Part shown: positions 1 to 64,000 of the stretch, piece by piece
Position numbering within the stretch: the first letter of the stretch is position 1
How the letters are laid out: every line of letters starts with the position of its first letter
Assembly: GCA_902615425.1 (NCBI GenBank)
Contig: CACMPD010000001.1
Location: 62,001 to 126,000 of the forward strand
Reading direction: 5' to 3'
Source: an uncultured Pelagibacteraceae bacterium
GTDB taxonomy: Bacteria > Pseudomonadota > Alphaproteobacteria > Pelagibacterales > Pelagibacteraceae
DNA: 64,000 nt
Translations under genes and position numbers: made by a program
The notes under the pieces: model-generated
What the model saw: the letters and a program-made list of their open reading frames with translations, nothing else
Told to the model about the DNA's origin: nothing
Databases searched by the model: none

Positions 1-42
1 TTCAAATTAAGACATATTTGTGGTTTTTCAATAAAGAAAATT

Positions 43-546
43 ATGAAATCTGATAGAAATATTGTTTTTTTAGGTATGATGGGATCCGGTAAAACATCTA
101 TCGGATTTTTAGTTTCAAAAAAACTAAAATTAGATTTTTATGATGTTGACCATTACATAGAAAATAAGCTTAAAATGAAAATTTCAAATATATTCAAAAA
201 CAAAGGTGAAAAATTTTTCAGAGAATACGAGGAAAAAATTACTTTAGAACTCATGAAAATTAAAGGAATAGTAGTGTCTCTGGGTGGTGGCGCTTTTTTA
301 AATAAAAACATAAGAAACGAGGTTTTAAAGAACCACATATCTTTTTGGCTTAAAACCAAGGATGATATTTTAATCCAAAGAATAAGAAAAAGTGCTAAGA
401 GACCATTAGCTTATAATGTTTCTAATAGTGATCTTCAAAATATGATAAAAAATCGTAATAAATATTATGCAAAAGCGCAAAATAAAATTGATTGTCACAA
501 TAAAACTAAAAAAGAAATTGTAGATAGAATTTTAGATATTATATGA
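43..546 (+). CDS. aroK: Shikimate kinase
   Basis: Phosphorylates shikimate to shikimate 3-phosphate with ATP in the cytoplasmic pathway to aromatic amino acids. The 167-residue protein has the usual family length. Visible features are the P-loop GMMGSGKTS (residues 11-19), the shikimate-contacting Asp pair in YDVDHY (about 33-38), the GGG substrate loop (81-83) and the lid arginine in KRPLAYN (about 120). The ATG start lies directly before the conserved first strand. Its end overlaps aroB by four bases (ATGA), so the two are probably translated together. The 42 bases upstream are too short to tell whether the operon begins here. Confidence 0.95.
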   Translation: MKSDRNIVFLGMMGSGKTSIGFLVSKKLKLDFYDVDHYIENKLKMKISNIFKNKGEKFFREYEEKITLELMKIKGIVVSLGGGAFLNKNIRNEVLKNHISFWLKTKDDILIQRIRKSAKRPLAYNVSNSDLQNMIKNRNKYYAKAQNKIDCHNKTKKEIVDRILDII

Positions 547-1649
547 AACCAATTAAATTGATAATTAAGACTAATTCTGAAAAATATCCGATATTTATTG
601 GAAAAAATCTTATTACAAAAATATCAAGTTTGATGGTCAATAATTCCATTAAATCAAAAAAATGTTTATTGGTAGTTGACAGAAAAGTTCCTAAAAAATT
701 TATTTCTGAAATTAAAAAAAAACTACGGAATAAAAAAATATTTTTATTCAATTTTAATGCCAACGAAAAAAATAAGAACCAAACTACTATAAATTCAATT
801 TTAGAAATTTTATTGAATAAAAATTTTTCTAGAGAGGATAGTTTATTAGCAATAGGGGGAGGTATAACTGGAGACGTTGGTGGTTTTGCTGCAAGTTTAT
901 TTAAAAGAGGATTACATTTTATAAATATTCCCACAACTCTTTTGGCTCAAGTAGACTCATCGATTGGTGGCAAAACAGGAGTAAATTCTAAGTATGGAAA
1001 AAATCTCATTGGTAGCTTCTATCAACCAAAATTAGTCATAAGTGACATAGATACTTTAAAAACACTTAATAGAAGAGAGATTGTTTGTGGGTATGGTGAA
1101 ATTCTAAAACACTCTATAATCTCTAAAAAGAAATTCTTTAAATATTTAGATCAGAATTTTGATGACGTTATTAAACTTAAATCTCCTTATATAGAAAAGG
1201 CGATATTTGAGAGTTGTAAAATTAAAAAAGATGTAGTTGAAAAAGATGAAAAAGAGAGCAACTTAAGAAAAAAATTAAATTTTGGTCACACTTTTGGTCA
1301 CTCATTTGAAGCTTCATTAGGATATTCAAAAAGATTAAATCATGGTGAAGCTGTCATTTTAGGAATGATGATGGCTGTAAAATTTAGCAATAAGAATAAA
1401 TTCCTAAACATTAATGATTATAAATTGATTTCTGATCATTACAAAAATTCAAAATTACCCTCGGATATTAAAAAATATTTTAAAAGTAAAGATCTTGATA
1501 AAATTATTAAATTTATGAAAACTGATAAAAAAAATAATTCTGACAAAATAAAGTTGGTATTATTAAAGAAAATGGGACAAACAATTTTAAATCAAGAATA
1601 CTCAGTAAAAAATTTAAATGGATTCTTAAAAAATGAATTAATTGATTAA
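543..1649 (+). CDS. aroB: 3-dehydroquinate synthase
   Basis: Converts DAHP to 3-dehydroquinate, the second shikimate-pathway step, using NAD and a divalent metal. The 368-residue product has the expected length. It shows the NAD-binding stretch GGGITGDVGGFAAS (about residues 104-117), the motif IPTTLLAQVDSSIGGKTG, and metal ligands in GYGEILKHS, GHTFGHSFE and NHGEA. It follows aroK with a four-base overlap, the usual aroK-aroB pair. Its last 12 bases overlap the convergent bolA-like gene, leaving no room for a separate terminator. Confidence 0.96.
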   Translation: MKPIKLIIKTNSEKYPIFIGKNLITKISSLMVNNSIKSKKCLLVVDRKVPKKFISEIKKKLRNKKIFLFNFNANEKNKNQTTINSILEILLNKNFSREDSLLAIGGGITGDVGGFAASLFKRGLHFINIPTTLLAQVDSSIGGKTGVNSKYGKNLIGSFYQPKLVISDIDTLKTLNRREIVCGYGEILKHSIISKKKFFKYLDQNFDDVIKLKSPYIEKAIFESCKIKKDVVEKDEKESNLRKKLNFGHTFGHSFEASLGYSKRLNHGEAVILGMMMAVKFSNKNKFLNINDYKLISDHYKNSKLPSDIKKYFKSKDLDKIIKFMKTDKKNNSDKIKLVLLKKMGQTILNQEYSVKNLNGFLKNELID

Positions 1650-1898
1650 AATTTGTATAGAATGAATATATTTTTTTAATTCTTCATTTAAAATTTTGTA
1701 AATCTTTTTATCACTATCAATTCTTTTCATTTGCTTAAGTTCCTTTGATACTAAAGAAATTTTAAGATGAAATTTACCTGCCTGGTTTCCAACGTGATTT
1801 TTATGGAGAAAAGATTTATCTTCAACTAATATACTCTCCAAAGCAATTTGATTTTTTAATTTTTTTTTTACGATTGCAATTAAATCATTTATATTCAT
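1638..1898 (-). CDS. BolA family protein
   Basis: Small 86-residue BolA-type protein. The family generally works with monothiol glutaredoxins in Fe-S or iron handling. The central HVGNQAGKFHLKISL segment and the following SKELKQMKRID helix match the class II KH-like BolA fold, and length is typical. The gene lies opposite to and just upstream of the DnaJ-cobS-cobT group, a neighbourhood seen in other alphaproteobacteria. Only 18 bases separate its start from the divergent dnaJ-like start. Which BolA paralogue it is cannot be decided from sequence alone. Confidence 0.88.
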   Translation of the reverse strand: MNINDLIAIVKKKLKNQIALESILVEDKSFLHKNHVGNQAGKFHLKISLVSKELKQMKRIDSDKKIYKILNEELKKYIHSIQILIN

Positions 1899-1916
1899 AA
1901 ATGTAATTATATTATC

Positions 1917-2450
1917 ATGAAAAATATTTGCGACTGGAATAATTGTAAAGAAATTGGTGAATATAAAGCACCTGTTGAAAAGGATAATAGTAAAAAATAT
2001 AGGATGTTATGTTTAGAACACGTTAAAGAATTTAATAAAAATTGGAATTATTTTTCTGGTATGAATGATGATCAAGTAATTAATTTTTTAAAGTCAGATA
2101 TGATTTGGCATAAACCTACTCAAAGTTTTAGTTCGTCTGATAATTTTTTTAAAGTTTTATGGAATAACACTTTAAAAGATGAAATGGATAATGATAAATT
2201 TAAAAGTGAGTTCAATCATATGCGTCAATTTAAATTTGACCATAAAGATATTAAAGCCTTTAGTATATTAGGTGTTTCTGTAGGTTTAAAATGGAAAAAA
2301 GTTCAAGAAAAATTCAAAACACTTGTCAAAAAATTTCACCCTGATATGAATGCCGGAAATAAAAAATATGAAGAAAAACTAAAGTTAATTACTTTAGCTT
2401 ACACGCAACTAAAAAACACATATAGGAAAAAAATTGACACCCAATCTTAA
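1917..2450 (+). CDS. DnaJ-domain protein with N-terminal Cys cluster
   Basis: A 177-residue protein with a C-terminal J domain. The HPD tripeptide that stimulates DnaK is at residues 141-143, within helix-turn-helix sequence [15 protein letters not shown]...FHPDMN. The N-terminal half has C5, C10, C32 and H35 spaced like a small metal site, which is inference. There is no Gly/Phe region or classical zinc-finger domain, so it is a type III co-chaperone, not DnaJ itself. It precedes cobS with a 17-base overlap, so its client may be the CobS/CobT complex. Confidence 0.88.
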
Positions 2451-3408
2451 CATTCAGCCAGATATTAAAATTTCATTAAAACAATCATTTGGGATTGATT
2501 CTGAGATGGAAGTAGACGCATTCTCTGAAAAAAGCGAATATGTTCCAGAAATAGATAAAAATTATAAATTTGATAGAGACACTACACTTGCAATTGTCTC
2601 TGGATTTGCACACAATAAAAGAGTTCTAGTGCAAGGTTATCATGGTACAGGAAAATCTACACATATAGAACAAATTGCTGCTAGATTAAATTGGCCCTGT
2701 ATAAGAGTAAACTTAGATAGCCACATCAGTAGAATAGATCTGATTGGTAAAGATGCAATCGTCCTTAAAGAAGGAAAACAGGTTACACAATTTAATGAAG
2801 GTATTTTACCATGGTCAATTCAAAATCCAGTAGCTTTAGTTTTTGATGAGTATGACGCTGGAAGACCTGATGTAATGTTTGTTATTCAAAGAGTTCTTGA
2901 AGCTGAAGGTAACTTTACACTCTTAGACAAAAATAAGGTCATAAAGCAAAATAAATTTTTTAGATTATTTGCTACATCAAATACAGTCGGTTTAGGGGAT
3001 ACAACTGGACTTTATCATGGAACACAACAAATCAATCAAGGTCAAATGGATAGATGGAATATTGTAACAACACTAAATTACCTCAGTCTAGATAAAGAAA
3101 TGGACATTATATTAGCTAAAAATAAATCTTTAAATAATCCCAAAGGAAAAGAGAAAGTTTCAAATATGATAAAAGTTGCATCCTTAACTCGAAAAGGATT
3201 TATAGCTGGTGATATAAGTACTGTAATGAGTCCGAGGACTGTATTACATTGGGCTGAAAATGCAGAAATTTTTAAAGATGTAGGATACGCATTTAGAGTC
3301 ACTTTTTTAAATAAATGTGATGAAATTGAAAAAAATACAATTGCTGAATACTATCAAAGATGTTTCGGGGAAGAACTACCAGAGTCACTAGTAAATATTC
3401 AAATTTAA
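2434..3408 (+). CDS. cobS: CobS-like AAA+ ATPase (MoxR type)
   Basis: MoxR-type AAA+ ATPase homologous to the CobS subunit of aerobic cobaltochelatase. The 324-residue protein has Walker [10 protein letters not shown] (68-76), Walker [13 protein letters not shown] (about 135-146) and the CobS-specific N-terminal segment [15 protein letters not shown] (about 16-30). The start is TTG at 2434, inside the end of the dnaJ-like gene. It is accepted because the conserved CobS N-terminus lies upstream of the first in-frame ATG. CobT follows with no gap. No cobN or other cobalamin gene is in the window, so cobalt insertion is not a safe function; an AAA+/VWA remodelling role is equally possible. Confidence 0.88.
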
Positions 3409-5208
3409 ATGAAAAATAATAAGGCTGAAAACTTAAGAGAAAAACTTAAGCAAGCTTTGGCTTCAACAGCAAGAGTGATTTCTGATGATATCCATCTTAA
3501 AAATATTGATGAAAAAAACAAAAAAGATTTGAATTTTGTTGATATTGAAAATCTTAACTCGAAAAGAGATTTCATTAAAGCTAGAGCAGAGTCTGACTCA
3601 TCTGCTTTAAAAAAAAAATTTTCAAATGATGAGATTTATAAAAAGAATTTACCTTCAAATTCTTCATATAAGTCTCTTTATTCTATCGCAGAAAAAGTAA
3701 GATATGAATGCCTTGGCTCAGAAATGTTGAAAGGTATAGCAAAAAATCTTAAGGAAAATTATGATCAAATAATTCAATTAAAAAGAAAAGACCAATTAAA
3801 TTCAAAAGAAGATGTTCCAGTAGTGGAAGCTTTTGAATTATATATGTTAAAGAAATTTCTAAACGTCGAATTAAATGACTTAACCAGTAATATGTTAAAT
3901 TTTTGGGAAAAAGACTTCGATAAAGTAATGAATAAACACATTGAATTTTTAAAAGAAAACTTAGAATATCAAAATGAATATTCCTCAAAGTTTTCAGAAA
4001 TATTACAAGAAATGGATATTTTTAAAAATGAAGACAATGAGGAAACCAGGGAAGAAAACCAAGACGATGGTAAAAATAATCCTTCTAATGATGACCAAGA
4101 CAACAATTCAGATGACTCTAAAGATGAAAATGACAATGAAGAGACTGAAGCGAGCTTAGACTCTGAATATGACATAGATGAATACAAACTTGATGAGCAA
4201 CTAATCGATAGTGAATCTGATCAAAAAAATAACGAACAAGTTATTCAAAAAAAATCAATTAATGATTTAAATACAGACTATAAGATCTTTACAACCCAGT
4301 TTGATGAAATAACAAAAGCAGAAAATTTAGAAAATTCTGATGAAGCTTCAAAATTAAGAAAAACTTTAGATCAACAGTTAATAGGTTTTCAAGATGTCAT
4401 TACCAAACTTGCAAATAAACTTCAAAGACAACTACTGGCAAAACAAAATAGGGCTTGGGATTTTGATTTAGAGGAGGGGTTATTAGATAGTTCAAAATTA
4501 CCAAGAATAATAATGGACCCTTATAATTCATTATCTTTTAAAAAAGAAAAAGATTTAGATTTTAAAGACACTGTCGTTACTCTTTTAATTGATAATTCAG
4601 GGTCTATGAGAGGGAGACCAATTACAATTGCTGCGATTTGCGCTGATATTTTATCAAGAACCTTGGAAAGATGTTCTGTCAAAGTTGAAATATTAGGTTT
4701 CACAACTAAAAATTGGAAAGGTGGAAAAAGTAGAGAGTTTTGGAATAAAGAGGGTAAACCAAAAACACCAGGTAGATTAAATGATTTAAGACACATAATT
4801 TATAAAGGGGCTGATACTCATTGGCGACAATGTAAAAATAATCTTGGTTTAATGTTAAAAGAAGGATTATTAAAAGAAAATATTGATGGAGAAGCAATTT
4901 CTTGGGCATTTAATCGATTAAAAAAAAGAAAAGAAGAAAGAAAAATATTAATGGTTATTTCTGATGGTGCACCAGTTGATGACTCAACTCTGTCAGTCAA
5001 TTCAGGAGATTTTCTTGAAAAACATTTAAAGAAAATTGTGAAATTTATTGAAGAAAAAACTGAAACTGAAATTTTAGCAATTGGAATAGGCCATGATGTA
5101 TCAAGATACTATAATCGGGCAATAAAGATTACAGATGTCAATGAATTGGGAGATGTCATGATTTCTCAATTGAGTGAACTTTTTAAAAGTAAAAAAAATT
5201 TACATTAA
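3409..5208 (+). CDS. cobT: CobT-like VWA protein
   Basis: Partner of CobS: a 599-residue protein with the CobT layout. An N-terminal helical region is followed by a strongly acidic Asp/Glu/Asn-rich linker (about residues 205-265) and a C-terminal von Willebrand A domain with the MIDAS motif DNSGSMRG near residues 395-402. In the family the AAA+ ring and VWA protein form a chelatase-type machine. The gene abuts cobS. Its TAA stop shares a TTAA tetranucleotide with the stop of convergent regB. As with cobS, the true substrate is unknown because no cobalamin genes are nearby. Confidence 0.88.
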
Positions 5209-6473
5209 AGATTGAACAAATCTTTATTTGTCCACTTTATTGTCACTTCAGCTCCACTTCTCGTTTGAGAATTCCAACAATTAACAGTTGCAAAATTTTT
5301 TTCTAATAAAGTCTTTCCTATGAATAATCCTAAACCTAATCCACTATTTTTATCAGATGATTTGAGATAAGGTTCTCCAATTTTTGATAAAATCTCATTT
5401 GGATATCCGTCGCCATCATCCTCAATGGTTATTTCAGTAAAATTACTATCACTTTTCAAAGTTATAAAAACCTTATTTTTACAAAACTTATTTGCATTTC
5501 CTATAAAATTTCTTAAGCCATAAACAATTTCAATCGATTTATAAATTTTTTTTGAATTAAGATCTTGTTCTAAATTAAGACTAAATTCTTTTTTACTTGT
5601 TTCCTTAAATGATGAAATAATTTGTCTTAAATATTCTCTCATTGATAAGTCCTCATCAATAAATTCATCCTCCTGATCAGGATTTAAGGATAATCTTTTT
5701 AATATTTCATCACACCTTTCAACCTGACTTGCTAAGAGTTCAATATCTTGTGAAACATCTTTTTGATCTTTTAATTGTTTTGATAATTCCTGGGTTATTA
5801 CCTTTATTGTAGATAAGGGCGTCCCTAATGAATGTGCAGCAGCAGCAGCTTGTCCACCTAAAGATAACATCTCATGCTCTTTGGCCATAATCTCTTCCAT
5901 CTTATTTAAAGCGTCTTTTCTTAACTTGCTCTCTGCACTAAATATAATTGCAAAATAATTCAAAAAAAGAAGAGCTATTATTAAGGCTAAAGGTATCGCA
6001 TAGATATAATAGTTACTAACATGAAAGTGATCATTCAAAGGTCCGGGTAGATCTTTTGAAATAAAAGTTAATCCCAAAATAGATAGAGTAGTTAATAATA
6101 CTAATAATGAATTAGTTTTAAAACTCAAATTTGAGGAGGCAAATATACTTGGTATTATTAAAAAAATAACAAATGGATTTTTTACACCTCCTGTGAGATA
6201 AATTAGTCCACTTAATTGAATTATATCAATAAATAAATGAATAAATGCTGATCTATCTGTTAATTGAGTTTTTTTGTAAATAAAAATTAAATATAAGTTA
6301 CCAATTACTCCAATAGAAATAAATAAATTTGTAAAAATAAAGTTGAAGTCAAAATTCAAATAGAAATATACAAGATATACTGATATTAATTGCCCTATAA
6401 TACCAATCCACCTTAAATTTATATAAATTGATTTTTTTAAAGAATATTGTTTAGAAGTTTCAAAAAACTTCAT
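5205..6473 (-). CDS. regB: Redox-sensing histidine kinase RegB/PrrB
   Basis: Membrane sensor kinase of 422 residues. The N-terminal half has about six hydrophobic segments and includes GGVKNPF (95-101), the conserved GGXXNPF heptapeptide linked to ubiquinone sensing in RegB. The kinase part has the phospho-acceptor H214 in [10 protein letters not shown], the conserved redox cysteine C254 in VERCDEIL, an N box (NFIGNANKF), IEDDGDGYP and [10 protein letters not shown]. RegB controls energy-metabolism genes through RegA, which is not in this window. The gene starts two bases after the gyrB stop, so the two are probably cotranscribed. Confidence 0.93.
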
Positions 6474-6475
6474 TT

Positions 6476-8584
<2,109 letters not shown>

Positions 8585-8686
8585 TTAATTAAAATTGAGA
8601 TTAAATAATAAAACAAAGTGAAAAATTGTTTAAAATCAATGATTATTTAGATTAAAATTTTTTTTAAAATATTTAAAATATATAAG

Positions 8687-9388
8687 ATGATTTATGTTCA
8701 TATTGGTGCTGGTGCTGGTGATTTAGATGCTGGTGCACATTTTAGAGATGGGTTTTCAGAATTCGTTAAAAAAAATGATGATCAAAATAAAAAGATATAT
8801 CTTGTAGAGGCAAATCCATCCAATATTTCAAAATTAAAAGAATCATGGAAAGATTATAGAAATGTTGAAATTTTTAATTTTGCAATAACCTCCTCAAAGC
8901 AGGATGAAAAAAGGCTTAAGTTTTTTTATAGTTTAGATGACGCTCCACATTATCAACAATTTTCAAATGATATTGAGCATGTAAAAAAAATTTATAAAGA
9001 TTTAGACAGAATTAAATTTAAATATATTGATTGTGTTAAAATAAATGATTTTTTAGATAAAAATTTTAATAATGAAATTATCAATTTTTTTTCTATTGAT
9101 ATAGAGGGAATGGATTACGATGTCATCCAAGATATTAATCTAAAGAAATATGAAATAATAAATTTTTCTTTTGAGCATCTGCACTTAAATATCTACCAAA
9201 AAATTGAAGTGTTTAAAAAATTTTTGAAATTTAATTATTCATACAATGGTTCTGGAATAGATCACAATGATTTTGATTGGACATTTAGAAAAAAAAAAAA
9301 TATTTGGAATAATATAATTTTTTTTTTTTTAATATTTATTTCAAAGAAACACTATCGGTTTTTAAATAAATTATTACAAACAAAGTAA
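8687..9388 (+). CDS. FkbM-family methyltransferase-like protein
   Basis: A 233-residue protein resembling FkbM-family SAM-dependent methyltransferases, which often modify surface glycans. It shows the SAM-site start [11 protein letters not shown] (about 4-14), the acidic strand-end motif YLVEANPSN (about 42-50) and [17 protein letters not shown] (about 134-150), typical of FkbM. The last 35 residues are hydrophobic and basic, encoded across an A12 run (9289-9300) and a T13 run (9318-9330). Slippage there would change the C-terminus. It sits between gyrB and tRNA-Ser and looks like an accessory gene. The substrate is unknown. Confidence 0.75.
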
Positions 9389-9391
9389 ATT

Positions 9392-9481
9392 TGGCGGAGA
9401 GAATGGGATTCGAACCCATGAAAGGGTTTCCCCTTTACACGCTTTCCAAGCGTGCGCCTTCAACCACTCGGCCACCTCTCC
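9392..9481 (-). tRNA. tRNA-Ser (GGA)
   Basis: Read on the minus strand the sequence folds as a class II tRNA of 90 bases. It has the acceptor GGAGAGG paired to TCTCTCC with one G-U pair, a D arm GCCGAGTGGTTGAAGGC, an anticodon loop CTTGGAAAG with anticodon GGA, a long variable arm (GGGGAAACCC core), T loop TTCGAAT, and an encoded 3' CCA. The long variable arm and anticodon identify serine (UCC/UCU codons). It lies 14 bases downstream of the GT17 gene on the same strand. Confidence 0.97.
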
Positions 9482-9495
9482 AATAAAGCAACTTA

Positions 9496-10308
9496 TCAAA
9501 TTATCCAATCTTTGTATTTATTGAAGTTTTCTAGAATATATTTTGGATAATGTTCATCAATTTTTACCTTTTTATATTGATGACCTCGACCAATTAAATC
9601 AATTCCTAAATTAATACTTTTTTTAATTTCTTCAACATTAAGATATTTAGAGTCGATCTGTTCTTTGAAAATGTATGGATCATTGGTTTCACACATATTC
9701 TTATATTTATAAAGTAGTGTTTTGGAGTCTTTTAAGTTACAAAAATGCCAACCCCCTTCCTTTAAAATATTATTTAATCTTAATTTATCCAATCTCCACC
9801 ACGGTCTTTTTCCAAACTTCAAATTTCTAATCCATTGTGGAGACTTTAAATATTTTTTTACACATATCCTACTTCCATACCAATATTGTTGAGATATTGA
9901 TTGTAAATTAAATTTATAATAAAAAAGTTTTTGTTCAAAAACAGCATATCTCATACTCTGATTAAAATTTTTTATTGAAAGTGGATTCGGTATTTCATCT
10001 AAATCTGAAATTATAATCAAGTCTAAATCGTCAGCTTCTGTTATTCCTTTCGAAATACAGTTTCTTTGAAAATTTTCTCTTTCATATGGATTATCTCCAT
10101 CGGGCATATCTTCTACAGGAATATATATAATCTTATCTTTAAATTGTTTGAATTTATTTAAATCAAATCTTAGTTTCTTGAAATTATTTTGCCAAGTTCT
10201 ATTACCTTCAACAATAACGAAATAATCTACAAAATCATTCATTATATTCAATCTTGCCTCTAATAGAAGATCCTCATCCCAGTAAGAAAAACAATCATAA
10301 ATTTTCAT
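9496..10308 (-). CDS. Glycosyltransferase family 17-like protein
   Basis: A 270-residue protein like GT17, the family of eukaryotic beta-1,4-N-acetylglucosaminyltransferase III and related bacterial enzymes. The start [29 protein letters not shown], the NFQRN motif and [12 protein letters not shown] (a DxD-like motif near residues 97-108) fit the family. It has no signal peptide or membrane segment, so it should act in the cytoplasm on a surface glycan or glycolipid. It begins immediately after the lepA stop and ends 14 bases before tRNA-Ser, so it is probably transcribed from the translation operon upstream. Donor and acceptor are unknown. Confidence 0.82.
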
Positions 10309-12117
10309 TTATTTTTCCTTATTAATTTTTAGAACCCCTATAAAAGCTTCTTGAGGAATTTCTACTCTTCCAAATTGTTTTGATCTCGCTTTACCTTTTT
10401 TTTGTTTCTCAAGTAATTTTCTTTTTCGATCGGTAGCACCTCCACCGTGAATTTTTGTCAAAACATCTTTTTTAAAACCTTTAATTGTTTCTCTTGCAAT
10501 AATTTTACCACCTATTGCTGCTTGAACTGGTATCATAAAATTATGTCGAGGTATCAAATCTTTTAATTTTTCGCAAACATCCCTTCCAGTTTTTTGAGCA
10601 AAATCTTTATGTATCATCATGGCAAGCGCATCAACTGGTTCACTATTAACTAAAATGCCAAGCTTTACTAAATCTCCCTCTCTATGTTCTGAAATTTCAT
10701 AATCAAAACTTGCATAACCACTTGTCATAGATTTAATTCTGTCATTAAAATCAAAAACTACTTCATTTAATGGCAGCTCATAATTTAATACAGCTCTATT
10801 ACCTGAATATGAAAGATTAGTTTGAATTCCTCTTTTATCCTGACATAATTTTATTATTGAACCCAGGAATTTATCTGGTGTTATTATTGTAGCTTTAATC
10901 CAAGGCTCCTCAATTGAATTAATAATTGTTGGATCAGGAAGAGTTGATGGATTTTGTAAATCCATAATTTTACCATTATTTAAATTAACTTTATAGACTA
11001 CTCCAGGTGTTGTTGTTAATAAATTTACATCAAACTCTCTTTCTAATCTCTCTGTGATGATTTCAAGATGTAAGAGACCTAAAAATCCACATCTAAATCC
11101 TAATCCTAGAGCTGATGATGACTCTGCTTCATATGAAAAACTTGCATCATTTAATTGTAATTTTGCTAGCCCATCTTTTAATTTTTGATACTCAGAGCTA
11201 TCAACAGGAAACAAGCCACAAAAAACTACAGGCTTACTTGGTTTAAAACCAGGCAATGCATTCACAGGTGGTTTTGATGCATCACAGATAGTGTCACCAA
11301 CTTTTGTTTCTGAAAGTACTTTAATTCCTGTAGTAATAAAACCTATTTCACCAGTATTTAATTCATCTATATCTTTTGCCTTTGGTGTAAAAACTCCAAC
11401 TTTTTCAACTATATAATCTTGATTGGTAGAAAGCATTTTAATTTTCATATTTTTTTTAAGTTTACCGTTAATTACTCTAACTAAAATCACGACTCCTAAA
11501 TAAGTGTCATACCAACTATCAACTAGTAAACATTTTAAATCTTTATCAGAGTCACCTTTGGGGCTTGGTAATCTATTTATAATTTGCTCAAGAATATCAT
11601 TTATACCTTCTCCTGTTTTTCCTGAACATGGAATCGCATTTTCAGTATCAATTCCTATAACATCTTCGATTTGTCTCTTTGTTCTATCTAGATCAGAAGC
11701 AGGCAAATCTATTTTATTTAACACAGGGATGATTTCATGATTAATATCTAGAGCTTGATAAACATTGGCTAGAGTTTGAGCTTCGACACCTTGGGTACTA
11801 TCTACAATTAATATTGATCCTTCACAGGCGTACAAAGATCTACTTACCTCATAACTAAAATCCACATGACCAGGAGTATCTATAATATTAAAAATATAAT
11901 CTTTTCCATTTTTTGATTTATAATTTAACTTTACTGTCTGTGCTTTGATTGTGATACCTCTCTCTCTTTCTATATCCATAGAGTCAAGCACTTGTGATTT
12001 CATTTCTCTCTCAGTTAAACCACCACATTTATGTATTATTCTATCAGCTATTGTGGATTTCCCATGATCAATGTGAGCAATGATTGCAAAATTTCTGATA
12101 TTATCAATTGTGCTCAT
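10309..12117 (-). CDS. lepA: Elongation factor 4 (LepA)
   Basis: Translational GTPase that back-translocates or remodels stalled ribosomes. The 602-residue protein has G1 AHIDHGKST, the G2 region [10 protein letters not shown]3 DTPGHVDF, G4 NKIDLP and the LepA-specific C-terminal domain ending in [18 protein letters not shown]. That domain distinguishes it from EF-G. Length is typical. It starts seven bases after the pheT stop and is the last translation gene of the minus-strand operon before the GT17 gene. Confidence 0.97.
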
Positions 12118-12124
12118 TTTAATT

Positions 12125-14530
12125 TTAGGATCGGATTTTAGCGCCAGTTTTATTTTCCACAGCTTCTATAATTGAATTATTGATTTTCTCTAAGTCCTTA
12201 TCCTTCAAAGTTTTTTCTGATGACTGAATTGTTATGCTAATCGCTATAGATTTTTGGTTATCTGGAATATTTTGACCTTCATAAAGATCAAAAACTTTTA
12301 TATTACTAATAAGATTTGGATTCACATTAGAAATTACGCTTATTAACTCTTGTGCTTCTACATCTTTATTAACTACAAATGCAAAATCCCGCTCTGATTT
12401 TTGGAAATCTGATACAACAAATTTTGCTTTTTGATCTTTCAACGTTTTTCTTGAAAGTTTTAAATTTTCTAAAAAGATTTCAAAACCAATTAAATTTTCA
12501 GTTTTAATATCAATTTTGTTTATAATATTAGGATGAATTTCACCAAAATAGGCTGCAACTTTATCTTTGCTATGATCTAAAAAAATTCTACCAGACTTGC
12601 CTGGATGATAATAATTGGGTGTTTTGCTATCAATAAAAAAATGATCAGAATCATAACCTGCTTCGCTCAAAGTTTGTATTACATCTCTTTTTGCATCAAA
12701 TAGATCAATATTTCTCTCTTTATCAATCCAAGAAAGTCTTGATTTTTTACCTGCTGACAAACCACAAACTACTGTCTTTTGTTCACCTGGGCTTGAACCA
12801 GTAAAAACAGGACCTATTTCAAATATAGATAAATCTTTAAAACCTCTATCCAAATTTTTGCTCATATACATGATTAAATTTGAAAATATGGAATTTCTTA
12901 AAACTCCCAATCCAGAACTTATAGGGTTTACAATTTTTATCTCTTTATTGTTTTCTCTAAAGTGATCGTTATAACTTTGATCTGTAAATGACCATGTTAT
13001 TGTCTCTAAATAACCCTTTGAAGCAATTGCTCTTTGTAGAAAATGGAATAATCTTTGAGTTTGAGTTAAAGTAGATTTAGATCTATCTTTAATTGGATCT
13101 ATTGTTTTTATTTTTTCGTAACCACTTATTCTTGCCAACTCCTCAATGATATCTATTTGTTGTGAAATATCAGGTCTCCAAGAAGGAATTGTCAACTTTA
13201 AAAATTTTTTATCTTTTTTAATTATAAAACCAAGATCAGTCAAAATTCTTTGCATTTCATTTTCAGAAATTCTAAATCCAACTATATTTTCAAAAGAATT
13301 TACATCAAAGTTTATAGTTTTGGTTTTATAAGACTCAATTTTTTGTATATCGATTTTACTAACTTCACCACCACAAATTTCTTGAATTAATGATGCTGCT
13401 TTCTTTAAACCAGTTTCGATGGATAATGGATCAATTCCTCTTTCAAATCTAAATTTTGCATCTGTATCTAAATTTAATTTTTTTGCCGTATTTCTAATTG
13501 ATCTTGGATTGAAATAAGCGGACTCTAATAATATATTTTTTGTATCAAATTCTGTGGCTGATCTTGTGCCCCCAATAATTCCACCTAATCCTAAAACTCC
13601 TTTGTTGTCACTAATGACACACATACCTTTTTCTAACTTATAAATTTTATTGTCAAGTGCTGTAAATTCTTCTCCAGATTTTGAGTTTCTTACGATTATC
13701 CCTTTTTCAATTTTGTCGGCATCGTATGCATGTAGTGGTCGATTAATATCAAGCATTACATAATTTGTAATATCAACAATAGCTGAAATAGGTTTTTGAC
13801 CAACTGAAATTAATTTATCTTTGAGCCATTGAGGACTCTCGGTATTTTTTACATTTTTGATTAAACAACTTCCAAAAGCACTACACCCTTGTCCTTTCTC
13901 CTTATTGATTTTAACTTTTAAAGTTTGTTTTGTTTTTAATTTAATTTGTCTCTCTTTAGATACTATCAATTTTCCAAATCCTGAAGCTGCAAGATCTCTA
14001 GCTATTCCCTTCACACCAAGACAATCTGGTCGATTAGGTGTAATAGATAAATCAATAAGATTAGATTTTGATTTTGAAAAATAACTTTTACCAATATTTT
14101 TTTCATATTTTTTTGATAATTCGGTAATACCATCACTCTTATCAGACAAATTTAACTCAGACTCAGAGCAAAGCATTCCGTAAGAAGTTACACCTCTAAT
14201 TTTTGCTGTTTCTAATTTTATATTAGTTTTTGGGATAATCGCACCTGGAGGTGCATATATGGTAATAAGTCCTTCGCTCGCATTGGCAGCACCACACACA
14301 ACTTTTTTAAGCTCTTTCTCACCAATGTTTACATCACAAACTTTAAGTCTGTCTGCGTTTGGATGTTTTTCCGTCTTGATAATTTTTGCAATTTTAAATA
14401 GTTGATTATCAGACGAAACACTTTCCACACTTTCTACCTCTAGTCCTATATTGGTAAGTTGTTCTAAAAGATTTTTTTCTTTCAGATTAGTTTTTAAATG
14501 ATCTTTTAACCAATCAAATGTGATTTTCAT
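12125..14530 (-). CDS. pheT: Phenylalanine-tRNA ligase beta subunit
   Basis: Beta subunit of the heterotetrameric PheRS, which charges tRNA-Phe. The 801-residue product has full bacterial length. It shows the N-terminal tRNA-binding (EMAP-like) domain with [12 protein letters not shown] and KVVCGAAN, the B3/B4 editing domain ([17 protein letters not shown]), the B5 region and the C-terminal FDX-ACB domain ([15 protein letters not shown]). It overlaps pheS by four bases (ATGA), the usual coupled pheS-pheT arrangement. Confidence 0.97.
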
Positions 14531-15594
14531 CTACTTAAACCTCTATAGTTCGTAGGGACGTCTAAAGGATCAAATCCAAAATGATTTAACCATCTATAAT
14601 CACAATCAAAAAAAGCTCTAAGATCATTAATTCCATATTTTAACATCGCCAATCTATCAATACCTATTCCAAACGCATAACCTTGAAACTTAGTTGGATC
14701 GACTTTTACATTTTTTAAAACATTTGGATGAACCATCCCACAACCTAGTATTTCTAGCCACTGATTACCTTCCCCTATAATAATTTTTCCGTCTTTGATT
14801 TCATATCCAATATCAACTTCGGCAGATGGCTCTGTGAAAGGAAAATGACTTGGCCTAAATCTCATCTTTATTTTTTTTACTTCAAAAAATTCTTTGATAA
14901 AATAATTCAAACAACCTTTTAAATGACCCATATTTATATTTTTGTCTATATGAAGACCTTCAACTTGATGAAACATTGGTGAATGTGTTTGATCGCTATC
15001 CGATCTGTATGTTCTGCCAGGTGCGATTATTTTAAAAGGTGGTTTATCTTTTAACATTGTTCTAATTTGAACAGGGGACGTGTGAGTACGTAACAATCTT
15101 TCTTTTTTATCATCAAGATAAAATGTATCATGCATATCTCTTGCTGGATGATTGTCTGGAGTATTTAAAGCAGTAAAATTGTTATACTCATTTTCAACAT
15201 CTGGTCCTTCCTCTACACTAAAGCCTATTTCAGAAAATATAGAAGATATTTCATCAATAGTTTGTGATACAGGATGAATTTTACCCCTTACAAATGATCG
15301 CTCTGGTAAAGTAACATCAATTTTTTCTTTTTCCAATTTTTCATTGATATTTGCTTTTTCTATTTCGTTAATTTTAAAATTTATAAGATCTTGAAGTTCA
15401 TCCTTAATTATATTCAAATCAGATGCGAATTTTTTTCTTTCTGAGACATCAATAGTGCCTATTTTTTTAAATTGAGACGAAACCAACCCATTTTTACCAA
15501 ATAGATCAGATTTAATTTGATTAAGTTCTGCAAGATCTAATTTACCTTTTAATTTTGATATAAATTCGTCTCTTATTTTTTTTAGATCAGACAT
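14527..15594 (-). CDS. pheS: Phenylalanine-tRNA ligase alpha subunit
   Basis: Catalytic alpha subunit of PheRS. The 355-residue protein has an N-terminal coiled-coil region (about residues 1-100), class II motif 2 ([26 protein letters not shown]) and motif 3 ([18 protein letters not shown]). Length is normal. It sits 43 bases after rplT. Unlike E. coli I saw no recognisable Phe-rich leader peptide in that spacer, so attenuation is not supported here. Confidence 0.97.
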
Positions 15595-15637
15595 TTTTAC
15601 AGATTATTTCTTCAGCGAAATAAAACAATAGTGAAGA

Positions 15638-15994
15638 TTAATTTAAAGCAGATTGTGCTTTTTGAACAATAGTTTTAAAGGCTTCTGGGCTATCATAGGC
15701 TATCTCAGCTAAAATTTTTCTATCAATTTTAATTCCACATTTATTTAAACCATAAATAAACTTGGAATATGTCAAACCTTCAGCTCTTACACCCGCGTTG
15801 ATTCTTTGAATCCACAATGATTTGAAATCTCTTTTCTTATTTCTTCGATCTCTATATGCATATTGCATAGCTTTTTCCATAGCTTGCTTTGCAACTCTAA
15901 TAGTATTTTTTCTTCTTCCCCACTGACCTTTTACTGCTTTTAAAACTTTTTTATGTTTAGCTCTGCTTGTTACACCTCGTTTAACTCTTGCCAT
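15638..15994 (-). CDS. rplT: 50S ribosomal protein L20
   Basis: Primary rRNA-binding protein of the large subunit, needed early in 50S assembly. The 118-residue sequence has the basic N-terminal tail ([15 protein letters not shown]) and the globular part [19 protein letters not shown], both diagnostic of L20. The start is one base after the rpmI stop. In many bacteria L20 represses the infC-rpmI-rplT operon by binding its mRNA. The order is conserved here, but no L20-binding structure could be confirmed by eye. Confidence 0.98.
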
Positions 15995-15995
15995 T

Positions 15996-16202
15996 TTAAC
16001 CTCTTAAGCTGTAAGGCATATACGATTTAACAATTTTACCATCTTGTTTTGACATCGCAGTAGTACCCCTAAGTTTTCTAATCTGAGAATTAGTTCTTTT
16101 TATCATGCCGTGCCTCTTTCCAGCTTGAGCCATCATAACTTTCCCTCTAGCTGAAATTTTGAATCTTTTTTTTGCTGAGCTTTTTGTTTTTAATTTTGGC
16201 AT
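15996..16202 (-). CDS. rpmI: 50S ribosomal protein L35
   Basis: Large-subunit protein of 68 residues. It is highly basic, beginning [16 protein letters not shown] and containing [19 protein letters not shown], the standard L35 pattern. It lies 53 bases after infC and one base before rplT, the conserved infC-rpmI-rplT order. The spacer to infC is the longest inside this translation operon apart from none larger, so a regulatory site could sit there, but no clear hairpin was seen. Confidence 0.97.
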
Positions 16203-16255
16203 AATTGGACGAGGTTATACAAAGAATGTTGAAAATTTACAACCTATATTAAAGC

Positions 16256-16801
16256 CTATAAAGGTTGAATTACCATAATCATTTGCTTCCCATCAAACTT
16301 GGGGTGCAATTCAACTTTACCTATATCTTTCATATCCTCTTTAATTTTAGCCATCAATTCATTCCCTAAATGAGAGTGTTGAAGTTCACGTCCTTTAAAC
16401 CTAATGGTAAACTTTACTTTGTCACCTTTAGCAATAAATTTTTTAGCATTTTTTACTTTAAATTCATAATCATGCGTTTCAGTTACTGGTCTCATTTTAA
16501 TTTCTTTTAAAGCAATTATTTTTTGTTTCTTTTTTGCAAGGTTTGCTTTTTTTTGTGCATCATATTTATATTTTCCCATGTCCATAATTTTACAAACTGG
16601 AGGATTGGCATTTGGGGCAATTTCGATTAAATCCAAACCTTGATTTTTTGCCATTGCGATTGCCTCATTAGTATTTAAAACACCCAAATTTTCTCCGTCG
16701 CTTGCGATAACTTGAACCTCGGGTGAGGAAATTCTGTTATTTGATCGAGGTCCACGATCCTTGGTTCTTCTTTGAAAATAGTTTTGCTTAAAATCTGCCA
16801 C
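16256..16801 (-). CDS. infC: Translation initiation factor IF-3
   Basis: Binds the 30S subunit and checks start-codon fidelity. The 181-residue protein has the IF3 N-domain (NNRISSPEVQVI, LDLIEIAPNANPPVCKIMD), a Lys-rich linker and the C-domain (EIKMRPVTETHDYEFKVK, HLGNELM). The start is GTG, directly after the thrS TAA with no gap. In many bacteria infC uses an AUU-type start for autoregulation; here it is only the mildly non-standard GTG. The long basic N-terminal stretch before NNRI supports this start. Confidence 0.96.
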   Translation of the reverse strand: MADFKQNYFQRRTKDRGPRSNNRISSPEVQVIASDGENLGVLNTNEAIAMAKNQGLDLIEIAPNANPPVCKIMDMGKYKYDAQKKANLAKKKQKIIALKEIKMRPVTETHDYEFKVKNAKKFIAKGDKVKFTIRFKGRELQHSHLGNELMAKIKEDMKDIGKVELHPKFDGKQMIMVIQPL

Positions 16802-18724
16802 TTAAATATTTGAAGGTGCTTTGTTTAAAGCAGAAAATTTTTTTAGAAATGAGTTAAGTTCCATATTTTCTTGTTTATTTGAATCCAATCTTCTAATGGT
16901 TACTGAGTTACTGTCAACTTCTTTTTTACCACAAATTATTAAAAGAGGTATTTTTGCTAATGAATGATCTCTTATTTTATAATTTAAATTATGATTTTTT
17001 AAATCAACTATAGATGTAATACCGGCTTCTCTTATCTTATCCGAAACTTTTTTTGCGTATTCTTCAAAGTCTTCAGAAATAGGTATAACAACTGTTTGTA
17101 GCGGAGATATCCAAAATGGAAATTTTCCAGCATAGTTTTCAATCAGAATACCTATAAATCTCTCAAGTGATCCAAACAATGCACGATGTAACATAACAGG
17201 AACTTTCTTAGTGCCATCTTTATCTACGTATGATGCATCTAGTCTACCTGGTAAATTTAAATCAACTTGGACTGTTCCACATTGCCAATCTCTTCCTATT
17301 GCATCTCTTAAAACAAATTCTATTTTTGGACCATAAAATGCTCCCTCGCCTTTATTTATACTATACTCAAGTTTAGAGGCTTTGACTGCCTTTAACAAAG
17401 ATGCCTCAGCCTTGTCCCAAATCTCATCCTCACCAACTCTTACCTCTGGCCTATCAGCATATTTAAGAATTACATTTTCGAAACCTAGATCTTTATAAAT
17501 TTCTAATATCAAATTTGTAACATTTAAACATTCACTTGTTATTTGATCTTCGGAGCAAAAAATATGAGCATCATCTTGAGTGAATGCTCTTACTCTTAAT
17601 AATCCATGCAGAGCACCAGATGGTTCATATCTATGAACTTTTCCAAACTCAGTAATTCTTAGAGGTAAATCTCGATAACTTTTAAGACCTTGATTAAAAA
17701 CTTGTATGTGTCCAGGGCAATTCATTGGTTTAATTGCAAAAACTTTTTCATCAGGAGTTTCTGAGGTATACATGTTTTCCCCATATTTTTCCCAATGTCC
17801 TGATTTTTCCCACAATAATCTGTCTAATACCTCTGGTGTGTTCACCTCTTTGTATCCGGCTAGGTCCTGTTTAGCTCTCATGTAATTAATTAATTTTTGA
17901 AATAACGTCCAACCTTTCTCATGCCAAAAAACAGATCCCGGACTTTCTTCTCTAAAATGAAACAAATCCATTTCCTTGCCTAATTTACGATGATCTCTTT
18001 TTTCTGCCTCTTCAATTCTTTTCAAATAATTGTCTAAATCTTTCTGAGAGGCCCAACTTGTTCCATAGATCCTTTGAAGCATCTCATTTTTTGAGTCACC
18101 TCGCCAATATGCGCCTGAAACTTTTGTAAGTTTAAAGGCTTTACCAATTTTACTAGATGATACTAAATGAGGTCCTCTACATAAATCATACCAAGTATCA
18201 CCATGATGATAAACTGAAAGTTCTTCAGTTTCCGGGATACTCTCAATAATTTCTGCCTTATATTTTTCTCCAATTTTTTTAAAATGCTTAATTGCTTTAT
18301 CTCTTTCCCATACTTCTCGCCTTGTTTTTAAGTCTTTGTCAATTATTTCTGACATCCTTTCTTCAATTTTTTTGAGATCGTTGTCTGTAAAGGGCTCCTT
18401 TCTGGCAAAGTCATAATAAAATCCATTTTCTATAACTGGTCCAATAGTAACTTGGGTACCTGGATATAATTCTTGAACTGCCATAGCCATGATATGTGCA
18501 GCGTCATGTCTAATAACCTCTAAACCCTCTGGGTCTTTTGCTGTAAAAATTTTAACGGAACAATCTTTATCAATCGAAAAGTATAAATCTTTTAATTCTC
18601 CATTCACACTCATTACCAAGGCTTGTTTTGCTAATGATTTGCTAATTTTTTCAGCAATCTCTAGGCCTGTCACTTTTTTAGGAAAATCTAAATTGTTTCC
18701 GTCTGGTAAGGTAATTATGGGCAT
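16802..18724 (-). CDS. thrS: Threonine-tRNA ligase
   Basis: Charges tRNA-Thr. The 640-residue protein has the full domain set: an N-terminal TGS domain (about 1-60), the N2 editing domain with HDAAHIMAMAVQELYPG, the class II core with the zinc-site motif KPMNCPGH and motif 2 FGKVHRYEPSGALHGLLRVR, motif 3 HRALFGSLERF, and an anticodon-binding domain. It abuts the upstream GT4 gene and downstream infC with no spacing on either side, so the three are almost certainly cotranscribed. Confidence 0.97.
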   Translation of the reverse strand: MPIITLPDGNNLDFPKKVTGLEIAEKISKSLAKQALVMSVNGELKDLYFSIDKDCSVKIFTAKDPEGLEVIRHDAAHIMAMAVQELYPGTQVTIGPVIENGFYYDFARKEPFTDNDLKKIEERMSEIIDKDLKTRREVWERDKAIKHFKKIGEKYKAEIIESIPETEELSVYHHGDTWYDLCRGPHLVSSSKIGKAFKLTKVSGAYWRGDSKNEMLQRIYGTSWASQKDLDNYLKRIEEAEKRDHRKLGKEMDLFHFREESPGSVFWHEKGWTLFQKLINYMRAKQDLAGYKEVNTPEVLDRLLWEKSGHWEKYGENMYTSETPDEKVFAIKPMNCPGHIQVFNQGLKSYRDLPLRITEFGKVHRYEPSGALHGLLRVRAFTQDDAHIFCSEDQITSECLNVTNLILEIYKDLGFENVILKYADRPEVRVGEDEIWDKAEASLLKAVKASKLEYSINKGEGAFYGPKIEFVLRDAIGRDWQCGTVQVDLNLPGRLDASYVDKDGTKKVPVMLHRALFGSLERFIGILIENYAGKFPFWISPLQTVVIPISEDFEEYAKKVSDKIREAGITSIVDLKNHNLNYKIRDHSLAKIPLLIICGKKEVDSNSVTIRRLDSNKQENMELNSFLKKFSALNKAPSNI

Positions 18725-19879
18725 TTAATTTAGTAATCTCTTATACTCTGAATAAGTAGAAAAACACATTTTTTCAACATTAAATTTTTTTATAATGTTT
18801 TTTCTTCCCTCCTTACCCATTAATTCTATGGAAGTTTCATCCATTGTCATTGCTTGAATGATTTTTTTACTTAAGGAGCGAGCGTCACCAGATTTAAATA
18901 ACAACCCAGTTTTTTCGTTTAAAATTGTCTCATTTGATCCTCCGATATTGCTAGCAATGATTATTTTTTCCATAGATTGTGCCTCTACCGCAACTCTTCC
19001 AAAAGTTTCAGGTTCAATTGATGCTGAAACTATAATATCAGAAACTTTATAAGCTAAAGCCATATCCTTAGAATGGTCTATGAATTTTACTTGATTGGTC
19101 AGATTATACTTTTCAGTTAATTTGATAAGTTTTTCTTTATAAGAGTCTCTTCCCTGATCACTGCCTAATATTACAACATGAAAAGCTTCATATCCTAATT
19201 CAATTTTAACTAAATTTATTGCTTCAATAAATAATTCTTGGCCTTTCCATGACGTAAGTCGACCTGGCATAAGAATTATTTTTTTTTCATCAATAATATT
19301 CCACTCATTTAAAAGTTTTTTTTCATCAGTTTTCATTTTAGTTGTTGGGTCAAAATAATCTACATTTATGCCCCTAAAAATTACTAAAAATTTTTTTTTA
19401 GAATTCAAGAATTCCTGATAGTTTTCTTGAATATGTGAAAAGATAAAGTTTGATCCTGCTATTACCAAATCTGACCTTACCATTACTGAATTATAAAATT
19501 TTTTTAATCTACCTCTAAAATTATAAGTCCCGTGAAATGTAGTAACAAATTTTCTTCGAGTTAATTTTGTTGCAAATAAACACGACCAAGCTGGTGCTCG
19601 ACTTCTTGCATGAACAATTGAAATATTAAAAATCAAAATTATTACTATTAAAATAATTGAATTCATCAAAATCAATAATGGATTTTTGCTATGGACAGGA
19701 AGCCTTATTAATTTTACTTTTTTTTTATCAATAAACTTGGTTAACTCTCCACCACTTGTAACAATGTATGATTTACAATTATTTTCAGGTAAAAAATGTG
19801 CAATATCATAGCAACCAGTTTCTGCACCTCCGTAACCTAATTTTGGGATTACTTGCAAAACATTTAATTTAGATGACAT
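18725..19879 (-). CDS. Glycosyltransferase family 4
   Basis: A 384-residue GT-B fold glycosyltransferase. N-terminal KLGYGGAETGCYDIAHFL and C-terminal ASIEPETFGRVAVEAQSMEK (the GT4 E-x7-E donor site) support the family, and LMPGRLTSWKGQELFIEA marks the second Rossmann domain. It probably adds a sugar to a surface polysaccharide or lipid. It is the first gene of the translation operon, directly abutting thrS. A TATAAT-like -10 lies at 19888-19893, only eight bases before its ATG, so the transcript could be nearly leaderless. The sugar specificity cannot be read from sequence. Confidence 0.9.
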   Translation of the reverse strand: MSSKLNVLQVIPKLGYGGAETGCYDIAHFLPENNCKSYIVTSGGELTKFIDKKKVKLIRLPVHSKNPLLILMNSIILIVIILIFNISIVHARSRAPAWSCLFATKLTRRKFVTTFHGTYNFRGRLKKFYNSVMVRSDLVIAGSNFIFSHIQENYQEFLNSKKKFLVIFRGINVDYFDPTTKMKTDEKKLLNEWNIIDEKKIILMPGRLTSWKGQELFIEAINLVKIELGYEAFHVVILGSDQGRDSYKEKLIKLTEKYNLTNQVKFIDHSKDMALAYKVSDIIVSASIEPETFGRVAVEAQSMEKIIIASNIGGSNETILNEKTGLLFKSGDARSLSKKIIQAMTMDETSIELMGKEGRKNIIKKFNVEKMCFSTYSEYKRLLN

Positions 19880-19921
19880 TTAAAATAATTATATAATAAT
19901 AGACAAAACTAATAAACTTTT

Positions 19922-20668
19922 ATGACAAATTTTAATTACTTAAAAATTTCTGATACCAGAAAAATAAGATATTTGAAACTACATCAAAAAGATGCTGCCT
20001 ACATTGTTTTTTTGCATGGTTTTATGTCGGATATGGAAGGTAAAAAACCCCAAGCATTTTTAAAATTCGCAAAAAAAAATAAACTGGGTTTTCTTGCTTT
20101 AGAATATTCAGGTCATGGTAAATCATCAGGTAAATTTATTAACGGTAATATTTCAAAATGGACTAGGGATACTACTTTAGTAATTAAAAAAGTTGTCAAA
20201 AAAAATGATATTATATTTATCGGATCAAGTATGGGGGCTTGGATTTCTTTGAACCAGTTTAGTCTTATCAAAAATAAAATTAAAGGTTTTTTGGGAATAG
20301 GTTCAGCGCCAGAATTTCTTGATAAGCTAATGTGGAATAAATTTTCTAATAAAATGAAGATTGAAATCAAAAAAAAAGGTTTTGTAAATTTAAAACATGG
20401 TGATTATGAATACCCAATCACTTACCAATTGATTAAAGATGGAAGAAAAAATAAAATTTTAAATAAAAAAATAAATCAAAATGTAAATGTAACAATGGTT
20501 CACGGAAGTAAAGATAAATCAGTACCTGTAATTTACTCAAAAAAAGTCTTGGAAATATTTCAATCTAAGAAAAAGAAATTAGTAGTTATAAAAAATGGTG
20601 ATCATAGTCTATCTTCACCAAAATGGCTCAAAATATTAAAAAAAGAGTTAAAATTAATAATTAACTAA
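19922..20668 (+). CDS. Alpha/beta hydrolase
   Basis: A 248-residue serine hydrolase of the alpha/beta fold. It shows the oxyanion strand FLHGFMSDMEG (about 30-40), ALEYSGHGKSSG, the nucleophile elbow GSSMGAW (about 100-106, Ser in the middle), an acid strand VHGSKDKSVP (about 194-203) and the C-terminal His in NGDHSL. Close to acyl-peptidase or lysophospholipase-like hydrolases of alphaproteobacteria. Substrate unknown. The end overlaps the convergent gltB by eight bases. The start lies 42 bases from the divergent GT4 gene. Confidence 0.88.
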   Translation: MTNFNYLKISDTRKIRYLKLHQKDAAYIVFLHGFMSDMEGKKPQAFLKFAKKNKLGFLALEYSGHGKSSGKFINGNISKWTRDTTLVIKKVVKKNDIIFIGSSMGAWISLNQFSLIKNKIKGFLGIGSAPEFLDKLMWNKFSNKMKIEIKKKGFVNLKHGDYEYPITYQLIKDGRKNKILNKKINQNVNVTMVHGSKDKSVPVIYSKKVLEIFQSKKKKLVVIKNGDHSLSSPKWLKILKKELKLIIN

Positions 20669-23600
20669 CTTTTTGTATTTTTATTTTTGTAGAGATTGGA
20701 TTTTTAAGCTTATCTATCATTTCTTTTGGACAAACCTGTACAAAATTCTTTAACTCGTTTTCAAAGTCATCAATCATTTTTTTTGATAAATTAGACCCTG
20801 TTTCATTGCTATGTTCGAGTACTAATTCTTTTAAAAATTTCGACCAATACTCAGTTTCAACATTTTGCCATACAACGGAGTCTGGATTAACTTTTTTTTC
20901 AAATTCTTTTGATTTATCGTAAATAAAAGCCATTCCCCCTGTCATGCCAGCTGCAAAATTATCTCCAACATCTCCAAGAATTACTGCTGTACCACCAGTC
21001 ATATATTCACAACCATTTGAATCACAGCCTTCGATAACAGTTATTGCGCCAGAATTTCTTACTGCAAATCTATCCCCAGCTTGACCAGCTGCAAAAAGTT
21101 TACCTGACGTTGCACCATAAAGAACTGTGTTGCCAATAATAGTATTCTCATTAGAAATTAAATTGCTTTCATCAGGTAGTTTTATTGAAATGGTTGCTCC
21201 TGACAAACCTTTCCCAACATAATCATTTGCATCGCCTTTTAAATTAAGTTTAAGTCCTTTTGCTGTAAATGCACCAAACGATTGTCCGGCTGAACCTTTA
21301 AAATCTAGAGTTAAAAAATTTTCTTCTAATTTTTCATAACCATATTTTTTATATAAGTGATGTGAAATTCTAGTACCTACAGCTCTATTAGTATTTTTAA
21401 TTAAAAACTCGTTATTTATTTTTTCTGAGTTATCTAAAGCCTTTTCTACTTGAGGCCAAATTTCTTGATCTAGTGTATTAGGAACTTGATTAATTTCTGA
21501 TATCTCACAATACCTCTTATTATTGCCGGGATCTGCTTGGACGAATAATGGATTAAGATCTAAATCATCTAGATTAGGCGAGGCTTTACTTACCTGCATT
21601 AATAAATCTGTTCGACCGATAACCTCATTTAAAGATTTAAAACCAAGTGAAGCTAAAATTTCTCTTACCTCTGTAGCAATAAATGTAAATAAATTTACAA
21701 CTTTATCAGGAGTTCCAGTGAATTTTTCTCTCAATTTTTCATCTTGCGTACATACTCCTACAGGACAAGTGTTAGAGTGACATTGCCTTACCATAATACA
21801 ACCCATCGCTACTAGAGCAGTAGTTGCTACACCATACTCCTCTGCACCCATCATTGCTGCGATAACAACATCTCTTCCGGTTTTAATACCTCCATCGGTT
21901 CTTAAAGTAACTTTATGTCTTAGATTATTTAATGTTAAAACTTGATTGGCCTCTGTTAGTCCCATCTCCCACGGAATACCTACGTATTTTACACTTGTTT
22001 GAGGTGTAGCTCCGGTTCCTCCATTATGTCCTGAAATTAAAATTATATCAGCTTTTGCTTTTGCAACACCGGCTGCAATAGTACCAACGCCAGAAGATGC
22101 AACCAGTTTAACTCCAATCCTTGCCTTAGGATTGATTTGTTTTAAATCATAAATAAGCTGAGCTAAATCCTCAATTGAATAAATATCATGATGTGGAGGT
22201 GGGGAAATTAGTGTTACACCTGGTGTTGAATGTCTTAGCTTGGCAATCTCATCTGTTACTTTAAATCCTGGTAATTGACCACCTTCACCAGGTTTTGCAC
22301 CTTGAGCAATTTTAATCTCAATTTCATTACAATTGTTTAAATAATTAACTGTTACACCAAATCTTGCTGAAGCAATTTGTTTTACTCTCGAATTTGCGCT
22401 ATCGCCAGAGTCCATGATCTTAAATCTATTTGCATCTTCACCACCTTCACCGCTACAGGATGCACCTTTAATTCGATTCATCCCAATAGCTAATGTTTCG
22501 TGTGCCTCCTTAGACAATGCTCCGTGAGACATACTTCCACTACCAAATCTTTTTAATATTTTTTCTATTGGTTCAACTTCAGAAATTTGAATAGATGGTC
22601 CTAATTTTTTTTTTCTAAAATCTATCAAATCCCTTAAGTTAATTGGCGGCAAGTTATATATTCCCTCAGCATATTTTTTATAAGCTGTATACGAGTTTGA
22701 TCCTACAGCACTTTGTAATAAGTGGATTAATCTGCCCTGATATTGGTGTGTTTCTCCATTTTTTCTGTATCTATAAATCCCACCAATAGGTAACACCGTA
22801 TCGGTGCTCTCAAATGCCTCTTTGTGTATTGCACGTATTTTTTTTTCGATTCCTGACAATCCAATACCCGAAATTTTTGAAGTCACTCCCGGAAAATAAT
22901 CATCAACTATTGATCTGCTTAGACCAACAGTTTCAAAATTACATCCGCCTCTATACGAACTTAAAACAGATATACCCATTTTTGACATGATTTTTAATAA
23001 TCCTGCATTCACTGATTTGATATATCTTTCAACACATTCATCAAAACTATACTGGCCAAATAACTTTTTCTCATGCCTTTGGTATAAACTATCAAAAGCT
23101 AAATATGGATTAACAGTTGTTGCTCCAACACCTATTAATGTTGCAAAAGAGTGGGTGTCCAAAGCTTCGCCAGATTGAACATTAATTGAAACATATCCTC
23201 TTAATTTTTTATCAATTAAAAAAGTATTAATCGCACCAACGCATAACAACATTGGCATGGGCATACTTGTATCTGAAATAGCTTTATCGCTTAAAATTAA
23301 TTGTGTAACACCCTGTCTAACGGCAATTTCTGACTCTTTTTGGATCCTTTTAATAGAATCAAATAAACTTTGATCATTCGAGAAAGTACAATCTATAGAG
23401 ACAGAATTTTTTCCAAAAAAATTAATAAATTTGTTAAATTGTGAATTCGATAATATCGGACTATTTAAAACATAAATATTTTCTTTGGTTAAAGTATCAA
23501 AATCTAAAATATTCCCAAGATTACCAAATCTAGTTTTCAAACTCATAACTTTATTTTCTCTTAAAGAGTCAATCGGTGGATTGGTCACTTGGCTAAAGTT

Positions 23601-25166
23601 TTGTCTAAAAAAATGATAAAGTGGTCTGTATTTGTCCGATAAAACTGCTAAAGGCGTATCATCACCCATGGAACCCGTCGCTTCTTTTGCATCTTCAGCC
23701 ATTGGATGTAAAATTAGCTCTAAGTCCTCTAAACTAATTCCAAAAGTGTGTTGTCGTCTCCTTAGATCTTCACCATCAAAATTACGTTTTTCATTAGAAA
23801 TAGATAATTTTTCATCTAAATCTATTATCTGAGAATTGAAATGCTTATATTCTTTTGCCAAATAGTCTTTAATTTGATTATTCGTAAACACTTTGCCTTT
23901 TTCAATTCTAACACCAATTATCTCCCCTGGGCCAAGTCTTCCTTTTGATAAAATTCTTTTTTCATTTAATTCAATCATTCCAGTTTCAGATCCAGCAAAG
24001 AGAAACTTATCTTTTGTTATTGCGTATCTTAAAGGCCTTAAACCATTACGATCATTAGCTGCAATGACCCATTCATTATCTGTTGCAGCAATAGCGGCAG
24101 GTCCATCCCAAGGTTCCATAGTACTATTTAAAAAATTAAACAGTTGTTGATGGCTTTTTGGAAGAGTTTTATTTCTTTTTGACCAAGCATCAGGAATCAT
24201 CATTAATTTTGCTAAAGGAGCAGGTTGGCCAGATTTATTTAATAACTCAAAAACATTATCCAGTGCAGCAGAGTCAGAAACCCCTTTTTGTATAACTGGC
24301 TTTAAATTTTCAACATTTTCAAAAAGAGGGCTACTCATCTCTTGTTCATGAACTCTCATCCAGTTTTTATTGCCTTTGTAAGTATTAATTTCACCATTAT
24401 GGGCAACTGCTCTAAATGGTTGTGCCAAACTCCAGCTTGGAGCAGTATTAGTTGAAAATCTCTGATGAAAAATTGCAAATCTTGAAATAAATCTTTTGTC
24501 TTTTAAATCTAAGAAAAAATCTGAGATAGCCTCAGCTAAAAACATGCCCTTATAGATAATTGATTTAGAACTTATCGAGCAAATATAAAAATTATTTAAT
24601 GATAAATTGAATGCTTTATTCTCAATTTTTTTTCTTGTTTCATAAATTTTTCTTTCAAGCTCTTTATCAAGCAAATTTTTATCATTCGATTTAAAAAGCA
24701 CTTGAATTATCTCTGGCATAGTTTGAAAAGCTTTTTCTCCTAAAACTTTTGGATTAACAGGTACCTGTCTCCATCCATAGATACTAAAATCGTTTTTAGT
24801 TAACTCACTTTCTACAATCGTTTTACAGCTTTCTTGTGAGGAGTAATCATTTCTTGGTAAAAAAATCATTCCAACACAAATATCAGAGCCATCATGTGTG
24901 TGACCTGTAACCTCTATTTTTTCAACAAAGAAATCTTTGGGAATTTCTAAATGTATTCCTGCTCCATCACCTGTTTTTCCATCAGCATCAACAGCTCCTC
25001 GATGCCAAACAGCCTTTAAAGCTTCAATTCCATATTCTACAACCTCTCTTGATTTTTTTCCCTCTGTTGATGCAATTAACCCTACGCCACATGCATCATG
25101 TTCCATTTCCTTAGAATAAACATTGTTTTTAGTAAGTAATTCTAAATTTTTTTTATATATACTCAT
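20661..25166 (-). CDS. gltB: Glutamate synthase large subunit
   Basis: NADPH-type GOGAT alpha subunit. It transfers the glutamine amide to 2-oxoglutarate, giving two glutamates. The 1501-residue protein has the class II amidotransferase domain with catalytic C26 in HDACGVGL after a 25-residue propeptide, the central domain, the FMN domain (GHNGGTGATPQTSVKY), the 3Fe-4S cysteines in CHSNTCPVGVC and the C-terminal beta-helix repeats (GDRFAVRNSGA). It follows gltD with a one-base TAATG overlap, so gltD is upstream. It is the largest gene in the window. Confidence 0.97.
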   Translation of the reverse strand: MSIYKKNLELLTKNNVYSKEMEHDACGVGLIASTEGKKSREVVEYGIEALKAVWHRGAVDADGKTGDGAGIHLEIPKDFFVEKIEVTGHTHDGSDICVGMIFLPRNDYSSQESCKTIVESELTKNDFSIYGWRQVPVNPKVLGEKAFQTMPEIIQVLFKSNDKNLLDKELERKIYETRKKIENKAFNLSLNNFYICSISSKSIIYKGMFLAEAISDFFLDLKDKRFISRFAIFHQRFSTNTAPSWSLAQPFRAVAHNGEINTYKGNKNWMRVHEQEMSSPLFENVENLKPVIQKGVSDSAALDNVFELLNKSGQPAPLAKLMMIPDAWSKRNKTLPKSHQQLFNFLNSTMEPWDGPAAIAATDNEWVIAANDRNGLRPLRYAITKDKFLFAGSETGMIELNEKRILSKGRLGPGEIIGVRIEKGKVFTNNQIKDYLAKEYKHFNSQIIDLDEKLSISNEKRNFDGEDLRRRQHTFGISLEDLELILHPMAEDAKEATGSMGDDTPLAVLSDKYRPLYHFFRQNFSQVTNPPIDSLRENKVMSLKTRFGNLGNILDFDTLTKENIYVLNSPILSNSQFNKFINFFGKNSVSIDCTFSNDQSLFDSIKRIQKESEIAVRQGVTQLILSDKAISDTSMPMPMLLCVGAINTFLIDKKLRGYVSINVQSGEALDTHSFATLIGVGATTVNPYLAFDSLYQRHEKKLFGQYSFDECVERYIKSVNAGLLKIMSKMGISVLSSYRGGCNFETVGLSRSIVDDYFPGVTSKISGIGLSGIEKKIRAIHKEAFESTDTVLPIGGIYRYRKNGETHQYQGRLIHLLQSAVGSNSYTAYKKYAEGIYNLPPINLRDLIDFRKKKLGPSIQISEVEPIEKILKRFGSGSMSHGALSKEAHETLAIGMNRIKGASCSGEGGEDANRFKIMDSGDSANSRVKQIASARFGVTVNYLNNCNEIEIKIAQGAKPGEGGQLPGFKVTDEIAKLRHSTPGVTLISPPPHHDIYSIEDLAQLIYDLKQINPKARIGVKLVASSGVGTIAAGVAKAKADIILISGHNGGTGATPQTSVKYVGIPWEMGLTEANQVLTLNNLRHKVTLRTDGGIKTGRDVVIAAMMGAEEYGVATTALVAMGCIMVRQCHSNTCPVGVCTQDEKLREKFTGTPDKVVNLFTFIATEVREILASLGFKSLNEVIGRTDLLMQVSKASPNLDDLDLNPLFVQADPGNNKRYCEISEINQVPNTLDQEIWPQVEKALDNSEKINNEFLIKNTNRAVGTRISHHLYKKYGYEKLEENFLTLDFKGSAGQSFGAFTAKGLKLNLKGDANDYVGKGLSGATISIKLPDESNLISNENTIIGNTVLYGATSGKLFAAGQAGDRFAVRNSGAITVIEGCDSNGCEYMTGGTAVILGDVGDNFAAGMTGGMAFIYDKSKEFEKKVNPDSVVWQNVETEYWSKFLKELVLEHSNETGSNLSKKMIDDFENELKNFVQVCPKEMIDKLKNPISTKIKIQKVS

Positions 25167-26605
25167 TATGCAACTTTAGATTTTTTTAATTCGATATTTT
25201 CAAGATAAGATTTGATTGATAAAGCAGCATCTCTACCATCTTTAATTGCCCAAACAACTAAAGATGCACCTCTTACGATATCCCCAGCAGCAAAGACTCC
25301 TTTTATATTAGTTTCCATAGTGTCAAAGTCTGTTTTAATTGTTCCCCATTTTGTAACTTGTAATTCTTGTGCCTCAAATAATAATGGCAAGTTTTCTGGA
25401 TCAAATCCTAAAGCTTTTATTACCATATCTGCTTTAATTTCAAATTCAGATCCTTGTTTAATTTCTGGTCTTCTTCTACCTGAGTCATCCGGATCTCCAA
25501 GTTGAATTTGATCTACAATTAATTTTTCAATTTTATTTTTTCCTCTAAATTCTTTTGGACTAGACAACCAAACAAATTCAACACCCTCTTCTTCTGCATT
25601 AGCTACTTCTCTTGCAGATCCAGGCATATTATCTTTATCTCTTCTATATAAACATTTAACTGAATTAGCTTTTTGTCTTACAGATGTTCGAACACAATCC
25701 ATTGCGGTATCTCCACCTCCAATAACAACTACATCTTTACCCTCAGCGTTTAATATACCTTTATCGAATAAATCAACTTTATCTCCCAACCCCTTTTTGT
25801 TTGATGCTGTTAAAAACTCCATAGCAGGAAAAATATTATCTAAATCATTACCTGGTAGATTAATTTCTCTTGGTTTATAAACTCCAGTAGCAATTAAAAT
25901 TGCATCATGTTTTTTTCTCAATTGCTCTAAAGTTGCATCCTTACCAACCTCAAAATTTTGTTCAAATTTAATTCCACCATCTTTCAACAATTTTGTTCTC
26001 CTCTCGACCACATGTTTTTCTAATTTAAAATTTGGAATTCCATAAATTAACAAACCGCCCGCTCTGTCATATCTGTCATAAACAGTAATTTGATATCCAT
26101 TTTTCCTAAGTTGTTCAGCAGCTGCCAGTCCAGCGGGTCCAGCACCAATTATTCCAACACTTTGGTCTTTTTCGTGTTTGATTGATATAGGCTTTACCCA
26201 TCCGTTCTCCCAAGCACTATCAGTAATATATTTTTCAACTGATCCAATTGTTACAGTGCCATGACCTGACTGCTCAATAACACAATTACCCTCACATAAT
26301 CTGTCTTGAGGGCATATTCTGCCACAAACCTCAGGCATATTATTTGTACTTTGAGATAATTCATAAGCTTCCTTCAATCTGCCTTCAGCAGTCAATTTAA
26401 GCCAATCAGGGATGTTGTTACTTAAAGGACAATGGACTTGGCAAAAAGGAACGCCACATTGAGAGCATCTACTTGACTGCTCTTGTGCTTTTTGAGTGAT
26501 AAATTCATCATAGATTTCATTAAAATCATCTTTCCTATTATCAACTCCTCTTTTAGGTGGGGTTTGTTGACCTATTTTTACGAATTTTAGCATTTTATCA
26601 GTCAT
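25166..26605 (-). CDS. gltD: Glutamate synthase small subunit
   Basis: Beta subunit of GOGAT. It takes electrons from NADPH through FAD and Fe-S clusters to GltB. The 479-residue protein has N-terminal Fe-S cysteines (CSQCGVPFCQVHCPL and CGRICPQDRLCEGNC), the FAD fold GAGPAGLAAAEQL and the NADPH fold VIGGGDTAMDCVRT. It is the first gene of a gltD-gltB unit. The 184-base region upstream should hold the promoter. No riboswitch-like structure was recognised there. Confidence 0.97.
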   Translation of the reverse strand: MTDKMLKFVKIGQQTPPKRGVDNRKDDFNEIYDEFITQKAQEQSSRCSQCGVPFCQVHCPLSNNIPDWLKLTAEGRLKEAYELSQSTNNMPEVCGRICPQDRLCEGNCVIEQSGHGTVTIGSVEKYITDSAWENGWVKPISIKHEKDQSVGIIGAGPAGLAAAEQLRKNGYQITVYDRYDRAGGLLIYGIPNFKLEKHVVERRTKLLKDGGIKFEQNFEVGKDATLEQLRKKHDAILIATGVYKPREINLPGNDLDNIFPAMEFLTASNKKGLGDKVDLFDKGILNAEGKDVVVIGGGDTAMDCVRTSVRQKANSVKCLYRRDKDNMPGSAREVANAEEEGVEFVWLSSPKEFRGKNKIEKLIVDQIQLGDPDDSGRRRPEIKQGSEFEIKADMVIKALGFDPENLPLLFEAQELQVTKWGTIKTDFDTMETNIKGVFAAGDIVRGASLVVWAIKDGRDAALSIKSYLENIELKKSKVA

Positions 26606-26789
26606 AAATTTTTATAAATTTATCGCAAAATATACATAGTTTTTATTAGTAAAAGAAATAAATAGGTCAGTTATTATTACCTAATTACAATAATATTTAG
26701 CTTAAAATCTACTTAATCTGATTTTTGCATACCTAATATGATTAAATCGAATTGTTTAAAATGAATATTTTTTAAGCTACGACACATGT
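26606..26789 (+). other. AT-rich divergent promoter region, gltD/uppP
   Basis: A 184-base spacer between the divergent gltD and uppP genes, one of the longer spacers here. It is very AT-rich. I see no tRNA, no clear hairpin and no ORF longer than eight codons. It must carry promoters for both genes, but no -35/-10 pair is convincing enough to call. Confidence 0.5.
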
Positions 26790-27557
26790 ATGTTGCAAGA
26801 TTTTATAGAAATTTTAATTCTTTCTGCTGTTCAAGGAATTTCTGAATTTTTACCCATAAGTTCGTCAGCTCATTTAATATTGGTATCAAATTTTTATGAT
26901 TTAAGAACAAGTTCTTTATTAATAGACATAAGTCTACATTTAGGCTCATTAATTGCAGTAATTTTTTATTTTAGAAAAGAGCTATTTGATCTAAGAAATA
27001 ATAATAGGTTATTAAGTTTAATAATTATTGGCTCCTTGCCTTTAATATTTTTTGGATATATTTTATATTCCACCGAATTTATTCATCTTTTAAGAAACAC
27101 AAAAGTAATTGCATCAACAACACTATTTTTTGGATTCATACTTTTCTTTGCTGATCAAAGAAAAATTGATCGAAATATTTCTACAGATTTAAATATTAAA
27201 TCAGTTTTATTAATTAGTTTATTTCAAATATTAGCGTTGATACCAGGAGTTAGTAGGGCTGGAATAACGATTACGGCAGCAAGATTTTTGAATTTCAATA
27301 GAACAGACGCTAGTAAAATTTCTTTTTTACTGTCTATACCTGCATTAGCAGGAGCAAGCTTCTTAGGTTTAAGAGAGGCTTTTGAACAATCAATAGAAAT
27401 TAATTATTTATTATTTATTGCTACTTTTTTATCATTTATGTTTTCATTTTTTACAATTAAGTATTTTCTTAAATTTATAAGTAAAATTTCTTTTAATGTA
27501 TTTGTAATTTATCGGATAATTCTTGGCTTAATTTTATTTTATATAATATATATTTAA
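26790..27557 (+). CDS. uppP: Undecaprenyl-diphosphatase
   Basis: Integral membrane enzyme (BacA/UppP) that dephosphorylates undecaprenyl diphosphate to recycle the lipid carrier for peptidoglycan. The 255-residue protein is hydrophobic with about seven to eight membrane segments. It carries both family motifs: GISEFLPISSSAHL (about 16-29) and PGVSRAGITITAARF (about 150-164). Length is near the usual 260-280. Its stop shares a TTAA tetranucleotide with the convergent EamA transporter stop. Confidence 0.95.
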   Translation: MLQDFIEILILSAVQGISEFLPISSSAHLILVSNFYDLRTSSLLIDISLHLGSLIAVIFYFRKELFDLRNNNRLLSLIIIGSLPLIFFGYILYSTEFIHLLRNTKVIASTTLFFGFILFFADQRKIDRNISTDLNIKSVLLISLFQILALIPGVSRAGITITAARFLNFNRTDASKISFLLSIPALAGASFLGLREAFEQSIEINYLLFIATFLSFMFSFFTIKYFLKFISKISFNVFVIYRIILGLILFYIIYI

Positions 27558-28444
27558 CTTGCTTTCCTTATTAATGGAACTAATTGAGATAATAAAACTC
27601 CACTTAATATAAAAAAACAACCAAGTAAATTATTAATGCCTAATATTTGATTTAAAAGAAACCAGGCGGCAATTGTTGCAAACACACCCTCCAAAGAAAA
27701 AATTATTGCTGCTGGTGCTGGAGTTATATTTCTTTGAGCATAAATTTGTAAAACAAATGCAAAACCACCTGATAAAATACCAGCATATAAAATCGAGTCT
27801 ATTTCATTTAATATATTAGCGATTACAAATTCTTCAGAAAATAAACCTATTATAAATGAGAATAGAGCAACTAGCAGAGTTTGAATTGCACCAATAGTCA
27901 ATGGTAGATTGTACTTTTTGATAATCATACCAGTAAAAATAATATGTGTACTCCAAAATAAAGCTCCTAATACCACAAGGGTATCACCTAATCTTACAGT
28001 TGCATCTTGAAAATTTGTTAATAAATATCCGCCGATTAAACATAAAATTACTGATGGCCATACACTCCAGTGTAAAAAATCTTTTTTAAAGATGAAAATA
28101 ATTATTGGGACCATTGGCACATAAAAAATTGTAAAAAAAGCAGCATTTGCTACATCAGTGTAAAGCAACGCAACCTGTTGTAATGCTGAGCCCAAAAATA
28201 ATGATAGTCCGATTAAAAAGGACAGGATAATGAATGTTTTTGTATCAAACCTAAATTCTTTTTTTAGTTTTTTTGCTTCAAACATTAATGCTAAAGGAAC
28301 AATTGCTAAAAAACCTACAAAAAATCTTACTGAATTAAAAGTGAATGGGCCGATGTCGTCCATGCCTGTATCTTGTGCAATAAATGTAGTCCCCCAAATG
28401 AAAGTGCATAATAGTGCACTAAATAATGAGAGAGTTTTTGACAT
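27554..28444 (-). CDS. DMT superfamily (EamA) transporter
   Basis: A 296-residue membrane protein with two EamA repeats, about ten predicted membrane helices, beginning LFSALLCTFIWGTTFIAQD and with the second repeat near VLGALFWSTHIIFTGMII. Family members export amino acids or other metabolites, but substrate cannot be predicted. Located four bases after the aceF stop on the same strand, so probably at the end of the pyruvate dehydrogenase transcript. Its final bases overlap uppP by four. Confidence 0.9.
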   Translation of the reverse strand: MSKTLSLFSALLCTFIWGTTFIAQDTGMDDIGPFTFNSVRFFVGFLAIVPLALMFEAKKLKKEFRFDTKTFIILSFLIGLSLFLGSALQQVALLYTDVANAAFFTIFYVPMVPIIIFIFKKDFLHWSVWPSVILCLIGGYLLTNFQDATVRLGDTLVVLGALFWSTHIIFTGMIIKKYNLPLTIGAIQTLLVALFSFIIGLFSEEFVIANILNEIDSILYAGILSGGFAFVLQIYAQRNITPAPAAIIFSLEGVFATIAAWFLLNQILGINNLLGCFFILSGVLLSQLVPLIRKAS

Positions 28445-28448
28445 ATTT

Positions 28449-29723
28449 TTACACAGCTAATTTGTAAGCAAAATTTTTTCCAAGATTGTCTTTCAAATCG
28501 TTGTTAAATCGAGCTGCTTCAGCTCCATCAATTATTCTGTGATCATATGATAAAGATAAAGGTAACATTGTTCGTGTAATAAATTTTCCATCAATAAAAA
28601 TTTGTTTTTTTTGAGATTTGCCAACTCCCAAAATTGCAACTTCAGGATAATTAATTATAGGTGTAAAAAAAGAACCGCCAATACCTCCTAGACTTGTTAT
28701 TGTCATGGAACCACCAAATAATTCTTTTTTATCAATTTTAAGATTCCTGCACTGATCACTTAATTTTTTAAGTTCATTGCCAATTAATGAAATATTCTTA
28801 TTATCAGCATTTCTTAGTTTTGGCACCATAAGTCCATGCTTCGTATCTACTGCTATTCCAATATGGTAATACTTTTTTAAGGTCATTTTTCCTTTATCAA
28901 TTTCATCTATAGATGAATTAAAATTTGGAAATTTTTTAAGTGATGCAGTTAATGCTTTGACGATAAAAGCTAAAGGAGTAATTTTTTTTTTTTCTCCAGT
29001 GTAAATATCTGTAAGAGATGTTCTAAACTCCTCTAATTCAGTTATATCTGCTTCATCATGATTAGTCACATGGGGAATATTGGTCCAAGAATTCATAAGA
29101 TATTTAGACGAAAGTCTCTTCACTCTTGGAATATCCTTTATTTCTGTTTTTCCAAATTCAGAGTGAGGATATTCTAGTTCTATCGTTTCATCTTTTTTGA
29201 ATTCTTTTTCAGAATTTATCTCAGGTTTATTTGCGACAAATGACTTTACATCACTTTCAGTTACTCTTCCTAGTCTTTCACTACCTTCAACTTTACTAAT
29301 ATCAACACCAAGTTCTCTTGCAAATTTTCTGACTTTTGGTGAGGCTGCAGTTTTTTTAGAAAAATCTTTTATGATAACATTTTTTGATCCAACTTCTTTT
29401 TTAATTTCTATTTTTTTTTCCTTAGTACTTTCTTTTTTAATTGTTTTTATTTCTTCAGTTTTTAATTGAGTTTCTACTTGATTGTCTTTTAATTCAATTT
29501 CTAATATTTTATCACCTTCAGAAACCTTATCCCCAACATTTAAATTTAATTCTGTAACTATTCCATTATGTAATGAAGGTATTTCAACACTCGATTTATC
29601 ACTTTCAATTGTTATTAAAGGATCATTTTTTTTAATCTCTTGACCCTTTTTGACTATAATTTCAATAACCTCTACATCTTTAAATTCACCAATATTTGGA
29701 ACTTTTACATCTTTTTTGGGCAT
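28449..29723 (-). CDS. aceF: Pyruvate dehydrogenase E2 (dihydrolipoyl acetyltransferase)
   Basis: Core acetyltransferase of the pyruvate dehydrogenase complex, making acetyl-CoA. The 424-residue product has one lipoyl domain (lipoyl Lys in ESDKSSVEIPS, about residue 42), a Lys/Glu-rich linker, a peripheral subunit-binding domain (SPKVRKFARELGVD) and a catalytic domain ending in the active-site YDHRIIDGAEAARF. The start is the ATG at 29723, one base after the aceE stop. An in-frame extension to 29801 overlaps aceE and has no lipoyl homology. The lipoyl DNA is very similar to that in aceE. No E3 (lpd) gene is in the window. Confidence 0.94.
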   Translation of the reverse strand: MPKKDVKVPNIGEFKDVEVIEIIVKKGQEIKKNDPLITIESDKSSVEIPSLHNGIVTELNLNVGDKVSEGDKILEIELKDNQVETQLKTEEIKTIKKESTKEKKIEIKKEVGSKNVIIKDFSKKTAASPKVRKFARELGVDISKVEGSERLGRVTESDVKSFVANKPEINSEKEFKKDETIELEYPHSEFGKTEIKDIPRVKRLSSKYLMNSWTNIPHVTNHDEADITELEEFRTSLTDIYTGEKKKITPLAFIVKALTASLKKFPNFNSSIDEIDKGKMTLKKYYHIGIAVDTKHGLMVPKLRNADNKNISLIGNELKKLSDQCRNLKIDKKELFGGSMTITSLGGIGGSFFTPIINYPEVAILGVGKSQKKQIFIDGKFITRTMLPLSLSYDHRIIDGAEAARFNNDLKDNLGKNFAYKLAV

Positions 29724-29724
29724 T

Positions 29725-32700
29725 CTATAATTTTGTTGGCATAGGTTTATCAATATCAATCTTATACTTTTTGATTGCTTCTTTTGCATATTTTGATGCA
29801 ATAAGCTGTTCCTTAGCTAAAATACTCAAACCATATGTTGTGATATGTTCCTTATCAACTTCAAAAAATTTTCTTAACTTCTTTCTTGTATCACTTCGAC
29901 CAAATCCATCCGTTCCTAAGGAATAAAAACTTTTATTTACGTATGGTCTAATCTGGTCAGAATTCATTCTCATATAATCAGAAGCTGCTAAAATTGGTCC
30001 TTCAGTATTACCCAAACATTTTTCTACATAGCTTTTTTTAGGCTCTTTATCAGGATTTAGAAGATTGTATCTCTCTACCTCAAGGCCATCCCTTCTTAAT
30101 TCATTAAAGCTGGTTACACTCCAAATCTCACTATCGATTTGATACTCATTTTGTAATATTTCGGCACCAGCTATCATTTCTCTTAAGATTGTGCCAGATC
30201 CAAGAAATTGAATTTTAGTTTTTTTATACTTGTTAAACTCCTTTATTTTATACATTCCTTTTAAAATACCATCCTCACATGATTTATCTTTTGGCATTTC
30301 TGGATGAGGATAATTTTCATTCATGGTTGTAATATAATAGAAAATATTCTCTTTTTTTTCATGCATTCTTCTTAAACCTTCTCGAAAAATGACTGCAAGC
30401 TCATAGTGAAATGTTGGATCGTATGATCTGCAATTAGGAATAGTTGAAGCCATCAAATGACTATGACCATCTTGATGTTGTAAACCTTCCCCAGCAAGAG
30501 TTGTTCTTCCAGCGGTTGCTCCGATCAAAAACCCTCTGGACTGGCTATCAGCACCCGCCCAAGCAAAATCTCCAATTCTCTGAAAGCCAAACATTGAGTA
30601 AAAAAGATAAATTGGGATCATTTCTATATCATGGTTTGTATATGAAGTTCCTGCAGCGATCCAAGATGACATCGCTCCAGCCTCGTTAATTCCTTCCTCT
30701 AAAACTTGACCACTCTTTTCCTCTTTATACGAACTTAATTGAGCAGAATCTTCTGGCTCATATTTTTGACCTTCGTGAGCATAAATTCCTATTTTTTGGA
30801 AAAAACCCTCCATTCCGAATGTTCTAGCCTCATCAGGTATGATTGGAACCAGTCTTGGTGCAACATTTTTATCTCTCAAAAGGTTTGTTAACATTCTGAC
30901 CAATGCCATTGTGGTCGACATTTCTTTTTCACCTGTAGAAACTTTCATATTATCGAAAATATCTTTTGGTGGTGCTTTAACAGGTTTCGCGTAAGTTGTT
31001 CTCTCAGGAATAAAACCACCCAGTTGAATTCGTCTTTCATTTATGTATTTAATCTCTGGAGAATTTTGATCAGGCTTGTAGTATTCAATATTCTTAACTT
31101 GTTGATCTGTTAACGGAACATCAAACCTATCTCTGTAATACATTAAGTCGTCGATATCTAACTTCTTAGTCTGGTGAGTTGTATTTACACTCTCACCACT
31201 TTTACCCATTCCATAACCCTTAATAGTTTTTGCAATTACAACTGTAGGACTTCCAACATTTTTAGATGCTTTATCATAAGCTGCAAAAACTTTATGAGGG
31301 TCGTGACCACCCCTGTTTAATCGCCAAATATCTTTGTCTGAAAGACTGGAAACCAACTCTTTGGTCTCTAAATATTTTCCAAAAAATTTTTCTCTCACAT
31401 ACGCACCGTCCCTTGCTTTCATTGCTTGATACTCGCCATCGACAGTCTCATTCATTGTTTTAACTAAATGACCTGTTTTATCATTGGCAAGCAATGGATC
31501 CCAATAAGAGCCCCAAATAACTTTTATAACATTCCATCCTGCACCTCTAAAAATTCCCTCTAATTCCTGAATTATTTTTCCGTTTCCACGAACTGGTCCG
31601 TCTAGTCTTTGAAGATTACAATTTACAACAAATATTAAGTTATCTAATTTTTCTCTTGCGGCTAAACCAATCGCGCCTAAAGATTCAGGTTCATCCATTT
31701 CTCCATCACCTAAAAATGCCCAAACTTTTCTACCTTCATCTTTGATGAGACCTCTATTGATTAAATACTTCATGAATCTTGCTTGATAAATTGCAAGCAT
31801 TGGACCTAATCCCATGGACACTGTTGGAAATTGCCAAAAATTCGGCATTAGCCAAGGATGAGGATATGAGGAAAGACCACCGGGGTTTACTTCTTGTCTA
31901 AAACTATCTAATTGTTTTTCGTTAAGTCTACCTTCTAGATAAGCTCTAGCGTACATACCTGGAGCGCTATGACCTTGAAAATAAATTAAATCTCCACCAA
32001 ATTTATTATTTTTAGCTCTCCAAAAATGATTCATACCAACATCGTAAAGAGTTGCAGCAGATGCAAAAGTTCCAATATGCCCTCCAAGTTCTGGGAATTT
32101 TTTATTTGCTCTAACTACCATTGCGGCAGCATTCCATCTAATTAAAGATCTAATTCTTCTCTCTATGTTTTGATCTCCATTAGATTTTTTTTCCTCGTTA
32201 ACTGGTATAGTGTTTATATAAGGAGTATTTTGCGTATACGGTATATTGGCACCCTCCATATAAGCTTTGTTAATAAGTTCTTTAATTAAATAATGTGCCC
32301 TCTGATTTCCGTCTTTTTCTATTACTGCTGACAAAGACTCTAGCCATTCACTTGTTTCTAGTGGATCGATATCCCCTTCTTTAACTACCTGGATTATTTT
32401 TAGTTTTTCGGTCTCAATTATCTTTTGTGGAATATTTTGGTCCTGATGTTTTCTTAAAGTACTCTCAGCTTCTTGAATTAAATTTTCAGTTTCTTTTGGA
32501 ACACTTTCTTTTTGAGATAATGATTGATTTGAAGAAATATTTATTAATAGATCTCCCTTTGAAACCTTATCTCCAACTTTAACATTTACAGACTCGACTT
32601 TGCCAGAAAATATTGATGGTATTTCAACACTCGATTTATCACTTTCAATAGTAACAACAGGATCATTTTTTTTAATATCTTGACCCTCTTTTACTAAAAG

Positions 32701-32760
32701 TTCTATAACTTCCACGTTCTCAAAATCACCTATGTCAGGAACAAACAATTTTTCAGTCAT
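29725..32760 (-). CDS. aceE: Pyruvate dehydrogenase E1 with N-terminal lipoyl domain
   Basis: Thiamine-diphosphate E1 subunit of the homodimeric AceE type, which decarboxylates pyruvate and passes acetyl to lipoamide. The 1011-residue protein begins with a complete lipoyl domain (about 1-80, modified Lys in ESDKSSVEIPS), then a linker and a full AceE (RRIRSLIRWNAAAMVVRANK onwards) with ThDP motif GDGEMDEPESLG and AGADSQSRGFL. E. coli AceE is about 887 residues and has no lipoyl domain, so the extra roughly 125 residues are a fusion. Both lipoyl domains in this complex share long stretches of DNA identity, which suggests duplication or gene conversion. Confidence 0.94.
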   Translation of the reverse strand: MTEKLFVPDIGDFENVEVIELLVKEGQDIKKNDPVVTIESDKSSVEIPSIFSGKVESVNVKVGDKVSKGDLLINISSNQSLSQKESVPKETENLIQEAESTLRKHQDQNIPQKIIETEKLKIIQVVKEGDIDPLETSEWLESLSAVIEKDGNQRAHYLIKELINKAYMEGANIPYTQNTPYINTIPVNEEKKSNGDQNIERRIRSLIRWNAAAMVVRANKKFPELGGHIGTFASAATLYDVGMNHFWRAKNNKFGGDLIYFQGHSAPGMYARAYLEGRLNEKQLDSFRQEVNPGGLSSYPHPWLMPNFWQFPTVSMGLGPMLAIYQARFMKYLINRGLIKDEGRKVWAFLGDGEMDEPESLGAIGLAAREKLDNLIFVVNCNLQRLDGPVRGNGKIIQELEGIFRGAGWNVIKVIWGSYWDPLLANDKTGHLVKTMNETVDGEYQAMKARDGAYVREKFFGKYLETKELVSSLSDKDIWRLNRGGHDPHKVFAAYDKASKNVGSPTVVIAKTIKGYGMGKSGESVNTTHQTKKLDIDDLMYYRDRFDVPLTDQQVKNIEYYKPDQNSPEIKYINERRIQLGGFIPERTTYAKPVKAPPKDIFDNMKVSTGEKEMSTTMALVRMLTNLLRDKNVAPRLVPIIPDEARTFGMEGFFQKIGIYAHEGQKYEPEDSAQLSSYKEEKSGQVLEEGINEAGAMSSWIAAGTSYTNHDIEMIPIYLFYSMFGFQRIGDFAWAGADSQSRGFLIGATAGRTTLAGEGLQHQDGHSHLMASTIPNCRSYDPTFHYELAVIFREGLRRMHEKKENIFYYITTMNENYPHPEMPKDKSCEDGILKGMYKIKEFNKYKKTKIQFLGSGTILREMIAGAEILQNEYQIDSEIWSVTSFNELRRDGLEVERYNLLNPDKEPKKSYVEKCLGNTEGPILAASDYMRMNSDQIRPYVNKSFYSLGTDGFGRSDTRKKLRKFFEVDKEHITTYGLSILAKEQLIASKYAKEAIKKYKIDIDKPMPTKL

Positions 32761-32856
32761 TTTTAAAAGTTTTATACATAAAAAAAATTTACTTAATCTT
32801 TAATTTTAACACATTCTATCCAATTTTTTGACACTCTTTATTGAAATACTCAAATA

Positions 32857-32973
32857 ATGATTAAAAAGTTATTAAATATATTTATTCAACCAAAATTCAA
32901 CACATATAAAGATGCTAATGTGTGGATCCAAAAAATCTTGTTAGAGGAAAAATACGGAAAAATTAATTCCTAA
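32857..32973 (+). CDS. Possible 38-residue small protein
   Basis: A short ORF starting ATG at 32857, with sequence beginning MIKKLLNIFIQP, then KFNTYKDANVWIQKILLEE, and ending GKINS. The N-terminus is hydrophobic and basic, and the rest amphipathic. It fills the only gap between divergent-facing aceE and the thiolase. It ends in a CTAA that also provides the thiolase stop, the same four-base convergent overlap seen for known genes elsewhere in the window, which argues that it is real. No family recognised and no clear ribosome-binding site, so function is unknown. Confidence 0.42.
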   Translation: MIKKLLNIFIQPKFNTYKDANVWIQKILLEEKYGKINS

Positions 32974-34145
32974 ATTTTTTCTACACATACCGCAATTCCC
33001 ATACCGCCACCTATACAAAGTGCGGCACAACCTCTTTCTTTATTCTGTTTTTTCATTTCATGTATAAGTGTCACAAGTATTCTTGCTCCAGATGCACCTA
33101 TTGGGTGACCTAAAGCAATAGCCCCACCATTTACATTAACTTTGTTTTCATCAATACCCAATTCACTGATAACTGCTATAGCTTGAGCGGCAAAAGCCTC
33201 ATTAATTTCAAATAAATCGATTTCATTTAAATTCCAATTTACTTTTTTTGATGCTTGGCGGATAGCTTCTATAGGACCAAGACCCATTAAAGACGGTTCC
33301 AAACCAACAGATGCCCAGGAAATAATTTTGGCCAATGGTTTAAGTGAATTTTGTTGAGCTTCCTTAAATGTAGTTAATAATAAAGCAGCTGCTCCATCAT
33401 TTATACCAGATGAGTTTCCAGGTGTTACAGTCCCACCATCTTTAAAAGCTGTTTTTAATTTTTCTAAATCAGATAACTTTAAATCTTTTCTTGGGTGTTC
33501 ATCTTTTTTTAAAATAATACCTTTGTGATTTATCTGCACTATTTCATCATCAAATTTATTATTTTCAATTGCAATTTCTGTTTTTTTTTGGGATTTAAGA
33601 GCAAATTCATCTTGTTGTTTTCTAGAAATATTAAACTTTTTTGCAACATTTTCAGCTGTAACTCCCATGTGGTAATTTTTAAAAGCATCAGTTAAACCAT
33701 CATGAATCATAGTATTGATTAATTGATCTTTTGAAATTTCTTTTTTCTCTGAATAAAAATAAGAGTAAGGTGTCATCGACATATTCTCTTGACCCCCACA
33801 AATTACATTATTTGCATCTCCTAATTTAATTTGTTGGTAACCTGAAATAATGGCTCTTAGTCCTGATCCACAAACTTGGTTTACTAAATAAGCAGGTTTG
33901 GATACGGGGATCCCAGCATTTACTGCTGCTTGTCTCGCAGGGTTCTGTCCTCCAGCAGCAGTTAGAACCTGGCCCATTATTACTTCATCAATTTGATTAT
34001 TAGATATTTTGCTTCTTTTCAAAACCTCATTTATCACGATAGTACCAAGTTGATCTCCTTTCAAATCTTTTAATGATCCCTTATAAGTGCCTATAGGAGT
34101 CCTAACTGCACTACAAATGACCACGTCATCAGGTTTGTTGTTCAT
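32970..34145 (-). CDS. Acetyl-CoA acetyltransferase (thiolase)
   Basis: Condenses or cleaves acetoacetyl-CoA. The 391-residue protein has the thiolase signature: active-site Cys in NQVCGSGLRAI (about residue 88), NEAFAAQA, the His in NGGAIALGHPIGASGAR, and the second Cys region near GCAALCIGGGMG. The ATG at 34145 was chosen because residues NNKPDDVVICSAVRTPIG begin the family alignment; a longer in-frame start at 34202 adds an unconserved hydrophobic tail. It could be phaA or atoB by name. No PHB synthase is nearby, so fatty-acid or acetoacetate metabolism is likelier. Confidence 0.93.
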   Translation of the reverse strand: MNNKPDDVVICSAVRTPIGTYKGSLKDLKGDQLGTIVINEVLKRSKISNNQIDEVIMGQVLTAAGGQNPARQAAVNAGIPVSKPAYLVNQVCGSGLRAIISGYQQIKLGDANNVICGGQENMSMTPYSYFYSEKKEISKDQLINTMIHDGLTDAFKNYHMGVTAENVAKKFNISRKQQDEFALKSQKKTEIAIENNKFDDEIVQINHKGIILKKDEHPRKDLKLSDLEKLKTAFKDGGTVTPGNSSGINDGAAALLLTTFKEAQQNSLKPLAKIISWASVGLEPSLMGLGPIEAIRQASKKVNWNLNEIDLFEINEAFAAQAIAVISELGIDENKVNVNGGAIALGHPIGASGARILVTLIHEMKKQNKERGCAALCIGGGMGIAVCVEKI

Positions 34146-34216
34146 AAATTTTAATTTTATCTTATCATTAAAATACACTAAATATTGATATACTATAAAC
34201 AAATATATTTATAAAT

Positions 34217-34293
34217 GCGCCTGTAGCTCAATTGGATAGAGCGCTTGGCTACGGACCAGGAGGTTCTGGGTTCGACTCCTAGCAGGCGCACCA
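34217..34293 (+). tRNA. tRNA-Arg (ACG)
   Basis: A 77-base tRNA with acceptor GCGCCTG paired to CAGGCGC, D arm GCTC-AATTGGAT-AGAGC, anticodon stem-loop CTTGGCTACGGACCAGG with anticodon ACG, T arm with GGTTCGACT, and an encoded CCA end. The wobble A is expected to be deaminated to inosine by TadA, reading CGU/CGC/CGA. It lies between the thiolase and a small membrane ORF. Confidence 0.97.
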
Positions 34294-34308
34294 TAAAAAA
34301 GGGAAATT

Positions 34309-34407
34309 ATGTTAAAATGGTTAGAAAAAATATCTCTTCAAATGTCAGTAATATATTTTTTTGTTTCTATTTTTGTAATTATATTAATCTTAACTTTTGT
34401 ATTATAA
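34309..34407 (+). CDS. Possible 32-residue single-span membrane peptide
   Basis: A short ORF encoding MLKWLEKISLQ followed by MSVIYFFVSIFVIIL and LTFVL, that is, an amphipathic basic start and one long hydrophobic helix. A purine-rich AAAGGGAAA lies just upstream at a suitable distance, and the thioesterase start follows seven bases after its stop. It resembles other bacterial single-span small proteins, but I recognise no family. It could be a real small membrane protein or a chance ORF in A/T-rich DNA. Confidence 0.45.
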   Translation: MLKWLEKISLQMSVIYFFVSIFVIILILTFVL

Positions 34408-34413
34408 AAAATT

Positions 34414-34824
34414 ATGTCTAATCAATTTGAACAAATCAGTCTCAAACCAGGTTTTATGAAACATAACGGAGGCCTTTTATTTAGAAATATCTCTGAAAAT
34501 GAATACGAATTTAAATCAACGATTAATAATAATCATTTAAATGCTGCAGGAATTACTCATGGGGGTTATTTGTCTGCACTGATAGATGCCGGTGCCGGCA
34601 CAGCAGCACATCGATCAGCTGATAATGCACCCTGCGTAACAATTTCTTTAGATATAAAATTTATTGGATCATCAAAAGTTAATGATGAAATCTACGGGAA
34701 AGTTAAAATATTAAAAAAAACAAAAACTCTTGTATTTTTATTTTGTGAGTTAAATTGTAATGGTAAGATAATTACGTCAGCATCAGGAATTTGGAAAATT
34801 TTAAAAATCAAAACAACTGACTAA
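34414..34824 (+). CDS. PaaI-type hotdog thioesterase
   Basis: A 136-residue hotdog-fold acyl-CoA thioesterase of the PaaI/YdiI group. The motif AAGITHGGYLSALIDAGAG (about residues 44-62) carries the family HGG and the downstream acidic residue, and VTISLDIKFI begins the second half of the sheet. Likely hydrolyses a small acyl- or aryl-CoA in the cytoplasm; the substrate is not predictable. It follows a possible small membrane ORF and tRNA-Arg. Confidence 0.88.
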   Translation: MSNQFEQISLKPGFMKHNGGLLFRNISENEYEFKSTINNNHLNAAGITHGGYLSALIDAGAGTAAHRSADNAPCVTISLDIKFIGSSKVNDEIYGKVKILKKTKTLVFLFCELNCNGKIITSASGIWKILKIKTTD

Positions 34825-34993
34825 GCATTCAGCACATAATCTTTATAATTAATTTAATTATGTTAAGTTAAATTATAATTTAAAAAAAAATGAGAACTTT
34901 TTATCCTCCGATTCGGTCATGTTTTAGTCTATTTTTGTTCTTTAACAACAACTACATCTGGTAGATAAAAATTAAGATATACCAAAGATAGAA

Positions 34994-37471
34994 ATGACAA
35001 AAAATAAAATTACAGCTGTCCTTGGCCCAACAAATACAGGTAAAACTCATCTTGCTATTGAGACTATGCTGTCGTTTGACACTGGAATGATAGGTTTTCC
35101 TTTGAGATTATTGGCTAGAGAAGTTTACGACAAGATAATTAAAAAAGTAAGTTTAGATAAAGTTGCATTAATTACTGGTGAAGAAAAAATAATTCCTACA
35201 AATGCAAAGTATTATCTGTGTACTGTTGAGTCTATGCCTATTGATAAAGAATTAGATTTTGTAGGCGTAGATGAAATTCAAATGTGCGCAGACCATGAGC
35301 GAGGTCATATTTTTACAGACAGATTATTGAACTTAAGAGGAATAAAATTAACAATGTTAATGGGATCAAATACTATAAGACCAATTATTTCTAATCTTGA
35401 TGATGACATCGAATTTATAAATCGAACTAGACTTTCAAAACTTTCTTATGTTGGTCATAAAAAAATTTCAAGAATTCAAAGAAAAACTGCAATTATAGCA
35501 TTTTCTGCAGAGGAAGTTTACGCCATCGCTGAACTTATAAGAAGACAAAAAGGAGGAGCTTCTATTGTTATGGGATCTCTAAGCCCAAAGACAAGGAATG
35601 CACAAGTAGAGCTGTATCAATCTGGAGATGTTGATTTTCTGGTCGCAACTGATGCTATTGGTATGGGAATTAATATGGATCTTGATCACGTTTATTTTTC
35701 CAATTTAAAAAAATTTGATGGAAAAAAATTAAGAAAGCTAAATTTAGCAGAAATTGGACAAATAGCTGGTAGGGCAGGAAGATATTTGAATAATGGAAAT
35801 TTTGGTATAACAGGAGAATGCAAAGAAATAAATGCTGATGAAGTAGATTTATTGGAAAATCATAAATTTGAAGGGATCCAATCTTTATTTTGGAGAAATT
35901 CAAATTTAAATTTTGAGAGTCCTTTTAAATTATTAAAGTCTTTAGAGGAAAAGCCTAATAGAAGATGGTTAAGAAAAATACATGAGTGCGAAGATGAAAA
36001 AGCCTTAAAATTTTTTTTAAGAGATAAAAATTTGGAAAATATTAAATTTGATAAAGATAAATTAAGTCTTTTATGGGAATGTTGCCAAATACCAGATTTT
36101 GTTAAAAAAACCTATGGCAATCACTACGAAGTGATTGAAAATGTTTTTAAATATTTAACAAGTGAAAAGGGTAAAATTACAGATGATTATATGCGACTTC
36201 AGCTCGTCAAACTTGATAAATTAGATGGAAATGTAGATTCTTTATCAAATAGAATTGCAAATGTAAGAACTTGGTCATATGTTTCAAATAAAAATAATTG
36301 GATAGAAAATCAAAACTATTGGATAGAAAAAACAAAACACTTAGAGGACAAGTTATCAGATAGATTACATGAGGAGCTTACAAAAACTTTTATTGACAAA
36401 AGGGCAAGTGTCCTAGCAAGAGGCTTAAAGCAAGATATGGAATTTGATACTAAAATTTTAGAAAATAACGAAGTAATGATTGATGATCAATTTATTGGAA
36501 AGATAAATGGACTTAAATTAGAACTAGATTTAAAAAAGGGTGCTTTAGAGACAGATATCAAATCGCTCAAAAAAGCAGCAAGACAGACAGTTGGTCCAGA
36601 ACTTCAAAAAAGAATAGATACAATAACCGAGACAGGTTTAATAGAACTAAACGAGGATTTTAAAATTTATTGGAGAAAGTCTCCAATAGCAAAATTGCAA
36701 CCAGGTAGAGATTATTTAAATCCAAATATCATTCTTATAGTAGATGATATCCTGGAAACAGATCAATTAAAAAAATTAAATAATTATTTAGTGAAATGGC
36801 TAAAAAATAAAATACAAAATGTTTTGAGCAGTTTAATTGATTTAAGAAACCTTAAGGAAAAAAATTCATCAATTAAAGCTCTTTCATATCAATTGTATGA
36901 GAACAATGGAGTCCTTCAAAGAAATCAAGTTACAGATTATCTAAAAATATTAGGACAAAATGAGAGGAAATTTTTGAGAGATCAAGGAGTAAAATTTGGA
37001 AGATATCATGTATTTTTACACAAATTAATCAAACCAGAGGCTGTGTCCTTAAGAACTTTACTTTGGAAAAATTATCATCAAAAATATTTTAATTTAAAAC
37101 CTCCTGTGTTTGGTTTAAATTTTTTAGAAAACGACAAAATTAAAAACAGAAATTTTATGTTACTTTGTGGATTTGAGAAATTTGACAATTTTTACGTAAG
37201 AATTGATATTTTAGAGAGATTATTTGTTCAAATTATTAATTCAAACACAGAAAAGAATGAAATTAAGTTAATTCCTGAAATGTTGAATTTACTTGGATGT
37301 AATAAGGACAACTTTAAAAAGCTTTTAAAAATTATGGGTTATAAAGTTTTTGAAAAAAATAATGATATATTTTTTAAATACAATCCAAGAAAAAGCTCAA
37401 AAAAAGTAAGTAAAAAATTCATCAAAGAAAGTCCTTTTAAGGTGTTAAAAAATTTAAATTTAAACCAGTAA
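34994..37471 (+). CDS. SUV3-like superfamily 2 helicase
   Basis: An 825-residue ATP-dependent helicase of the alphaproteobacterial SUV3/MgpS-like group, related to mitochondrial RNA helicase SUV3. Motif I is GPTNTGKTH (10-18), motif II GVDEIQMCADHERGH (a DExQ box, about 90-104), motif V ATDAIGMGINMDLDHV and motif VI QIAGRAGRY. The C-terminal half is helical and lysine-rich and has no recognised domain. The context helicase-(small gene)-fdxA-carD is typical of alphaproteobacteria. RNA unwinding is inferred from homology only. Confidence 0.9.
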   Translation: MTKNKITAVLGPTNTGKTHLAIETMLSFDTGMIGFPLRLLAREVYDKIIKKVSLDKVALITGEEKIIPTNAKYYLCTVESMPIDKELDFVGVDEIQMCADHERGHIFTDRLLNLRGIKLTMLMGSNTIRPIISNLDDDIEFINRTRLSKLSYVGHKKISRIQRKTAIIAFSAEEVYAIAELIRRQKGGASIVMGSLSPKTRNAQVELYQSGDVDFLVATDAIGMGINMDLDHVYFSNLKKFDGKKLRKLNLAEIGQIAGRAGRYLNNGNFGITGECKEINADEVDLLENHKFEGIQSLFWRNSNLNFESPFKLLKSLEEKPNRRWLRKIHECEDEKALKFFLRDKNLENIKFDKDKLSLLWECCQIPDFVKKTYGNHYEVIENVFKYLTSEKGKITDDYMRLQLVKLDKLDGNVDSLSNRIANVRTWSYVSNKNNWIENQNYWIEKTKHLEDKLSDRLHEELTKTFIDKRASVLARGLKQDMEFDTKILENNEVMIDDQFIGKINGLKLELDLKKGALETDIKSLKKAARQTVGPELQKRIDTITETGLIELNEDFKIYWRKSPIAKLQPGRDYLNPNIILIVDDILETDQLKKLNNYLVKWLKNKIQNVLSSLIDLRNLKEKNSSIKALSYQLYENNGVLQRNQVTDYLKILGQNERKFLRDQGVKFGRYHVFLHKLIKPEAVSLRTLLWKNYHQKYFNLKPPVFGLNFLENDKIKNRNFMLLCGFEKFDNFYVRIDILERLFVQIINSNTEKNEIKLIPEMLNLLGCNKDNFKKLLKIMGYKVFEKNNDIFFKYNPRKSSKKVSKKFIKESPFKVLKNLNLNQ

Positions 37472-37474
37472 GTA

Positions 37475-37888
37475 ATGTTTTTTAAAGAAAAAAAAGGAGA
37501 TACTAAAACTAGTGATTTAGCAAGAGTTGCGGCATTATTGATTCATGCCGCAAAAATTGATGAGAACTTCTCAAAAGAAGAAGAGGTTATAATAAGTAAA
37601 GCACTTTTGAAAATAGGTGCAGACCAAGATAATTTAGAAAATATTTTAAAAGAGGGTAAAGAAATAGAAGAAAACTCTAACCAAATTTTGGATTTTACAA
37701 GGGAAGTTAAAAATATGGATGATAAAAAAAAAATTGAAATTATAGAAACCCTTTGGAGAATAATTTACTCAAATAAAGAAGCAGATGTGTTTGAAACTAA
37801 TTTGATGAGACGACTTGCAGGCTTATTGTATATTGACAATAAGATCATGGGAGATATCAAAGAAAAAATTAAAAAAGAAAATCAATAA
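37475..37888 (+). CDS. TerB-like protein
   Basis: A 137-residue, all-helical acidic protein of the TerB/DjlA-like fold, with [24 protein letters not shown] (a TerB-type start, in shorter pieces [12 protein letters not shown] and FSKEEEVII) and a repeat-like second half [15 protein letters not shown]. Such domains are often found near membranes or metal-stress genes, but the specific role is unknown. It starts three bases after the helicase stop and overlaps fdxA by one base, so it is cotranscribed. In related alphaproteobacteria I recall an S4-domain gene at this position. Confidence 0.82.
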
Positions 37889-38214
37889 TGACATATATTG
37901 TTAATGACAAATGCATTAAATGTAAGTTAATGGACTGTGTTGAAGTTTGCCCTGTAGATTGTTTCTATGAGGGAAAAAATATGCTTGTAATTAAACCTGA
38001 TGAGTGTATAGATTGTGGCGTTTGTGAGCCTGAGTGTCCTGTTGATGCAATAAAAGCTGATACAGAGCCAGGATCTGAAAAATGGCTAGAGATCAATAAA
38101 CAATATTCTGAAATCTGGCCAAATATAACAGTTAAAAAAGATCCTCCATCGGATCACGAAAAATATAAAGATGAGCAAAATAAGTTTGAAAAGTATTTTA
38201 AAGAAAACCTTTAA
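37888..38214 (+). CDS. fdxA: 7Fe ferredoxin FdxA
   Basis: A 108-residue bacterial ferredoxin with one 3Fe-4S and one 4Fe-4S cluster. Cysteines fall in [17 protein letters not shown] (about 10-26) and [16 protein letters not shown] (about 40-55), the standard FdxA pattern with the long C-terminal tail ([17 protein letters not shown]). It carries single electrons in the cytoplasm; the partner is unknown. It follows the TerB-like gene by a one-base overlap. Its last 44 bases are overlapped in another frame by the start of carD. Confidence 0.95.
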
Positions 38215-39043
38215 AAAAAGTAAAGCTACTAAATCGAAAAAAAAGGCAAAAACCAAAAAGATTATTAAATTAAAAAAAGTAAAAAAGAAGATTAATAAAT
38301 TACCAAAAAAATTAATTAAGACTAAAAAAATACCTTTAAAAAAATCTATAAAATCTGAGGTCAAAACTACAGAACAGAAAAGTGATGGTTTAAGAATTAC
38401 AAAAAATAATGAGGCTAAACCAGAAATTAAAAAAGTAAAAAAACAAGAAACAGAAAAAAGAGAATATAAAATTAAAGATTACGTCGTATACCCAAAACAT
38501 GGTGTTGGGCAAATTACTGAATTTAAAAAAATAAATATTGGAGGAATAGACGTTGAAACTTACGTTATAAAATTTGAAAAAGATAAAGCAAATGGAATGG
38601 TGCCTGTTAATAAACAATTACACTTAAGACCATTAGCTACTATCAATCAGGTAAATAAATGCATCTCAATATTAAAAAGTAAGCCTAAAATAAAAAGATC
38701 TATGTGGAGTAGGAGAGCACAGGAATATGAAGCAAAGATTTCATCAGGTAAGATTTATGAGCTAGCTGAAGTAGTAAGAGACCTTAATAAGGGGGATGAT
38801 TTGATGGTTGACCAATCTTATAGTGAAAGACAATTGTTTGAAAAAGCATATGAAAGAATCCTTTCAGAATTTCAAATAATTCTAAATTTGTCATTAGAGG
38901 ATACTCAAAAAAAATTGGATAAAGCTTTAAAAAGAAACTTAAATACTCAACCTAAACCAGAAGCAGCACCAATAAAGCAAGCTTCATCAGATTTACCTGA
39001 AGAAGAGGCTGTTTCAGAAAATGAAGAAGATATAGAGGAATAA
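38171..39043 (+). CDS. CarD-family regulator with Lys-rich N-terminus
   Basis: A 290-residue CarD/CdnL-type protein that binds RNA polymerase beta and stabilises open complexes. The CarD-RID part is near residues 98-150 ([32 protein letters not shown]) and the C-terminal helical DNA-binding part follows ([21 protein letters not shown], in shorter pieces). Alphaproteobacterial CarD proteins are usually near 170 residues. Here about 90 extra N-terminal residues are almost entirely Lys/Ile/Thr/Ser, a histone-like basic tail. The ATG at 38171 lies inside fdxA; a TTG at 38186 is an alternative. The tail length is not fully certain, but the domain call is secure. Confidence 0.9.
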
Positions 39044-39048
39044 AAAAA

Positions 39049-39087
39049 AACGCCTCTCACACGTAAATCGTTATGAGAAGCGTTTTT
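39049..39087. terminator. Bidirectional Rho-independent terminator
   Basis: The inverted repeat AACGCCTCTCA / TGAGAAGCGTT (11 bases with one mismatch, loop of about 14) is flanked by a T run on the plus side and by an A run that reads as a T run on the minus side. It lies between the stop of carD and the stop of the convergent 25-residue peptide gene, so it can end both transcripts. It is the only clear intrinsic terminator in the window. Confidence 0.85.
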
Positions 39088-39106
39088 AATAAAGAATACT
39101 AAGTAA

Positions 39107-39184
39107 TTATCTTCTTCTTCTTTTCTTAGCTTTTTTCTTAGCTTTTTTCTTAGCCTTCTTTGCTTTTTTTCTTCTCTTAGGCAT
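39107..39184 (-). CDS. 25-residue Lys/Ala/Arg-rich peptide
   Basis: A very short but well-supported gene. The product starts MPKRRKKAKKAKKK and ends AKKRRRR; apart from the initial Met and Pro it contains only Lys, Arg and Ala, with a KKKA repeat. The DNA has a 12-base tandem repeat (39121-39163). A strong GGGAG ribosome-binding site lies six bases upstream of ATG, stronger than for most genes here. A promoter (39236-39264), a palindrome (39209-39224) and a terminator (39049-39087) surround it. It resembles histone H1-type tails or tiny ribosome-associated proteins (for example bTHX or AURKAIP1/COX24-like), but I cannot assign a family. Confidence 0.72.
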   Translation of the reverse strand: MPKRRKKAKKAKKKAKKKAKKRRRR

Positions 39185-39208
39185 CTTTAGCTCCCTTTTT
39201 AAGTTAAA

Positions 39209-39224
39209 CGAATCAATTGATTCG
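39209..39224. promoter_or_regulatory. Perfect 16-base palindrome, possible operator
   Basis: The sequence CGAATCAATTGATTCG is a perfect palindrome placed just after the predicted transcription start of the 25-residue peptide gene and 24 bases before its ATG. It could be a repressor operator or a small 5' hairpin. In this AT-rich region the central GC-bearing symmetry stands out, but a chance palindrome cannot be excluded. Confidence 0.5.
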
Positions 39225-39235
39225 CTATTAATCTA

Positions 39236-39264
39236 TTTTTATTTTTTTATGTGCCTTATGTCAA
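39236..39264 (-). promoter_or_regulatory. Predicted sigma-70 promoter of the 25-residue peptide gene
   Basis: On the minus strand a perfect -35 TTGACA (39259-39264) is followed by a 17-base spacer and a -10-like TAAAAA (39236-39241, four of six matches). The start would fall near 39229, giving a leader of about 45 bases that contains the palindrome and the GGGAG site. Upstream DNA to 39384 is almost pure A/T, which would fit an UP-like element. Confidence 0.5.
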
Positions 39265-39384
39265 ATCTTAAATTTTTAAGAAAATTTTTAAAATAAAATT
39301 TAAATAAAAATTTTTTTTTAAAAAAATTTAAATTGTAAAAAAGTTAGTGTTTATGCGCATAATAATCAAATATTTTGTAAAAAA

Positions 39385-41082
39385 TTAATAAAGTTTTTCT
39401 AAATCTTCTTTATATTTTTCTAGAATTTTTTTTCTTTTTAGTTTTAAAGTTGGTGTTAACATTCCATTTTCAATTGTAAATTCTTCTTTAATTAATTTTA
39501 TTTTTTTTACTCTCTCAACAAGAGATAAGTTTTTATTTAGATCATCTATATATAATTCAATTTCTTTTTCATTTTTTTCACTATCACTTACAATTAAAGC
39601 AACTAAATAAGTTTTTTTGTCTCCATAAACAAAACTTTGTTTAATTTTGTCGTCAAGACACAATAAATTTTCAATTTTTGAGGGTGAAATGTTATCACCA
39701 CCAGAATTCACAATAATTTCTTTTTTTCTGTCAGTAATTTTCAAATTTCCCTCTTTTGTAATTTCACCTATGTCTCCTGTGTGTAACCAACCATTTTTAA
39801 GTATATCGTCTGTTTCTTTTTTCATGTTCCAGTAACCAAGCATTACATTTTCACCTTTAACCAGAATTTCACCATCCTGTGCAATCTTCACCTCATTAGT
39901 TTTAAAAGGAGGTCCAACTGTATCAATCTTGATTTTTTCAGGTATATTGCAACTTACTACTGGAGATGCTTCTGTTAGGCCATAACCTTGTAAAGTTGGC
40001 AGTCCAATAGAATTCAAAAATTCACCAATTTTTTGATCTAACGCACCCCCTCCAGAAACAAAAGCCTTTAAATTTCCGCCAAACTGATTTTTGATTTTTC
40101 GTCTTACTAATTTTTCACATAAATAATTTAGTATTTTTTCTCTTAAGCTCATATTCTCATTATTTAGTTTTTTTATTCCAAGCAAAATCGTTAAAGATAT
40201 TAATTTTTTCTTGAGACCTGTTTGTTTTGAGAAATTAATCGAAATCTTGCTATACAAATTTTGATAAAATCTAGGTACAGCAGTCATTATAGTTGGTTTA
40301 GCAACTGACATATTAGATAATAATTTTTCTAAACTTTCAGCATAATAAATTTTTGCTCCTAATGTGATTTGTACAAATTGAACAGCATGTTCATATGAAT
40401 GAGATAAAGGTAGCCAAGTCAAAAAAACAGGCTCACTATCTTTAACTAACGAATTCAAAATTTCTTGCGCACCCTCACAATTAGATAAAATACCCCCATG
40501 ACTCAGCATTACACCTTTAGGGTTACCAGTTGTTCCTGATGTGTAAATGATACAAGCTATATCTTTTCTTTCAATATTTTGGTTAAAGCTTAAATGATCT
40601 AAGGTTTTTTCTTTAGAAAATCTCTCAAAAATATTTTCTATACTATCAATTTGTTTATTTATATTTTCTATTGATAAAACTTTTATTTTATCTGAAATGA
40701 ATTTATCTATTTTTTTTAGTTGAGTATTATTTGAAACAATACAAATTTTTGGATTACAATCATTAATGATATATTCATAATCTTTTTCAGAGTAAGTTGT
40801 AAATAAAGGAACTGTTACCCCACCAGCGTTCATTATAGCTATATCAGAAATAAGCCATTCAGGTCGATTTTCAGATAATAAAATGCACCTATCCCCTTTG
40901 GATAAATTTTTTCTTAAATATTCAGATAAAATTTGAATATTTCTTTCAACTTGTTTCCAAGTAAGAAAATCTTTCTCATTATCCTTTAACCACTTTAAAA
41001 ATGGCTTATTAGAAGTAAAGTTTGACTCCTTATACTTCGTGAAAAAAAGTTCTACTAAACTGTTAATTTTACTTAATTCCAT
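39385..41082 (-). CDS. Long-chain acyl-CoA synthetase (AMP-forming)
   Basis: Activates fatty acids to acyl-CoA through an acyl-adenylate. The 565-residue protein has the AMP-binding P-loop IIYTSGTTGNPKGVMLSHGG (about 178-197), the YGLTEASPV motif, the hinge region GWLHTGDIGEITKEGNLKI and DRKKEIIVNSGG near the C-terminus. The architecture matches FadD15/FAA-type long-chain synthetases. It is monocistronic by position, between the peptide gene region and tRNA-Leu. The chain length used is unknown. Confidence 0.93.
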   Translation of the reverse strand: MELSKINSLVELFFTKYKESNFTSNKPFLKWLKDNEKDFLTWKQVERNIQILSEYLRKNLSKGDRCILLSENRPEWLISDIAIMNAGGVTVPLFTTYSEKDYEYIINDCNPKICIVSNNTQLKKIDKFISDKIKVLSIENINKQIDSIENIFERFSKEKTLDHLSFNQNIERKDIACIIYTSGTTGNPKGVMLSHGGILSNCEGAQEILNSLVKDSEPVFLTWLPLSHSYEHAVQFVQITLGAKIYYAESLEKLLSNMSVAKPTIMTAVPRFYQNLYSKISINFSKQTGLKKKLISLTILLGIKKLNNENMSLREKILNYLCEKLVRRKIKNQFGGNLKAFVSGGGALDQKIGEFLNSIGLPTLQGYGLTEASPVVSCNIPEKIKIDTVGPPFKTNEVKIAQDGEILVKGENVMLGYWNMKKETDDILKNGWLHTGDIGEITKEGNLKITDRKKEIIVNSGGDNISPSKIENLLCLDDKIKQSFVYGDKKTYLVALIVSDSEKNEKEIELYIDDLNKNLSLVERVKKIKLIKEEFTIENGMLTPTLKLKRKKILEKYKEDLEKLY

Positions 41083-41086
41083 AATT

Positions 41087-41171
41087 TGGTGGGCGAAGAG
41101 AGAATCGAACTCTCACTTCTTGCGAAACACGATTTTGAGTCGTGCGCGTCTACCAGTTCCGCCATTCGCCC
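41087..41171 (-). tRNA. tRNA-Leu (CAA)
   Basis: On the minus strand an 85-base class II tRNA is seen with acceptor GGGCGAA paired to TTCGCCC, a D arm containing GGTAGACGC, anticodon loop CTCAAAA with anticodon CAA, a long variable arm, T loop GTTCGATTC, discriminator A and an encoded CCA. It reads UUG. A 9-1-9 AT palindrome (41177-41195) lies immediately upstream. Confidence 0.97.
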
Positions 41172-41229
41172 TAGTTATTTAATAATTTATTAAATAGTAT
41201 AAGAACTAAAATTATATTAAAACCAAAAA

Positions 41230-41835
41230 ATGTTTAAAAGTCTTTACAAAAAATGTTTAGATTTAGCAGCTCACAAAAGTTCTAAATATTATTTGGCAAT
41301 AGTCTCCTTTATTGAAAGTTCATTTTTTCCTATTCCGCCAGATGTAATGGTTATTCCAATGGTAATATCAAAAAAAAATGATTTTATTAAAATCTTTCTT
41401 ATAACTACAATTTTTTCAGTTTTGGGTGGTATGCTTGGTTACTTAATTGGTGCGTTTTTTTTTGAATTTGGAGCACACATTATGAGTTTTTATGGTTATG
41501 AGGACAAGTTATCAAAAATTAAAGAAAACTTAGTTAATAGTAATGGTTTTTATGCTTGGTTAGGAGTACTTTTTTTAGCTGGTTTCACTCCTCTTCCATA
41601 TAAAGTTTTTACAATTGCAAGCGGCTTGATAGGATTTAATTTTTTAATCTTTGTTTTAATAAGTTTAATTTCCCGAGGATTAAGATTTTTCATTGTATCA
41701 TACCTTTCTTATAAGTTCGGTAATTTATTTAATGAATATATGGATAAGCATGGGTCAAAATGGTTTACAATAATTGGAATATTAATTGTTATTATTGGCT
41801 TAATAATTTATCTGATATTTAAATCTCATGTTTAA
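41230..41835 (+). CDS. YqaA/DedA-family membrane protein
   Basis: A 201-residue inner-membrane protein with about four to five helices. SFIESSFFPIPPDVMVIPMV (about 27-46) and LAGFTPLPYKVFTIASG (about 119-135) match the YqaA branch of the DedA/VTT family, proposed lipid scramblases or transporters of undecaprenyl phosphate or other lipids. Activity is not established for this branch. The end overlaps dsbB by eight bases. Confidence 0.88.
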   Translation: MFKSLYKKCLDLAAHKSSKYYLAIVSFIESSFFPIPPDVMVIPMVISKKNDFIKIFLITTIFSVLGGMLGYLIGAFFFEFGAHIMSFYGYEDKLSKIKENLVNSNGFYAWLGVLFLAGFTPLPYKVFTIASGLIGFNFLIFVLISLISRGLRFFIVSYLSYKFGNLFNEYMDKHGSKWFTIIGILIVIIGLIIYLIFKSHV

Positions 41836-42313
41836 TCTTAAAGCTGAAATTTACTTGAGAATAATTTTTCTATTTAGTTTAATAGCTTTGATTTCTGCTT
41901 ATTTTATAGAACATGTTCTAGGACACCAACCATGTAATTTATGTTTGATAGAGAGAATCCCTTATGGGTTAAGTATAATTTTGATATCTCTAATGTTTAT
42001 TATAAAAAAAAATGAAAATTTCTTTATTTTGCTTTTAATACTTACTTTTATTTTTTCTTTTTTTATTTCATTGTATCATTTCGGCATAGAACAAGGTATT
42101 TTTCAAGAATCAACTGTTTGTGGCGTAAAAAACTTTTATGAGAATATAAGTAAAGAGGAATTACTAAATAAACTTAGCGAAAAGACTATAAGCTGTAAAG
42201 ATGTGACATTTAAGATTTTAGGATTATCACTTACTACTATTAATATTGTAATAAGTATATTATTTATTATAACCCTGGTAAAAATTTTTACTAAATATGA
42301 AAAGAACAAATAG
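41828..42313 (+). CDS. dsbB: Disulfide bond formation protein B
   Basis: Inner-membrane quinone reductase that reoxidises periplasmic DsbA. The 161-residue protein has four hydrophobic segments, the first redox pair C36/C39 in HQPCNLCLIER and a second pair C98/C123 (STVCGV, ISCKDV) in the long periplasmic loop. The ubiquinone it uses would be made with the adjacent coq7 gene, which it overlaps by 17 bases. No dsbA is in this window. Confidence 0.9.
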   Translation: MFNLKAEIYLRIIFLFSLIALISAYFIEHVLGHQPCNLCLIERIPYGLSIILISLMFIIKKNENFFILLLILTFIFSFFISLYHFGIEQGIFQESTVCGVKNFYENISKEELLNKLSEKTISCKDVTFKILGLSLTTINIVISILFIITLVKIFTKYEKNK

Positions 42314-42827
42314 TAGAGTTGAAGAATTTATTAGAGTTGACCATGCAGGCGAAAGGGGTGCTGTCAAAATTTATGAAGGTCAGTTATTAGCTTTAAATAC
42401 AATTGTTAAAAATGACAATTTAAAAAAAACAATTGAAGATATGAAAGAACATGAAATTGAACATTGTCAATTTTTTGAAAACGAAATAAAAAAAAGAAAT
42501 ATTGAGCCAACAAAATTTTTACCATTGTGGGATCTGCTAGGTGTAGGTTTGGGTTTTGGTTCTACTATTCTTGGGAAAAAAGCAGCTATGCTATGTACTG
42601 CCTCCGTTGAAGAAGTGATAGATAAACATTACCAAGATCAAATAAATCAACTTGGTCCAGAAGAAAAAAATCTAAAAAAGAAAATTATAAAATTCAGAGA
42701 AGATGAGCTTCATCACAAGGATATTGCTTATGAAAAAGGAGCTACCAAAAAAGGCATTTACTCAATTATGGATAAGATAATAAAAACAGGTTCAAAAATT
42801 GCAATTCGAATATCAGAAAAAGTATAA
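42297..42827 (+). CDS. coq7: Coq7-type demethoxyubiquinone hydroxylase
   Basis: Di-iron enzyme that hydroxylates 2-polyprenyl-3-methyl-6-methoxy-benzoquinone, a late ubiquinone step. The 176-residue protein has the iron-ligand motifs RVDHAGERGAVKIYEGQ (E in GERGA and E in YEG region), MKEHEIEHCQFFE (E-x2-H) and EDELHHKDIA. Short bacterial Coq7 proteins have this length. It belongs to the yqaA-dsbB-coq7 group and complements ubiE and ubiB elsewhere in the window. Confidence 0.93.
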   Translation: MKRTNSRVEEFIRVDHAGERGAVKIYEGQLLALNTIVKNDNLKKTIEDMKEHEIEHCQFFENEIKKRNIEPTKFLPLWDLLGVGLGFGSTILGKKAAMLCTASVEEVIDKHYQDQINQLGPEEKNLKKKIIKFREDELHHKDIAYEKGATKKGIYSIMDKIIKTGSKIAIRISEKV

Positions 42828-42830
42828 AAC

Positions 42831-43400
42831 TTAAGCTTCTAATTCAACATCCCAATATAAATAATCCATCCAGCTTTTATGTAAATAATTTGGGGGAAAA
42901 TTTTTTCCATTACGATGTAAATCTTCTGTTGAAGGTTGATATGGATGTTGGGCCAGTTTCATGCCCGATAATTTTAATAGTTTGCCTCCTTTTTTAACGT
43001 TACAAGCAGAACATGCTGTAACAACGTTATCCCAATTAGTCTCTCCACCTTTTGATCTGGGCAATAAATGATCAAAAGTTAATTCCTCGTTGCTGCCACA
43101 ATACTGGCAAGAAAATTTATCTCTCAGAAAAACATTAAATCTTGTAAAACTTGGTTTAGATTGAGGAACAATATAATCTTTTAGAGCAATTACACTAGGC
43201 AATTGCATATTAAATGAAGGACTTCTTACTACACGATCGTAATTACTTACTATAATTACACGATCTAAAAAAACTGATTTAACAGTATCCTGCCATGACC
43301 ATAGTGATAAAGGATAGTAGCTCAATGGTCTATAATCAGCATTTAAAACTAACGCAGGACATTTTTCTAGTGAAACATCTTGATCAATAAAATTATTCAT
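42831..43400 (-). CDS. HNH endonuclease family protein
   Basis: A 189-residue protein with a C-terminal HNH nuclease fold: zinc cysteines CQYCG and CSACN surround FDHLLPRSKGGETNWDNVV (HNH motif, about residues 108-126). The N-terminal half (CPALVLNADYRPLSYYPLS) is typical of the widespread stand-alone HNH proteins of alphaproteobacteria. The role may be in DNA processing, but no phage or restriction genes are adjacent. It begins 37 bases downstream of the carboxylesterase gene start side, and its stop is three bases from the coq7 stop. Confidence 0.88.
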   Translation of the reverse strand: MNNFIDQDVSLEKCPALVLNADYRPLSYYPLSLWSWQDTVKSVFLDRVIIVSNYDRVVRSPSFNMQLPSVIALKDYIVPQSKPSFTRFNVFLRDKFSCQYCGSNEELTFDHLLPRSKGGETNWDNVVTACSACNVKKGGKLLKLSGMKLAQHPYQPSTEDLHRNGKNFPPNYLHKSWMDYLYWDVELEA

Positions 43401-43437
43401 ATCAAATTTTAACTTAAATAAAAATTTTTTTCAATAT

Positions 43438-44097
43438 TTAGGAATTATTAAATTTTTTTAAGATATAATTCAATGCAATACTTGAAGCATTTATAGGAAT
43501 ATGATGGTCACAATTTTTTATAAGATGCGTCTCAATGTCTATATTATTTCTCATAAAAAAATCTTTTGCCTCTAACATAAAATTTGGCGAGACAACTTGA
43601 TCAGAATCACCATGAATTAACAAAATACTTGATGAGTTTTTTTTTCTCAATTTCAAATCCTTTTCATCAATAATTTTTCCAGAAAAACCCACAACACAAT
43701 TAAAAGGCTTTTCAGATGTAAGTCCTAAATTTATTGACATCATGCAACCTTGGCTAAAACCAGATAAACAAATTTGATTATTTTCAAAATTAAATTCTTT
43801 TTTAATTTCGTCAATAAATTTTGATAATCTTTTTTCAGCCTTTAAAGCTTGATCCAAAATATACTCCGGATCATCCTTGCTTAAATCAAACCACTGATAT
43901 CCATTTGGATTTATACTGCATGGCTCATGACCATTTGGACAAATAAAAATAGTATTAGGTAAATGTCTTTTCCAGTTCAATGAGAGCATGCTAATATCCT
44001 TACCATCACCACCATAACCATGAAGTAAGATAATAGCATTTTTAATCTTCGTATCAGCTTCTGGTTTGACCATTACTGAATCTAGGCAAAATGTCAT
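43438..44097 (-). CDS. Phospholipase/carboxylesterase family hydrolase
   Basis: A 219-residue serine hydrolase of the YpfH/acyl-protein thioesterase type. It has the oxyanion strand LLHGYGGDGKD (about 28-38), nucleophile elbow LSGFSQGCMM (Ser about 114), the acid in LIHGDSDQVV and the His in CDHHIP. Cytoplasmic, as no signal peptide is present. Physiological esters are not known. Its start is 49 bases from the divergent HIG1-like gene start. Confidence 0.88.
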   Translation of the reverse strand: MTFCLDSVMVKPEADTKIKNAIILLHGYGGDGKDISMLSLNWKRHLPNTIFICPNGHEPCSINPNGYQWFDLSKDDPEYILDQALKAEKRLSKFIDEIKKEFNFENNQICLSGFSQGCMMSINLGLTSEKPFNCVVGFSGKIIDEKDLKLRKKNSSSILLIHGDSDQVVSPNFMLEAKDFFMRNNIDIETHLIKNCDHHIPINASSIALNYILKKFNNS

Positions 44098-44146
44098 AGT
44101 GTGTGAATTATGTTTTTTTATTTTTAAAACACCCTACAATACCTTC

Positions 44147-44350
44147 ATGTTATCTGGAATAGTAGTTAAAATATTATCTATAGTTTTGTTAATGGCGGTT
44201 GGGATTGTTTTAATTCTTGGTATCGGAACTTTGTTTAAAGGTGGTGAAACCAGCAAAAAATATTCTAATAAATTAATGCAGTTAAGAGTTTTGCTTCAAT
44301 TTATTGCAATAATTGCTTTGGTTGGTTTTGCATATTTTTTCAAGAATTAG
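44147..44350 (+). CDS. HIG1-domain-like twin transmembrane protein
   Basis: A 67-residue protein with two membrane helices flanking a short basic hairpin: MLSGIVVKILSIVLLM, then FKGGETSKKYSNKLMQLRV, then LLQFIAIIALVGFAYFF. This matches the HIG1-type (hypoxia-induced) twin-helix family, which in alphaproteobacteria associates with cytochrome oxidase. The ATG at 44147 is used; a longer in-frame ORF from 44066 has no conserved N-terminus and overlaps the carboxylesterase gene. It shares a TTAG stop overlap with the convergent tlpA. Confidence 0.78.
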   Translation: MLSGIVVKILSIVLLMAVGIVLILGIGTLFKGGETSKKYSNKLMQLRVLLQFIAIIALVGFAYFFKN

Positions 44351-44856
44351 TTGTATCTAGCTAACCATTCAAGAAAATTTTTTTCCTTAAAATCTATTGA
44401 CCCAACAATTCTTGCAAACTCATATCCATCCTTGTTTATCAAAATTGTGGTGGGCACTCCTCTTAGTCCAAACTTTTTCGCTAAAGTAATTGGTGAGTCG
44501 AAATATATCTTAAGATTATCTATCCCTAAATCCTCAAAAAATTTTGAGGCTTTTTCTAAATTATCCTGACCAACATTAATCGGAAATATTTTCAAATTGT
44601 TTAAATTTTTTTGAGATTGCAATTGATCAAGAGATGGCATTTCCTCTTTACATGGGGCACACCAAGTTGCCCAAAAATTGAGTAAAACCAAATTGCCTTC
44701 AAATTGATCAAGTTGAATTTCATTACTCTGATCATCTAAAAACGTTAATCCATCATATTTTTTAAGCTCTTTATTGATAACAAGATTTTTTATGTCTTTG
44801 ATTTCTGCTGCAACACAATTAGATATTAAAAAAGCAAATATTATTAAAAATCTCAT
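44347..44856 (-). CDS. TlpA-like thiol-disulfide oxidoreductase
   Basis: A 169-residue secreted or membrane-anchored thioredoxin-fold protein. The N-terminus is a short signal peptide (MRFLIIFAFLISNCVAA), and FWATWCAPCKEEMPSLDQL holds the redox pair in WCAPC (about residues 64-68). The cis-Pro motif GVPTTILIN follows. It probably reduces disulfides in cytochrome c or CuA sites in the periplasm, as in TlpA, or it is a ResA-type helper. It is divergent from argH with only 24 bases between starts. Confidence 0.9.
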   Translation of the reverse strand: MRFLIIFAFLISNCVAAEIKDIKNLVINKELKKYDGLTFLDDQSNEIQLDQFEGNLVLLNFWATWCAPCKEEMPSLDQLQSQKNLNNLKIFPINVGQDNLEKASKFFEDLGIDNLKIYFDSPITLAKKFGLRGVPTTILINKDGYEFARIVGSIDFKEKNFLEWLARYN

Positions 44857-44880
44857 GTTAAATAGGTATAATTAATTATC

Positions 44881-46272
44881 ATGTCGAAAAATAAAAACAA
44901 CCAGGCAATATGGGGCAATAGAATAAAAAAAAACACTTCATCAATTTTTCAAAAAGTGGGAAGTTCTATAGATATTGATAAGAGACTATATAAAGAGGAT
45001 ATAACTGGATCTATTGCACATGTCGAAATGTTATTTAAACAAAAAATTATTACTTTTAAAATAAAGAATAAGATTGTTTATGGTTTAAACAAAATCAAAA
45101 AAGAAATAACAAACAAAAAATTTGAATTTAATAAAAAGTACGAGGATATTCATATAAATATCGAAAAAAGACTTTTCGAAATAATTGGTGAAGATGCGGG
45201 TTTTATTCACACAGCACGATCAAGAAATGATCAAGTGATCACAGATTTGAAAATTTGGATGAAATCATCAACCAAAGAAATTAATATTCTATTAGATACT
45301 ATTATTAAAAGTATAATAAAAGCAGCAGAAAAAAATATATATACTCTTATGCCCGGATTTACTCATTTAAAAAATGCTCAACCAGTTTCATTTGGCCACT
45401 ATTTGATGGCTTATGTTGAAATGTTTAAAAGAGATAAAAAAAGATTCATAAATAATCTAGATAGTTTAAATGAAAATCCATTAGGTGTTGCTGCCTTAAC
45501 TGGAACCTCTTTTAATATTGACAGAAATTACACTACAAAAAAACTTGGGTTTACAAAACCAACCAATAACTCAATAGATACAATTTCTGACAGAGATTTT
45601 GTGCTAGATTTTCTTTACTCCACTTCAGTCTGTTCCATGCATATTTCTAGAATAGCCGAGGAACTTATCATATGGAACTCTGATGCTTTCAAGTTAATAA
45701 ATTTATCAGATAAAGTTGTAACTGGTTCTTCAATAATGCCACAAAAAAAAAATCCAGATCTACTGGAATTTTTACGAGGCAAGTCTGGAATTATTTATGG
45801 TAATTTATTTTCTATGCTTACAGTTTTAAAAAGTTTACCTTTATCTTACTACAAAGATCTTCAAGACGATAAGGAAATTGTTTTTAAATCCAATGATACA
45901 CTGCAAAATTGTTTAAAGATACTTGATGAGATTCTTAAAAATTTTACGCCAAATAAAAAACAAATGATAGAATTAGCTAACACAGGATATTTGACTGCAA
46001 CTGATCTTGCAGATTATCTCGTAAAAAAACACTCAATGTCATTCAGAAAAGCATACAAAGTGACTGCTAATATTGTCAACTTTGCTGAAAAAAAGAAAAA
46101 GAATCTCGATCAATTAACGCTGGCTGAACTTAAAAAAATCGAACCAAAACTATCAAATGATGTATTAAAAGTGTTTGATTTAAAGAATTCTGTAAATTCT
46201 AAGAAATCATATGGTGGAACATCTTTTGATAATATTAAAAAAATGATATTGAAATACAAAAGAAAAAAATGA
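44881..46272 (+). CDS. argH: Argininosuccinate lyase
   Basis: Cleaves argininosuccinate to arginine and fumarate, the last step of arginine synthesis. The 463-residue protein has the fumarase-superfamily signature GSSIMPQKKNPDLLEFLRGKSG (here as GSSIMPQKKNPD, about 282-293) and HTARSRNDQVITDL, the substrate-binding region. It heads an argH-lptM-lysA-plsC group. A TATAAT at 44867-44872 lies only eight bases before ATG, so the mRNA may be leaderless. The stop overlaps the lptM start (ATGA). Confidence 0.97.
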   Translation: MSKNKNNQAIWGNRIKKNTSSIFQKVGSSIDIDKRLYKEDITGSIAHVEMLFKQKIITFKIKNKIVYGLNKIKKEITNKKFEFNKKYEDIHINIEKRLFEIIGEDAGFIHTARSRNDQVITDLKIWMKSSTKEINILLDTIIKSIIKAAEKNIYTLMPGFTHLKNAQPVSFGHYLMAYVEMFKRDKKRFINNLDSLNENPLGVAALTGTSFNIDRNYTTKKLGFTKPTNNSIDTISDRDFVLDFLYSTSVCSMHISRIAEELIIWNSDAFKLINLSDKVVTGSSIMPQKKNPDLLEFLRGKSGIIYGNLFSMLTVLKSLPLSYYKDLQDDKEIVFKSNDTLQNCLKILDEILKNFTPNKKQMIELANTGYLTATDLADYLVKKHSMSFRKAYKVTANIVNFAEKKKKNLDQLTLAELKKIEPKLSNDVLKVFDLKNSVNSKKSYGGTSFDNIKKMILKYKRKK

Positions 46273-46400
46273 AAAAAAAGATTATTTTAGCAATAATTGT
46301 ATTTTCTACATTGATCGCTTGTGGAAAAAAAGGAGACCCAGTCTATAAAGAGTCTCAAAGTAATTCAAAAATACCAAGCTACTTTCTAAATAAAGCTTAA
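46269..46400 (+). CDS. lptM: Small lipoprotein of the LptM (YifL) type
   Basis: A 43-residue lipoprotein too short for usual ORF calls. It starts MKKKIILAIIVFSTLIAC with a lipobox (LIAC, Cys at about residue 18), then GKKGDPVYKES, which matches the family pattern CGxKGxPxxP-like. LptM helps disulfide maturation of the LPS transporter LptD. It is flanked by a one- to four-base overlap on both sides: ATGA with argH and TAATG with lysA. The placement before lysA is the same as in many proteobacteria. Confidence 0.85.
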   Translation: MKKKIILAIIVFSTLIACGKKGDPVYKESQSNSKIPSYFLNKA

Positions 46401-47611
46401 TGAGATTTTTAAATGGTAAACTTAAGATTGAAAATACAATCCTGCAAAATATTGCTAAAAAATATGGAACACCTGCATATTGTTACTCGTATAAACAACT
46501 AAGAGAAAATATTAATAGTTTTAAAAAAAATTTTAAATCCATCTCACCATTAATTTGTTTTGCTATTAAATCTAATACTAACTTAAATTTAATAAAAGAA
46601 ATAAAAAAATTTGGACTTGGAGCAGATGTTGTATCAATGGGTGAATTAATGTTAGCTCTTAAGGCTGGAATTAGTCCAAAGAAGATTGTTTTTTCAGGAG
46701 TTGGTAAGACTTCCAAAGAAATTAATTTTGCAATTGATAAAAATATTTTATTAATTAATTCAGAGTCCAAAAGTGAAATTATAGAAATTGATAAAATTGC
46801 TAAAATAAAAAAAAAACAGGTTAATATTGGTATTAGATTAAACCCAAATACCGATGCGAAAACTTTGAGCCAAATATCGACAGGTAAAAAAGATAATAAA
46901 TTTGGAGTTAATGATAAAACATTTTTTGAACTTGTAAGATATTGTAAGAATTCTAAAAATATTAATTTGAAATGTTTAAGTGTTCATATTGGAAGTCAAA
47001 TTTTAGATCATAAACCCTATGAAAAAATGTTAAAAATATTAGATAAAATCATCAAAAAAACTCAATATAAATTTGATTTTATTGATCTTGGGGGAGGTAT
47101 GGGCATCCCATACAATAATGATAAAAAACTAAATTATAAAAAATATCATTCAGCAATTAAAAAATTTTTAAAGAATAAAAAATCTCAGATTATATTTGAG
47201 CCAGGTAGATCAATAGTCGGCAATACAGGAGTTTTAATTTCAAAAGTAATTTACATAAAAGAGAGTTATAAAAAAAATTTTGTTATTATAGATGCTGCTA
47301 TGAATGATTTAATGAGACCGGCACTTTATGGTGCGGTACATCGCATCTTACCTTTGTTAAAAAGAGGTAAAAAATCAAAGAAAATTTATGAATTTGTTGG
47401 CCCAATTTGCGAAAGCACTGATAAGTTTACGTCTATAAAAAATTTTCAAGAACTAAAAGAGAAAGATTTTATCGCAATTTGCGATGTAGGTGCCTATGGT
47501 ATATCACTCAGTTCTAATTATAATCTTAGACCTAAACCTATAGAAATATTAATTAATGGATCTAAAATAAGGGTAGTTAAAAAAAGACAAAAGCACCATG
47601 AGATAATTTAG
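46400..47611 (+). CDS. lysA: Diaminopimelate decarboxylase
   Basis: PLP enzyme making lysine from meso-diaminopimelate. The 403-residue protein begins YGTPAYCYSYKQLREN and has the PLP lysine in CFAIKSNTN (about residue 53), SVHIGSQI, the glycine loop DLGGGMGIPY, EPGRSIVGN and the C-terminal catalytic Cys in GPICESTD. The order argH-lptM-lysA is alphaproteobacterial. It starts on the last base of the lptM stop codon. Confidence 0.97.
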   Translation: MRFLNGKLKIENTILQNIAKKYGTPAYCYSYKQLRENINSFKKNFKSISPLICFAIKSNTNLNLIKEIKKFGLGADVVSMGELMLALKAGISPKKIVFSGVGKTSKEINFAIDKNILLINSESKSEIIEIDKIAKIKKKQVNIGIRLNPNTDAKTLSQISTGKKDNKFGVNDKTFFELVRYCKNSKNINLKCLSVHIGSQILDHKPYEKMLKILDKIIKKTQYKFDFIDLGGGMGIPYNNDKKLNYKKYHSAIKKFLKNKKSQIIFEPGRSIVGNTGVLISKVIYIKESYKKNFVIIDAAMNDLMRPALYGAVHRILPLLKRGKKSKKIYEFVGPICESTDKFTSIKNFQELKEKDFIAICDVGAYGISLSSNYNLRPKPIEILINGSKIRVVKKRQKHHEII

Positions 47612-47624
47612 CTTTTGATAATTA

Positions 47625-48326
47625 ATGATAAGAAACTTTCTATTTTCAATTTTCTTTTTTTCAGGAATAATTTTGATTTCAATTATTTTTCTACCAGCGT
47701 TAATCTTACCACAACAATTTACACTTTTTGGTGGGAAATTAATGGGTCATTGGGCTGCTATTTGTTTAAAAATTTTCTTGTCCACAAAAATCATTGTCAA
47801 AGGTAAAGAAAATTTAATTAAAAATGAAAAATTTTTTATTGCTTCCTCTCATCAATCAATGTTTGAAACTTTTTTCCTACAAACGATTTTTAATTCTCCT
47901 GTATTTATCTTAAAAAAAGAATTACTTATGATACCTATTTTTGGCTGGTACTTAAAAAAAATAGGATCAATTTCTATCAAAAGAAATAAGGTATCGAAAG
48001 AAAACATCAATTTTTTTGAAGATATTTCTAAAATAATTGCAAACACAAATCGACCAATAATAATTTTTCCTCAAGGAACTCGAGTATTACCCCACGAACA
48101 ACCTCCATTTAAAAAAGGTGCATCAAGGATTTATGAAGAATTGAAAATAAAATGCCAACCGGTTGCTATTAATTCTGGTTACGTCTGGCCAAAAAAAGGA
48201 AAAAAAGACATTAACAAAACAATTACAATTTCAATTTTGGAACCTATCAAACCTGATTATTCCAAGGAAGAATTTTTAGGGATTTTAGAGAAAACTATTT
48301 ATTCTGAACTTAAATTGCTAAATTAA
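47625..48326 (+). CDS. plsC: 1-acylglycerol-3-phosphate acyltransferase
   Basis: Membrane acyltransferase that makes phosphatidic acid, a 233-residue protein with an N-terminal hydrophobic anchor (about 5-27). Motif I is SSHQSMFETFF, an HX4E form of the usual HX4D seen in many alphaproteobacteria, and motif III FPQGTRVLP. It starts 13 bases after lysA. Its stop shares TTAA with the dnaN stop. Family naming is secure, but the acyl preference is not known. Confidence 0.9.
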   Translation: MIRNFLFSIFFFSGIILISIIFLPALILPQQFTLFGGKLMGHWAAICLKIFLSTKIIVKGKENLIKNEKFFIASSHQSMFETFFLQTIFNSPVFILKKELLMIPIFGWYLKKIGSISIKRNKVSKENINFFEDISKIIANTNRPIIIFPQGTRVLPHEQPPFKKGASRIYEELKIKCQPVAINSGYVWPKKGKKDINKTITISILEPIKPDYSKEEFLGILEKTIYSELKLLN

Positions 48327-49435
48327 CCTTTCATAGGCATAACTACAAAAATACTATCGAAATCACCAGGATCTTTGATAAGCGCAGGTGAACCTGAATC
48401 ATTTAGAAACATCTCAATATTATTTCCATCTAATTGTGAAGCAACATCTATCAGATATTTAGAATTAAAACTAATTTCTAAATCATGATCAAATTTCACT
48501 ACAAGGGATTCTTTTCCATCACCGCTGTTGGTATTATTTACAGACAAATCTAGTTTATCTTTACTTAAACTAAATTTTACACCATCTTTTTTATCAAGCG
48601 ATACTGAGGCTACTCTATCCACAGAACTTTGAAAAATTTTAAGGTCAATTTCTAATTTTTTTTGATTATTTTTTGGAATTACTTGAATGTAATTAGGAAA
48701 TTTTCCATCTATTAACTTAGAAATTAAAATACTATTATTTAATTCAAATTTTATCTTAGATTTCATATTTGAAATTTTTACTTCGCCATCATAATTTTCT
48801 AATAATGAACTTAATTGAAAAATAGTCTTTTTAGGTAATATAATCGGTTCAAAAATTTTTTTTTCATTTAATCTGAGTTTTGAAATGGACATACGATGAC
48901 TATCAGTTGATACTGCAGTTAAGTAATTTTTATCCTCAACCTCTGTTTGATGAAAATAAATTCCACTTAAATAATGTCTGGTCTCATCATTTGACACAGA
49001 AAATTTACATTTATTTAGCAGCTTTAAAAGGTCTTTTGATTTAAGGTTAAATTCATTCTCATTAAAATTTTCATCTGTTAAAGGAAATTCCGAAGCGGGC
49101 ATACAATTTAAATTAAAAATAGATTTTTCTGATTCTAGATGAAGTTTGCTATTATCTGTTAAAGTTAAATTTATTTTTTTTCCTGATGAGAGTTTTCTAA
49201 CAATATCATACATAGTAGACGACGTAGTGGTTGTTTTTCCTTCCTCTATGACTTCGACGTTATTTATTTGATTAATAAATATTAAGTCTAAATCCGTCGC
49301 TGTTATAGTGAGTTTTGAATTTTGTGCATCGAGCAATATGTTTGACAATATTGGAAGTGTACTTCGTTTTTCTATGACTCCTTGACAATAATTTAATGCT
49401 TGCTGTAGGTCTTGTTGGTTTACATTAAATTTCAT
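48323..49435 (-). CDS. dnaN: DNA polymerase III beta subunit (sliding clamp)
   Basis: Ring-shaped processivity clamp for DNA polymerase III. The 370-residue protein has the three-domain repeat and normal length. Its N-terminus is MKFNVNQQDLQQALNYCQ and its C-terminus VVMPMKG, as in the family. It overlaps the end of dnaA by 11 bases on the same strand, the usual dnaA-dnaN operon. Confidence 0.97.
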   Translation of the reverse strand: MKFNVNQQDLQQALNYCQGVIEKRSTLPILSNILLDAQNSKLTITATDLDLIFINQINNVEVIEEGKTTTTSSTMYDIVRKLSSGKKINLTLTDNSKLHLESEKSIFNLNCMPASEFPLTDENFNENEFNLKSKDLLKLLNKCKFSVSNDETRHYLSGIYFHQTEVEDKNYLTAVSTDSHRMSISKLRLNEKKIFEPIILPKKTIFQLSSLLENYDGEVKISNMKSKIKFELNNSILISKLIDGKFPNYIQVIPKNNQKKLEIDLKIFQSSVDRVASVSLDKKDGVKFSLSKDKLDLSVNNTNSGDGKESLVVKFDHDLEISFNSKYLIDVASQLDGNNIEMFLNDSGSPALIKDPGDFDSIFVVMPMKG

Positions 49436-50843
49436 TTTCTTTATTGCTATATAATATTTGATTTTTTAGTTTATCTATATTTGCAATCATATCTGGATCT
49501 TTTTCTTTTAATTTTTCAATAGTTTTAACTGAGTGAATTATAGTTGTGTGATCTCTATTTGAAAACTCTCTTCCAATTTCAGGCAGAGATTTTGAAGTTA
49601 AAATTTTTGTTAAATAAATTGCTGTTTGCCGTGGTCTCACAAGGTACCTAGATCTTCTTGATGAAAGCATTTCATTTTTACTAATCTTAAAAAATTTACA
49701 CACAATAGTTTGAATGAGATCAATAGTTACTTTATTTTCATTTAAATTAAGTAAATCTTTTAATATAACTTTTGTCTCAGCTAAGCTTGGTATTTTGTTA
49801 TAAATTCTTGAAAAGGATATAATTCTATTTATTGCACCCACCAATTCTCTCACACTCGTTGTGATTTTAATGCTTATAAAATCCTTAATTTCCTCAGGTA
49901 TATTAAACTTTTCAGGATACAAATTATTTAAGTCACTTATTTTACTTTCAAGGATTTTTTTTCTGAGTGCTAAATCAGTTTTTTGAATATCCACAACTAG
50001 ACCTCCTGCAAATCTTGACTTTATCCTCTCCTGAATTCTTGACAGCTTATTAGGAGATCTATCAGCAGAAATTATAATTTGAGAACCTTTGTCTAATAAT
50101 GCATTAAAAGTATGAAAAAATTCTTCTTGCATTGCCTCTTTACCATTCATGAATTGTATATCATCAATTAACAAAATATCTGTGTTACGAAAATACTCTT
50201 TAAATTTGACCATATCATTAGATTTGATTGATTTTACAAATTGATACATAAAACGTTCTGCCGATATAAACATAACCTTATTGTCTTTTTTCAGGTGATA
50301 ACCAATTGCATTTAAAAGATGTGTCTTGCCCATTCCAACACCACCATAAAGATAAAGTGGATTATAATGTGAAATATTCTCTGAAACTTTTACAGAAGCT
50401 TCGTATGCTAATTTATTGCTGGAGCCAGTAATAAAGTTTTCAAAATTTTTGTTAGGATCTATTCGATTATATTGTAAATAAGAGTCTTTTATAAAAGAAA
50501 CATTTTCTTTATTTTCTATGACATTAGTATTATTTTCATCCTGAGTTGAAGTAGGTTTATTTTCAGTTATTTTGAATTCAATTCGAACAATTTCTTTTTT
50601 ATAATTTTTTATAATTTTCAAGATTTGATCTAAGTATCTAGATGTAATCCAATCACGAATGAATCTGGTAGGTACAGATAATAAGATATAATTATTGATT
50701 TCCTCGACAAAAGTTATTTTTTTAAGCCAACTTTCGTAAATATCTAGTCCTAATTTATTTTTCATTTCAGCTTGAACTAAATTCCAATCAAGAATATCGG
50801 ATTTAGAATCTTTTAAACTATTATTATTTATAGAATTGTTCAT
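49425..50843 (-). CDS. dnaA: Chromosomal replication initiator DnaA
   Basis: AAA+ initiator that melts oriC and loads helicase. The 472-residue protein has domain I, a Asn/Glu-rich linker (about 95-125), Walker A GGVGMGKTH (about 163-171), Walker B LLIDDIQF and the C-terminal DNA-binding signature NRDHTTIIHSVKTIEKL. Length is typical. Downstream dnaN overlaps. It starts at 50843, and two DnaA-box-like sequences lie upstream (50847-50855 and 51055-51063), which could serve autoregulation. Confidence 0.97.
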   Translation of the reverse strand: MNNSINNNSLKDSKSDILDWNLVQAEMKNKLGLDIYESWLKKITFVEEINNYILLSVPTRFIRDWITSRYLDQILKIIKNYKKEIVRIEFKITENKPTSTQDENNTNVIENKENVSFIKDSYLQYNRIDPNKNFENFITGSSNKLAYEASVKVSENISHYNPLYLYGGVGMGKTHLLNAIGYHLKKDNKVMFISAERFMYQFVKSIKSNDMVKFKEYFRNTDILLIDDIQFMNGKEAMQEEFFHTFNALLDKGSQIIISADRSPNKLSRIQERIKSRFAGGLVVDIQKTDLALRKKILESKISDLNNLYPEKFNIPEEIKDFISIKITTSVRELVGAINRIISFSRIYNKIPSLAETKVILKDLLNLNENKVTIDLIQTIVCKFFKISKNEMLSSRRSRYLVRPRQTAIYLTKILTSKSLPEIGREFSNRDHTTIIHSVKTIEKLKEKDPDMIANIDKLKNQILYSNKENEI

Positions 50844-51131
50844 AAATGTGGAGAGTGTTCAGTTAGAACCATAATAAAATTATTGCAACAAATAATTTTC
50901 AAAAATAAAAAAAAAATAAAATCTAGGATTGTGTAAATTTTTTTTTTTTTAAAAAAAGTATTTGACAAAAAAATTAAGAAAAATAAAAAAAAAATATAAA
51001 TAAAATTTATAATTGAATTAAATAAGTTTGTTTATTTACTAAATCTAAATATTGTGTGGAGAATTTTTAAGATCACAGATTTTGTAGATTTAAAAGTTGT
51101 ATTAGGATTGACAACCTGAAGTGTTATTAAA
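50844..51131. other. AT-rich dnaA upstream region, candidate oriC or dnaA promoter
   Basis: A 288-base spacer between rpsT and dnaA that is nearly all A/T, with a T13 run (50938-50950) and long A-rich tracts. DnaA-box-like sites are TTCTCCACA (51055-51063 on the minus strand, one mismatch to TTATCCACA) and CTCTCCACA (50847-50855, two mismatches). Few boxes are present, so I cannot call it oriC with confidence. No tRNA or ORF is seen. Promoters for dnaA should be here. Confidence 0.4.
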
Positions 51132-51392
51132 CTAGATTGATGCTATTTTTTTGGTAAACCTTGAAACGTTTCTTGAAGCGTTTTGTTTCTTTACGATGCC
51201 TGTTTTAGCTATTTTCATCAACTCAGAATTCAACTTAGGTAAGAACTTTAAAGCCTCAGACTTCTTTTTAGCTTCAATTAAAGAATTCATTTTCTTCAAA
51301 GCATTTTTATATCTACTTTTTCGAGCCTTATTAACAGCTGTTTGTTTTGAAATTCTTCTAATTCTTTTGATTGCTGATTTTGTGTTAGCCAT
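51132..51392 (-). CDS. rpsT: 30S ribosomal protein S20
   Basis: Small-subunit protein of 86 residues that binds 16S rRNA. Its start MANTKSAIKRIRRISKQ and the pattern KSRYKNALKKMNSLIEAKK are diagnostic. Basic throughout and normal length. It is separated from mutM by 49 bases and lies upstream of dnaA on the same strand, a common alphaproteobacterial arrangement. Confidence 0.98.
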   Translation of the reverse strand: MANTKSAIKRIRRISKQTAVNKARKSRYKNALKKMNSLIEAKKKSEALKFLPKLNSELMKIAKTGIVKKQNASRNVSRFTKKIASI

Positions 51393-51441
51393 ATGCGCAG
51401 GGGTATAACTTGAGAATGAATTTTGGTCAATTAAATAATTA

Positions 51442-52305
51442 TTATATTTGGCAGATATTACAAAAAAAAGAAGATCTATTGGAAATCATTTTTTTTTTAA
51501 TAATTCCGCTGCATCCAGACCTTTTACAATTAAGTCCTTTTCTCTCATAAACATTAAAATTCTTTTGGAAATTTCCTGATTTACCTGATGTGTTTTTAAA
51601 ATCTCTAATACTTGATCCTCCCTTTTTGATAGCATTAATCAAAACCTTTTTAGAATTAAATATTATTTTTTTACAATCTTCTTTATTTAATAAAGATACT
51701 TTTTTATCAGGTTTAATTTTACATAAAAATAAAATTTCACTTGCATAAATGTTTCCTATCCCCGATACAAAATTTTGATCTAATAGAAAGTTTTTTATAT
51801 TTTTTGTTTTTCCTTTTAAAAAAGAATAAATATAACTTAAGTTAAATTCTGATTGAAAAGGTTCTGGTCCAAGTTTAGAGAATCTTTTATCCAAAAAATG
51901 TTCATTAACCACTATTTCAAAAAAACCAAATCTTCTTGGATCGTTGTATACAATTTTAAGATCATCAAAAACTATTTCTACGTGATTATGTTTTTTAGGC
52001 AATGTAGGTGAGCTATAAAAACTGGTATTAGTTACTAAACTTTTTTTTTGATTATAAATTAGATGGATAGTTCCTGACATACCAAGATGTAAAAGACAAT
52101 AACTTTGATTTGACAGGCAAATAATCAGATATTTTGAAAATCTTTTTACTTTGATTATTTTTTTGCCTTCAAGGAATCTTGGAAAATTAAGTGGGATTTT
52201 AGTTCTTAAATTTCTATTTCTAACTATTACTTTTTTGACCTTTTTTTGTTTAATCTTTTTATCTAAAGATTGACGTACAATTTCTACTTCTGGTAATTCT
52301 GGCAT
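51442..52305 (-). CDS. mutM: Formamidopyrimidine-DNA glycosylase
   Basis: Bifunctional glycosylase/AP lyase that removes oxidised purines such as 8-oxoG. The 287-residue protein has the catalytic N-terminus MPELPEVEIVRQ (Pro2 nucleophile), the helix-two-turn-helix NFLLDQNFVSGIGNIYASE and a C-terminal zinc finger with a CX4C first pair (NCKRSGC) and CNIC second pair, the alphaproteobacterial form. It lies divergent from ubiE with 32 bases between starts. Confidence 0.96.
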   Translation of the reverse strand: MPELPEVEIVRQSLDKKIKQKKVKKVIVRNRNLRTKIPLNFPRFLEGKKIIKVKRFSKYLIICLSNQSYCLLHLGMSGTIHLIYNQKKSLVTNTSFYSSPTLPKKHNHVEIVFDDLKIVYNDPRRFGFFEIVVNEHFLDKRFSKLGPEPFQSEFNLSYIYSFLKGKTKNIKNFLLDQNFVSGIGNIYASEILFLCKIKPDKKVSLLNKEDCKKIIFNSKKVLINAIKKGGSSIRDFKNTSGKSGNFQKNFNVYERKGLNCKRSGCSGIIKKKMISNRSSFFCNICQI

Positions 52306-52337
52306 TTAATACTATATTGATTATATATTTTTGAATT

Positions 52338-53042
52338 ATGCAACAATATCTACAAAATAAAAAAGGATTAGTCCAAAATGTGTTTAATCAAGTGTACGAT
52401 CGTTATGATCTAATGAATGATTTTATGTCATTAGGGATTCATCGATTGTGGAAAAAAAGTCTATTAAATATGATGAATCCATCCAGTAATCAAAATTTAA
52501 TTGATGTTGCTTGTGGTACTGGAGACATAGCTAAACTATTTGTTAAACATGTAAATAAATTATCTCGTATTGCATGTGTCGATCCAAATAAAGGGATGAT
52601 AAGTAAAGGGAAAGAAAAGTTATCTAAGTTTAAAAATATAAATTGGATTATATCTCCAGCCGAAAAAATTCCTTTTTCTGATAATTTATTCGACTTTTAT
52701 ACTATAAGTTTTGGTTTAAGAAACACTGCCAATATAGATAAGGCTCTTTCTGAGGCTTATAGAGTTTTAAAACCAGGGGGTCGTTTTTTATGCTTAGAGT
52801 TTTCAAAAATTCAGAATACAAATTTAGAAACCCTTTATAAAAACTACTCTAAGCTAATACCTTCTATTGGCAAGTTTGTTGTTGGTGAAAAGCAGCCGTA
52901 TGAATATCTAATTAAAAGTATTGAAGATTTTTTAAACCAGGAGGAATTAATTGACGCAATGGTTAAAAACAATTTTGAAAAATGTACCTATAGAAATTTA
53001 TCAGGTGGAATAGTTTCTATTCATAGTGGATGGAAATTTTGA
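52338..53042 (+). CDS. ubiE: Demethylmenaquinone/ubiquinone C-methyltransferase UbiE
   Basis: SAM-dependent C-methyltransferase of ubiquinone synthesis. The 234-residue protein has the SAM motif LIDVACGTGDIAKLF (about 55-69), YTISFGLRNTANIDKAL and GGRFLCLEFSK, typical of UbiE/COQ5. It starts a plus-strand series ubiE-ubiB-coaBC-dut-thiF, and overlaps ubiB (TGATG). Length is close to the family's 250. Confidence 0.95.
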   Translation: MQQYLQNKKGLVQNVFNQVYDRYDLMNDFMSLGIHRLWKKSLLNMMNPSSNQNLIDVACGTGDIAKLFVKHVNKLSRIACVDPNKGMISKGKEKLSKFKNINWIISPAEKIPFSDNLFDFYTISFGLRNTANIDKALSEAYRVLKPGGRFLCLEFSKIQNTNLETLYKNYSKLIPSIGKFVVGEKQPYEYLIKSIEDFLNQEELIDAMVKNNFEKCTYRNLSGGIVSIHSGWKF

Positions 53043-54610
53043 TGGTAAAAAAATTAATTATTCTCTTTAAACTTGGAAGAAAAGTAGCTTGTTCTGATAT
53101 TTTAAATATTGTATCAAAATTTAAGGAACCACCTTTATCTATAAAGATTTTATTTAAGATATTATCATTTTCCTTTTCACCAAAAAAACAAGTAGATGCA
53201 AATAAAGACGAGGGAGAGAGACTATCTGACTCTTTAGAGTCAATGGGAACAACTTTTATTAAACTTGGTCAATTTTTAGCAACCAGACCCGATATAATTG
53301 GTGAAGAACTTTCCAAAAAACTTGAAAACCTTCAAGATAAATTGCCGCCATTTTCTCTGTTACAAGCTAAAGAAATAATTAAAAATGATCTAGGTAACGA
53401 AAGTTATGACTCTATAATAAATTTAAGTGAACCAGTTGCTGCTGCTTCAATTGCTCAAGTCCACAAAGCTCAAATTAATGACAATGGAGTTCTTAAGGAC
53501 GTTGCAATTAAAATTCTAAGACCAAACATAAAAAAAATATTCAATGAGGAGATTGATGCAATAATGCTTTTTGCTTTCTTAATAGAATCATTTATTAAAA
53601 AGACAAAAAGACTCAAGCTGGTAGAAGTAGTATTTTTATTAAAAGAAATCACAAATCTAGAGATGGATTTAAGATTTGAAGCAGCTGCTGCAAATGAATA
53701 TGCTGAAAATACAAAGAATGATGTTGGATTTAGAGTTCCTAAAATTTATTGGAATTATACTAGCGAAAATGTAATGACCCTAGATTGGGTGGATGGAATA
53801 TCTATTAGAGAAACGGAAGAACTAAAAAATAAAGAATTTAATACTGAAAAAATTGCAGAAGATATTATTCAAAATTTTTTAAGACATGCTGTAAGAGATG
53901 GTTTTTTTCATGCAGATATGCACCAAGGCAATATTTTCATAGATAATGATGGTCAAATTGTTCCTATTGATTTTGGAATTATGGGTAGATTAGATAAAAT
54001 GAGTAAAAGATTTTTAGCTGAAATTTTATTTGGTTTTATTCAAAGAGATTATCGTAAAGTTGCTGAAGTACATTTGATTGCAGGTCTTGTGCCAAAAGAA
54101 GTTCCAATAGATGATTTGGCTCAAGCCCTAAGATCCATCGGTGAACCAATTTTTGGTCAAGCAGTTAAAGATATTTCTGGAGGAAAATTATTAAAGCAAC
54201 TATTTGATGTCACAGAAAAATTTAACATGCAAACTCAACCTCAGCTTCTAATGTTACAGAAAACAATGGTTGTTGTTGAAGGTGTAGCTAGAAAATTAAA
54301 TCCAAACACAAATATTTGGACCACTTCAAAACCAGTTCTTGAAAGTTGGCTAAAAGAAACAAAAGATCCAATGACAAAACTAAATGAGACACTTCAAAAT
54401 ACATCTGAAGTAATAAAAAGATTACCAGAATTTCCTGAAATTATGGATAAAGCTAATCAAGCTCTTACTTATCTTGCTAGTGGACAAATCCCACAAAACT
54501 CAAACTCCTATACGGCCTTAAACACTCAAAAATCAGAAATGACTGCTTTTAGAAACCAATCTATTATTGGTTTATTAATCCTTGTAATTTTTGGTCTTTT
54601 AATATTTTAA
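53042..54610 (+). CDS. ubiB: Ubiquinone biosynthesis kinase-like protein UbiB
   Basis: ABC1/ADCK-type atypical kinase needed for ubiquinone synthesis, a 522-residue protein with the KxGQ motif FIKLGQFLATRPDII, AAASIAQVHKA, the invariant VAIKIL region, HADMHQGNIF and PIDFGIMGRL, plus a C-terminal membrane helix (IIGLLILVIFGLLIF). The chosen ATG at 53042 gives the usual one-base TGATG overlap with ubiE; an upstream in-frame ATG at 53030 would add four residues and a longer overlap. The biochemical role is still debated. Confidence 0.95.
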   Translation: MVKKLIILFKLGRKVACSDILNIVSKFKEPPLSIKILFKILSFSFSPKKQVDANKDEGERLSDSLESMGTTFIKLGQFLATRPDIIGEELSKKLENLQDKLPPFSLLQAKEIIKNDLGNESYDSIINLSEPVAAASIAQVHKAQINDNGVLKDVAIKILRPNIKKIFNEEIDAIMLFAFLIESFIKKTKRLKLVEVVFLLKEITNLEMDLRFEAAAANEYAENTKNDVGFRVPKIYWNYTSENVMTLDWVDGISIRETEELKNKEFNTEKIAEDIIQNFLRHAVRDGFFHADMHQGNIFIDNDGQIVPIDFGIMGRLDKMSKRFLAEILFGFIQRDYRKVAEVHLIAGLVPKEVPIDDLAQALRSIGEPIFGQAVKDISGGKLLKQLFDVTEKFNMQTQPQLLMLQKTMVVVEGVARKLNPNTNIWTTSKPVLESWLKETKDPMTKLNETLQNTSEVIKRLPEFPEIMDKANQALTYLASGQIPQNSNSYTALNTQKSEMTAFRNQSIIGLLILVIFGLLIF

Positions 54611-54618
54611 TTCAGTCG

Positions 54619-55824
54619 ATGAAAGATTTATCAAACAAAAAAGTTCTTTTTATAATATGTGGTGGAATTTCTGCTTACAAAAGTCTCGAAACGATAAGAA
54701 TGTTTAGAAAAAATAATGCTGAAATAAAAACAATACTAACTAAAAGTGCAAAGGAGTTTGTAACCCCATTATCTGTAGCCTCATTATCTCAAGGTAAAGT
54801 TTATGATGATTTATTTAGCCTAGAGAATGAGACAGAAATGGACCATATTTCTTTATCAAGATGGGCCGATGTAATCATCGTCGCTCCAGCAACTGCCAAC
54901 ACCATTTCCAAATTAAGCCAGGGTAACTCAGACGACTTAGCATCCACAGTTATATTAGCTTCAAATAAACAAGTTTTTTTAGCTCCAGCAATGAATGTTA
55001 GAATGTGGGAACATCAGTCTACACAAAATAATCTAAAAACATTGAAAGGTTTTGGCTACAAAATTATTGGGCCTGAAATAGGTGATATGGCTTGTGGTGA
55101 ATATGGTGAGGGTAAAATGTCTGAACCTTTAGTTATTTATGAAGAAATTCAAAATTTTTTATTAAGTAAAATTAAAAATAATAAACTCAAAGCACTAGTA
55201 ACCGCGGGTCCTACTAATGAATATATAGATCCTGTAAGATTTATTACAAATAAATCTAGCGGTAAACAGGGTTACGAGATAGCAAAATCGCTCTATAAAA
55301 GAGGTTTTGATACCACTTTAATATCTGGACCTACAAACCTAAAAATAGATGAAAATATTAAATTAATCAAAGTTGAGACTGCTGAAGAAATGTTTAAGGC
55401 CACTCAAAAAAATCTTCCGACTGATATAGCTGTATTTGCTGCTGCTGTTGCTGATTTCAAAGCTAGTTATGAACATAATGAAAAGATTAAAAAAGTTGAT
55501 GATTTAACATTAAACTTGGAAAGGAATATCGATATTTTAAACTATGTTTCTAATCATAACTCTATGAGACCAAAAATGGTTATAGGTTTTGCTGCTGAAA
55601 CAACAAGTTTAGAGAAAAATGCTGTGCAAAAATTAAAAGATAAAAATTGCGACTGGATAATAGCTAACGACGTCTCAAAAGACGAAAGTGGTTTTGATAA
55701 TGAAAATAATGAAGTTACAATTTTCTATAAAAATGAAAAAATGAAAAAGGAGAAACTTTCATTAAAAAAGAAGTCAGAGATTTCAGAGGAAATTGTAGAT
55801 AGAATAGTTGCTCAAATAAATTAA
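54619..55824 (+). CDS. coaBC: Bifunctional phosphopantothenoylcysteine decarboxylase/synthetase
   Basis: CoaBC (Dfp), which makes 4'-phosphopantetheine in coenzyme A synthesis in two steps. The 401-residue protein has the flavin CoaC domain (ICGGISAYKS, APAMNVRMWEHQS, ACGEYGEGKM) and the CTP-dependent CoaB domain (AGPTNEYIDPVRFITNKSSG, AAAVADF). Length is typical. It shares its last base with the dut start (TAATG) and continues the ubiE-ubiB series. Confidence 0.96.
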   Translation: MKDLSNKKVLFIICGGISAYKSLETIRMFRKNNAEIKTILTKSAKEFVTPLSVASLSQGKVYDDLFSLENETEMDHISLSRWADVIIVAPATANTISKLSQGNSDDLASTVILASNKQVFLAPAMNVRMWEHQSTQNNLKTLKGFGYKIIGPEIGDMACGEYGEGKMSEPLVIYEEIQNFLLSKIKNNKLKALVTAGPTNEYIDPVRFITNKSSGKQGYEIAKSLYKRGFDTTLISGPTNLKIDENIKLIKVETAEEMFKATQKNLPTDIAVFAAAVADFKASYEHNEKIKKVDDLTLNLERNIDILNYVSNHNSMRPKMVIGFAAETTSLEKNAVQKLKDKNCDWIIANDVSKDESGFDNENNEVTIFYKNEKMKKEKLSLKKKSEISEEIVDRIVAQIN

Positions 55825-56261
55825 TGGTTAAAGTTCTAATCAAAAAACTTGACCCAGCTGTACAATTACCCGAATATAAAACCAGCGGCGCATCAGGTGT
55901 AGACTTAGTCGCATTTATAAAAGAATCCATTAATCTAAAACCTAAAACATCTGTTTTAATTCCCACAGGATTATCTGTTGCTTTCCCAGAAGATTACGAG
56001 ATTCAAATAAGACCAAGATCAGGTTTAGCAGCCAAAAATAATATTAGTGTGTTAAACACACCAGGAACAATTGATAGTGATTATAGAGGAGAAATAAAGG
56101 TTATCATCTATAATCATGGTAATGAAAATTTTTCAATTAATAATGGTGATAGAATTGCTCAAATGATCCTAGCACCTGTGGTCAAGATGGAATTAGAAGA
56201 AAAAAATGATTTACCTAAGTCTATCAGAGGTAAAAGTGGATTTGGTTCAACAGGTAAATGA
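55824..56261 (+). CDS. dut: Deoxyuridine triphosphatase
   Basis: Homotrimeric dUTPase that hydrolyses dUTP to dUMP and PPi. All five motifs are seen in 145 residues: SGVDLVAF (motif 1), RPRSGLAAKN (motif 2), NTPGTIDSDYRGEIKV (motif 3), GDRIAQMILAPV (motif 4) and the C-terminal RGKSGFGSTGK (motif 5). It follows coaBC with one shared base and overlaps the ThiF/MoeB gene by four. Confidence 0.97.
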   Translation: MVKVLIKKLDPAVQLPEYKTSGASGVDLVAFIKESINLKPKTSVLIPTGLSVAFPEDYEIQIRPRSGLAAKNNISVLNTPGTIDSDYRGEIKVIIYNHGNENFSINNGDRIAQMILAPVVKMELEEKNDLPKSIRGKSGFGSTGK

Positions 56262-57016
56262 ATATCAATTTAGATAAGAATCAAATAGAGAGATTTTCAA
56301 GACAAATAGTTTTAAAAAATATTGGAAGCTTAGGTCAAAAAAAAATTATTGGAGCTAAAGTTTTAATTATTGGAATGGGGGGTTTAGGTTGTCCTGCGGC
56401 TGAGTTTTTAGCAAGAGCAGGCGTAGGTGTTTTGGGCATTGTTGACCCTGATATTGTTAATTTATCAAATATTCACAGACAAAGTCTTTACAGCATTGAA
56501 GACTTAAAAAAATCCAAAATAAAGTCTGCTCAAAAAAAATTAAAAAAGATAAACTCAAAAATAAAAGTAAACGCGTATAAAATAAGATTAAATATTAAAA
56601 ATTATCAAAAAATTATAAAAAATTATGACTACATAATTGATGGATCAGATAATTTTGAAACAAAGTTTTTAATTAATGATGTTTCAAGAAAATATAAAAA
56701 ATTTCTTGTAACTGGAGCAATAAGTAAATTTGATGGTCATATTTTTAGTTTTGATTTTAAAAATAAAAAAACACCTTGTATAAGATCTTTTTATCAAGAA
56801 TATGAGATTTCAGACGATATATTAAATTGTGAATATGAAGGCATCTTGGGGACAGTAGCTGGTATAATAGGAATTATGCAAGCGAATGAAATTTTAAAAA
56901 AAATTTTATCTATCGGTAAAAATTTGAATGGTCAAGTTTTGGTTATAGATCTATTAAATCTGAATTTTAGAAAAATTAAATTTAAAAAGTTAAAAGATGT
57001 TAAAAAAAAAATTTAA
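56258..57016 (+). CDS. ThiF/MoeB/HesA-family adenylyltransferase, likely MoeB-like
   Basis: E1-like enzyme that adenylates the C-terminus of a sulfur-carrier protein (MoaD or ThiS). The 252-residue protein has the nucleotide fold IIGMGGLGCPAAEFLARAGVG (as GMGGLGCPAAEF) and NLSNIHRQSLY. The region where MoeB has CYRC reads PCIRSF and I find no C-terminal CxxC, so the structural zinc site is probably absent. A catalytic-type Cys remains in LNCEYEGILG. The partner and pathway, molybdopterin or thiamine, are therefore open. Confidence 0.88.
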   Translation: MNINLDKNQIERFSRQIVLKNIGSLGQKKIIGAKVLIIGMGGLGCPAAEFLARAGVGVLGIVDPDIVNLSNIHRQSLYSIEDLKKSKIKSAQKKLKKINSKIKVNAYKIRLNIKNYQKIIKNYDYIIDGSDNFETKFLINDVSRKYKKFLVTGAISKFDGHIFSFDFKNKKTPCIRSFYQEYEISDDILNCEYEGILGTVAGIIGIMQANEILKKILSIGKNLNGQVLVIDLLNLNFRKIKFKKLKDVKKKI

Positions 57017-57452
57017 GCTTTTTCTTATAACTTTATTTTTATTATCTTTTACCTCATTAAGTTATGCTCAAGAAACTTTCTTGTCTTTAAAGAAAAGTAA
57101 AGTGAATGTAAGGTATGGACCGAGTTTTGAATCTCCTATAAAGTTTATTTATAAAAAAGTGAATTTGCCTCTAAAGCAAATTGATAAAAAAGAGAACTGG
57201 CGAAGAGTAATTGATTTTAAAAACAACAGCGGATGGATACATTGGTCTCAATTAAAAAAAATAAATTCAATAATTCCCACAAAAGACAAAATTTTATTCG
57301 AAAATCCGACAAATTTTTCTAAACCATTGGCTAAAATTAAAAGTGGAAGAGTTCTAATAGTTCAAAAATGCAATGGAATTTGGTGCAAAATAAATACGGA
57401 TGATTTTGAAGGTTGGATAAAGACAGACAATATTTGGGGTGTATTAGATTAA
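56997..57452 (+). CDS. Secreted bacterial SH3-domain protein
   Basis: A 151-residue exported protein. It starts with a typical signal peptide (KKKFKLFLITLFLLSF, cleavage near SYAQE) and then has SH3-like repeats (KVNVRYGPSFESPIKFIYKK, RVIDFKNNSGWIHWSQL and a second copy ending GWIKTDNIWGVLD). Such proteins bind cell-wall or other surface ligands. It overlaps the preceding gene by 20 bases and shares a TTAA stop with the convergent DUF2061 gene. Function unknown. Confidence 0.85.
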   Translation: MLKKKFKLFLITLFLLSFTSLSYAQETFLSLKKSKVNVRYGPSFESPIKFIYKKVNLPLKQIDKKENWRRVIDFKNNSGWIHWSQLKKINSIIPTKDKILFENPTNFSKPLAKIKSGRVLIVQKCNGIWCKINTDDFEGWIKTDNIWGVLD

Positions 57453-57691
57453 GAGTTTTTTGATTTACTCGCCCACCACTTATCTAAAATAAAATACCAT
57501 ATAGAATTAGCTATTGGTTCAACTATTGCGTCTGTTAGTGCTATCATAAAGCTGACATCAGCAACAAACATTAAAACAGTTATAGCTATAGCAAAATGAC
57601 CAATCGTATAAATAATGGTTCTTAAAATTGAACCTCTATTATTTGTGTAAATCTGTCCAGCAGCTTTGAATATGCCGGTTGTTAATTCCAT
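57449..57691 (-). CDS. DUF2061 membrane protein
   Basis: An 80-residue protein with two hydrophobic helices and the DUF2061 pattern RTIIYTIGHFAIAITVLMF and SIWYFILDKWW. Proteins of this family are small inner-membrane proteins of unknown role, often in proteobacteria. It overlaps the upstream oxygenase-like gene by one base and is probably cotranscribed with it. Confidence 0.85.
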   Translation of the reverse strand: MELTTGIFKAAGQIYTNNRGSILRTIIYTIGHFAIAITVLMFVADVSFMIALTDAIVEPIANSIWYFILDKWWASKSKNS

Positions 57692-58287
57692 TATTTTTTA
57701 AACGGACTATCAAGCACACAAGCAACTAGGTGCACTCTAGCCTGTTCTCCACCATTAAAAAAATTATGATATTTCGTGTTATTTGTTATCCATACCTTAC
57801 CATCAGCTGGAAGATGTTTTGCTACATTTTCAATTACCATTGAACAGCCCTTATTAGTTATAATGGGTACATGCAGCCTACATTCAGGATCTTTATGCCA
57901 GCTTAATGTCGATCTTGGCTCTTTTAATAATAATCTAACTCTACCTAGTTTAAACCTTTTACTTAAAGTGTCGTAAACTTCTTTAAAATAAGTATTTTCA
58001 AATTCAGGAATCAATTGAGTATATTTTGACTCATCTATATCAACATCTCGAGAAACTTCTTCTCCAGTTTCATCGGCTATTGTCCAATATTTTCCTCTTA
58101 TATTATTTCCCTCAATAGAACTTCTATCATTTGGAATTTGGTTTAATGGTATTGCACCAAAGTGGGTAACCCCAGGAGAATTGAATTTTTTAGCTTTTAA
58201 AACTTTATCCAAATCATTTCTTAACTTTGATATATCAAAATTGAGATTAGGAACTTCGTAGAAGTCCTCAAAATTTGCTGTTCCCAT
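57691..58287 (-). CDS. Aspartyl/asparaginyl beta-hydroxylase-like 2OG oxygenase
   Basis: A 198-residue protein resembling aspartyl/asparaginyl beta-hydroxylases, Fe(II)/2-oxoglutarate dioxygenases with a jelly-roll fold. The region STLSWHKDPECRLHVPII (His-x-Asp like first ligands), NTKYHNFFNGGEQARVHLVACV with distal His and Arg that bind iron and 2OG, supports this. Substrate is unknown. It lies 24 bases downstream of katG in the same direction, so it may be in the katG transcript, with the DUF2061 gene at the end. Confidence 0.83.
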   Translation of the reverse strand: MGTANFEDFYEVPNLNFDISKLRNDLDKVLKAKKFNSPGVTHFGAIPLNQIPNDRSSIEGNNIRGKYWTIADETGEEVSRDVDIDESKYTQLIPEFENTYFKEVYDTLSKRFKLGRVRLLLKEPRSTLSWHKDPECRLHVPIITNKGCSMVIENVAKHLPADGKVWITNNTKYHNFFNGGEQARVHLVACVLDSPFKK

Positions 58288-58311
58288 ATTTTTTTGTCCT
58301 GTTTTATAGAA

Positions 58312-60549
58312 TTAGTTTAATTTCAAATCAAATCGATCAGAATTCATAACTTTTACCCATGCCGCGATAAAATCTTTAACAAATTTATCACCTGAATCTT
58401 CACATGCATAAACTTCTGCTAGAGCTCTTAGTTGAGAATTTGAACCAAAAATTAAATCAACTCTTGTCGCCTTCCATTTCGTTTTTTGAGTTTTTCTATC
58501 TTTACCAATAAATGTTTGTTCAGATTTATCTTCCTCTTTCCAAGTCGTATTCATGTCTAAAAGATTTATGAAATAATCGTTAGTAAGAGAACCAGGTCTG
58601 TTAGTAAAAACACCATGTTTTGAGCCATCAAAATTTGTGTTTAACACTCTCATACCACCCACAAGTGCAGTCATTTCTGGAGCTGTTAAACCCATCAATT
58701 GAGCCTTATCAACAAGTTTTTCCTCTGCAGAAACATTTGAAGCTCCACCATTTAAGTAGTTTCTAAAACCATCCGCTTGTGGTTCTAGAAGACCAAATGA
58801 GTTAATATCAGTCTGATCTTGCCTTGCATCTCCCCTTCCTGCTGAAAATGGAACTTGAACTTTATAGCCAGCTTTTTTTGCAGCCATTTCGATTCCAACA
58901 CCACCAGCTAGTACAATCAAATCTGCCATTGAAACACTTTTCTTTTTACTATCGAATTTGCTTTTAATTTTTTCTAAAGCTTTAATTACAGCCGATAATT
59001 TTTTTGGATTGTTCACTTTCCAATTTTTTTGTGGTTCCAACATTATTCTTGCACCATTAGCACCACCTCTTTTATCAGAGCCTCTGAACGTAGATGCTGA
59101 AGCCCATGCAGTAGAAACTAAATCTGAAATTGATATTTTTGATTTAGAGATTTTGTTTTTTAAATCTTTAATATCGTTTGATTTAAGTTTATATTTGGGT
59201 TTATCAATTGGATCCTGCCAAATAAGTTGTTCTTTTGGAACCTCACTACCAAGATAGCAAACTCTTGGTCCCATATCCCTGTGAGTTAATTTAAACCATG
59301 CTCTCGCGAAAGCATCGTGAAACTCTTTTGGATTTTGATGAAAATGTTTAGTTATAGGTCCATAACTAGGATCAACTTTCATCGATATGTCGGTTGTTTG
59401 CATCATAGGTGGATGAAGCACACCTTTTTGATGTGCATCGGGAACCATTTTAATCTCTTGCCCATTTTTCTTTGGAGTCCATTGATGAGCACCAGCTGGG
59501 CTTTTTGTAAGTTCCCACTCATGTCCATATAAACAATCCAAATAACCCATATCCCATTGAATTGGATTTTGGGTCCAAGCGCCCTCAATACCACTACTTA
59601 TTGTATCAACACCTTTTCCAGATTTATATCCACTATTCCATCCAGTTGACTGGTCTTGAAGTTTTGAAGCCTCAGGATCTGGTCCTTTGAATGACTCAGA
59701 TGCTGCACCATGAGATTTTCCAAACGTATGTCCTCCAGCAACTAATGCTGCTGTCTCATAGTCATTCATAGCCATTCTACCAAATGTCTCTCTAATATCA
59801 TGTGCTGCTAGTTTTGGATCTGGATTAGCATCAGGACCTTGTGGATTTACATAGATTAAACCCATATGTGAAGCTCCTAGTGGCTGTTCTAAATCTCTCT
59901 TTCCACTATATCTTTCCACACCTAACATTTCTTTTTCTGAGCCCCAATAAATATCATCCTCTGGTTCCCAAATATCAGTTCTACCAGCTCCAAAACCAAA
60001 AGTTTTAAAACCCATTGAGTCTAAAGCTACGTTTCCAACAAGTATAAATAGGTCTGCCCATGAAATTTTTCTTCCATATTTCTTTTTAATAGGCCATAAA
60101 AGCAATCTAGCTTTATCTAAGTTTACGTTATCTGGCCAAGAATTAAGTGGCGCAAATCTTTGATTCCCCGTTCCTGCTCCACCTCTACCATCACCAGTTC
60201 TGTAAGTTCCTGCGGCATGCCAAGCTAACCTAATAAATAATGGTCCATAATGACCATAATCTGCTGGCCACCAGTCTTGGGAGTCTGTCATTAATTTTTT
60301 TAAATCTTTTTTTAATGCTTTGTAATTTAGTTTTTTAAATTCTTTTGCATAATTAAATTTTTTATCCATAGGGTTAGATAAATTTGAATGCTGACTGAGA
60401 ATTTTAAGATTTAAACTGTTTGGCCAAAAGTCTCTTACTGTCTGACCTCTTCCTGCAGAAAACTTTGCAGGTGTCCCTGCACCGGTAAAAGGACATTTGC
60501 TCATTTGATTGGCTTTAAAAGACTTGTTTTTGAAATTTTCAGTACTCAT
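58312..60549 (-). CDS. katG: Catalase-peroxidase
   Basis: Bifunctional heme catalase/peroxidase that destroys hydrogen peroxide. The 745-residue protein has full length with duplicated N- and C-terminal halves. Distal residues are in [11 protein letters not shown], the covalent Met-Tyr-Trp set is represented by the Trp in AWHAAG, Tyr in [10 protein letters not shown] and Met in GRMAMND, and the proximal heme His in [12 protein letters not shown]. Upstream a TTGACA-N16-TATAAA promoter (60588-60615) is overlapped by two Irr-type boxes, so it is probably repressed by the adjacent regulator when iron or heme is low. Confidence 0.97.
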
Positions 60550-60587
60550 AATTTTTGTATTTCCCCCATGGTTATTAGATTTATTAA

Positions 60588-60604
60588 TTTATAATAGTTC
60601 TAAA
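60588..60604 (-). promoter_or_regulatory. Irr-type box 1, katG promoter
   Basis: The sequence TTTATAATAGTTCTAAA fits the known alphaproteobacterial Irr (ICE) pattern TTTAGAA-N3-TTCTAAA with one mismatch in 14 defined bases. It covers the -10 hexamer and part of the spacer of the predicted katG promoter, a typical repressor position. Read in the same direction, the irr-fabA box has the same arrangement. Confidence 0.6.
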
Positions 60605-60615
60605 CTAAATGTCAA
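60588..60615 (-). promoter_or_regulatory. Predicted sigma-70 promoter of katG
   Basis: On the minus strand the -35 is TTGACA (60610-60615, perfect), the spacer is 16 bases and the -10 is TATAAA (60588-60593, five of six). The start would fall near 60580, leaving a leader of about 30 bases before the katG ATG. A GGGGGA run in the leader may help ribosome binding. Confidence 0.6.
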
Positions 60616-60618
60616 CAG

Positions 60619-60635
60619 TTTAGAATGATTATAAT
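60619..60635 (-). promoter_or_regulatory. Irr-type box 2, upstream of the katG -35
   Basis: TTTAGAATGATTATAAT is one perfect ICE half-site (TTTAGAA) with a degenerate second half. Its reverse complement differs from the irr-fabA box by one central base. It ends three bases upstream of the -35. Its centre is 31 bases from box 1, about three helical turns, and box 1 and box 2 face each other as mirror images. Confidence 0.55.
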
Positions 60636-60659
60636 ATAAATTTAAAAAAGAAAGATTTT

Positions 60660-61088
60660 TTAATTCTGATTTTGAGTATCACTCGCAACTCTTACTAAAA
60701 CTTCGACAGAACTAATTTTTTTTCCTGTAATATTATTTTTGATATTTACTTTTCCAATTTCATTATCATTACAATCTATAAGTAAATTTGTGTCCTCATC
60801 ATAAAAATGATGATGTTTAGTAATGTTTGTATCAAAATAACTTTTATCGCTACTGATCGTAATTTCTTTTAAATATCCTTTATCTTTGAAAGCATGAACT
60901 GTGTTGTAAATTGTAGCTAAAGATATTTTTTCATTAAAATTTTCTGAAATGTTTTTTGCTAAATCATTAATTGTAAAGTGAAATGTTTTGTCTCTATTAA
61001 ATAAGACCTCACAAATTTTAAGTCTTTGTTTAGTGGGTCTAAGACCAGAATTTCTCAATTTGCTAACAAATTCGCTATTTTTTAACAT
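60660..61088 (-). CDS. irr: Irr-type Fur-family regulator
   Basis: Fur-superfamily transcription factor of 142 residues. It has the winged-helix region ([18 protein letters not shown] and [21 protein letters not shown]) and the HHH motif KHHHFYDE (92-94), used by Irr for heme binding. It lacks the CxxC structural-zinc pairs of Fur/PerR and also the N-terminal heme motif GCPWHD. It lies divergent from fabA-fabB-fabI, the standard place of irr in alphaproteobacteria. PerR is the main alternative, but the context favours Irr. A TATAAT at 61094-61099 is five bases before its ATG. Confidence 0.86.
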
Positions 61089-61093
61089 TGTTA

Positions 61094-61110
61094 ATTATAA
61101 TAATTCTAAA
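61094..61110. promoter_or_regulatory. Irr-type box between irr and fabA
   Basis: ATTATAATAATTCTAAA has one perfect TTCTAAA half-site and the same spacing as the two katG boxes. It overlaps the -10 TATAAT (61094-61099, minus strand) of irr, so autorepression is plausible, and lies in the likely -35 area of fabA. A weaker match lies at 61121-61137. Confidence 0.55.
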
Positions 61111-61161
61111 CTTTATGTATATTATAATGGTTTAAAATCAAGTATTAAGGTGATCTATTTT

Positions 61162-61662
61162 ATGAAAAAAAACTCCTATTCTTATGAAGAGCTTATAAGT
61201 TGCGGGAACGGAGGTCTTTTTGGTCATGGAAATGCAAAATTACCGCTTCCACCAATGTTAATGTTTGATAGAATTACAGAAATTAATGACAAGGATGGTG
61301 CTTTTAAAAAAGGCTCTTTAAAGGCTGAATTAGATATAAAGAAAGACCTTTGGTTTTTTGATTGTCATTTCAAAGAAGATCCTGTGATGCCAGGATGTCT
61401 TGGTCTTGATGCTATGTGGCAACTCGTAGGATTTTATTTAGGCTGGATTGGAAATCCAGGAAAAGGCAGAGCCTTAGGTGTTGGTACAGTAAAATTTACA
61501 GGAGAAGTTTTACAGAATGTTAAATTAGTCAAATATGAAATCGATATGAAAAAAATTATGTCTCCTGGTGGTACAACAGTTGGTTTGGCTAATGGGATAT
61601 TATTAGCAGATGAAAAAAAAATTTATTCAGCAGATAATTTAAAAGTGGGGTTATTCAAATAA
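61162..61662 (+). CDS. fabA: 3-hydroxydecanoyl-ACP dehydratase/isomerase
   Basis: Introduces the cis double bond for unsaturated fatty acids at the C10 stage. The 166-residue protein has the hotdog fold with active-site His in [21 protein letters not shown] (as [17 protein letters not shown]). The ATG at 61162 is preceded by AAGGTG, a good ribosome-binding site. A longer in-frame start at 60988 overlaps irr and has no homology. A TATAAT at 61123-61128 is a possible -10. It overlaps fabB by one base (TAATG). Confidence 0.96.
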
Positions 61663-62873
61663 TGAGGAGAGTTGTAATAACTGGTTTAGGAGTAGTTTCT
61701 TGTTTAGGTAATAATCAAGAAGAAGTTCATCAATCTTTATTAAATTCAAAGTCAGGAATCTCATTTGCTGAAGAATATAAAGAGCATAATTTAAAAAGTC
61801 ATGTGCATGGCAAGCCAAACATCAAACTTGAAGATCACATAGATAGAAAGACAATTCGATTTATGGGTTCAGGCTCAGCTTATAACTATATTGCGATGAA
61901 AGAAGCAATAAAAGACTCTGGTCTTGAAGAAAAAGAAATAAGCAACTTTAGTACTGGTATAGTCATGGGATCTGGAGGACCTTCAATTGAAAATGTAATT
62001 TTAGCAGCGGATAAAACAAGAGCAAAAACCCCAAAATTAATGGGTCCTTTTATAGTTCCAAGAACCATGGCAAGTACTGCGTCTGCTACTTTGGCAGTTC
62101 CATTTAAAATCAAAGGGACTAATTATACAATGAGTTCTGCATGTGCAACTAGTGGTCACTGCATAGGAAATTCTATGGAATTAATTCAAATGGGTAAACA
62201 AGATATTGTTTTTGCAGGTGGTAGTGAAGAAATTCATTGGGCGATGACAGCAATGTTTGATGCTATGACAGCTTTATCATCGAAATATAATGATACTCCA
62301 CAATCTGCATCAAGAGCTTATGATAAAACTAGAGATGGATTTGTAATCGCCGGAGGTGCAGGTGTATTGGTACTCGAAGAGTACGAACATGCTAAAGCAA
62401 GAGGGGCTAAAATATATGCAGAATTAACCGGTTATGGAGCAACTTCGGATGGATACGATATGGTAGCACCATCAGGCGAAGGTGCTGTGAGATGTATGAA
62501 AATGGCAATGGCAACTACTAAAAATAAAATTGATTACATTAATACTCATGGAACATCAACTCCTGTTGGAGATATAACTGAACTTAATGCTATTAAAGAA
62601 ACTTTTGGAGATGACATTCCAAAAATAAGTTCTACAAAATCTTTGTCAGGTCATCCTTTGGGTGCTGCTTCAGTGCATGAAGCTATTTATTGTCTAATAA
62701 TGATGAAAAACAACTTCATTACAGGTTCAGCAAATATTACAGATATGGATGATGATGCTAAAAAGTTTCCTATCGTAGCAAAAACTGAAACAGGTGCTGT
62801 TTTAAATACTGTAATGTCAAATAGCTTTGGTTTTGGTGGAACTAATGCTGCTTTAATTTTTGAAAAGGTTTAA
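61662..62873 (+). CDS. fabB: 3-oxoacyl-ACP synthase I
   Basis: Condensing enzyme for unsaturated and saturated chain elongation. The 403-residue protein has the catalytic Cys in [12 protein letters not shown], and the two His in [11 protein letters not shown] and [12 protein letters not shown]. Pairing with fabA marks it as FabB and not FabF. It starts in the fabA stop and is followed three bases later by fabI. Length and motifs are standard. Confidence 0.96.
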
Positions 62874-62876
62874 TTT

Positions 62877-63662
62877 ATGAGTTTAATGAAAGGTAAAAAG
62901 GGATTGATTATGGGTGTTGCTAATGAAAGATCTATTGCCTGGGGTATTTCTCAAAAACTTTCAGAAGCTGGAGCAGAACTAGCATTTACATATTTAGGTG
63001 ACGCATTAAAGAAAAGAGTTATTCCTTTAGCAGAAAAATTAAACTCAAAAGTTACATTCAGCTGTGATGTTGAAAAAAAAGAAGAAGTAGTAAAATTATT
63101 TGATGATATTAAATCCCAGTGGGGAGAAATTGATTTTGTAGTGCATGCAGTTGCATTTTCAGACAAATCAGAATTATCAGGTGAATATTTAAATACAACT
63201 AGAGAAAACTTTTTGAGGAGCATGTTAATATCATGCTTTTCATTTACAGAAGTAGCAAAGGAAGCTTCAAAAGTAATGAAAGAAGGTGGAAATTTACTCA
63301 CGTTAACTTATGAGTCTACTAAAGCGATTCCAAATTATAATGTAATGGGAGTTTGTAAATCAGCTTTAGAAGCTAGTGTTAAATACTTAGCAAGAGATTT
63401 GGGTGCTAAAGGCATGAGGGTAAATGCAATAAGTGCAGGCCCTATCAAAACATTAGCTGCATCTGCAATCGGTGATGCAAAATTCTTATATAAATGGAAC
63501 GAGGACCACTCTTTTTTAAAAAGAAATGTTGATATTCATGATGTTGGAAATTCAGCGTTGTATCTTCTAAGCGACCTTGCAAATGGTGTTACTGGAGAAA
63601 TCCACTATGTAGATGCCGGTTATAATAAAGTTGGAATGCCAGATCCTAAAAATATTTCTTAA
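62877..63662 (+). CDS. fabI: Enoyl-ACP reductase (NADH) FabI
   Basis: Short-chain dehydrogenase that reduces enoyl-ACP in each elongation cycle, the target of triclosan in other bacteria. The 261-residue protein has the coenzyme motif GVANERSIAWGI, the catalytic Tyr/Lys set in TYESTKAIPNYNVMGVCKSALEA (as YNVMGVCKSALEA) and NAISAGPIKTLAA. It completes the fabA-fabB-fabI operon typical of alphaproteobacteria. No terminator is visible in the 23 bases before the convergent partial gene. Confidence 0.96.
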   Translation: MSLMKGKKGLIMGVANERSIAWGISQKLSEAGAELAFTYLGDALKKRVIPLAEKLNSKVTFSCDVEKKEEVVKLFDDIKSQWGEIDFVVHAVAFSDKSELSGEYLNTTRENFLRSMLISCFSFTEVAKEASKVMKEGGNLLTLTYESTKAIPNYNVMGVCKSALEASVKYLARDLGAKGMRVNAISAGPIKTLAASAIGDAKFLYKWNEDHSFLKRNVDIHDVGNSALYLLSDLANGVTGEIHYVDAGYNKVGMPDPKNIS

Positions 63663-63685
63663 AAAGTTACAATTTTATTCAGTTA

Positions 63686-64000
63686 TTATATATCATAAAA
63701 ATTTTTGTTGAAGTACATGACTTCTGCAAAAAAAACTAACCCTGAAAACAAATTATTATTTGCAAGATCTATTCCGACTAATCTAAAATTATTTGGAAGT
63801 AAATATTTCTCAATATCACTAAATGATAAATATTTATCTCTAACGTCATCAAAAGCTAATTCTGTTAGAACAATTTTAATTTTATTTTGTTTTAGCGTAT
63901 TTATCGCTCCACTAAGAACTTTGTCCTCATAACCCTCTGTATCCATTTTTAGGATATCTATTTCTTCAATTTTATTCTTTGCAACATAATTATCAATAGT
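63686..64000 (-). CDS. FkbM-family methyltransferase, C-terminal part (truncated by the window edge)
   Basis: The ORF continues in frame to the window end, so at least 104 residues are seen and the start is missing. It has the FkbM motifs TIDNYVAKNKIEEIDILK, then MDTEGYEDKVLSGA and KIVLTELAF. These mark the conserved C-terminal half of FkbM methyltransferases, which methylate sugars or peptides. Paralogous to the gene at 8687 but not closely similar. Context on the other side is unseen. Confidence 0.82.
   Translation of the reverse strand, partial: TIDNYVAKNKIEEIDILKMDTEGYEDKVLSGAINTLKQNKIKIVLTELAFDDVRDKYLSFSDIEKYLLPNNFRLVGIDLANNNLFSGLVFFAEVMYFNKNFYDI

Follow-up and report, generated by a model that had tools for sequence, protein, structure and literature searches.

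SAR11 bacteria (Pelagibacterales) possess, throughout the order and in single copy, a small protein gene that has only 25 codons in the present genome, where it lies between carD and an AMP-binding ligase gene. Comparative sequence analysis establishes, in our view, that the gene exists and codes for protein, that it has longer relatives in other genera, and that its leader carries the TGATTCG motif and a predicted hairpin. The product is probably a minimal nucleic-acid-binding polycation whose synthesis would be timed by the cell cycle, and the explanation that we favour, and hold to be rather probable, is a minimal H1-tail-like polycation gene under methylation-linked promoter control, the peptide serving to compact the nucleoid. 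SAR11 bacteria are the most abundant heterotrophs of the ocean, with streamlined genomes and few regulators; the loci examined across the order have nevertheless retained a nitrogen-costly peptide and its control signals, except at contig ends, in one frameshifted gene and at one chimeric junction.

The window, by which we mean the whole 64-kb stretch of DNA that was analysed, belongs to a genome (G000) of 1.06 Mb in 40 contigs that is 80% complete and whose closest named relatives are single-cell genomes of Pelagibacteraceae. The 25-residue unit lies on the minus strand, and its elements and neighbours are the following:

39259–39264, minus strand: −35 hexamer TTGACA, read from the sequence and conserved in the leaders
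39235–39241, minus strand: probable −10 region TAAAAAT, placed by invariant leader positions
39209–39224, minus strand: perfect 16-nt palindrome CGAATCAATTGATTCG, composed of two inverted TGATTCG copies, read from the sequence
39185–39196, minus strand: near-invariant AGGGAGCTAAAG of leader alignment A1
39191–39195, minus strand: Shine-Dalgarno sequence GGGAG, inside AGGGAGCTAAAG
39107–39184, minus strand: 25-aa ORF MPKRRKKAKKAKKKAKKKAKKRRRR, an H1-tail-like or protamine-like polycation by sequence and conservation
39046–39087, both strands: two-way intrinsic terminator hairpin predicted by folding, common to the 25-aa gene and carD
38171–39043, plus strand: convergent carD/cdnL-like neighbour (Pfam CarD_C 4.5e-19, CarD_TRCF_RID 9.8e-13)
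39385–41082, minus strand: AMP-binding ligase gene (Pfam)

An earlier, sequence-only reading of this DNA had described the TTGACA hexamer, the 16-nt palindrome, the GGGAG site and the Lys/Arg/Ala ORF, and all of these are present at 39107–39264; the two-way terminator that it postulated is also found, just beyond the limits it had given. The terminator hairpin folds at −21.9 kcal/mol on the minus strand and −16.7 kcal/mol on the plus strand, and its type, ACGC...GCGTTTTTT, recurs at the terminator position (every third locus of the genus inspected, and other relatives). The same reading had judged so many matched signals unlikely by chance. For the unit as a whole this is borne out because the unit is conserved; taken singly the elements are not rare, since promoter-like sites in 36000–42000 are no commoner than in shuffled sequence (29 against 32.3 ± 5.7), the window holds three perfect 16-nt palindromes and our terminator scan did not call the hairpin at 39046–39087. 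The motif AGGGAGCTAAAG occurs once in the genome, and all 67 sequences of alignment A1 share leader positions T24, A25 and A27. With a transcription start at 39229, as the spacing from the −35 hexamer suggests, the palindrome would lie at about +6 to +21 and the transcript would be some 190 nt long rather than the approximately 120 nt expected earlier. Downstream of the stop codon, at 39088–39105, a stretch like CTTAGTATTCTTT is well conserved in much of the genus.

We detected the carD protein in 118 of 151 genomes of the genus and examined the DNA downstream of it in all 118 (30 loci and 88 regions). An intact ORF of 21–35 codons (MAKRRKKAKKKAKKKAKKRRRRR and MPKKRKKAAKKTKKKAKKKAKKKAKKRRRK are examples of the peptide) directly follows carD on the opposite strand in 114 of these 118 loci, and the gene stands beside carD in each of the ten genera that we sampled from the order; conservation in close relatives, on which the sequence-only reading had staked its case, is thus what was found. 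In the other four loci the contig ends inside the ORF (G001, G004), the ORF is frameshifted and stops after 16 codons (G068), or carD is joined to the ligase region at a chimeric junction (G117). Named Pelagibacteraceae loci carry the ORF in 79 of 80 cases, the exception (L200) ending with its contig. A model of the leader (R1), built from 67 sequences and searched independently of carD, matches 164 of 247 genomes of the order, with one match per genome. By itself R1 reaches three of the ten genera (g1, g5, g6), the remaining ones having been found through carD. In seven closed genomes of the genus (G012, G082, G153, G155, G161, G163, G165) the sole R1 match adjoins carD, and among 13 genomes of the genus that were checked because they gave no R1 match, 11 also had no carD and two had a contig end near or within carD.

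Substitution patterns reveal coding selection, as the earlier description of a coding unit implied. Comparison of ORFs in 39 nearest-neighbour pairs gave 61 codons with a single change, of which 43 were synonymous, where those base changes would lead one to expect 23.4. Codon position 3 took 42 of 67 changes; the other two frames gave no synonymous excess (1 against 16.6 and 18 against 17.4). Of 21 residue differences, 19 exchanged Lys and Arg and two Ala and Lys. The truncated G068 ORF was kept in this test and excluded from the composition statistics, which over 44 distinct peptides of the genus gave 54% Lys, 19% Arg and 18% Ala, or 73% Lys plus Arg. Proline is absent from these peptides except, as a rule, at position 2. 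Their uncharged residues recur mostly every 3–4 positions, so that a helix would carry them as a one-sided stripe; the helical moment at 95 degrees is 0.689 against 0.371 for shuffled peptides (the z-value being inflated by kinship), and the periodicity is weak or absent in other genera.

The heptamer TTGACAT opens the leader in 110 of 114 loci of the genus; contig ends truncate the other four. Our leader set comprised 147 loci from ten genera, 143 of them with at least 100 nt upstream (G125 was left out), and all 143 have 38–42 nt from TTGAC to CGAATC and contain TGATTCG (CGAATCA when read on the opposite strand) at least once. In the genus, 79 of 110 leaders contain the motif in both orientations and 31 in one. 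A separate count over 79 leaders gave 156 copies against 0 elsewhere; these leaders are related, so that no probability can be attached to this figure. The palindrome, whose presence and perfection had been noticed earlier and whose meaning had been left unexplained, is a paired TGATTCG motif that doubles as the stem of a predicted 5′ RNA hairpin.

TGATTCG (YGAKTCK) is the extended GANTC motif through which GcrA activates transcription near start sites in Caulobacter (PMC7987155), and GANTC methylation has been reported in Pelagibacter (PMC9516812). The window genome encodes GcrA (PF07750, E 1.4e-38), which was detected in 53 of 58 genomes of the order, and GcrA may be the reader of the TGATTCG site. 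As at the GcrA/CcrM promoters of Caulobacter, the extended motif is found near the start, here a presumed one. In contrast to those promoters, the SAR11 site lies at or downstream of the presumed +1, which counts against GcrA control, and in most leaders of the genus it is present in both orientations; the setting also differs in that the window genome holds only 18 copies of the motif. Further points against GcrA are that it was not detected in five of the 58 genomes, all of genus g7, one of which (G154, 99% complete) nevertheless keeps the leader and the motif, and that the GcrA model also matched Sulfolobus among 14 control genomes. According to the account in PMC7987155, Brevundimonas GcrA does not favour the extended motif, and few of the orthologous genes in Pelagibacter were judged likely to be GcrA-regulated.

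The palindrome could instead be the operator of an unknown dimeric regulator with no relation to GcrA and CcrM. The perfect dyad in the window, the double orientation in most leaders of the genus and the retention of the motif in G154 would all suit such an operator. It is nonetheless unlikely, since the spacing between the half sites varies within the genus, all 33 leaders of the nine other genera have one full copy only, and the heptamer corresponds exactly to the extended GANTC motif, single copies of which also stand before clpX and clpP.

The other copies of the motif are few. There are 18 in the window genome against 39 for the reversed control, and within the window TGATTCG occurs only as the two copies of the palindrome. 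By mechanical ORF calling, nine of the remaining 16 are inside ORFs and seven outside, with a start codon 5–110 nt further on; these seven belong to clpX, clpP, recA, a CoA-ligase-like gene and three others. The copy 5′ of the acetate/propionate–CoA ligase-like gene lies opposite a gene that is rhodopsin-like by eye (no NCBIfam hit). Apart from those at clpX and clpP, the intergenic copies (L364, L363, L361, L367 and L354) are the one at recA, the one at the CoA-ligase/rhodopsin-like pair, one in front of a 123-aa ORF, one that separates UDP-diacylglucosamine-diphosphatase-like and lipid-kinase-like genes, and one in front of a Lys/Glu-rich ORF. The clpX/clpP loci (L358, L359, L370–L399) were fetched for 30 of 38 ClpP-bearing genomes among 40 searched, and TGATTCG stands before clpX in 30 of 30 loci from eight genera, at most 90 nt from the start that our script selected; for clpP the count is 12 of 30. 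Apart from the motif, the sequences upstream of clpX and clpP are dissimilar. The low count for clpP and the nine copies inside ORFs speak against our preferred reading. These TGATTCG sites are nevertheless likely to mark a small order-wide regulon of the GcrA/CcrM type, and the site in the leader offers a concrete, testable entry into methylation-timed gene control in SAR11.

The nature of the peptide is best seen from its longer relatives. Elsewhere in the family 14 of 14 loci carried the gene, with peptides of 21–24 aa in g5 and g6 (for G216 the length runs from its own ATG), 31–38 aa in g2 and g3 and 34–58 aa in g4, the longest of which, 58 aa in G296, contains AKKKPAAKKRKPAAKKKAPAKK. In the sister family (g7–g10), 13 of 16 loci carried it (the contigs of the other three end just after carD), and so did 6 of 6 further loci; one stretch of 172 bases (L310) was left out of the scan. 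The sister-family peptides measure 40–99 aa, start with MEELK or MEDLK and continue in KAAPKKK-type repeats. Length thus changes with repeat number while the frame is kept, from 21–35 aa in the genus through 21–58 aa in the other genera of the family to 40–99 aa in the sister family, and since position, orientation, promoter and leader elements are common to the short and the long forms, they are most simply one gene. The earlier description of the product as histone-tail-like gains substance from these syntenic relatives, whose KAAPKKK repeats have the composition of histone H1 tails, and the window peptide apparently represents the short, proline-poor and more basic end of a histone-H1-tail-like, protamine-like series. 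The change from the H1-tail-like to the protamine-like form would then be a reduction, a direction that we infer. The label "H1-like" rests on composition, repeats and synteny. No form that was tried matched a curated family (Pfam gave one unrelated hit at E 8.5, NCBIfam none), so we do not assign the peptide to a named H1-like family and claim only that it works like one.

Protamines, the Arg-rich sperm proteins of eukaryotes, are about 30 aa long and mostly basic. The SAR11 peptide resembles them in being short and mostly basic and differs in its dominant Lys and spaced Ala, and no homology is claimed. Among bacterial proteins, Chlamydia Hc2 (HctB) and Bordetella BpH1 are likewise low-complexity chains rich in Lys and Ala (and Pro), and in Hc2, too, size follows repeat number while the frame is preserved (PMC2848022). 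Hc2, as described there, has 165–237 aa with two charged residues per pentamer, in contrast to the 21–35 aa and 73% Lys plus Arg of the genus peptide, which is more basic than the known bacterial H1-like proteins; unlike Hc2 and BpH1, the SAR11 gene is marine and has its own conserved GANTC-type promoter site. The C-terminal domains of Pseudomonas AlgP and PhaF share the KPAA-type repeats and the H1-tail composition and are reported to bind DNA (PMC9239181). These domains, however, are tails of larger proteins, whereas in SAR11 the tail is the whole protein and, in the genus, nearly free of proline.

Small ribosome-associated proteins such as bTHX, bS22 and bL37 offer another model, in which the basic chain would thread into rRNA, and the sequence-only reading had mentioned it. 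Size, charge, the Met-Ala/Pro start, the strong ribosome-binding site, the single copy and the order-wide retention are all consistent with it. We consider it quite unlikely, because the length ranges over 21–99 aa by gain and loss of repeats, there is no fixed core sequence, composition rather than sequence being kept, and the gene stands alone with its own promoter. The 25-mer had no PDB match up to E = 10, which is a weak test with so short a query, and the single PDB match of an 85-aa form was to a ribosomal protein L29 chain at E 0.52. A polycation might also have a polyanion other than DNA as its partner, for instance polyphosphate or condensed RNA. Unspecific charge would fit any polyanion, and Pseudomonas AlgP with its H1-like tail localises to polyphosphate granules (PMC9239181). 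This seems very unlikely to us, as the named neighbours in the window (part of its genes were identified) include no polyphosphate gene and the other sites of the motif include clpX, clpP and recA.

The leader RNA deserves separate attention. A 5′ hairpin is predicted for the leaders of every one of the ten genera; some of its pairs have changed, G-U pairs occur and the loops vary. In the genus the stem is CGAATC/GATTCG with loops of 3–5 nt in most leaders inspected, and it is shorter in G042. A G-U pair replaces a G-C pair in five of six leaders of g5 and g6, a different right arm pairs in another register in g2, g3 and g4, and in the sister family outer pairs are lost and inner pairs gained. 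Mean folding z-scores range from −1.5 to −8.1 across eight genera (at most 12 leaders each, many of them alike), the leaders of g8 and g9 having been folded without z, and for the full leader of G357 an alternative fold is marginally better. Covariation within the 67 genus leaders is no better than in shuffles, and the case for the hairpin therefore rests on the other genera. Variable spacing and G-U pairs favour an RNA structure over a DNA operator. A second structure is predicted in part of the order: in g2 and g4 a CUCC stretch would pair with the Shine-Dalgarno region (probability 0.97–0.99), and in the folded representatives of the sister family a second structure abuts the Shine-Dalgarno sequence; the folded leaders of the genus have neither. 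The leaders concerned are L304, L306–L309, L159, L160, L162, L164–L166 and L169–L184, and translational control in the sister family and in g2 and g4 is possible on the strength of these folds.

With so much of the leader near-invariant, the 5′ hairpin in all ten genera and the conserved 3′ stretch in part of the genus, the RNA itself might be the functional product, regulatory or dual-function, and the peptide minor. The strong synonymous bias in the ORF and the differences in ORF length by whole codons among genera make this highly improbable, and the lowest Rfam E-value was 0.058, far below the gathering score of that family. The role of a leader peptide or attenuator is rejected, as the unit has no co-directional gene downstream and carD converges on it.

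For the preferred reading, a minimal nucleoid polycation, we propose the following course of expression, timing, binding and compaction. Sigma-70 polymerase would transcribe a monocistronic mRNA of about 190 nt. GcrA would modulate initiation at CcrM-methylated GANTC sites beside +1 and in this way tie the output to replication, and the 5′ hairpin may protect or regulate the mRNA. The peptide would lie along DNA (or RNA) and, like histone H1 tails and protamines, neutralise its charge regardless of sequence; in a cell as small as this it would thereby help to compact the nucleoid. If the peptide is indeed a nucleoid polycation, it shows how far a protein of the H1 type can shrink and still be retained, and, if the presumed direction is right, it would be a bacterial case of reduction from an H1 tail to a protamine-like form. 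A bolder version, which we put forward only tentatively, is that of a SAR11 bacterial "protamine", perhaps the shortest chromosomal protein of the H1-tail type (21–35 aa), kin to the H1-tail-like protein of 40–99 aa and replication-timed by a minimal GcrA/CcrM regulon that includes clpX, clpP and recA.

Outside the order, carD was present in 123 of the 142 class genomes sampled, two of which are from the order. Of the 121 non-order genomes with a match, 68 loci (28 and 40, the second lot favouring small genomes; two stretches were shorter than 300 bases) were scanned beside carD, and no comparable ORF was accepted there, while the positive control found 12 of 12 loci of the order. Seven ORFs that passed a loose composition filter were dropped as counterparts: an Arg/Lys/Pro-rich ORF of 24 aa in L266 lies on carD's own strand over the 5′ part of carD, and the other six contain Cys, Leu, Trp or similar residues. 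The gene may stand elsewhere in these genomes. The 85-aa form, a low-complexity query, had no hit in protein searches across the class, not even in G000 and G151, so that this result carries no information. A 211-bp query had no match in a phage collection, and viral contigs contained no exact match to the leader.

In the accessible portions of the literature on SAR11 and alphaproteobacterial small or nucleoid proteins and on H1-like proteins, no account of the peptide was found, and the gene is not treated in those of PMC5324124 or PMC8707726. Ordinary proteomics could miss it, because trypsin cuts Lys/Arg peptides to pieces. The catalogue of GC-rich SAR11 intergenic regions by Meyer 2009 (PMC2704228) names, in its available parts, no region as beside carD, and many flanking genes are given there only as "hypothetical". 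Stav 2019 (PMC6429828) describes, for intergenic regions of SAR11 HIMB5, at least three short ORFs without a defined function, and the gene beside carD may be among them.

Lys-rich tails recur on several proteins of the order. The carD product of the window has such a tail of about 85 residues at its N-terminus (38171–38430) and an acidic C-terminus, and many of the class-level carD matches start only downstream of this tail; a study of an HMGA- and histone-H1-like domain in a bacterial transcription factor reportedly concerns CarD of Myxococcus. BLAST hits of the peptide on contig C14 of the window genome were rejected as homologues, being low-complexity matches to a FecR-like protein (by eye; L036, about 696–1960) that ends in some 150 residues of Lys-rich, H1-tail-like repeats. 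In several genomes of the order (L370–L399) the DNA just 5′ of clpP can also be read as a Lys-rich C-terminal tail.
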